DNA of 34,620 bases from positions 1 through 34,620 of the forward strand of contig JAGYNU010000005.1 of NCBI GenBank assembly GCA_018399975.1, given 5' to 3'. The stretch's first letter is position 1, and the number at the start of each line of letters is the position of its first letter. Of this stretch, positions 1-34,620 are shown one piece after another. The notes beneath the pieces were generated by a model. It saw nothing but the letters and a program-made list of their open reading frames with translations, made no database searches and had not been told where the DNA came from. The position numbers and the translations under genes were made by a program. Source of the DNA: Candidatus Omnitrophota bacterium (GTDB lineage: Bacteria; Omnitrophota; Gorgyraeia; M55B152).

Positions 1-1
1 A

Positions 2-1270
2 AATATTAAACAATATAAAAATTGGGGTTATTATAAAGTTGATATAAAAAATAAAAAATTTATAGAAGAAGCAGAGAAAGGAGAAAAGGTTTTAATAATT
101 TTAAATCAGACCCCGTTTTATGGCGAATCGGGTGGACAAGTAGGTGACACCGGAGAATTGATTAGTAAAAACTTACTTGTTGAAATATATGATACTATAA
201 AAGAAGATAATTATATAATTCATAAAGGTGAAATAAAAAAAGGTGTCTTAAATATAAAAGATGAAGTTGAAGCTAAAATTAATGTTAAGCGTAGATTAGA
301 TATACAACGCAATCATACGGCTACCCATCTTTTACATTGGGGATTAAGAAAAGTTTTAGGGACTCATGTTCGGCAAGCAGGTTCATTAGTTTCTCCTGAG
401 AAGTTAAGGTTTGATTTTAGTCATTTTAAAGCTGTAACTTCAAAAGAATTAAATAAAATTGAATTATTGATAAATGAAAAAATTATAGAAGATATAGAGT
501 TAACTTCAGATATATTAGATAAAAATGAAGCTAAAAAAAAGGGAGCATTAGCTTTTTTTAAAGATAAGTACAAAGAAAAAGTTAGAGTTATTGATATTGC
601 TGGTTTTAGTAAGGAATTGTGTGGAGGGGCTCATGTTAATAAAACTGGGGAGATAGGATTATTTAAAATAGTCAATGAAACTTCAGTAGCTTCGGGAATA
701 AGAAGAATAGAAGCTGTTACAGGTAGAAAAGCTTATTTTTATTTTAAAGATACTGAAAATATTATAAATAAATTGTGTGGTATGCTTAATGCTCAGAAAA
801 CTAATATTATCGAGGAAGTTAGGGAAAAACAAAAGTTGATAAAATCTTTAAGCGATAAAATTAATGCTTTAAATAAGAAATTGTGGGCAGTAGAAGTTGA
901 TAAAATTGTTAAAAATGCTATTGAATATGATAAAATTAAAATTGTAACTAATATTTTAAATTCTGTTGATAATGATACTCTTGGTGGGTTCTCTGATTTA
1001 ATAACACAAAATTATGCTTCCTGTATAACGTTAGTTGGGAGTTTATATAATTCTAAGTTTCTTTTTGTAATTGGTATAAGCAAAAATCTTGCCGATGAGA
1101 GTTTTGATGCAGGCAAACTTGTTAAAGAAGTTGCTAAGTTATTTAAAGGTGGTGGAGGAGGCAGTTCTTTTTTTGCACAAGCAGGAGGTAAGGATATATC
1201 TAAATTTGACAAAAAGATTAAAGAAGCTGTTGATATAATAAAAAATTATATAAAAGGGTGTAGAAAATGA
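2..1270 (+). CDS. alaS: Alanyl-tRNA synthetase, C-terminal part (5' end outside window)
   Basis: This enzyme charges tRNA-Ala with alanine and edits mischarged Ser/Gly. The reading frame is open from base 2, upstream of the TTG used by the ORF track at 158. It includes the conserved TPFYGESGGQVGD segment just before that point, so the gene is cut by the window edge and not by a real start. Visible parts, in order, are the end of the linker domain, the editing domain with its zinc-binding HTATH and CGGAH motifs, a coiled-coil stretch, and the C-terminal DHHA1 domain with GGGGGSSFFAQAGG. About 422 residues are present of the roughly 870 usual for the family; the catalytic class II core lies upstream. 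The stop overlaps the hisD start (ATGA). Confidence 0.97.
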   Translation, partial: NIKQYKNWGYYKVDIKNKKFIEEAEKGEKVLIILNQTPFYGESGGQVGDTGELISKNLLVEIYDTIKEDNYIIHKGEIKKGVLNIKDEVEAKINVKRRLDIQRNHTATHLLHWGLRKVLGTHVRQAGSLVSPEKLRFDFSHFKAVTSKELNKIELLINEKIIEDIELTSDILDKNEAKKKGALAFFKDKYKEKVRVIDIAGFSKELCGGAHVNKTGEIGLFKIVNETSVASGIRRIEAVTGRKAYFYFKDTENIINKLCGMLNAQKTNIIEEVREKQKLIKSLSDKINALNKKLWAVEVDKIVKNAIEYDKIKIVTNILNSVDNDTLGGFSDLITQNYASCITLVGSLYNSKFLFVIGISKNLADESFDAGKLVKEVAKLFKGGGGGSSFFAQAGGKDISKFDKKIKEAVDIIKNYIKGCRK

Positions 1271-2499
1271 AAGAATTAAAAGTAACAAGTAAACAATTCC
1301 AAGATGTGTGTAATAGAGGTTTTATTGTAAAAAAGAGGTTGCAAAATAAAGTAAGAACAATTTTAGATAACGTTAGGCATGATGGCGATAAAGCTGTTAT
1401 AAAATATACAAAACAATTTGATAATGTTAAGCTTAGCCGAAAGCAGCTTGAAGTTTCAGAATCGGAAACAAGTGCAGCATTTCATGATATAAACTGTGAT
1501 TTTACTAATAAATTAAAATCTGTTATAAAAAGTGTAACAGATTTTTATGAAAAAAAGACTTTAAAAGATTTTAAAATAAAATTGGAAAATGGAGCATGTT
1601 TAGGAGAATACTATATGCCTATAGAAAAAGTAGGTATTTACATTCCTGCGGGGACTGCCCCTTTGATTTCGACTGTTTATATGACTGTTGTTCCTGCTAA
1701 GATAGCTGGAGTTAAAGAAATAATTTTAGTAAGCCCCCCAAATGAATATAAAACAATAAATCCTTACATATTAGCAGTTGCTAATCTTCTTAAAGTTCAG
1801 AAAATATATAAAGTTGGAGGAGTACAAGCTATAGGTGCATTAGCTTTTGGAACGCAAAGTATCCCAAAGGTAGATAAAATAGTTGGGCCAGGAAATGAAT
1901 ACGTTACTGAAGCTAAAAGGCAAGTGTATGGTTTTGTAGATGTAGATATGGTGGCAGGCCCCAGTGAAGTTGTTATTATAGCTAATCAGTATACAAACAC
2001 AGATTTTTTGATACAAGATTTAAAAGCTCAGGCAGAACATCATAAAGCATTGGTTATTCTTATAACTACATCGAAAAAACAAGCAAAATGTATAAAAGAT
2101 AAAGTAAAAAGTGGTTATATAATTCGTGCTAAAAATCTGAGTTATGCAGCTGATTTAGCTAATAAATTAGCACCGGAGCATCTACAAATAATGGTTAAGT
2201 CTCCATCTAGATTATTGAGGAAGATTAAAAATGCTGGAGCTATTTTTACTGGACAATATTCTCCTGTTGCTGCAGGGGATTATTTTGCTGGGCCTTCACA
2301 TGTTTTACCTACGGGCGGAACAGCTAACTTTTTTTCTGCTTTAGGTGTAGAAGATTTTTTAAAAAGAACTCATATCATTTCTTATACAAAAAAGGCTCTT
2401 GAAGAATATAAAGAGCCTTTGGAAAGTATAGCAACAATTGAAGGATTACAAGAGCATTTAGCTTCTGTGATGATAAGGCTGGAGGATAAAAAGGCTTAA
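1267..2499 (+). CDS. hisD: Histidinol dehydrogenase
   Basis: It catalyses the last two oxidations of histidine synthesis, L-histidinol to L-histidine with NAD and Zn. The 410 residues match the usual length. Seen are the family signature [14 protein letters not shown] followed by [10 protein letters not shown], the Zn-ligand region AQAEHHK, the catalytic Glu-His in APEHL, the Asp in [15 protein letters not shown], and a C-terminal His in LQEHLAS matching the fourth metal ligand. All key residues are intact. The start overlaps the alaS stop by 4 bases, suggesting translational coupling. It opens the his-trp block of this window. Confidence 0.97.
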
Positions 2500-2531
2500 T
2501 TTTTTTATATTAAAAATAGGAGGATTTTGTA

Positions 2532-3122
2532 ATGGAAGAGCGTATTGCAGAAATAAATAGAGAAACTAAAGAAACAAATGTAAAAATAGAATTAAATTTA
2601 GACGGAAAAGGTAATTTTGATATAGATACAGGTATACCATTTTTAGATCATATGCTTTCGCTTTTTTCAAAACATGGTTTGTTTGATTTAAAAATAAAAG
2701 CTGAAGGTGATTTAGATGTAGACCATCATCATACTAATGAAGATGTTGGTTTAACTTTAGGAGAGGTTATAAATAAAGCCTTAGGTGATAGAGCTAAAAT
2801 AAAAAGATTTGGATTTTTCAGTGTTCCTATGGATGAATCATTAGTTTGTATAAGTTTAGATTTAAGTAATAGGCCTTCTTTATATATCAACGGTAATATT
2901 GATTTGCCTGCCAGTGGTGATTATAGTAGTAACGATGCAAAGCATTTTCTTAATAGTATGGTTACTAAATTAGGAGCAAATGTTCATATTGACATTGAAA
3001 AAGGAGAAGATTTTCATCACACGATTGAAGCATTATTTAAATGTTTAGCAAAAGTTTTAGATCAAGCTACTTCTATAGATAAAAGAATTCAAGGAGTTCC
3101 ATCAACAAAAGGACAACTTTAA
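2532..3122 (+). CDS. hisB: Imidazoleglycerol-phosphate dehydratase
   Basis: It dehydrates imidazole glycerol phosphate to imidazole acetol phosphate in histidine synthesis. The 196-residue protein is the monofunctional form, without the N-terminal histidinol-phosphatase domain found in enterobacteria. Diagnostic metal-binding motifs are present: FLDHMLSLFSKHG, DVDHHHTNEDVG, KHFLNSM and DFHHTIEALFK. The start is set by aggagg 8 bases upstream. It lies 32 bases after hisD and is followed by a 93-base repeat-like spacer before hisA, where many genomes would carry hisH. Confidence 0.97.
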   Translation: MEERIAEINRETKETNVKIELNLDGKGNFDIDTGIPFLDHMLSLFSKHGLFDLKIKAEGDLDVDHHHTNEDVGLTLGEVINKALGDRAKIKRFGFFSVPMDESLVCISLDLSNRPSLYINGNIDLPASGDYSSNDAKHFLNSMVTKLGANVHIDIEKGEDFHHTIEALFKCLAKVLDQATSIDKRIQGVPSTKGQL

Positions 3123-3215
3123 CAGGCTACATGCTACAAGCCTCAAGTTTCATGTTGTATTATTGATATTTATCTCTGACTTGAAGCATGCAGCTTAAAC
3201 CATGGAGCTGGAAGC
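3123..3215. repeat. Degenerate inverted word-repeat between hisB and hisA
   Basis: The spacer is made of related short words: ggctacatgctacaagcc, tcaagtttcatg, then cttgaagcatgcagctt and gagctggaagcatgcag. The first and last parts are imperfect reverse complements of each other, so the transcript could fold into a long imperfect hairpin. The same vocabulary recurs at 5930-6020, 9655-9715, 9958-9990 and 34485-34530. Its 3' edge provides the ggag/ggaag ribosome-binding region and the start codon of hisA. Confidence 0.6.
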
Positions 3216-3941
3216 ATGCAGATTATTCCTGCCATAGATATTCAAAATTCTAAAGTTGTAAGATTAACAAAAGGTAAATTTGATAAAAGCAAGATATATT
3301 CTGATTTTCCGGTTGAGGTTGCTAAAAACTGGGAATCTGAAGGAGCAAAATATTTACATGTGATAGATTTAGATGGAGCTAAAAAAGGCAAAATTTCAAA
3401 TAAAGAAGCTATAAAACAAATAGTGCAAAAAAGTTCTTTAAAAGTCCAAGTAGGAGGAGGAATAAGAGATATAAATACAGTTAGAGATTTGTTTTCTATA
3501 GGAGTAGATAAAGTTATTTTAGGCACAATAATTAAGGAAGAATTCGATGTTTTTTTAAATTTGTTAAATTACTACAAGGAGAAGATTATAGCAGCTGTTG
3601 ATATAAAAGATTCTAAAATTGTTTCAAGGGGATGGACCAAAAAAACAAATGTAGATTATCTTAATTTTGTTAGAAAATTACAATATGTTGGGGTTAAGGA
3701 AATCATATTTACAGATGTTTTAAAAGATGGGACTTTAACTTCTCCTAACTTTAAGGCTATAGAAGAATTGTTAAATTCGACTAATATCTGTGTTATAGCT
3801 TCTGGTGGTATAACTAATATAAAAGATATTGAGAATTTATATAACTTGCGTAATAAAGGGTTAAAAGGTATAATCATTGGTAAAGCATTATATGAAGCTA
3901 AAGTATCTTTAAAAGAGTGTATAAGTAGATTCGGAGATTAA
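3216..3941 (+). CDS. hisA: ProFAR isomerase (HisA)
   Basis: It isomerises ProFAR to PRFAR, the fourth step of histidine synthesis, in a (beta-alpha)8 barrel. The start MQIIPAIDIQ holds the catalytic Asp. YLHVIDLDGAKKG separates it from the related HisF. QVGGGIRD, AAVDIKDSKI, TDVLKDGT (second catalytic Asp) and ASGGI form the two phosphate sites. The length of 241 residues is typical. The ribosome binding site and start lie inside the repeat-like spacer. Its usual partners hisH and hisF are absent from this window. Confidence 0.96.
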   Translation: MQIIPAIDIQNSKVVRLTKGKFDKSKIYSDFPVEVAKNWESEGAKYLHVIDLDGAKKGKISNKEAIKQIVQKSSLKVQVGGGIRDINTVRDLFSIGVDKVILGTIIKEEFDVFLNLLNYYKEKIIAAVDIKDSKIVSRGWTKKTNVDYLNFVRKLQYVGVKEIIFTDVLKDGTLTSPNFKAIEELLNSTNICVIASGGITNIKDIENLYNLRNKGLKGIIIGKALYEAKVSLKECISRFGD

Positions 3942-3999
3942 AATAGTAGAAAGCTAAATAAAAAAATTTATCAGGATAAATAAGAAGTTTAAATTTTAT

Positions 4000-4368
4000 A
4001 TGTTAGAATTTATAGAAAAATTGAAATTCAATAATAATGGCCTTATTCCTGCAATAATTCAGGATTATAGTAATAATGAGGTTTTAATGTTGGCTTATAT
4101 GAACAAGGAGTCTTTAGAAAAAACTTTAAAAACAGGAAAGACTCATTTTTGGAGTAGGTCTCGTAATAAATTATGGCTAAAGGGAGAAACTTCAAAGCAT
4201 TATCAGTATGTGAAATCTATATATATTGATTGTGATAAAGATACAATTTTAGTTAAAGTAAATCAGGCAGTTGCTGCCTGTCACAAAGGATATAGGAGTT
4301 GTTTTTATAGAAAAGTAGATACAGAAGGCAATATAAAAATAATTGCTGAAAAAGTTTTTGAACCTTAA
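4000..4368 (+). CDS. hisI: Phosphoribosyl-AMP cyclohydrolase
   Basis: It opens the adenine ring of phosphoribosyl-AMP in histidine synthesis. The protein is 122 residues, so it carries the cyclohydrolase only and no fused HisE pyrophosphohydrolase. Core motifs are [36 protein letters not shown] and the metal-binding DCDKD. The zinc cysteines are spaced C-x15-C-x6-C (ending [11 protein letters not shown]). A spacer of about 58 bases separates it from hisA, and no strong ribosome binding site is visible. trpE follows after 24 bases. Confidence 0.96.
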
Positions 4369-4392
4369 TAGCTATTATTTTTAGCCAGTATA

Positions 4393-5976
4393 ATGTTCTA
4401 TCCAAATAAACAAAAATTTATACAGTTAGCCCAAAAAGGTAATTTAATTCCTGTCTATCATGAGTATTTTTCTGATTTAGATACGCCCGTATCTGCTTTT
4501 ATGAAAATAGCAGATTCTGAATATTCTTTTATATTAGAATCTGCAGAAGCAGGTAGGCATATGGGTAGATATTCTTTTTTAGGCAGTGAGCCAAGTCTTA
4601 TTTTCTCCTTTCATTTAAATAAAATAAAAATAGAAGTTAAAAATAAAAGGTTTTTATCCCATAGGAGTGGTTTTGAGAATCAAGAGTATAGGATAGATGA
4701 AGGGAAGGACCCGTTAGATGAGATAAAAAAAATTCTGTCAAAATTTAAATTTGTTAAAGATTCTACAATGAATCTACCAAGGTTTTTAGGAGGTTTTGTT
4801 GGCTATATCGGATATGATGTAGTAGATTTTTTTGAGCCTGTTTTACCCTTTAAAAAAGATGATTTAAAATTGCCAGATATTTTAATGATGTTAGTAGATA
4901 ACTTAATTATCTTTGACCATTTGACTAAAAAATTAAAATTAGTTTGTAATGCTTATGTAGATGATAAAAATAAAAAAAGGCTATCTGAAATCTATGACGA
5001 TACTATTAAACGCCTTGAAATAATGATTCATAAAATTAGTTCTCCTTTAGATAAAACTGCTGATTTGTTTTTTGAATCTTTTTATGAAAATTCAAAAAGT
5101 AATATCGATATAAAATACAGCGAAGATAAAGAGAATTTTATAAATAAAGTTATTGAAATAAAGAAAGATATTAAAGAAGGCGAAATAATTCAAGCGGTAT
5201 TGTCTCAAAGATTATCTGTTTCTTTTAAAAGTAATCCTTTAACATTATATCGTGTTCTTAGAGCTATAAATCCTTCCCCTTATATGTTTCTATTAAATTT
5301 AAAGGATATGCATTTAATTGGTTCTTCTCCAGAAGTGATGGTTAGATGTGAAGACCGTAAAGTAGAATTACGTCCAATAGCAGGGACAAGGCCCAGGGGA
5401 AAAGATGATGAAGAAGATGTAATATTAGAAAATGAGCTGTTAAGTGATGAAAAGGAAAAAGCCGAACATATTATGTTAGTTGATTTAGGCAGGAATGATT
5501 TAGGAAGAGTTTGTGAATACAATTCTGTGAAAGTTCCCGAAATTATGACAGTAGAAAAATATTCACATGTTTTACATTTGGTAAGTAGTGTTGTTGGGCA
5601 TTTAAAAAAAGATAAGGATATTTTTGATTTATTTCGAGCTTGTTTTCCTGCAGGGACGGTTACTGGAGCTCCAAAAGTTAGAGCGATGCAGGTTATAAGA
5701 GAAAAAGAAGAAATTAAAAGAGGCCCTTATGCAGGATGTGTGGGATACTTTAGTTTTTCAAAGAACATGGATACTTGTATAACTATAAGAACTATTATAG
5801 CTAAAGATGGAGTTGCTTATGTGCAAGCTGGAGCAGGTATTGTAGCAGATTCGATTCCGGAGAAAGAGTATGAAGAAACTTTAAATAAAGCAAAGGCATT
5901 GATAAAAGCTATACAAATAGCAAATCAGGATGCAGGCTACAAGCTGCAAGATACAGGACAAAGCGAGTCGTCCTGA
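4393..5976 (+). CDS. trpE: Anthranilate synthase component I
   Basis: It makes anthranilate from chorismate using ammonia supplied by TrpG, the first step of tryptophan synthesis. The N-terminal domain starts PVYHEYFSDLDTPVSAF, and FILESAEAGRHMGRYSF fits the tryptophan feedback site. The chorismate-binding half shows IQAVLSQRLS, LIGSSPEVMVR, PIAGTRPRG, MLVDLGRNDLGRV, FPAGTVTGAPKVRAM and GAGIVADS. These place it as TrpE more than PabB. The family-like part ends near KALIKAIQIAN. The remaining 15 or so residues (DAGYKLQDTGQSESS) are encoded by the dispersed repeat words, so the C-terminus was probably extended by repeat insertion. 527 residues. Confidence 0.96.
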   Translation: MFYPNKQKFIQLAQKGNLIPVYHEYFSDLDTPVSAFMKIADSEYSFILESAEAGRHMGRYSFLGSEPSLIFSFHLNKIKIEVKNKRFLSHRSGFENQEYRIDEGKDPLDEIKKILSKFKFVKDSTMNLPRFLGGFVGYIGYDVVDFFEPVLPFKKDDLKLPDILMMLVDNLIIFDHLTKKLKLVCNAYVDDKNKKRLSEIYDDTIKRLEIMIHKISSPLDKTADLFFESFYENSKSNIDIKYSEDKENFINKVIEIKKDIKEGEIIQAVLSQRLSVSFKSNPLTLYRVLRAINPSPYMFLLNLKDMHLIGSSPEVMVRCEDRKVELRPIAGTRPRGKDDEEDVILENELLSDEKEKAEHIMLVDLGRNDLGRVCEYNSVKVPEIMTVEKYSHVLHLVSSVVGHLKKDKDIFDLFRACFPAGTVTGAPKVRAMQVIREKEEIKRGPYAGCVGYFSFSKNMDTCITIRTIIAKDGVAYVQAGAGIVADSIPEKEYEETLNKAKALIKAIQIANQDAGYKLQDTGQSESS

Positions 5977-6020
5977 AAACTTAAACTTGATGAAGCATGC
6001 AACCTGAAGCCGGGAGTTTG
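5930..6020. repeat. Word-repeat element across the trpE stop and trpE-trpG gap
   Basis: It contains atgcaggctacaagctgcaag, the small hairpin aggac-aaagcga-gtcgtcct, and gaagcatgcaacctgaagcc. The words match those of the hisB-hisA spacer and of the 9.6-10.0 kb patch. It overlaps the last codons of trpE and supplies cgggag, the likely ribosome binding site of trpG. Confidence 0.55.
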
Positions 6021-6024
6021 ATAG

Positions 6025-6594
6025 ATGATATTAATAATAGATAATTATGATTCGTTTACCTATAATCTAGTGCAGTATTTTGGTGAATTAAATTCAGAGG
6101 TTAAAACAATACGTAACGATAAAATAAATTTAAAAGATATTAAAAAACTTAATCCTGATAAAATAGTTATTTCTCCAGGGCCAGGAAGGCCTGAAAATGC
6201 TGGCATTTCTTGTCAAGTTATAAAAGAATTTTCTAAAGATATTCCCATTTTAGGCGTTTGTTTAGGGCATCAGTGCATTGCTTATACTTTTAGTGGGAAA
6301 ATAGTTCATGCTAATAAACTCATGCATGGAAAAACTTCTCTTATATATCATTCAGGGCAGGGTATTTTTAAAGGTGTTAAAAATCCTTTTGTAGCTAATA
6401 GATATCATTCTTTGATTGTAGATCCTAATAGTTTACCTATTTGTTTAGAAATAATTGCCTATACAAAGAAAAACGAAATTATGGGTATAAGACATAAAAA
6501 TTTTGCAATATGGGGAGTGCAATTTCATCCTGAATCCATATTAACATCTGAAGGCAAGAAAATACTTCGTAATTTCTTAGATATTGGGGGATGA
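6025..6594 (+). CDS. trpG: Anthranilate synthase component II (glutamine amidotransferase)
   Basis: It releases ammonia from glutamine for TrpE and, in many bacteria, also serves PabB. The 189 residues form a class I amidotransferase: [18 protein letters not shown] at the start, the oxyanion-hole region [12 protein letters not shown], the nucleophile Cys in GVCLGHQ, and the His-Glu pair in QFHPESILT. The triad is complete. The start is set by gggag 9 bases upstream, inside the repeat element. It sits between trpE and trpD, as expected for the tryptophan operon. Confidence 0.96.
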
Positions 6595-6601
6595 TGTTAT
6601 T

Positions 6602-7657
6602 ATGATAAAAGAAGCTATACGTAAGGTAGTTGAAGGTTTTGATTTAACAGAAAAAGAGGCCAAAGATGTATTTAATGAAATTATGAGTGGTAAGGCTTCG
6701 CAAGCACAGATAGGTTCTTTTTTGACAGCTTTAAGATTGAAAGGAGAAACCATAGAAGAAATTACTGGAGCAGCAAGAATTATGCGTAAGATGGCGACTA
6801 ATATAGATGTAACTGCTTCGGTTGATATTGATAGAGAGGAAATCAATATGGATGAGGAAACAATTATTGATACATGCGGAACAGGAGGGTCTGGGACAAA
6901 TACATTTAATATTTCTACTGCTTGTGCTTTTGTAGTAGCTGGTTGTGATGTAAAAGTTAGTAAACATGGTAATAGGTCTGTATCTAGCCAGTGTGGTAGT
7001 GCTGATGTAATAGAACAACTTGGTATAAATTTAGATTTACCGCCTGAAAAGGTAGCAGATTGTATTAAAAAAATTGGGATAGGATTTCTATACGCCCCTT
7101 TATTCCATTTGGCAATGAAAAATGCTATTGGGGCGAGAAAAGAAATTGGTATAAGGACTATATTTAATATTATAGGCCCACTTACAAATCCAGCTGGTGC
7201 AAATGCTCAAGTTCTTGGAGTTTATGAAGAAAAATTAACTGAGATAATGGCTCATGTTTTGAGAAATTTAGGAGTTAGATATGCATTTGTGGTTCATGGT
7301 TTAGATACTTTAGATGAAGTTACTATAACAGGCCAGACTAAGATAACAGAACTAAAAAATAAAGAAATTGTTACTTACTATATAAAGCCACAAGATTTTG
7401 GTATACCTGTAGCTATGCTTGATGATTTAAAAGGTGGCGATGCTAAAAAAAATGCTGAAATTATATTAAATGTTTTAAAAGGGGAAAAGGGCCCTAAAAG
7501 GGATATAGTTTTATTAAATTCAGCATTTGCTTTAGTATCATCGGTTAAAGCTAGAGATGTTAAAGAAGGTATAGAAAAAGCAAAGGAATGCATCGATAGC
7601 GGAATGGCTTTAAATAAGTTAGAACAACTTAAAGAATATACCAATTCAAGGTTATAA
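6602..7657 (+). CDS. trpD: Anthranilate phosphoribosyltransferase
   Basis: It joins anthranilate to PRPP. The ORF track starts at TTG 6584. I prefer ATG 6602, because [20 protein letters not shown] matches the normal TrpD N-terminus and a ggggg run lies upstream; this removes the overlap with trpG. Motifs are [16 protein letters not shown] (PRPP loop), [16 protein letters not shown], and [12 protein letters not shown]. At about 351 residues it is slightly longer than usual, with a small charged insert before the PRPP loop ([13 protein letters not shown]). Confidence 0.95.
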
Positions 7658-7662
7658 AAAAA

Positions 7663-8433
7663 ATGGATATTTTAGATAAAATTGTCGAAAATAAGAAAAA
7701 TGAAGTTAATAGATTTAAAAAGAAAAATCCTATAGATAAAAGTAATTTAAGGCCCTTTTTACCTGTTAGAGATTTCAAAAAAGCTATAAGTAAGCCAAAT
7801 TGTATAAATTTAGTAGCAGAAGTCAAAAGATTTTCACCTTCGGCTGGCCTTATAAGAGAGAATTTTAATTTTATTGAAATAGCTAAACAATATGAAGAAG
7901 CAGGTGCTTCTGCTGTAAGTGTTCTCACTGACGAAAAATTTTTTCAAGGTTCCTTATCTTATCTTAAACAAATAAAAAAACAAATTTCTATACCTGTTTT
8001 AAGAAAGGATTTTATAATTGACGAATATCAGGTGTATGAGTCAATTTTAAATGGTGCTGATGCTATTCTTTTAATTGCCGATATTTTATCTGAGTTTAAG
8101 TTAAATAAATATATTAAAATTGCAAAAAAATATAATTTAGATTGTTTAATCGAATCGCATACCGAAAAATCACTTAGAAAAAGTTTAAATGTTAAAGCTG
8201 AGATAATTGGCATAAATAACCGTAATCTTAAAACATTTAAAGTCGATATAAAAAAGACGCATAAATTAATTAAGATTATTCCAGATAAAAAAGTTATTGT
8301 AAGCGAAAGCGGTATAAAAAGTCATAAAGATATATTATATTTGAAAAATTTAAAAGTAAATGCTGTTTTAATAGGTGAGATTTTGATGAAAGCTGATGAC
8401 ATTAATGCTAAAATTAATGAAATCATGAAATAA
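7663..8433 (+). CDS. trpC: Indole-3-glycerol phosphate synthase
   Basis: It closes the indole ring from CdRP, the fourth step of tryptophan synthesis, in a TIM barrel. Seen are LVAEVKRFSPSAG (catalytic Lys), VLTDEKFFQGS, VLRKDFIIDEYQVYES, GADAILLIADIL, IGINNRNLKTF and VSESGI. The 256 residues are a single-domain enzyme, not fused to TrpF as in E. coli. It begins 5 bases after the trpD stop and is followed closely by trpF. Confidence 0.96.
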   Translation: MDILDKIVENKKNEVNRFKKKNPIDKSNLRPFLPVRDFKKAISKPNCINLVAEVKRFSPSAGLIRENFNFIEIAKQYEEAGASAVSVLTDEKFFQGSLSYLKQIKKQISIPVLRKDFIIDEYQVYESILNGADAILLIADILSEFKLNKYIKIAKKYNLDCLIESHTEKSLRKSLNVKAEIIGINNRNLKTFKVDIKKTHKLIKIIPDKKVIVSESGIKSHKDILYLKNLKVNAVLIGEILMKADDINAKINEIMK

Positions 8434-8445
8434 TATCCTTATAAT

Positions 8446-9084
8446 ATGACTAATATTAAAATTTGTGGCATAACAAATTTAAAAGATGCAAAAGTAGCAG
8501 TAGATTTAGGAGTGAATGTATTAGGTTTTATTTTTTATCCTAAAAGTCCACGCAGCATAAATTTTTTTTCAGCAAAACAAATCATAGAACAATTACCGCC
8601 TGTGGTTGATAAAACAGGAATTTTTGTAGATGAAAGAAGAGAGGTTGTTGAACGTATTGCTAAAAGTTGCAAATTAAATATACTACAGTTTCACGGAAAC
8701 GAAGATTTTGAATATTGTAATGAGTTTAAAAAAGCTTACAGAGTAATGAAAGCAATAAGAGTGAAAAATAAAAAATCTATTTTAAATATATCCAGTTATC
8801 TTAGCTTGGATTATATTTTGTTGGATACTTATGTAAAGAAAATAGCAGGAGGGACAGGAAAACAATTTAACTGGGATTTGGCAGCTATAGCGAAAAAAAG
8901 ATTTAATGTTCCCATAGTTTTGTCTGGGGGGTTAAATCCAGATAATGTAAAGGAAGCGATAAGAAAAGTTAAACCTTATATGGTAGATGTGTCAAGTGGG
9001 GTAGAAAGTTCTCCGGGCAAAAAAGATCATAAATTAATGAAAGAATTTGTTGAAAGAGTTATAGAAGTAGATAATAAGTTGTGA
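8446..9084 (+). CDS. trpF: Phosphoribosylanthranilate isomerase
   Basis: It converts phosphoribosylanthranilate to CdRP, the step before TrpC. The start TNIKICGITNLKDA carries the catalytic Cys. GFIFYPKSPRSI, the LLDTYVKKIAGGTGKQFNW loop with the catalytic Asp, LSGGLNPDNV and VDVSSGVESSPGKKD follow. The 212 residues are typical. It is the last trp gene in the window; trpB and trpA are not downstream. Confidence 0.96.
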   Translation: MTNIKICGITNLKDAKVAVDLGVNVLGFIFYPKSPRSINFFSAKQIIEQLPPVVDKTGIFVDERREVVERIAKSCKLNILQFHGNEDFEYCNEFKKAYRVMKAIRVKNKKSILNISSYLSLDYILLDTYVKKIAGGTGKQFNWDLAAIAKKRFNVPIVLSGGLNPDNVKEAIRKVKPYMVDVSSGVESSPGKKDHKLMKEFVERVIEVDNKL

Positions 9085-9094
9085 TTTGCAAATT

Positions 9095-9625
9095 ATGCAA
9101 AAAGTAAAAAAAACACCAAAAGTTAGATTAATTATTGGAATGATTTCAAATAAGATCGAATTATTTGCTAAAGTAGAATATTTGTTGTCTAAAAAATTTG
9201 GGAATGTTGATGATATAAGCAAGGTTATAAATTTTGTGCATACCGATTACTATAATGAGGAAATGGGGCAAAATTTAAAGAGAAGATTTTTGAGTTTCAA
9301 AAAACTTATGCTACCTGATAAAATATCTTATATTAAATTATTCACTAATAAAATAGAAAAGAAACTTTCAGATAATTCGGGGAATCGTAAAATAAATATT
9401 GACCCTGGCTATATTAGTGCATCCAAACTTATTTTGGCATCAACTAAAAATTATTATCATCGTATTTATGTTGGCAGGGGTATATATGCAGAGGTTACTT
9501 TATATTATGAAGATAATAGTTTTAGATATTTTGGTTGGACTTATCCTGATTATAGAACAAAGGAATATATAAATTTTTTCAACGAAGTAAGGAAAAAATA
9601 TATGAAACAATTAACAAATGACTAA
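9095..9625 (+). CDS. DUF4416 family protein
   Basis: This matches the DUF4416 family from memory: TDYYNEEMG near the middle, INIDPGYISASKLILAST, then HRIYVGRGIYAEVTLYY and WTYPDYR near the end. Its function is unknown to me. There is no signal peptide or membrane segment, so it is likely cytosolic. The track starts at TTG 9086; ATG 9095 (MQKVKKTPKVRLIIGM) is the more likely start. It lies about 10 bases after trpF, so it is probably cotranscribed, but a role in tryptophan synthesis does not follow. Confidence 0.85.
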   Translation: MQKVKKTPKVRLIIGMISNKIELFAKVEYLLSKKFGNVDDISKVINFVHTDYYNEEMGQNLKRRFLSFKKLMLPDKISYIKLFTNKIEKKLSDNSGNRKINIDPGYISASKLILASTKNYYHRIYVGRGIYAEVTLYYEDNSFRYFGWTYPDYRTKEYINFFNEVRKKYMKQLTND

Positions 9626-9714
9626 TTAACCTAAATTAGCTCATAGCTCATAGTAAAACAAGCTACAAGCTACAAGTTGCAGGTCGCAGGTAACAAGTAA
9701 CAAGTTGCAGGTAA

Positions 9715-9741
9715 CCCCGTAGAAATAAAAATTTCACGGGG
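9715..9741 (+). repeat. Hairpin (CCCCGT...ACGGGG)
   Basis: CCCCGT-a-GAAAT and ATTTC-a-CGGGG pair around a short A-rich loop. No T-run follows, so it is not a convincing intrinsic terminator. Confidence 0.6.
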
Positions 9742-9846
9742 CAGGCAAGATACAAGAAACAAACAAACAACAAATTTCTAATTGCTCTAATTAACCTAAT
9801 TGATCTAAAGCAAGTAGGAAGTAACAAGTAGCAAGACATAGGACAT

Positions 9847-9925
9847 AGCCCGTGAACCAGGGATTTATTTTATAAATCACGGTTCAGGGCTAGGGTGAAC
9901 CGTACTTCGTTCTGGTTCCCCCTAG
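9847..9925. repeat. Two adjoining hairpins
   Basis: The first pairs AGCCCGTGAACC with GGTTCAGGGCT around an inner ATTTA/TAAAT stem (9847-9891). The second pairs CTAGGGTGAACC with GGTTCCCCCTAG around gtacttcgttct (9890-9925). Both contain the same GAACC/GGTTC core. They are flanked by aggacat units. Confidence 0.65.
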
Positions 9926-10109
9926 GACATAGGACATGAGAATAACAAATGTCAAATCAGGCTGCAGGCTACAGGCTGCAAGCTATCTGAAGTTAAGGAA
10001 AATTAGGACATAGGACATAGGACATGAGAATGACAAATTACAATAACCAAACAAAAGTATTAGTTTGAATATTAAATAATTGTATCTTGATCATTAATCT
10101 GTGATAATC

Positions 10110-10129
10110 CCTGCCTGCCGGCAGGCAGG
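10110..10129. repeat. GC palindrome CCTGCCTGCCGGCAGGCAGG
   Basis: This perfect 20-base palindrome stands in AT-rich DNA. An identical copy lies at 17960-17979, a degenerate copy at 34243-34262 and a half copy at 10163-10180. Confidence 0.9.
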
Positions 10130-10245
10130 TGTGTAGCTTTTAAAAATCTGTGATAATCTGTGTTTGCCGGCAGGCAGGCGAATGAGGACACCACTTAGTG
10201 AACGCCTGCCCGCCAATGTTTGTGGCAGAATACAAAAAAGATGTT

Positions 10246-11544
10246 ATGAATAAAAATGTTAAATTAAAGATTAAAGAATCGTATCCAGAGAGAGTACTGG
10301 ATATTTTAAACTTGGTATCAAATATAGCAGAAAATAGAAAAGGTAGAGTTTTCTTAGTAGGAGGTATGGTTAGGGATTTATTATTAGATAATCCTAGTAT
10401 AGATTTAGATATTGCAGTAGAAAGACAGGGTATAGAATTTGCCAAAAAGCTTGCTTTTACTTTAAAGAAAAAGATAAACATTTATCCTAAATTTTATACA
10501 GCTTCGGTAAAAATAGATAATAATTTAAGCATAGATATTGCTACTTGCCGTAAAGAGACTTATGCTAAACCCGGAGCTTTGCCTGAAGTTGAGCCTTCAG
10601 ATATAAAAAATGATTTATTTAGAAGGGATTTTACGATTAATGCTATAGCTTTAAGTCTTAATAGTAAATCGTTTGGAAATATATTAGATTTTTGTAATGG
10701 GATAGAAGATTTAAAAAATGGTCGTATTAGAATTTTACATAATGATAGTTTTAAAGATGACCCAATTAGAATTTTAAGAGCAATTAGATTTATAGGAAGG
10801 TTAAATTTTAGGCTTGATAGCCATACTGAAAAATTAATGATTGATGCTATAAAACAAGACAATTTTAAGAATGTAAGTAAAGATAGGATAAGAAAAGAAT
10901 TAATATTATTTTTTAAAGAGGAAAATTTTTTAAAGCAAGTTGATGTTTTTGATAAATATTTAGGTTTAAATTTTATTTATAAAAGTATAAGAAAAGAATC
11001 AGTAGATAAAAAGCTATTAAAGAATGTAGAACGATATCTAAAACAATATAAACAAAATGTAAACACAAATAAAGCAGATGTGCCTGTATCCAATTATAAA
11101 TGGGTTGTTAGGCTTATGGTATTTGTTAGAAATTTGCAATTAAACGAGATTAATGAATTGTGTAAAAATTTTAATTTTTCTAAAGAGGTCAGTAATAAGT
11201 TAAAAAATTACAAAAAGCTTCAGTCGATTGTCTTAGAAAAAGCTAAAAAATTTAAAAAAGCTAAACCCGGAGAAATATATAATATTTTAAATCCTTTTGA
11301 TATAGAAGCAGTTTTTGTTATAATGTCAGCAATTAAAGATAAAGAGATTATTGCTAAGATATGGCGTTTTGTTATAAAAGACAGGTTTATTAAACTTGAT
11401 ATTAATGGTAAGGATTTAAAAGAATTAGGAATTTCTCCAGGGCCAGTTTTTAATACTGTTTTAAATAAAGTTTTGTGTGCTAAAATAGATGGTGAGATTT
11501 ATAGCAAGAAAGATGAGTTAAATTTTGTAAAAAAATTTATTTGA
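10246..11544 (+). CDS. tRNA nucleotidyltransferase, poly(A) polymerase type (probable A-adding enzyme)
   Basis: It belongs to the class II nucleotidyltransferases that act on tRNA 3' ends. Motif A (FLVGGMVRDLLLDN...DLDIAV), motif B (RRDFTINA) and the nucleotide-selecting DDPIRILRAIRF are present. A loop segment of the form CRKETYAKPGALPEVEP lies between A and B, as in A-adding and full CCA enzymes. No HD domain is seen. From ATG 10246 it is 432 residues. GTG 10198 and ATG 10216 are also open but lie in the repeat patch, so I prefer 10246, although its ribosome binding site is weak. The window holds a second enzyme at 29069 lacking the loop, which suggests a division of labour. Poly(A) polymerase is the alternative. 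Confidence 0.88.
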   Translation: MNKNVKLKIKESYPERVLDILNLVSNIAENRKGRVFLVGGMVRDLLLDNPSIDLDIAVERQGIEFAKKLAFTLKKKINIYPKFYTASVKIDNNLSIDIATCRKETYAKPGALPEVEPSDIKNDLFRRDFTINAIALSLNSKSFGNILDFCNGIEDLKNGRIRILHNDSFKDDPIRILRAIRFIGRLNFRLDSHTEKLMIDAIKQDNFKNVSKDRIRKELILFFKEENFLKQVDVFDKYLGLNFIYKSIRKESVDKKLLKNVERYLKQYKQNVNTNKADVPVSNYKWVVRLMVFVRNLQLNEINELCKNFNFSKEVSNKLKNYKKLQSIVLEKAKKFKKAKPGEIYNILNPFDIEAVFVIMSAIKDKEIIAKIWRFVIKDRFIKLDINGKDLKELGISPGPVFNTVLNKVLCAKIDGEIYSKKDELNFVKKFI

Positions 11545-11575
11545 TTTTAGTTAAATTTTTAATAATAATTTTTTT

Positions 11576-11857
11576 ATGAAAATCGGTTTATTACAAACTG
11601 AAGTTTATATACCTGATAGTCATTCTATTAAAGATAAAAGAACAAGAATATCAAAATTGAAGTGGGGATTAAGAAAAAGATTTAATGTTTCTGTATTAGA
11701 ATTGGGTGATAGAGATAAATGGCAGGTTGAACTTTTGGGTATATTATTTTTGGGACGCAGAAGCAATTATGTAGATAAAACATTTAATGATATATTAACT
11801 TATGTAAAGAAAGTTCCTAATTTGCAGTTAATAGATTATAATATACAAGTGATGTAA
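11576..11857 (+). CDS. ylxP: DUF503 (YlxP-like) protein
   Basis: This 93-residue protein has the DUF503 form: the start MKIGLLQTEVYIPDSHSIKDKR, then LKWGLRKRFNVSVLELGDRDKWQ and ELLGILFLG. The family is usually found beside rbfA and infB and is thought to help ribosome assembly; its exact role is not established. Here it lies 25 bases before rbfA, which supports the call. Confidence 0.9.
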   Translation: MKIGLLQTEVYIPDSHSIKDKRTRISKLKWGLRKRFNVSVLELGDRDKWQVELLGILFLGRRSNYVDKTFNDILTYVKKVPNLQLIDYNIQVM

Positions 11858-11882
11858 ATCAATTAAATTAAATTTATATTTT

Positions 11883-12239
11883 ATGGAATTTAGAAGGCCT
11901 AAAAAAGTAGCGCAGTTATTAAAAGAAGAAATAAGTAGAATTGTACGTGAGGATTTAGAAGATCCTAACTTAGGATTTGTTACTGTTACACATGTAAATG
12001 TCAGTAAAGATTTAAAACATGCTGTAGTTTTAATTAGTGTATTTGGTAATAAAGAAGAACAAAGTGAATCTGTAAAAGTAGTTCTTAAAGCTAAAGGATT
12101 GATTAAGAAAATTATTGCTGATGTTCTTCCTCTGAGGTTTGTTCCTGAAATTAAATTTAAATTAGATAAGTCGTTAGAATATAGTGTGTATATAAATAAT
12201 AAAATAGATCAAATAAGGCAGGAAGATGAACGAAAATAG
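11883..12239 (+). CDS. rbfA: Ribosome-binding factor A
   Basis: RbfA binds the 30S subunit and helps mature the 5' end of 16S rRNA. The 118 residues include MEFRRPKKVAQLLKEEISRIV, LEDPNLGFVTVTHVNVSKDL, VVLISVFG and LRFVPEIKFKLDKSLEYS, spanning a type II KH fold. The end overlaps nrnA by 14 bases, pointing to translational coupling in a ylxP-rbfA-nrnA operon. Confidence 0.96.
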   Translation: MEFRRPKKVAQLLKEEISRIVREDLEDPNLGFVTVTHVNVSKDLKHAVVLISVFGNKEEQSESVKVVLKAKGLIKKIIADVLPLRFVPEIKFKLDKSLEYSVYINNKIDQIRQEDERK

Positions 12240-13218
12240 AGAATTATTCGAAGTAATTGATGTTATAGAAGCTCATCATAGCTTTTTAATTTCTTCACAT
12301 ATTAGCCCTGAAGGTGATGCTTTAGGCAGTCAATTGGCTTTTGCCTCAGTTCTTGAATCTATGAATAAAGAAGTAGTTATAGTTGATGCCCATCCTGTGC
12401 CTAAACGGTATGATTTTTTACCCCTGGTCGATAAAATTTTAAGTTTAAAGGAATATAATGTAATGACTCAAGGGATTAATAATATTGATGTAGCGGTTTT
12501 ATTAGATTGCCCTACTATAGATAGAATAGGTGCAGTTAAAAAAATTATTCCAGATGAATGTGTTTTATTAAATATAGATCATCATACAAGTAATTCTTAC
12601 TTTGCAGATGTAAATTATGTAGATTCTTCTGCTGATTCGACTTGTCAGGCATTATTTGATTTATTTAATTTGATGAATAGTAAAATAGATATTTCTGTTG
12701 CTACTAATTTGTATACGGGTATATTAACTGATACTGGAGGATTTAAGCATTCTAATACTATTCCAAAAACTCATATGGCAATAGCTAAATTGCTTGAAAC
12801 AGGGATTAAACCTGATAAGATTTTTAGTCTACTTTATGAACGTTGGCCTATAGAAAGATTAAAATTATTGTCAAAAGTTCTTGGAAGTGTTGAATCGAGT
12901 TTTAATGGAGCATTTATATATATGACATTAACTCCTAATATGTTAAAGGAAGCTGGGGCAGGTAAAGAATTATCAGAGGATTTTATTGATTATTGTTTAA
13001 CTGTTGAAGGGGTTGAGGTAGCAGCTTTTTTTAGAGAAGAGGATGAATATGTTAAGATAAATTTTAGGTCGCGGGGTAAAATTGATGTAAATAAGATAGC
13101 TGGCAAATATGGTGGAGGTGGACATGTTAAAGCCAGCGGTTGTAGAATAAAGGGAACTCTTTCACAAGCTAAACAGGAAATCGAAAGAGACATAGCTAAA
13201 GCTCTGAATTGCAAGTAG
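12226..13218 (+). CDS. nrnA: DHH/DHHA1 phosphoesterase (oligoribonuclease / pAp phosphatase type)
   Basis: It is predicted to degrade very short RNAs and/or the nucleotide pAp. The DHH domain shows SHISPEGDALGSQLA, VALLDCPT, the signature NIDHHTSN and GILTDTGGFKHSNT. The C-terminal DHHA1 domain ends with GKYGGGGHVKASG. The 330 residues are usual for NrnA. Its place directly after rbfA is common in bacteria. Substrate choice cannot be read from the sequence. Confidence 0.93.
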   Translation: MNENRELFEVIDVIEAHHSFLISSHISPEGDALGSQLAFASVLESMNKEVVIVDAHPVPKRYDFLPLVDKILSLKEYNVMTQGINNIDVAVLLDCPTIDRIGAVKKIIPDECVLLNIDHHTSNSYFADVNYVDSSADSTCQALFDLFNLMNSKIDISVATNLYTGILTDTGGFKHSNTIPKTHMAIAKLLETGIKPDKIFSLLYERWPIERLKLLSKVLGSVESSFNGAFIYMTLTPNMLKEAGAGKELSEDFIDYCLTVEGVEVAAFFREEDEYVKINFRSRGKIDVNKIAGKYGGGGHVKASGCRIKGTLSQAKQEIERDIAKALNCK

Positions 13219-13266
13219 AGAGTTCTATATTTTAAGTGTTTGGATTTATTTAGTTAGGAGGTTTTA

Positions 13267-15429
13267 ATGTATCGTAACATGAAGTGGAAGATATTATTGA
13301 TTATTGTTATAGTTGGATTAGCTTTTTGGTCACAATATCCTTTGTCTGAAAAGATAAATTTAGGCTTGGATTTAAAAGGAGGGATGCATTTAGTTTTAAA
13401 AGTAGATACTTCTAAAATACCCGAAGGAGCTAAGCAAAATGCCACTAATAGAGCAGTACAGGTTTTGAGAAATCGTATTGATGAATTTGGGGTGAGAGAA
13501 CCTTTAATTCAAAAACAGGGTAGTGATAAGATAGTTATTCAACTTCCAGGGATAGAAGACAGAAATCGTGCTTTAAATATAATAGGTAAAACTGCTCAAT
13601 TGGAATTTAAGCTTGTTGAAGATGACCCTGAATTAGTTAAACAAGCTTTAGAAGATAGTATTCCCGAAGGCTATGAATTGAAAGCTCATAAAGATGGCAA
13701 ATTGCTTTTGGAAAAAGACCCTGTACTTACTGGAGACGCTATAGAAGATGCTATTACAAGTTTTAGTTCGCAAATGGGAATTCCTTACATTTCTTTGACA
13801 TTTAATTCTGAGGGAGCAAAAAAATTTGCTCGTATTACTGAGAAAAATGTTGGAGAAAGATTAGCTATAGTTTTAGATGAAAAGGTTCAATCTGCTCCTA
13901 CTATCCGTGAGAAAATACCCTCTGGGAAAGCTCAAATTACCGGTAGGTTTTCTGTGGAAGAAGCTAGAGATTTATCTATTACCTTACGAGCTGGCGCATT
14001 ACCAGCTCCTATTGACATAATTGAAGAAAGGACAGTTGGTCCTACACTTGGAGAAGATTCTGTTCGTAAGGGTATACGTTCAATAATTATCGGAGGCATT
14101 TTAGTATTATCATTTTTAGCTTTATATTATTTATTAGCTGGTATTATAGCTAATTTTGCTTTATGTCTTAATATTATTATTATAATGGGAGCTTTAGCTT
14201 ATTTTGATGCTACTTTAACTTTACCTGGTATGGCTGGTATTTTACTTACTATAGGCATGGCAGTAGACGCTAATGTGCTTATTTTTGAAAGAATAAGAGA
14301 AGAATTGAAATTAGGGAAACCTCTTAGGCCTGCAATTGGGGCAGGTTATGATAAAGTTTTTTTAACAATTTTCGATGCAAATATCACTACCTTAATTATA
14401 GCCCTTATGCTTTTTCAATTTGGGACTGGGCCTATAAGAGGATTTGCTACTACTTTAAGTATAGGTATATTATCTAGTATGTTTACAGCATTGGTTATAA
14501 CTAGGTTGGTTTTTGATATTTTAACTAAAACTATAAGTCGATTTAAAAAGTTACCTATGTTGCAGATAATTTCTGAAAGTAAAATAAGATTTTTAGATTT
14601 AAGAAAAATAATGTTTAGTCTATCTGTTATTTTAATAATTGTTGGTATGGTTGTTTTCGGCATCAAGGGAGAAAAGAATTTTGGCGTAGATTTTTCTGGT
14701 GGCAGTATACAAGAATTTGAATTTAAAAATAGTATAAACATTAATAATATAAGAGATATATTAAAGGGTATAGGTTTTGGTGATTCTGTAATACAGCAGG
14801 TCAAAGATACTAACCGTGTTATTATCAGGTCTTATAAAGGTGCTACCGATAAAATAGAAATGGCATTAAAACAGGCTTTTGAAGATGTTAGGGTTTTAAG
14901 AATAGAAAAGGTTGGTCCAATTATAGGTAATGTTTTACGTAGAAAAGCTTTGTTGGCTGTTATATATTCTTTAATTGGTATATCTTTATATATATTTTTC
15001 AGGTTTAAACACTTAAAATTTGCTACCGGAGCTATAATAGCTTTATTCCATGATGTTTTGATATGTCTTGGAGCTTTAAGTTTTAGTGGCAGAGAATTGT
15101 CTTTACCGGTTATAGCTGCATTACTTACAATAGTGGGTTATTCTATTAATGATACAATAGTTGTATATAGCAGAATTAGAGAAAATTTAAAAGTAAAAAA
15201 GGATGAATTAAAAAAGGTTATAAATTCAAGTATAAATCAAGTTTTAAGCCGTACTTTACTTACTTCTTTAACGACCTTATTAGTGGTTATATCACTTTAT
15301 TTTTTTGGAGGAGAAGTTATTAATGATTTTGCTTTTGTTTTATTGGTTGGGATAATTGCTGGCACCTATTCTTCTATATTTATAGCTGCTCCATGTCTTG
15401 TATACGGTAAAAATAAGAACTTGAGTTAA
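13267..15429 (+). CDS. secDF: Fused SecD-SecF protein-export membrane protein
   Basis: It uses the proton gradient to drive late steps of Sec export. The 720 residues are a single SecD-SecF polypeptide. The SecD half (about 1-415) starts with a membrane helix, has GLDLKGGMHLVL, a periplasmic P1 region and ends with helices including GMAVDANVLIFERIREE. The SecF half (about 440-720) has FGVDFSGGSIQEFEF and YSINDTIVVYSRIREN. About 12 membrane helices are expected. taggagg upstream sets the start. YajC is not next to it here. Confidence 0.96.
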   Translation: MYRNMKWKILLIIVIVGLAFWSQYPLSEKINLGLDLKGGMHLVLKVDTSKIPEGAKQNATNRAVQVLRNRIDEFGVREPLIQKQGSDKIVIQLPGIEDRNRALNIIGKTAQLEFKLVEDDPELVKQALEDSIPEGYELKAHKDGKLLLEKDPVLTGDAIEDAITSFSSQMGIPYISLTFNSEGAKKFARITEKNVGERLAIVLDEKVQSAPTIREKIPSGKAQITGRFSVEEARDLSITLRAGALPAPIDIIEERTVGPTLGEDSVRKGIRSIIIGGILVLSFLALYYLLAGIIANFALCLNIIIIMGALAYFDATLTLPGMAGILLTIGMAVDANVLIFERIREELKLGKPLRPAIGAGYDKVFLTIFDANITTLIIALMLFQFGTGPIRGFATTLSIGILSSMFTALVITRLVFDILTKTISRFKKLPMLQIISESKIRFLDLRKIMFSLSVILIIVGMVVFGIKGEKNFGVDFSGGSIQEFEFKNSININNIRDILKGIGFGDSVIQQVKDTNRVIIRSYKGATDKIEMALKQAFEDVRVLRIEKVGPIIGNVLRRKALLAVIYSLIGISLYIFFRFKHLKFATGAIIALFHDVLICLGALSFSGRELSLPVIAALLTIVGYSINDTIVVYSRIRENLKVKKDELKKVINSSINQVLSRTLLTSLTTLLVVISLYFFGGEVINDFAFVLLVGIIAGTYSSIFIAAPCLVYGKNKNLS

Positions 15430-15572
15430 GAGAAATATAATATTTATTATTTTTCTTAAAAGCACTTGAAATTATAAAAATATAATGATATTATTAACGC
15501 GTTTTGTGCCGTTTTTAGTTTTGTCATTTTTAAAATTTATTATTTTATAAGATTTGAAAAAGGAGACTGTAT

Positions 15573-15761
15573 ATGAAGGTTGTAATAAATACGGATACTT
15601 GTATTGCTTGTAGTGTATGTGTTAGCATGTGTCCAGAGGTTTTTGAAATTTCTGGAGATACAGTTATAACGAAAGTTGATGAGATTCCAAGTGATTTAGA
15701 GGAAAGTGTTAGAGATGCGGCAAATAGTTGCCCTACAGATGCAATTTCTATAGAAGAATAG
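15573..15761 (+). CDS. Small [4Fe-4S] ferredoxin
   Basis: This 62-residue electron carrier has Cys 10, 13, 16 and 20 in CIACSVCVSMCPEVF and a distal Cys 53 in SCPTDAISIEE. That fits a single-cluster ferredoxin in which Cys 10, 13, 16 and 53 hold the cluster. The C-terminal half is acidic, as usual. It is preceded by aaaggag 9 bases upstream. It stands alone between secDF and the convergent ligA, so its redox partner is not given by context. Confidence 0.93.
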   Translation: MKVVINTDTCIACSVCVSMCPEVFEISGDTVITKVDEIPSDLEESVRDAANSCPTDAISIEE

Positions 15762-15856
15762 TAATGTTTAATAGTTTTTCACAATATATAGTGATTTTTT
15801 AATTTTACAAATAAGTTTTTTGATTTATATGTAATAGATTGGGAATCAAGATAGTT

Positions 15857-18118
<2,262 letters not shown>

Positions 18119-19843
18119 CTATTCCTTATTAAAAAACTTTTTAAGTTTTGACAGAGGATATGTATTTATTACATCCTCTGATTCTAACCAACCACGCCTT
18201 GCAGTATATATTCCATATTTAATGTTATTTAATTGAAGGATGCTATGTGAGTCTGTATTTATAGCAATTTTGACTTTATTTTCTTTACATGCTTTACAAT
18301 ATTTTGAGCTTATATCTAATCTGTCAGGATATGCATTTAATTCCAAAGCTATTTTGTATTTTTTAGCAGCTTTTATTAGTTCGTCCATATTTACTTTATA
18401 TGGTTCTCTTTTTTTTAATATTCTACCAGTAGGATGTGCAAAAATATTTACATTTTTATTTTTAAAAGCAGTTACTATCCTTTGAGTCATTTCATTTTCT
18501 TCCATTCCAAATTTTGAATGTATTGCTGCGATAACTATATCGCATTGTTTTAATATGTCATCAGGAAAATCCAATTTGCCATCGTTTAAAATATCAACCT
18601 CTACACCAGAAAATACCGTTATATTTTCCATTTTGTTGTTTACTTCTTTTATTTTATCTATTTCTTTTATTAGTTCTTTAGGTTTTAAGCCTCCAGCTAT
18701 TTTGACAGCTTGCGAATGATCTGTGATTGCTATATATTTATAACCTCTATCTTTACAGGATTCTACCATCTCTTCTATAGTATTACTTCCATCCGAGTAT
18801 TTAGTATGCATATGTAAGTCTCCTTTGTAATCATGGAAGTTAATTAGTTTAGGTAGCTTATTTATACGGGCAGCTTCAATTTCTCCATTATTTTCTCTTA
18901 GTTCTGGGGGTATAAAAGGTAAGTCTATGCTTTTGTATACTTCTTTTTCTGTTTTCCCAGCAACTTTTTTTTCTTTTGAGTTTTTAATAGAGAAAACTCC
19001 ATATTCATTTATTTTTAGATTTTTCTTTTTGCTGATTTCTCTAATAGCAATATTATGTTGTTTGGAACCTGTAAAATATACTAATGCAGCTCCAAAACTT
19101 GATGGTTTTATAAGTCTTAAATCGACCTGCAATCCATTATTTAATATTACTGTTGATTTTGTAGTGCCTTTTGCAATTATGTCTTTAACTTCTGATAAAG
19201 AAGTAAATTTATTTATGATGTTAGTGTTATTTTCAGCGGTTACTAAAATATCTAAGTCACCTACTGTTTCTTTCATTCTTCTTAAGCTTCCTGCATATTG
19301 AATATTTTTGATTTCTTTATGTTTTTTTAATTTATCTATTATTGTTTCGGCATAAGGAAGGGCTTCTGATAGTTTAAATCTACCTTTACTTTGTTTGAAA
19401 TACTGAATCCCTTTTAGAACTTTTTCTTCACTTTTTTCGCCCATACGTTCCATTTCTCGCAATTTGCCGTTTTTGGCAGCTTTTTCCAATTTATCCATAT
19501 TTGTAATATTAAGTTTTTTATAAACTTGTTGGACTAATTTGGGGCCTAAACCTGGGATTTTCATCATTTCTATAAGATTAGCTTCAGGGGTTTCTAAAAG
19601 TTCTTTATGATATTGGCAATCTCCGGTTTCTATAATTTCTTTTATTTTTTCTGCTGTGTTTTTGCCTATGCCTGGGATATTTTCTAAATTTTTTTCTTTT
19701 ATTATGGATTTTAAATTTTCAGATAGCCCAGATATAATTTGCGCTACTCTTCGGTATGAACGTATACGGAAAGGATTATCTTCCTTTAATTGTAAAATAT
19801 CAGCTATTTCATTGAATATTTTTGCTACTTCTATATTTTCCAT
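18119..19843 (-). CDS. polX: DNA polymerase X family protein with PHP domain
   Basis: It is predicted to fill gaps in base excision repair and to have 3'-5' exonuclease or AP-endonuclease activity from its PHP domain. The 574 residues show an N-terminal helix-hairpin-helix domain (NPFRIRSYRRVAQII, NIPGIGKNTAEKI), the polymerase active site GSLRRMKETVGDLDIL with the two Asp, and a third Asp in LQVDLRL. The PHP domain (about 335-574) has DLHMHTKYSDGS, AITDHS, GVEVDI, AAIHSKF, FAHPTGR and INTDSHS. All metal-binding residues appear intact. Its minus-strand neighbours are the Mth938-like gene upstream and ligA downstream. Confidence 0.96.
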   Translation of the reverse strand: MENIEVAKIFNEIADILQLKEDNPFRIRSYRRVAQIISGLSENLKSIIKEKNLENIPGIGKNTAEKIKEIIETGDCQYHKELLETPEANLIEMMKIPGLGPKLVQQVYKKLNITNMDKLEKAAKNGKLREMERMGEKSEEKVLKGIQYFKQSKGRFKLSEALPYAETIIDKLKKHKEIKNIQYAGSLRRMKETVGDLDILVTAENNTNIINKFTSLSEVKDIIAKGTTKSTVILNNGLQVDLRLIKPSSFGAALVYFTGSKQHNIAIREISKKKNLKINEYGVFSIKNSKEKKVAGKTEKEVYKSIDLPFIPPELRENNGEIEAARINKLPKLINFHDYKGDLHMHTKYSDGSNTIEEMVESCKDRGYKYIAITDHSQAVKIAGGLKPKELIKEIDKIKEVNNKMENITVFSGVEVDILNDGKLDFPDDILKQCDIVIAAIHSKFGMEENEMTQRIVTAFKNKNVNIFAHPTGRILKKREPYKVNMDELIKAAKKYKIALELNAYPDRLDISSKYCKACKENKVKIAINTDSHSILQLNNIKYGIYTARRGWLESEDVINTYPLSKLKKFFNKE

Positions 19844-19905
19844 AGTTACAGATTAGCACAGATTATCTTTTTCGAAAACCGATAACCGAAAACCGACAAC
19901 CTATA

Positions 19906-20250
19906 TTAGCAAGTTAGATGAAATGCACCAGCTACTCTTTTATCTTCTTCCTGATACTGATTAAATATTTTATAAGCTTCACCAGTAGGAGCGTGGATTA
20001 ATTCTATATTTTTAGAAAACAAAAGTTTCTTTGCTTCTTCTGATATTTTCATAGCACCATAAGCTCCTTGTCCTACAGTTAAATATTGAGGCTTAGCCTC
20101 GATAACTTCGTCTAAATCTTCAGGTTGTAAAATGTGGCCTTCTTTTCTTCGCCAATTATCAATTATTCTATTTTTGAGAATAATTAAATCTTGGTTAAAA
20201 ACTTTACCATTGATTATCATTTTACCAAAGGAGTAAGATTGTATTTTCAT
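19906..20250 (-). CDS. Mth938-like (DUF498) domain protein
   Basis: The 114 residues match the Mth938/DUF498 fold family: IQSYSFGKMIINGKVFNQDLII, then IEAKPQYLTVGQGAYG, a middle helix, IELIHAPTGEAYKIFNQ, and VAGAFHLTC at the end. The biochemical role in bacteria is unknown. No membrane segment is seen. It reads divergently from mutM across an 84-base gap, and its downstream neighbour polX lies 62 bases away with a short repeat between (gaaaaccgataaccg). Confidence 0.9.
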   Translation of the reverse strand: MKIQSYSFGKMIINGKVFNQDLIILKNRIIDNWRRKEGHILQPEDLDEVIEAKPQYLTVGQGAYGAMKISEEAKKLLFSKNIELIHAPTGEAYKIFNQYQEEDKRVAGAFHLTC

Positions 20251-20268
20251 TTTTATTTGGTTTGATTA

Positions 20269-20290
20269 TTTTAACTTATATATGTTAAAA
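20269..20290. promoter_or_regulatory. Perfect inverted repeat in the Mth938-mutM divergent gap
   Basis: TTTTAAC-ttatatat-GTTAAAA has two perfect 7-base arms. It overlaps the predicted -35 region of mutM, so it could be an operator. AT-rich context makes chance possible. Confidence 0.4.
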
Positions 20291-20299
20291 TTATACAAT
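20271..20299 (+). promoter_or_regulatory. Probable sigma-70 promoter of mutM
   Basis: TTAACT, a 17-base spacer and TACAAT give a fair -35/-10 pair. Transcription would start near 20306, 29 bases before the mutM ATG. Confidence 0.45.
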
Positions 20300-20334
20300 A
20301 TATTTGAATTATATTAAAGAGGAGTTTTTTTTAT

Positions 20335-21123
20335 ATGCCTGAGTTGCCCGATGTAGAGTATATGTTGAGGGGTTTTAAAGATTATATTATAGGTAAATCT
20401 GTAAAGGATTTTATTATATTGGATAGGAAGTTTGTTAAAATTTCTGATAGACTGATAAGTGCAGGGGTTGTAAATTCAAAAATTAGAGAAGTTATAAGGA
20501 AAGGAAAATATATATTAGTATTTTTTGATTCTGGATTTACTTTAGTTTTGCATATGGGTATGACTGGTTGGATAGATTTAGTGTCAAAAAGCAAAGAGGT
20601 AAAAAAACATGATAAGTTCAGACTAATATTTAAAGCAGGGAAAGAAATAAGGTATAATTGTTCTAGGAAGTTAGGAAAAATAAGATTAACATTAGATGAA
20701 AGATTTAACGAGTTGTCAGGGCTGAATAATTTAGGAGTAGATGCATTAAGTGAGGCATTTACATGTGATGTGTTAGGATTTTTATTAAAAAAAACCGATT
20801 CATATTTAAAATCTTTTTTTATCAATCAATCTTATATCGCTGGGATTGGCAATGTTTATGCTGACGAAATTCTTTTTAAAAGCAGAATCTCGCCTAAAAG
20901 AAAAACATCCAGTTTAAATAGATTAGAAGTTAAAAGTTTATATAAAAATACTAAGAGAATTTTAAATAAAGCCATCAGTAATTATAATAGTATAAATAAA
21001 AATAATAATTTACTTTTAAATAGGAGAAAAAAGGGGCAAAAATGCCCCAATTGTAACCGGAAATTAAAGATAGAAAAAATATCAGGTAGAACTACTTTCT
21101 TTTGCAGTAAATGTCAAAAATAA
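20335..21123 (+). CDS. mutM: Fpg/MutM family DNA glycosylase
   Basis: It removes oxidised bases from DNA and cuts the backbone at the resulting site. The 262 residues begin MPELPDVEYML, giving the catalytic Pro and Glu after Met removal. RKGKYILVFF holds the conserved Lys, VLHMGMTG is the intercalating region, and NQSYIAGIGNVYADEILF is the H2TH motif. The end CPNCNRKLKIEKISGRTTFFCSKCQ is a complete four-Cys zinc finger. agaggag upstream sets the start. The DVE at the start, where classical Fpg has EVE, leaves an Nei-like substrate range possible. Confidence 0.95.
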   Translation: MPELPDVEYMLRGFKDYIIGKSVKDFIILDRKFVKISDRLISAGVVNSKIREVIRKGKYILVFFDSGFTLVLHMGMTGWIDLVSKSKEVKKHDKFRLIFKAGKEIRYNCSRKLGKIRLTLDERFNELSGLNNLGVDALSEAFTCDVLGFLLKKTDSYLKSFFINQSYIAGIGNVYADEILFKSRISPKRKTSSLNRLEVKSLYKNTKRILNKAISNYNSINKNNNLLLNRRKKGQKCPNCNRKLKIEKISGRTTFFCSKCQK

Positions 21124-21140
21124 CATTTTAAAAATATGCA

Positions 21141-22274
21141 ATGTTTTCTCATAGTATAAAACTCTTTAAAATTTTTGGTATAGAAGTAGAAATTCATATA
21201 AGCTGGTTTATAATATTTTTGCTTATAGTTTGGACTTTGGCTACTGCTTATTTTCCTTATTATTATCATAATTTAAGTTCTGATACCTATTGGATTATGG
21301 GAGTAGCTGCTGCTATTTTACTTTTTGTTTCGGTTTTACTTCATGAATTGTCGCATTCTTTAGTAGCAAAAAAAAATGGATTATCTATAAAAAAGATAAC
21401 ATTGTTTATTTTCGGGGGAGTAGCTCATATGTCTAACGAACCTCCCGATGCTTCTACAGAATTTAAGATGGCAATAGCAGGCCCACTATGTAGTATTTTT
21501 TTAATGTTATTTTTTCTTTTATTGGGAGAATTTATTAAAAGTATGTATTTATGGATTCCTATTTATGCTGTAGTTAGATATTTATCTATTATAAACGGCA
21601 TGTTGGCAGGTTTTAATCTTATTCCTGGATTTCCTCTTGATGGAGGTAGAGTTCTAAGAGCTGTTATATGGAAATGGACAAAAAATTTGAAGAGGGCTAC
21701 ATGGATTGTTTCTAATATAGGGAAAGTGGTAGCTTTTTTATTGGTAGCTTTAGGACTCTTAAATATTTTGTTTGGTTATAATTTTATTGGAGGGATATGG
21801 TTAATATTTATTGGATTTTTTTTACATCAGGCAGCGACCACTGGGTATATGCAAGTTTCATTAAGACAAGCTTTAAGTGGTGTTTTAGCTAAGGATATTA
21901 TGAAAAAAGATGTAATTACTGTATATAAGCATATGAATTTGAATGAGTTGATAAACGAATATTTTTTAAGATATAAATATAAAAGTTTTCCTGTAATCGA
22001 GGATGATAAAGTTGTAGGTATGGTAGATTTGAATAGCATAAAAGAGATAAATAAAGATAAATGGATTAATGTTACAGTTAATGAAGTAATGAATAATAGT
22101 GTTGATAAAATAAGTGTAACTCCACATCAAGAAGCTGTATTAGTAATGAATAAACTTATGAGAAATGATATAGGTAAAGTGTTGGTAATAGACAGAGGGA
22201 AACATTTATTAGGTATTCTTACAAGAAAAGACATTATACAGCTTTTAAGTTTAAAAACTGATTTAGGCATTTAG
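21141..22274 (+). CDS. Site-2 protease family (M50) with two CBS domains
   Basis: This is an intramembrane zinc metalloprotease of the SpoIVFB-like branch. The 377 residues contain several membrane helices, the zinc motif HELSH at residues 68-72, and the second metal-ligand region NLIPGFPLDGGR (Asp about 167). The cytosolic C-terminal part carries two CBS repeats (VLAKDIMKKDVITV...VVGMVDL and VNEVMNN...LLGILTRKDI), which in such proteins bind adenine nucleotides. No target can be named from context. It follows mutM by 17 bases and precedes the GspG-like gene by 3. Confidence 0.93.
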   Translation: MFSHSIKLFKIFGIEVEIHISWFIIFLLIVWTLATAYFPYYYHNLSSDTYWIMGVAAAILLFVSVLLHELSHSLVAKKNGLSIKKITLFIFGGVAHMSNEPPDASTEFKMAIAGPLCSIFLMLFFLLLGEFIKSMYLWIPIYAVVRYLSIINGMLAGFNLIPGFPLDGGRVLRAVIWKWTKNLKRATWIVSNIGKVVAFLLVALGLLNILFGYNFIGGIWLIFIGFFLHQAATTGYMQVSLRQALSGVLAKDIMKKDVITVYKHMNLNELINEYFLRYKYKSFPVIEDDKVVGMVDLNSIKEINKDKWINVTVNEVMNNSVDKISVTPHQEAVLVMNKLMRNDIGKVLVIDRGKHLLGILTRKDIIQLLSLKTDLGI

Positions 22275-22277
22275 AAA

Positions 22278-22649
22278 ATGATTAGAATCAAACATATAAA
22301 GCGTATAGTTTTGGAAGCAGTTATATATATATCTATTATTTCTATAATTATGGCTTTATTTGCATTTTTATATTCTCAATTTTGTGAAACTGCAAAATAT
22401 ATTATTGTGCAAGCGGATTTAAGAAATTTAAATATAGCTTTAGAAGTATATAAATATAAAACAGGAAAATATCCATATAGCCTTAGGCAATTAATTGTTT
22501 ATTTTAGTGCTAAAGATGATGAAAATAATTTAGGATTAATTTTCCCGCGGATAGATAAAAAAGGTTATCCGTTAGATCCGTTTAATAATAGATATATCTA
22601 TGATAAAGAGAGCTTTACGATTACACTCTCTAAATCATGTGTTCATTAA
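22278..22649 (+). CDS. Single-pass membrane protein with GspG-like C-terminal region
   Basis: The 123 residues have a basic start (MIRIKHIKR), one hydrophobic helix (about 11-33), then QADLRNLNIALEVYKYKTGKYPYSLRQL and DPFNNRYIYDKE. The latter two resemble the soluble part of type II secretion major pseudopilins (GspG: long helix, GKYP, DPWGxPY). The prepilin peptidase site with Gly-Phe and Glu at +5 is missing, so it is probably not assembled as a pilin in the usual way. It begins 3 bases after the protease gene, suggesting they are made together. Confidence 0.75.
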   Translation: MIRIKHIKRIVLEAVIYISIISIIMALFAFLYSQFCETAKYIIVQADLRNLNIALEVYKYKTGKYPYSLRQLIVYFSAKDDENNLGLIFPRIDKKGYPLDPFNNRYIYDKESFTITLSKSCVH

Positions 22650-22670
22650 ACATTAAAAGGAGGTGAGAGA

Positions 22671-23144
22671 ATGTCAAAAATTTTAATTGGTTACTTTTCA
22701 CGATTAGGTAGCACTGAAAAAATGGCAAAGATTATTCAAGATTCTATAAAAGAAGAGAAAGTTGAAGTAGTTTGTAAAAAAATATCAGATATTGAAGCAG
22801 AAGAGTTTCTCGGATTTGATGGTATTATATTGGGGACTCCTACATATTATGGGTCCATGGCTTGGCAGATTAAAAGAATATTAGATGAAAGTGTTAAATA
22901 TCATGGGGAGTTGGTAGGTAAAGTTGGTGCTGCTTTTTCATCTGCTACCGATATAGGAGGGGGAAACGAAACAGCTATATTAGATATTTTACACTTTTTT
23001 TTAATTCATGGGATGATAATCAAAGGTTATCCTAATGGGGATCATTATGGGCCTGTTAGTATTTCAGAACCCGATGATAGAGTTATTCAGCAGTGTAGAG
23101 AATTAGGCAAGGATATAACTGCTTTAATAAAGAGGTTAGGTTAA
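22671..23144 (+). CDS. Flavodoxin-like NAD(P)H:quinone oxidoreductase (WrbA-like)
   Basis: This 157-residue protein has the flavodoxin fold. ILIGYFSRLGSTEKMA binds the FMN phosphate, ILGTPTYYGSMAWQIKRILD is typical of the WrbA/NADPH-dependent FMN reductase group, and AAFSSATDIGGGNETAILDIL follows. It is shorter than WrbA (about 200), so the exact enzyme is uncertain; a plain flavodoxin-like reductase is the alternative. A near-perfect ribosome binding site (aaaggaggtgag) sets the start, the strongest among its neighbours. mnmG follows after 8 bases. Confidence 0.87.
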   Translation: MSKILIGYFSRLGSTEKMAKIIQDSIKEEKVEVVCKKISDIEAEEFLGFDGIILGTPTYYGSMAWQIKRILDESVKYHGELVGKVGAAFSSATDIGGGNETAILDILHFFLIHGMIIKGYPNGDHYGPVSISEPDDRVIQQCRELGKDITALIKRLG

Positions 23145-23152
23145 GTTAAGGT

Positions 23153-25033
23153 ATGAATTCAGAAAAACATGAAGCTGATGTTATTGTTGTAGGAGGCGGG
23201 CATGCGGGTATAGAAGCTGCGTTATCATGCGCTCGGTTAGGTTTAGAAGTTTTTTTGTTTACGATAAATTTGGATACTATTGGCTATATGCCTTGTAATC
23301 CAGCTGTCGGTGGATTAGCTAAAGGGCAATTAGTAAAAGAGTTAGATGCTCTTGGTGGAGAAATGGGAAAAGCAGTTGACGCAACTGGTATTCAGTTTAA
23401 AACTTTGAATACTAGCAGAGGGGTGGCTGTTCAATCTTCAAGAGCACAAGTTGATAAGAAAAAATATAATTTATATATGAAGCATATTGTAGAAAAGCAG
23501 GATAAATTATGTGTAAAACAAGCTAAAGTGGTAGACATTTTGGTTGAGGGTAATAAAGCTATTGGAGTTAAAACAAAAGAACAGGGCGAATTCTTAAGTA
23601 AGATGGTTATAATAACTCCCGGAACTTTTTTGAATGGGCTAATACACATTGGACTAAATAATTTTCCTGGTGGAAGAATAGGAGAAGAAGCATCAAATGA
23701 ACTTTCGGATAGATTAAGAAAATTAGGTTTTGAATTGGGTAGATTTAAAACTGGAACTTGTGCAAGATTGGATGCTAATACCATTAATTTTGATATATTA
23801 AAAAAACAGAAGGGTGACCAGAAAATTAATCCATTTTCTTTGTCCACTTCAGAGCTAAATAGAAAACAAATTTTTTGTTATATTACTTATACTAATCCTG
23901 AAACCCATCAAATAATAATGGATAATTTAGATAAATCTCCTTTATATACTGGAGTTATTATAGGAAAAGGGGTGAGATATTGTCCTTCTATTGAGGATAA
24001 AGTAGTTAAGTTTCCTGACAGAGAAAGGCATCATGTTTTTTTGGAACCTGAAGGTGAAGATACTATTGAGATTTATCCTAATGGTATATCTACTAGTTTA
24101 CCCATAGATGTGCAGGAGAAGATGATTTCTACTATAAGGGGTTTGGAAAATGCTCGTATTATGAGGCCGGGATATGGAATTGAACACGATTTTGTACAAC
24201 CTACTCAGTTAAATGCTACGTTAGAAACAAAGTTGATTAAAAATATGTTTTTTGCAGGACAAATAAATGGGACTACTGGATATGAAGAAGCGGCTGTGCA
24301 GGGTTTTGTAGCTGGGATAAATGCTTGCCATAAAATATTTAATAAACAGCCATTTATTATGAATAGGACGCAGAGTTATATCGGGGTTTTAATCGATGAT
24401 TTAATTACAAAGGGAGTAGATGAACCTTATAGAATGTTTACTTCACGTGCAGAATACCGGCTTTTACTAAGAGAAGATAATGTAGATTTGAGGTTGAGGA
24501 AATTAGGATATGATATAGGTTTAGTATCTAAAGAGGAGATCTATAAGTTAGAGGAAAAAATAAAAAAAATAAAAGAATTGAAAGCAAGATTAAGAAAAAC
24601 TATAGTTATTCCTAATAAAGTAAATAAAAAGTTAAAGGAATTAAATATTGGGATTCTCAAGAAAAATGTTACTGCTGAGAAATTGTTAAAACGTCCTGAT
24701 ATTAATTATAAAGATTTGTTAGAAATTTTAGGTAGTAATATTGAAAATTTTTCGGATAGTGTAACTAAACAGGTTGAGATTCAAGTAAAGTATCAAGGTT
24801 ATATAAATAGACAAGAGAAAGAGATTGAGAAATTTTATAAATTTGAGAGGATTAAAATTCCTAAAAGTTTAGATTATAGTAAAATTTCAGGTATTTCACG
24901 AGAGATAGTCGAAAAGTTAGATAAAATTAAACCTAAATCTTTAGGGCAAGCTTTAAGAATTACTGGAATTACTCCAGCATCAATATCAATATTAAGTGCA
25001 GTGATTAATAAAAGATATCAGAAACAAAAATAA
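23153..25033 (+). CDS. mnmG: tRNA U34 carboxymethylaminomethyl modification enzyme MnmG
   Basis: Together with MnmE it adds the carboxymethylaminomethyl group to U34 of several tRNAs. The 626 residues start with the FAD-binding VIVVGGGHAGIEAALSCARLG. Signatures are MPCNPAVGGLAKGQLVKELDALGG, GVRYCPSIEDKVVKFPDR, RPGYGIEHDFVQPTQL and GQINGTTGYEEAAVQGFVAG. The C-terminal helical domain with the MnmE/tRNA-binding region (YQGYINRQEKEIEKF) is complete. mnmE is not in the window. Confidence 0.97.
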   Translation: MNSEKHEADVIVVGGGHAGIEAALSCARLGLEVFLFTINLDTIGYMPCNPAVGGLAKGQLVKELDALGGEMGKAVDATGIQFKTLNTSRGVAVQSSRAQVDKKKYNLYMKHIVEKQDKLCVKQAKVVDILVEGNKAIGVKTKEQGEFLSKMVIITPGTFLNGLIHIGLNNFPGGRIGEEASNELSDRLRKLGFELGRFKTGTCARLDANTINFDILKKQKGDQKINPFSLSTSELNRKQIFCYITYTNPETHQIIMDNLDKSPLYTGVIIGKGVRYCPSIEDKVVKFPDRERHHVFLEPEGEDTIEIYPNGISTSLPIDVQEKMISTIRGLENARIMRPGYGIEHDFVQPTQLNATLETKLIKNMFFAGQINGTTGYEEAAVQGFVAGINACHKIFNKQPFIMNRTQSYIGVLIDDLITKGVDEPYRMFTSRAEYRLLLREDNVDLRLRKLGYDIGLVSKEEIYKLEEKIKKIKELKARLRKTIVIPNKVNKKLKELNIGILKKNVTAEKLLKRPDINYKDLLEILGSNIENFSDSVTKQVEIQVKYQGYINRQEKEIEKFYKFERIKIPKSLDYSKISGISREIVEKLDKIKPKSLGQALRITGITPASISILSAVINKRYQKQK

Positions 25034-25060
25034 ATGGAATAAAACATATTTTAGATTTTT

Positions 25061-25252
25061 TTAGATATGCGAGAAGTGTTTCCAATTTAAGCCTTTTTCT
25101 ATTTGGGGAAGCCCATTTTTTAGAGGGACTCTAGCTCTTCTTATTTCATTATTTATATCGATAATAAATATATAAGTCATTTGTTGCCCACGATGGTTAT
25201 GTTTAAATAATTCTGCCAGTATTTTAAGTTTATTAGTATTTTTATTTTTCAT
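25061..25252 (-). CDS. Unknown small protein, second gene of a coupled pair
   Basis: I do not recognise this 63-residue protein. It starts MKNKNTNKLKILAELFKHNHRGQQ and contains a strand-rich middle (MTYIFIIDINNEIRRARVPL); it has no membrane segment or Cys. The start codon lies 1 base after the stop of the 112-residue gene upstream, so its translation is probably coupled. That arrangement is the main reason to believe it is real. It converges on mnmG. Confidence 0.6.
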   Translation of the reverse strand: MKNKNTNKLKILAELFKHNHRGQQMTYIFIIDINNEIRRARVPLKNGLPQIEKGLNWKHFSHI

Positions 25253-25253
25253 T

Positions 25254-25592
25254 TTAAACCTTTTTGTTCTTTGCTAAATTTACAATTTCGAGTTCATATG
25301 TATGTTCATAATCTATCGGAATAATTTGAGCATTAAATTTTATTAATATTTTTCCTTTTATTTTCCAATTAAATTTTTTGGTATTTTTACAAGTGTCAAT
25401 ATCTTTTAATATATGTATTTCAGGTTTTTTTATAGAAATATTTCTTATGGACCTTAAAGGGTTGTTTATAAAATATTTTGTTTCTCGGTTACTTTCTATC
25501 AGTATATTGTTTTTTCTTAGTATTTCCGTAGCAGATATATTTTTTATTCTTTTGTTTTTTGAAGTTAAATTTTTGAAAATTATTTCTTTCAT
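25254..25592 (-). CDS. Unknown protein, first gene of a coupled pair
   Basis: This 112-residue, Lys/Ile/Asn-rich soluble protein is not recognised. It starts MKEIIFKNLTSKNKRIKN and ends with a strand-like stretch (IKGKILIKFNAQIIPIDYEHTYELEIVNL). One Cys is present. A good ribosome binding site (aaaggag, 6 bases before ATG on the minus strand) supports it. The next gene follows with a 1-base gap. The + strand ORF at 25378-25626 is hydrophobic only because it is the mirror of this gene. Confidence 0.65.
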   Translation of the reverse strand: MKEIIFKNLTSKNKRIKNISATEILRKNNILIESNRETKYFINNPLRSIRNISIKKPEIHILKDIDTCKNTKKFNWKIKGKILIKFNAQIIPIDYEHTYELEIVNLAKNKKV

Positions 25593-25922
25593 TTTTTCTC
25601 CTTTTTTATATTTATGGTTTAAGTAATAAGCAAAAAATATGCCAATTTAATATTTAATTTAATTTTTTATTTTAAGTATCTAATAATAAATAACTTATGT
25701 AATTTGTATGTATTGTTGTGTATCTATTTTAGATATAAAAAGATGATTGATAATAGCCTAATTTGTAAATATTTATTTTATTTTATTTTATTTTTTTACA
25801 CCCTAATTATTTTTTTTTATCAGTAGGCTGTTTCTATTTTTTAAAAACCCTTGAAAGTATTAGTACATAGATGATATAATTCATGCACTGCCAGATTATT
25901 TTTTTTGAAAGGATAGTCTTAT
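25593..25922. other. AT-rich gap between divergent transcription units
   Basis: 330 bases without a credible gene. It is extremely AT-rich, with long T runs around 25770-25820 (repeated ttta units) and a distant AGCCTA/TAGGCT pair. Its 3' end carries the promoter of the DUF167 gene; the opposite end must hold the promoter of the unknown minus-strand pair, which I could not define. Confidence 0.6.
25851..25880 (+). promoter_or_regulatory. Probable sigma-70 promoter of the DUF167-bioY unit
   Basis: TTGAAA, an 18-base spacer and a perfect TATAAT. The start of transcription would fall near 25887, about 36 bases before the ATG, and is followed by a gaaagga ribosome-binding region. Confidence 0.65.
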
Positions 25923-26150
25923 ATGAATATTGAAGTGAAGGTTATTACTAATGCTGTCAAACAAAGAGTTATAAAAGAGTATAGTGGATTGAAAGTTTAT
26001 GTTAATTCTTCGCCTACTAAAGGGAAAGCTAATAAGGAATTAAGAGAGGTTTTATCCAATTATTATAATTTACCTAAATCTAATATAAACATAGTGAAAG
26101 GTATAAAGAGTAGAAAAAAAATAGTGCAAATAAAACAGGAGTTTAAATGA
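25923..26150 (+). CDS. DUF167 (YggU) family protein
   Basis: The 75 residues match the DUF167/UPF0235 family: IEVKVITNAVKQRVIKEYSG, LKVYVNSSPTKGKANKELREVLS, and VKGIKSRKKIVQI. The function is unknown. The family's Lys-Gly-Lys-Ala-Asn segment is intact. Its stop overlaps the bioY start (ATGATG), so the two are coupled, although no shared role is known. Confidence 0.9.
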   Translation: MNIEVKVITNAVKQRVIKEYSGLKVYVNSSPTKGKANKELREVLSNYYNLPKSNINIVKGIKSRKKIVQIKQEFK

Positions 26151-26713
26151 TGAAAAAGGAGTTAATAATTGATAATTTAAATAGGATTATAAATAAAAAG
26201 CTTATTGTAAATCCTTTGTTGCTCAGTATATTAGGCATAATGACATTTAGTATTTTAACTGCACTTGGTGCTTTTATTCATATACCATTGCCTTTTACTC
26301 CTGTTCCAATTACGTTACAAACATTCTTTGTTTTGCTTTCGGGTTTAATTTTGGGACAAAGAGATGCTGCTTTTAGTCAGATTGCTTATTTTTTGTTAGG
26401 GGGATTAGGGGTTCCTATTTTTGCTGTTGCAGGTATTGGTTTAATGTCTGTAACCACAGGTTATTTAATTGGTTTTATTTTTGCTGCATGGATAGTGGGT
26501 AAATTAACTATAGAAAATAAGTCTTTATTATGGTTGACCTTTGTTTTAATTATAGCAAGTGCATTAATATTGGTTTTTGGTAGCGTTTGGCTAATTGTTT
26601 TTTTAGATATAAGTTTATCACAATCATTATTTTTAGGAATGTTTCCTTTTATTATAGGTGATGTAGTTAAAATATTTTTAGTATTATTAGTATATAAAAA
26701 TTTGTTTAATTAA
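26147..26713 (+). CDS. bioY: Biotin transporter BioY (ECF substrate-binding subunit)
   Basis: It is a membrane protein that binds biotin and brings it in, alone or with an ECF ATPase/transmembrane pair. The 188 residues have five or six helices. The family signature is PLPFTPVPITLQTFFVLLSGLILGQRDA, followed by YFLLGGLGVPIFA and TTGYLIGF. ATG 26147 or ATG 26150 could be used. No bioM/bioN-like ATPase is nearby, so a shared ECF module elsewhere is likely. It suggests biotin is taken up from outside. Confidence 0.95.
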   Translation: MMKKELIIDNLNRIINKKLIVNPLLLSILGIMTFSILTALGAFIHIPLPFTPVPITLQTFFVLLSGLILGQRDAAFSQIAYFLLGGLGVPIFAVAGIGLMSVTTGYLIGFIFAAWIVGKLTIENKSLLWLTFVLIIASALILVFGSVWLIVFLDISLSQSLFLGMFPFIIGDVVKIFLVLLVYKNLFN

Positions 26714-26719
26714 AACATT

Positions 26720-27673
26720 ATGAATAAGAAAATTTACGATTTGGTAATCATTGGAGCTGGGCCTGCTGGGTTGACTGCTGCTATTTTTGCAGCCCGATAT
26801 GGTTTAAATATAGCAGTATTTGAAAAATTAGTTCCGGGAGGACAAATTACTGTAACTGACACTATAGAAAATTATCCAGGGATTAATGATAAGATTTCTG
26901 GATATGAATTAGCTAATAGATTTAAAAAACACGCTGAGAGATATGATATAGATTTTGAAAATGAAGAGGTTATAAAATTGTCAAAGGAAAAATCAAAGTT
27001 TTTAATACAATTAAGAGAATATAATATTGAAAGTTATTCTGTGATAATGGCTACGGGTTCTCAACCTAGAAAGTTGTCTATTCCAGGGGAAGAGGAATTT
27101 ATCGGTAGAGGAGTGAGTTTTTGCGCGACTTGTGATGGTCCTTTTTATAAAGATAAAAATGTTGCAGTAATAGGTGGAGGCAACACTGCTGTTGAAGAAG
27201 CTTTATATTTGTCTGAAATAGCAAATTCAGTTAAGTTAGTGCATAAGCGTGACAAACTAAGAGCAGTAGAGGTTTATCGAAAAAGGATTGAGAAAAAGGG
27301 GAATGTAGATTTAATACTTGAATCTGTGCCTATTGAAATTATAGGAGAAGATAAAGTTAAAAGTTTAAAGATTAAATCATTGCCTAAAAACAAAAAGTTT
27401 GATGTAAAATGTGATGGTATATTTGTTTTTATTGGATATCTTCCTAATAAAAAGCTTGTTGAAGATATTGTTGACCTTGATGATAAAGGACATGTTATAA
27501 GTGATGATAATATGAGTTCTTCTTGCGAAGGTTTGTTTGTTGCTGGCGATTTAAGAAGAAAGAGACTAAGGCAAGTAATTACAGCTTGTTCTGATGGAGC
27601 TATCGCTAGTGATTCAGCTTATCGATATGTAAGTGAATTAAAAGGTGAAGCATATTCAGGTTGGGCAGAGTAA
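26720..27673 (+). CDS. trxB: Thioredoxin reductase
   Basis: It reduces thioredoxin with NADPH through FAD and a redox disulfide. The 317 residues show the FAD site VIIGAGPAGLTAAIFAARYG, PGGQITVTDTIENYPG, the active CATCD, the NADPH site VAVIGGGNTAVEEALYLS, and AGDLRRKRLRQVITACSDGAIA near the end. All are intact. It follows bioY by 6 bases. Confidence 0.95.
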   Translation: MNKKIYDLVIIGAGPAGLTAAIFAARYGLNIAVFEKLVPGGQITVTDTIENYPGINDKISGYELANRFKKHAERYDIDFENEEVIKLSKEKSKFLIQLREYNIESYSVIMATGSQPRKLSIPGEEEFIGRGVSFCATCDGPFYKDKNVAVIGGGNTAVEEALYLSEIANSVKLVHKRDKLRAVEVYRKRIEKKGNVDLILESVPIEIIGEDKVKSLKIKSLPKNKKFDVKCDGIFVFIGYLPNKKLVEDIVDLDDKGHVISDDNMSSSCEGLFVAGDLRRKRLRQVITACSDGAIASDSAYRYVSELKGEAYSGWAE

Positions 27674-27707
27674 AAATTTATTTTTAAAATTTAACAATTT
27701 TCAAATA

Positions 27708-28139
27708 ATGGCTGTTAGTACTATAAGAGAATTTTCTGCGGGGGGAGTAGTTTTAAATTTACTTAAAAAAAATGCAGATATTATATTAATAAATAGAAGA
27801 AACAGTAATATTTGGTGTTTACCAAAAGGTAAGATAGAAGAGGGCGAAAAAAAAGAGCAGACAGCTTTACGAGAAGTACGGGAAGAAACAGGCGTTTTTG
27901 CTAAAATAATAAAAAGAATTGATAAAATAAACTATCGGTTTTATAAAGATAGAAATGTTAAGTGTTTTAAAACAGTTTATTTTTATATGATGAAATATAA
28001 AAGTGGGGATATTAATGCTAATAGTTTTGAAGTAGATAATGTTAATTGGTTTAATATAGATAAGGCATTGTTGAAAATGAATTATAAAAGTGAAAAGGAA
28101 ATCGTTAAAAAAGTAAAAATAATGTTAAATAATAATTGA
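27708..28139 (+). CDS. Nudix hydrolase, probably Ap4A-hydrolase-like
   Basis: It hydrolyses a nucleoside diphosphate linked to another group. The Nudix box is perfect: GKIEEGEKKEQTALREVREETGV. The start REFSAGGVVLN and the FKTVYFYMMKY segment fit the diadenosine tetraphosphatase branch, but substrate is inference. The ORF track begins at GTG 27645 inside trxB; ATG 27708 (MAVSTIREFSAGG) is far more likely and gives 143 residues. It ends 4 bases before the end of the convergent TPR gene. Confidence 0.9.
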   Translation: MAVSTIREFSAGGVVLNLLKKNADIILINRRNSNIWCLPKGKIEEGEKKEQTALREVREETGVFAKIIKRIDKINYRFYKDRNVKCFKTVYFYMMKYKSGDINANSFEVDNVNWFNIDKALLKMNYKSEKEIVKKVKIMLNNN

Positions 28140-28143
28140 ATTA

Positions 28144-28521
28144 TTAAAATGAAGTTAGTTTAAAATATTTTTTAATTAAATTTTTGAATTCAACGTTTTC
28201 TTTTATATTATTAAAATCAGAATCTTGCAACATATACTCTACATCATCATATCCAAGTTTTATTGCTTTATTTAAATAATTTAAAGCTTCTTTTGAATTA
28301 TTGAGCAACGAGTAATTACATGCAATATTATAAAATACTATTGGGTCTTTTGGCTTAAGTTCTGCTAAACGTTTATCAATTTCAAGCCCCTTTTTATATT
28401 GTCCTGTTTTTGTATATGCATTGGCAAGTGGAATTAAAGCTTCTGTATAGTTTGGTTTTTCCTGTATGATTTTTTTAAAAAAATCTATCTCGAATTTGTA
28501 ATTATTATTTTCTTCTTCCAT
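28144..28521 (-). CDS. Small tetratricopeptide-repeat protein
   Basis: The 125 residues are almost all TPR helices. Two clear repeats are EALIPLANAYTKTGQYKKGLEIDKRL and IVFYNIACNYSLLNNSKEALNYLNKAI, followed by a degenerate third of the kind often seen at TPR ends (YMLQDSDFNNIKENVEFKNL). There is no signal peptide, so it is probably a cytosolic adaptor. Its partner is unknown. It is divergent from the small membrane protein at 28646. Confidence 0.85.
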   Translation of the reverse strand: MEEENNNYKFEIDFFKKIIQEKPNYTEALIPLANAYTKTGQYKKGLEIDKRLAELKPKDPIVFYNIACNYSLLNNSKEALNYLNKAIKLGYDDVEYMLQDSDFNNIKENVEFKNLIKKYFKLTSF

Positions 28522-28546
28522 TATATTTTAATATTGTATTTTGATG

Positions 28547-28575
28547 TTGACTTTTATTGTAGTTTAAGTTATCAT
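28547..28575 (+). promoter_or_regulatory. Probable sigma-70 promoter of the acidic-tailed membrane protein
   Basis: TTGACT, a 17-base spacer and TATCAT. Transcription would begin near 28582, leaving a leader of about 64 bases before ATG 28646. Confidence 0.5.
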
Positions 28576-28645
28576 ATTAACAGTTTGATGTCAACTTAGT
28601 TTTAATATGTATTTTTTTAATTTTCAAGTAAGGAGGTGTAGGTGC

Positions 28646-28975
28646 ATGGGAAAGTTTATAGCAGTTATAGGTGGATTAATAGCTATTATTTTAGGCGTTA
28701 TAGGCATAGTAGTATGGTGGCCTGAATTTGTTTTAGTTCTTAAAGGGATTGTTCCTGCATTTTTAGTATTAGTAGGTTTAATTGCTTTAATTGCTGGAAT
28801 AGGAGAAATAAAAGATACTATGGCCAGGAAAAAAGAAGAAAAAAAAGAAGAAGTTACAGAGACAGAATCTCCTGAAGCAGAAAAGAATAAAGAACAGGAT
28901 GAAAGTAGCGAAGCAAGTGAAAGTTCTGAAGAAACTTCAGAAGAGTCAGAAGAAACCGAAGAATCTGAAGAATAA
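28646..28975 (+). CDS. Small membrane protein with a long acidic tail
   Basis: I chose ATG 28646 because the excellent ribosome binding site aaggaggtg lies 9 bases upstream; the track start at 28607 would put that site inside the gene. The 109 residues have two hydrophobic helices (FIAVIGGLIAIILGVIGIVVWW and FVLVLKGIVPAFLVLVGLIALIAGI), a basic patch (ARKKEEKKEE), and about 45 residues dominated by Glu and Ser. The tail is low complexity and probably unfolded in the cytosol. No family is recognised. It forms its own unit, with a promoter and a terminator. Confidence 0.8.
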   Translation: MGKFIAVIGGLIAIILGVIGIVVWWPEFVLVLKGIVPAFLVLVGLIALIAGIGEIKDTMARKKEEKKEEVTETESPEAEKNKEQDESSEASESSEETSEESEETEESEE

Positions 28976-29005
28976 ATAATATTGTATAAATTTGTGTATA
29001 AGAAG

Positions 29006-29042
29006 GAGGTGGTTGGACAATAACAATCACCTCTTTTTTTTA
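29006..29042 (+). terminator. Intrinsic terminator after the acidic-tailed membrane protein
   Basis: GAGGTGGTTG pairs with CAATCACCTC around an 8-base loop (one G-U pair), directly followed by a run of nine T. Confidence 0.9.
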
Positions 29043-29068
29043 TAGGTTTTAAGATTAATAGTAAGAAA

Positions 29069-30523
29069 ATGGAAATAAAAAATATAAAAAATAAATTACG
29101 TGATTTATATAATCAAGCTTGTAAAGAAGATGTATCTATATATATAGTTGGCGGTTTTATTAGAGATTTAATGATGGGGTATGATTTAAGTAAAAAAATA
29201 GATATAGATTTTACATTAAATACAAATATAGCTTCGTTTACCAAAAAAGTATCTGATAAATTTAAAGCTGATTATATTATCTTAAACAGAGATTTCAATA
29301 CGATTAGGATTATTATAAGAGATTTTGATTTTGATTATCAGATGGATTTTACAGAATTTAAAGGTAAAACAATCCAAGAAGATTTATATAAACGTGATTT
29401 TACAGTTAATGCAGTAGCAATAGAATTAGGCAAATTTTTAAATGCTAAGTCAAAAAAAGATTTAAGAAAATATTTGATATATCCAACTAATACCTTAAAA
29501 CATTTTTGTAACAAAAAGATAGTTTCTGTTAATTCAAATTCCTTAATTGATGATTCTTTAAGGATGCTTAGAGCTTTTAGTATAGGAGCACATCTAACTT
29601 TTGAAATAGAAAAAAATACTTTAAGAGAAATTAATGAAAATAAAATGGCTATACATAAAATTTCTTTTGAAAGGATAAGAGATGAAATCTTTAGATTGTT
29701 ATCAACAGATAATTCTTATAAATATATTTTGAAGATGGCCGAAACTGGTTTATTCGATGAAATTTTCCCTGAATTAAAAAATGGGAAAAATATTGAACAA
29801 GGGCCTTATCATAAATTTGATGTTTATTATCATAGTTTGGAGTGTATCAAACAATTTGAAAGTATTTTAGGTAAAATTTATCAAGATGATTATTTAAGGG
29901 TAAGATTAAAAAAAATTTTAGAGGATTATATATCTGGGTATAGGTCCCAAAAAGCTTTATTAAAATTAGCTTTACTTTATCATGACGTTGGAAAACCCAA
30001 TGTTAGATTTATAGAAGATGGTAAAATTAAGTTTTGGGGGCATGAAAAAGTTAGTCAAGATATAACCGAAGAAATGGCTAAAAGATATAGATTATCAAAT
30101 GCTGAAATGAAGAGTTTAAAAAATATGGTTTATAACCACATGCGTCCAGGGCATTTAGTAGAACAAAAAGAATCAACAAAAAAAGCACGTTATAGATTTT
30201 TCAAAGATGCAGGGCTTAATACTCCCTTAGTAATCTTGCTTTCTATTGCAGATAAATATGCAACTGCAGGAGAACTTATAACCAAACAGTCTATGAGGGA
30301 TCATGAAAAGTTCTTGATCAAATTACTTAAAGAATATTTTCATATTCAAGAAAGAATTGAACCTGAAAAATTAATAGATGGTAATGACATAATGAAGATT
30401 TTAGATATTAAGCCTTCTCCTATGGTTGGCAAAATAATTGAGGAAGTAGAACTTTTGCAAATGCAAAATAAAATAAAAAATAAAAAGCAAGCTATTGCTT
30501 TTATAGAAAAGTATAAAATATAA
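29069..30523 (+). CDS. tRNA nucleotidyltransferase with HD domain (probable CC-adding enzyme)
   Basis: It belongs to the class II tRNA 3'-end polymerases. The N-terminal half has YIVGGFIRDLMMG, DIDFTL, YKRDFTVNA and the nucleotide-selecting DDSLRMLRAF. An HD domain follows (LLYHDVGKPN at about 303-312, GHEKVSQDITEEMA, IADKYATAGE). Between motifs A and B it runs MDFTEFKGKTIQEDLYKRDF, 14 residues shorter than the enzyme at 10246. It lacks the flexible loop whose loss is the known hallmark of CC-adding enzymes. The 484 residues end just before the tRNA-Phe promoter. A full CCA-adding activity is the alternative. Confidence 0.9.
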   Translation: MEIKNIKNKLRDLYNQACKEDVSIYIVGGFIRDLMMGYDLSKKIDIDFTLNTNIASFTKKVSDKFKADYIILNRDFNTIRIIIRDFDFDYQMDFTEFKGKTIQEDLYKRDFTVNAVAIELGKFLNAKSKKDLRKYLIYPTNTLKHFCNKKIVSVNSNSLIDDSLRMLRAFSIGAHLTFEIEKNTLREINENKMAIHKISFERIRDEIFRLLSTDNSYKYILKMAETGLFDEIFPELKNGKNIEQGPYHKFDVYYHSLECIKQFESILGKIYQDDYLRVRLKKILEDYISGYRSQKALLKLALLYHDVGKPNVRFIEDGKIKFWGHEKVSQDITEEMAKRYRLSNAEMKSLKNMVYNHMRPGHLVEQKESTKKARYRFFKDAGLNTPLVILLSIADKYATAGELITKQSMRDHEKFLIKLLKEYFHIQERIEPEKLIDGNDIMKILDIKPSPMVGKIIEEVELLQMQNKIKNKKQAIAFIEKYKI

Positions 30524-30552
30524 TTGACATTTTTTTTTGTTTTTGTTAAAAT
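30524..30552 (+). promoter_or_regulatory. Strong sigma-70 promoter of tRNA-Phe
   Basis: Perfect TTGACA, a 17-base T-rich spacer and TAAAAT. It begins on the base after the stop codon of the upstream gene. Transcription would start near 30559, about 70 bases before the mature tRNA. Confidence 0.75.
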
Positions 30553-30629
30553 CTTTCAGCAAGGTGAATTTGAGATTTCCGGTTGGGTATTTTTTTATCT
30601 GTAATCTTATATTTATCATCTGCCTTATT

Positions 30630-30702
30630 GGCGAGGTAGCTCAGGCGGTAGAGCGCTTGACTGAAAATCAGGGCGTCGGCGGTTCGATTCCGTCCCTCGC
30701 CA
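30630..30702 (+). tRNA. tRNA-Phe (anticodon GAA)
   Basis: A full cloverleaf can be drawn: acceptor GGCGAGG with CCTCGCC, D stem GCTC/GAGC, anticodon stem CTTGA/TCAGG with loop CTGAAAA (anticodon GAA), T stem GGCGG/CCGTC with TTCGATT loop, discriminator A. The next bases are TTC, so the CCA end is not encoded and must be added by an enzyme. The ORF 30537-30749 is an artefact across it. Confidence 0.97.
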
Positions 30703-30766
30703 TTCTCTTCTTAATTTTTTTACTCTATTCTTTTTATTACACTTATTAAAAAAGTTTAAAATCTAT

Positions 30767-30795
30767 TTGACTTTCGTAATTTTATATAGTATACT
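30767..30795 (+). promoter_or_regulatory. Sigma-70 promoter of the first 59-residue peptide
   Basis: TTGACT, a 17-base spacer and TATACT are both near-consensus. Transcription would begin near 30802, leaving a short leader with aggag before GTG 30825. Confidence 0.7.
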
Positions 30796-30824
30796 TATTG
30801 TGAATCACAAACAGGAGAAAAAAA

Positions 30825-31004
30825 GTGAAAAGAAAATTTTTTTTCTTATTAATTCTAATGATTTTTGTGACATACTGGATAATATGGCCTGTTGAAAGCT
30901 GTTTATCTACAAGTGCTTCTCCTACAGTGGGTAGCGGAAATGGGGGATGCAGTATGGGCCCTATCAATTTCCAATTCAGTGGTTCATTTCAATGCCAGCA
31001 GTAG
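30825..31004 (+). CDS. Small exported or membrane peptide, WPVE-C family, copy 1
   Basis: This 59-residue ORF is too short for the track. It starts at GTG with caggag 8 bases upstream. MKRKFFFLLILMIFVTYW is a basic start plus hydrophobic helix, as in a signal peptide or anchor. WPVESC follows (Cys 26), then a Ser/Thr/Gly linker (ASPTVGSGNGG), CSMGPINFQFSGSF and a third Cys near the end. It is paralogous to 31303-31482, which has the same 59-residue length and the same position of WPVE-x-C. Cys 26 is not in a standard lipobox (VESC). I know no family; a two-Cys extracytoplasmic peptide, signal or toxin-like product is possible but unproven. Confidence 0.75.
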   Translation: MKRKFFFLLILMIFVTYWIIWPVESCLSTSASPTVGSGNGGCSMGPINFQFSGSFQCQQ

Positions 31005-31302
31005 TAATCCTTTCCAATTTCTAACCTTATTTTTACATATATTGTAATAATTTTTCAAATTTCGTGTTATATAAATAAAGAAGTTGAATTTAAATGTTAA
31101 AATATTTTTAAGGTTATATATAAATTTTACAGTTTTTGTATTTTTTTGTTTTTTTATAATAAAAATTTTATTTTTATAATTACTTAATAATTAAAGGTTT
31201 ATATATAAAAATATAAAAATATACTAATTTGGCATTCTATTTGCTTTTATTATTATTAAAAAGAAGATAAATTTTTTTACTTCACAAGGGAGGTGAAGAA
31301 AA
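31005..31302. other. AT-rich spacer between the two peptide genes
   Basis: Nearly 300 bases of very AT-rich DNA with no gene. It contains two AT palindromes, TTATATATAA (31114-31123) and TTTATATATAAA (31198-31209), each preceded by aagg, and the sigma-54-type promoter of copy 2. I see no intrinsic terminator after copy 1. Confidence 0.6.
31229..31245 (+). promoter_or_regulatory. Sigma-54 (-24/-12) promoter of the second peptide
   Basis: TTGGCATTCTATTTGCT fits the YTGGCACGNNNNTTGCW consensus, with GG and GC at exactly the required spacing; only the CG after TGGCA differs. Transcription would start near 31256, 47 bases before the ATG. This is the only convincing match of this type I noticed in the window. 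Confidence 0.65.
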
Positions 31303-31482
31303 ATGAATAAAAAATGGTTTTTATTATTACTGCTTATTGCTTTTGTAATATACTGGATGGTATGGCCTGTTGAGAATTGTCAAGCTACAGGGGCATCTCA
31401 GGTAACTCCGGGGAGCGGTGGTGGTTCTGGTTGTGATCTTGGTCCTGTCCAATGGCAACTGGGTGGCAGCACTAATATGTAG
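31303..31482 (+). CDS. Small exported or membrane peptide, WPVE-C family, copy 2
   Basis: This 59-residue ORF is missing from the track. It has a strong ribosome binding site (gggaggtg, 8 bases before ATG). MNKKWFLLLLLIAFVIYW is followed by MVWPVENC (Cys 26), a linker rich in Gly and Ser (TPGSGGGSG), then CDLGPVQWQLGGS. Shared with copy 1 are YW-x-x-WPVE-x-C, the linker, and C-x-x-GP-x-x-x-Q-x-x-GS; DNA identity is highest over the WPVE codons. A sigma-54-type promoter lies before it and a perfect terminator after it, so it forms its own regulated unit. No function can be assigned. Confidence 0.8.
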   Translation: MNKKWFLLLLLIAFVIYWMVWPVENCQATGASQVTPGSGGGSGCDLGPVQWQLGGSTNM

Positions 31483-31508
31483 TAAAAAAGTTTGCATAAA
31501 GTAGTTTT

Positions 31509-31544
31509 AAACCCCTCGTTTATTTTAAACGAGGGGTTTTTATT
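31509..31544 (+). terminator. Intrinsic terminator after the second peptide
   Basis: AAACCCCTCGTTTA and TAAACGAGGGGTTT form a perfect 14-base stem with a 3-base loop, followed by TTATT. It is the strongest hairpin in the window and closes the peptide unit. Confidence 0.93.
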
Positions 31545-31610
31545 GTGCTTAAACTTTTCTATTCTAAATTATTCTTGCCTTATTTTTAATTCAATAGTAG
31601 TATATAAAAT

Positions 31611-31649
31611 AGCTTATAGTTTCCACCAAAAAATGGCGGACAGGCATAG
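31611..31649. repeat. Dispersed repeat, copy 1 (ccaccaaaaaatggcgg core)
   Basis: It holds tagtttccaccaaaaaatggcggaca, identical over 26 bases to a copy at 34433-34472 and flanked in both by agct-cata/agcttata words. The core ccacc-aaaaaat-ggcgg is an imperfect palindrome. Confidence 0.8.
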
Positions 31650-31732
31650 TATTTAGATTATAGGAAAACAGAAATTAGAATTTTATTATTAAAAACATAT
31701 TCGATAATTTCCAAAAAAGTCAATTTTAAATT

Positions 31733-32419
31733 ATGTGTTGTGATAGGAATAAATATCAAGAAGAATTCCAAAATTTGGTTGATATAATAAAAACATTACG
31801 CGGACCAAATGGATGTCCTTGGGATAAAAAACAAAAACCCGAAGATGTAAAAACTTACCTTTTAGAAGAAGTTTATGAAACAATTGAAGCTATTGATAAT
31901 AAAAATTATAATAATATCCAGGAGGAATTAGGGGATCTTTTACTTCTTATTATTTTTTTGGCTGATTATTATGAAAAAGAGGGTAAATTTGATTTATCTA
32001 ATGTTATTCAAGATATATCCAATAAATTAGTTAGAAGGCACCCTCATGTTTTTGCAGATGAAAATTTAGAAACCCCCGAGGAAGTCATAAAAAACTGGGA
32101 TAGATTAAAGAAAAAAGAAAGAAAGGGTAAAAGAAAAAATTTTTTCGATGGAATTCCAAAATCTGCGCCTGCTTTATTACGTTCTTATTTATTTTTTAAA
32201 AAAGCTTATAGGTTTCATAAAATTAAATCTTTAAGTCCTGAAAAATCCATTCGAAATATTAAAGATGAATTAAAAGAGTCTAATCTTAAAGATGATAAAA
32301 CTATGATAGGTAAGTTATTGTTTCAAGTTGTTGAACTTTCTGCAAAATTAGGAGTAGAGCCTGAATCTGCTTTACTTTTTTACCTTGAGGATTGTTCTAA
32401 AAATTTTATAGATGAATAA
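31733..32419 (+). CDS. mazG: Nucleoside triphosphate pyrophosphohydrolase MazG
   Basis: It splits NTPs to NMP and pyrophosphate, acting as a house-cleaning enzyme. The 228 residues carry the helical MazG fold: LRGPNGCPWDKKQ, then the metal-binding YLLEEVYETIEAI and EELGDLLLLIIF, RRHPHVF, and a second degenerate half after NWDRLKKKER. It is slightly shorter than E. coli MazG. No strong ribosome binding site is visible before ATG. It overlaps the radical SAM gene by 8 bases. Confidence 0.94.
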   Translation: MCCDRNKYQEEFQNLVDIIKTLRGPNGCPWDKKQKPEDVKTYLLEEVYETIEAIDNKNYNNIQEELGDLLLLIIFLADYYEKEGKFDLSNVIQDISNKLVRRHPHVFADENLETPEEVIKNWDRLKKKERKGKRKNFFDGIPKSAPALLRSYLFFKKAYRFHKIKSLSPEKSIRNIKDELKESNLKDDKTMIGKLLFQVVELSAKLGVEPESALLFYLEDCSKNFIDE

Positions 32420-33329
32420 TAATAGATATTATACCCTTAATAATTATTTTAAAAGTAAGTATAAAGAACGGGTCCAGAAAATAACAGTTGATGGTGGATT
32501 TTCGTGTCCTAATATAGACGGGACTATCAGTAAAAGTGGGTGTATATTTTGTAATAATTTAGCTTTTAGCCCACAGTTAAGGCAAAAGGAAAAAGATATA
32601 AAAAAACAGATTGAATATGGAATAAGATTTGCCGAAAAACGGTATAATGCAAAAAAGTATATGGTTTATTTTCAGCCATATACAAATACTTATGGTAAAT
32701 TAGCTGAATTGAAATCTAAATATGATATAATAAAAGAGTTTAAGAATGTGGTTGGATTAGCTATTGGAACAAGGCCAGATTGTGTCGATGAAGAAAAACT
32801 AAATTTATTGGATTCTTATACTGACCAATATGAAGCATGGATTGAATATGGACTTCAAAGTGCAAGAGATAAAACTTTAAAGTTAATTAATCGAGGGCAT
32901 GATTATGAAAGATTTAGGCAAGCTGTTTTAGACACAAAGAAAAAACGGCTGAAAATTTGTGTGCATGTTATAATTGGGTTGCCTAAAGAAAATTTAAAAG
33001 ATTATATTTATACTGCTAAGAAATTAGCTGAGTTAAAAGTTGACGGCGTTAAAATACATCCTGCCCATGTCGTTAAAGATACGACATTAGAAGTAATTTA
33101 TAAAAAAGGGAAATATAATCCGATTAGTTTTAATGATTATGTCCAATCTGCGGCTACGATGATAGAATACTTACATTCTGATTGTATTATACAAAGAGTT
33201 GGGGCTTCAGCTCCAGATGATATGCTTTTGGCGCCTGATTGGATAAACGAAAAAGATGCAAAAATGGCTATTAATAATTATTTAGAAGAAAGAAATAGTT
33301 GGCAGGGAAAGCATATAAATAATAAATAA
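32412..33329 (+). CDS. TIGR01212 family radical SAM protein (YtqA/YhcC type)
   Basis: The 305 residues match the YhcC/YtqA group: VDGGFSCPNIDGTISKSGCIFCNN holds the cluster cysteines in C-x11-C-x2-C spacing, which is unlike the usual C-x3-C-x2-C. MVYFQPYTNTY, IGTRPDCVDEEKL, EYGLQSARDKTLKLINRGHDY and HVIIGLPKE follow and are typical. The substrate is not established. It is translationally coupled to mazG by overlap. Confidence 0.92.
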   Translation: MNNNRYYTLNNYFKSKYKERVQKITVDGGFSCPNIDGTISKSGCIFCNNLAFSPQLRQKEKDIKKQIEYGIRFAEKRYNAKKYMVYFQPYTNTYGKLAELKSKYDIIKEFKNVVGLAIGTRPDCVDEEKLNLLDSYTDQYEAWIEYGLQSARDKTLKLINRGHDYERFRQAVLDTKKKRLKICVHVIIGLPKENLKDYIYTAKKLAELKVDGVKIHPAHVVKDTTLEVIYKKGKYNPISFNDYVQSAATMIEYLHSDCIIQRVGASAPDDMLLAPDWINEKDAKMAINNYLEERNSWQGKHINNK

Positions 33330-33485
33330 TAAATAATAAATACTAAACAATATCTAAATTGCAATGTTTCAAATTACAAACAAGGAAATTTAGAGCATAA
33401 ATTCGGAGTATTGATTAATTAGAAGATTAAAATTTGTTTAGTATCTAGATATTAGAAATTCGGATTTCGGGCTTAGATTTTTATT
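33330..33485. repeat. AT-rich imperfect inverted word-repeat
   Basis: It begins with tandem aataaataataaat and has atactaaacaatatctaaat opposed by atttgtttagtatctagatatt, then aaattcggatttcgggcttag. The vocabulary matches the 17873-18118 element (ctaaac, tgtttcaaa, attcgga, gcttag). No gene is seen. Confidence 0.6.
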
Positions 33486-34085
33486 ATGAAGAAAGTATTA
33501 TTACATATATGTTGCGGAGTATGTGCTGCCGGGATAGTAGAAAGGCTTCGTGAGGAAAATTATGAAGTTACTGGTTTTTTTTATAACCCTAATATACATC
33601 CTAAAGAAGAGTATGCCAAAAGATTAGAATCTGCAAGAAAAATTGTAAATCATTTTAATTTTCCTATGATAGAAGGAAAGTACAATAAAAAGGATTGGTT
33701 TTATGAAATTAAAGGATTAGAAAAGGAACCAGAGGGTGGAAAGAGATGCAGCAAATGTTTTAAAATGAGGCTTAAGGAAACTATGGAATATTTCAAGGAA
33801 GGTGGATTTGATTTTTTTACTACTACACTTACTATAAGTCCTCATAAAAATGCAGCAGAAATAAATAGAATTGGAAGACAAATAAGCGAATTTAAGTTTT
33901 TAGAGAGAGATTTTAAAAAAAAAGAGGGGTTTAAAAAAGCTATACAAATTTCTAAAGAATTAGATCTTTATAGACAAAATTATTGCGGATGTGTGTTTAG
34001 TCGGAGGACAGATGACAGAAAACAGAAGACAGAAGACAGAAAACAGAAAATAGATGGCAGAAGACAGAAGATTATAGATTGTTAG
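33486..34085 (+). CDS. queH: Epoxyqueuosine reductase QueH
   Basis: It makes queuosine in tRNA from epoxyqueuosine, as a non-orthologous replacement of QueG. The 199 residues show VLLHICCGVCAAG, FFYNPNIHPKEEY, the pair in RCSKCFKMRL, TTTLTISPHKN, and YRQNYCGCVFS; these supply the cysteines for the Fe-S cluster and redox pair. The family-like part ends at CGCVFSRR. The last 23 or so residues (DRKQKTEDRKQK...) are encoded by a gaagacagaaaac repeat. Other queuosine genes are not in the window. Confidence 0.92.
   Translation: MKKVLLHICCGVCAAGIVERLREENYEVTGFFYNPNIHPKEEYAKRLESARKIVNHFNFPMIEGKYNKKDWFYEIKGLEKEPEGGKRCSKCFKMRLKETMEYFKEGGFDFFTTTLTISPHKNAAEINRIGRQISEFKFLERDFKKKEGFKKAIQISKELDLYRQNYCGCVFSRRTDDRKQKTEDRKQKIDGRRQKIIDC
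34007..34076 (+). repeat. Tandem gacagaaaacagaa repeat inside the 3' end of queH
   Basis: About five imperfect units of the type agaagacagaaaac run to the queH stop. They encode a repetitive, charged tail (DRKQK, EDRKQK, GRRQK). Confidence 0.85.
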
Positions 34086-34204
34086 GGATATTAGGAAATT
34101 GGGATTTGGTTATTGGGAAATCAGATTTTGGAATATTTTTACCCAATATCCTGATATCCGTGTTTTAATCAGCGGTAATCAGTACGTTTTTAAAAATCAG
34201 CTTG

Positions 34205-34234
34205 CCCCATTAGATAATTTATTATTTAATGGGG
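34205..34234. repeat. Hairpin CCCCATTA/TAATGGGG
   Basis: Perfect 8-base arms with an AT-rich loop. No T-run follows on the + strand. It lies before the small zinc-ribbon gene. Confidence 0.6.
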
Positions 34235-34242
34235 TGTTAGTC

Positions 34243-34262
34243 CTTGTCTGCCGGCAGGCAGG
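34243..34262. repeat. Degenerate GC palindrome
   Basis: ccttgtctgccggcaggcagg is a mutated copy of the CCTGCCTGCCGGCAGGCAGG element, intact on its right side. Confidence 0.7.
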
Positions 34263-34284
34263 TGTGTATTAAAAGGGGTGTAAT

Positions 34285-34434
34285 ATGAAATGTGATACAT
34301 GTGGTAAAGAAACAGATGAAGTTAGACGAGTTGTAATTTATAAGGGATATGATAAAACAAGAGCAGTTCCTATCTATAATTGTCTTGAATGTTATAAAAA
34401 GAAAGAAAAAACAAAAGGTTACAATAAAAAGTAG
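34285..34434 (+). CDS. 49-residue zinc-ribbon protein
   Basis: This short ORF is missing from the track, which shows only its minus-strand shadow. It starts MKCDTCGKETDEVRRV and contains a second pair in NCLECYKKKEK. Two CxxC pairs 26 residues apart (between Cys 6 and Cys 33) make a likely zinc ribbon, and the C-terminus is Lys-rich, so binding to nucleic acid or ribosome is possible. aaaggggtg upstream supports the start. Family and function are not known to me. Confidence 0.75.
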   Translation: MKCDTCGKETDEVRRVVIYKGYDKTRAVPIYNCLECYKKKEKTKGYNKK

Positions 34435-34472
34435 CTCATAGTTTCCACCAAAAAATGGCGGACAAGCATAGC
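34433..34472. repeat. Dispersed repeat, copy 2 (ccaccaaaaaatggcgg core)
   Basis: Near-identical to 31611-31649 (gcggacaagcatag against gcggacaggcatag). It begins at the stop of the zinc-ribbon gene. Confidence 0.8.
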
Positions 34473-34484
34473 TTATAGAAAAAC

Positions 34485-34530
34485 ATACAGGTTTCAGGTA
34501 ACATGCTACAAGTAACATGTTTCAAACTGC
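34485..34530. repeat. Word-repeat tract (caggtaacatgctacaagtaacatg)
   Basis: It shares its words with the 9655-9715 tract and the hisB-hisA spacer. Confidence 0.6.
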
Positions 34531-34555
34531 AGACCACATATCTCATAAATTAAAT

Positions 34556-34603
34556 AAATCCCCGTTCGGATAAATCCCCGTTCGGATAAGTCCCCGTTCG
34601 GGA
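34556..34603. repeat. Three tandem 16-base units
   Basis: aaatccccgttcggat occurs twice exactly, then once as aagtccccgttcggga. Three units without spacers do not make a CRISPR array. The array may be cut short by diverged sequence after 34603. Confidence 0.9.
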
Positions 34604-34620
34604 CAGAAATTTAGCTTCAA

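Follow-up and report, generated by a model that had tools for sequence, protein, structure and literature searches.

The second of two tandem genes for a 59-residue peptide in the genome of a Candidatus Omnitrophota bacterium is very probably read from a genuine sigma-54 (RpoN) promoter that has an upstream enhancer of its own. This reading of the DNA is strongly supported because the genome encodes an intact RpoN and two activators, and because matching sites elsewhere are intergenic and have an upstream enhancer in common. Expression of this second gene (copy 2) most likely depends wholly on an activator that binds at 31095-31131 and drives the RpoN polymerase at 31229-31245, while expression of the first (copy 1) is likely basal. 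The window, the whole stretch of 34,620 nucleotides that was analysed, is all of contig 55 of a genome of 1.18 Mb that is 89% complete.

The promoter of the second peptide gene

A sequence-only reading had placed a sigma-54-type promoter ahead of copy 2, and its location, invariant dinucleotides and spacing are as that reading had them. The motif match, TTGGCATTCTATTTGCT (31229..31245, + strand), has the GG of its −24 element at 31231-31232 and the GC of its −12 element at 31243-31244 with 10 bases between, and fits the sigma-54 consensus TGGCR-N6-TTGCW with 0 mismatches. It equals the consensus published for Clostridiales sigma-54 promoters, TTGGCATNNNNNTTGCT (PMC6615313). Exact matches to TGGCR-N6-TTGCW occur at only two sites in the window, this one and 25644-25629 on the − strand, where the second exact promoter, TTGGCATATTTTTTGCTT (25628..25645, −), lies. 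With the longer pattern TTGGCAT-N4-TTTGCTT and at most one mismatch there are again two, both perfect, against 0.07 expected from shuffled windows, and none of 100 window shuffles reached that number.

The predicted transcription start, placed by its distance from the −12 element, is 31256 (+), 47 nt ahead of the ATG at 31303. The '47 bases before the ATG' of the earlier reading is thus correct as the length of the leader from the predicted start; 57 bases separate the ATG from the motif. The strong ribosome binding site and the terminator that were said to complete the unit are both present, the former as AAGGGAGGTG (31286..31295, +) and the latter as an intrinsic terminator of 14 pairs (31509..31539, +).

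Related promoters in the genome

The genome was scanned with TTGGCAT-N4-TTTGCTT, and background motif counts were made with TGGC-N8-TGCW. Three perfect and three one-mismatch sites were found, all six of them intergenic; sites with two mismatches are nearly all inside genes. The bare TGGC-N8-TGCW has 42 matches in the genome, most of them inside genes, and its counterpart at spacing 9 has a similar number (37), for which reasons raw motif counts were rejected as proof: real sites are told apart only by their position, the extended consensus and the enhancer. One two-mismatch site, C33:11955 (TTGGTATAAAAGTTGCTT), precedes the gene of an exported protein by 51 bases and may plausibly be counted as a weaker seventh member of the regulon, and the genome may accordingly be put at about seven such promoters.

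The second promoter in the window precedes a gene for a 112-residue protein, MKEIIFKNLTSKNK... (25254..25592, −), that is conserved in the class, and an ORF of 63 codons directly behind it (25061..25252, −) is probably on the same transcript. The targets elsewhere are a 632-residue exported protein whose resemblance to glucoamylase and DUF3131 is weak and below threshold (C62), a 1271-residue exported protein with no known domains (C13), a 334-residue exported protein in which one stretch is weakly CheR-like (C33, the gene behind the seventh site) and a peptide of 70–77 residues with a hydrophobic start (C54; L054 20-253, −). [The last of these is behind a tRNA-Lys gene and a sigma-54 promoter, much as the window peptides are behind a tRNA-Phe gene.] Copy 2 would then belong to a small regulon consisting mostly of exported orphan proteins, with one candidate small RNA, described below.

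A probable common upstream enhancer

The predicted enhancer of copy 2, TGTTAAAATATTTTTAAGGTTATATATAAATTTTACA (31095..31131, +), is TGTTAA-N25-TTTACA, one mismatch from TGTAAA-N25-TTTACA, and is 134 bases upstream of the −24 box. That of the 112-residue protein gene (25764..25800, −) matches exactly, and is also in the region common to the divergent gene at 25923. The inverted repeat TGTAAA-N24/25-TTTACA with at most one mismatch is present at five of the seven promoters, where it lies 134–166 bases ahead of the −24 element, the gap being 24 nts on C13 and 25 nts elsewhere. At the C33 site there is a two-mismatch version at −150, and upstream of the C62 promoter no enhancer was found.

A gap of 25 alone accounts for four of the seven promoters, a number that none of 500 dinucleotide shuffles reached (mean 0.06). 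With gaps of 24 or 25 and at most one mismatch the shuffle mean is 0.06–0.16, and none of the 500 came up to the observed five. The shuffle figure is somewhat optimistic, as the enhancer was spotted by eye in the same seven sequences. Among gaps from 5 to 44, 25 is the sole peak and no other yields more than one promoter; the exact gap and the narrow range of distances are stronger arguments for the enhancer than is the shuffle figure. Within the window the motif occurs nowhere but ahead of the two sigma-54 promoters, and promoter and enhancer together precede just two of 34 gene starts, those of the 112-residue protein and of copy 2. The background for the enhancer was ~287 kb of redundant stretches of the organism's own DNA rather than the full genome, and its four further matches include none near a sigma-54 site. 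Known sigma-54 enhancers are 100–250 bp upstream and mostly of the form TGT-N10-12-ACA (PMC6615313). The distance in the Clostridiales regulons is similar to that seen here; however, the halves are here 25 bases apart and the whole, at 37 bp, is unusually long, which counts against the reading, as does the lack of the motif at C62.

The possibility that copy 2 is instead read from an ordinary sigma-70 promoter, its −24/−12 match being due to chance in AT-rich DNA, has to be set against these features. A weak sigma-70-like pair, TTGGCA-16-TATTAT, does overlap the sigma-54 motif and there are other sigma-70-like sites upstream, such sites being common at 29% GC (15 found against 7.2 expected). 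However, in the sister sites a −10-like hexamer has no fixed spacing whereas TTGCTT is fixed (in part by construction of the search), the common enhancer is independent of the promoter search pattern, and the intergenic position of all six of the best sites is not in keeping with chance. The sigma-70 explanation of copy 2 is highly unlikely.

RpoN and its activators

The search of the genome for rpoN and enhancer-binding activators that had been proposed as a check, with absence of rpoN counting against the promoter, found both. The rpoN gene on contig 1 is intact: its product has the activator-interacting (AID), core-binding (CBD) and DNA-binding (DBD) domains, and its RpoN box is ARRTVAKYR. 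An activator gene whose product has the loop GSFTGA starts 32 bases behind rpoN, with which it probably forms one operon (L001 616-2963), and a second, with the loop GAFTGA, is on contig 98. Both products have an AAA+ domain and a Fis-type helix-turn-helix and are without a sensory domain; partner proteins may control them, or the amount of activator itself may do so. Lack of a regulatory domain is a feature of the PspF type of sigma-54 activator, but identity with PspF was rejected, the scores of 282 and 298 bits being far below the curated family cut-off of 443, and no pspA-like target was seen.

The peptide pair

Copy 2 (31303..31482, +) encodes 59 amino acids with an N-terminal membrane helix at about residues 3–29, a Gly/Ser-rich tail, and conserved cysteines at positions 26 and 44. 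Copy 1 (30825..31004, +), also of 59 codons, starts with GTG and is preceded by a tRNA-Phe gene (30629-30703). The products are 53% identical, with WPVE, Cys26, Cys44 and GSG conserved; dN is 0.41 and dS 0.82 (NG86), with second codon positions the most conserved. From the identity and the ratio of these values both copies therefore look like real, constrained genes. An AlphaFold model, made from the two sequences, gives the helix at 3–29 with fair confidence and leaves the tail unsettled (mean pLDDT 61). No lipobox can be read before the first cysteine, where the sequence is VES/VEN-C with Glu at −2, and the peptide as a lipoprotein was rejected on this ground. T-x-A-S at 29–32, conserved in both copies, could be a signal peptidase site. 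No convincing relatives were found in viral contigs, genome contigs or 384 genomes of the class, the weak matches being in unrelated frames, and there was no match in Pfam, NCBIfam, PHROGs or the PDB. The peptide would appear to be a small envelope protein, either anchored in the membrane or exported. The earlier description of it as a 'regulated signal or stress peptide' found no support of its own: no relatives of the peptide are known, and most of the genes regulated with it encode uncharacterised exported proteins.

The leader of copy 2 is predicted to form a hairpin (31272..31301, +) in which part of the ribosome binding site is paired, though the signal is modest (z −1.9). An AGGGA motif is in and beside its loop. 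CsrA control was considered on account of AGGGA and dropped, no CsrA having been found in this 89% complete genome.

Copy 1 has the predicted sigma-70-type promoter attributed to it by the sequence-only reading, TTGACT-17-TATACT (30767..30795, +), which agrees with TTGACA-17-TATAAT at 10 of 12 positions and has the same spacing of 17. Between the tRNA-Phe gene and its GTG start there is no GG-N10-GC of the −24/−12 kind, and an enhancer of its own was not found. That the two copies are under different sigma factors is thus borne out at the level of sequence, and that copy 2 is induced and copy 1 basal can fairly be inferred from the mode of action of sigma-54. A good match to the sigma-70 consensus is silent on repressors, and sigma-54 control of copy 2 could be real with copy 1 also induced, the copies being redundant and without a division into basal and induced forms. 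As copy 1 has neither a −24/−12 site nor an enhancer of its own, such redundancy is rather unlikely, and a basal copy 1 beside an induced copy 2 is the preferred reading.

A candidate small RNA

On C25 a sigma-54 promoter with the enhancer TGTAAC-N25-TTTACA is followed by a stretch without an ORF and then, within ~90 bases of the sigma-54 site, by a strong terminator (~2567-2450, −; L055). The candidate small RNA would be ~80 nt long, with a fold z of −2.5 and UUCCUCUAAAAAACCUCCUC between AUAUAU arms, and carries the anti-Shine-Dalgarno sequence CCUCC. It belongs to no Rfam family at threshold, and no preferential pairing with the mRNAs of the regulon was found; its pairing with Shine-Dalgarno sequences is generic, and copy 2 ranks 8th of the 37 starts tested. 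Qrr, CrcZ and GlmY/GlmZ are sigma-54-dependent small RNAs. The C25 candidate, a predicted RNA, would resemble them in being short, non-coding and transcribed from a sigma-54 promoter with an enhancer; it differs in reaching the threshold of no Rfam family and in having the anti-Shine-Dalgarno CCUCC.

This RNA speaks for a reading of the peptides as a type I toxin-antitoxin-like unit silenced by an antisense or anti-Shine-Dalgarno RNA, as do the small size and hydrophobicity of the tandem peptides and the partial pairing of the copy 2 ribosome binding site in the leader hairpin. However, a Gly/Ser-rich tail in which cysteines are conserved makes up half of each peptide, and type I toxins are not known to have a tail of this kind; no convincing antisense promoter was found over either copy; and the pairing of the candidate RNA is generic, with seven of the starts tested ahead of copy 2. 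A toxin-antitoxin function is extremely unlikely, and an envelope peptide under sigma-54 control is the reading retained.

Conservation in the class

Among the genomes searched none is closer than class. The 112-residue protein family, which begins M[KR]xxxFKNLTS, is present in 58 of 147 genomes of the class and has no Pfam family above cut-off; the family is thus widespread in the class but uncharacterised. No sigma-54 site was found upstream of those of its relatives that were examined, and the homologues of the 632-residue glucoamylase-like protein in the class are without one, the sole exception being a partial match at L147. Exact TTGGCAT-N4-TTTGCTT is present in 15 other genomes of the class, in some cases before genes for pilin-like, FliS-like or exported proteins, and because of these sites it is probable that the class as a whole makes use of sigma-54; membership of the present regulon is probably lineage-specific. 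[The exact sites before prepilin-like genes are in L125 and L140, and those before FliS-like genes in L127 and L139.]

Proposed mechanism and its setting

RNA polymerase with RpoN would bind the −24/−12 elements at 31229-31245 and wait there. An AAA+ activator, in all probability either of the pair that the genome encodes, would bind the inverted repeat at 31095-31131, ~134 bases upstream, loop to the polymerase and open the promoter with ATP. The short, terminated transcript from ~31256 would carry the second peptide only, and the same activator would serve further promoters in the genome, four or five at the least, while the sigma-70 promoter of copy 1 would give a basal supply of the paralogue. 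Taken as a whole, this explanation (an RpoN promoter, an activator at 31095-31131, a short transcript with copy 2 alone and a basal copy 1) is highly likely to be right.

The reconstructed regulons of Clostridiales (PMC6615313) and those of Desulfovibrio vulgaris (PMC4641369) are like the present one in their −24/−12 consensus, TTGGCATNNNNNTTGCT, in enhancers 100–250 bp upstream, in Fis-type AAA+ activators and in targets linked to the cell exterior, toward whose functions sigma-54 regulons tend (PMC4641369). Unlike in those regulons, the targets here are mostly orphan exported proteins and the activators are without a sensory domain. It is conceivable, though we regard it as doubtful in this full form, that in this uncultured lineage a small envelope regulon is under the control of RpoN and just one activator without a sensor, acting through an enhancer of unusual length whose half-sites are three helical turns apart. 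Its members would include an orphan membrane peptide, the twin of which is constitutive, and a small RNA that adjusts the translation of these or other mRNAs by means of its CCUCC.

The sigma-54 mechanism itself is well known, and the genes controlled here are mostly for exported proteins without assigned function. What emerges is the outline of a sigma-54 regulon of compact size (its promoters, its enhancer and its targets) in a lineage whose nearest relatives in the genomes searched share only its class. An orphan peptide thereby gains a regulatory context, and one control circuit links a candidate small RNA with exported proteins that are otherwise unannotated.
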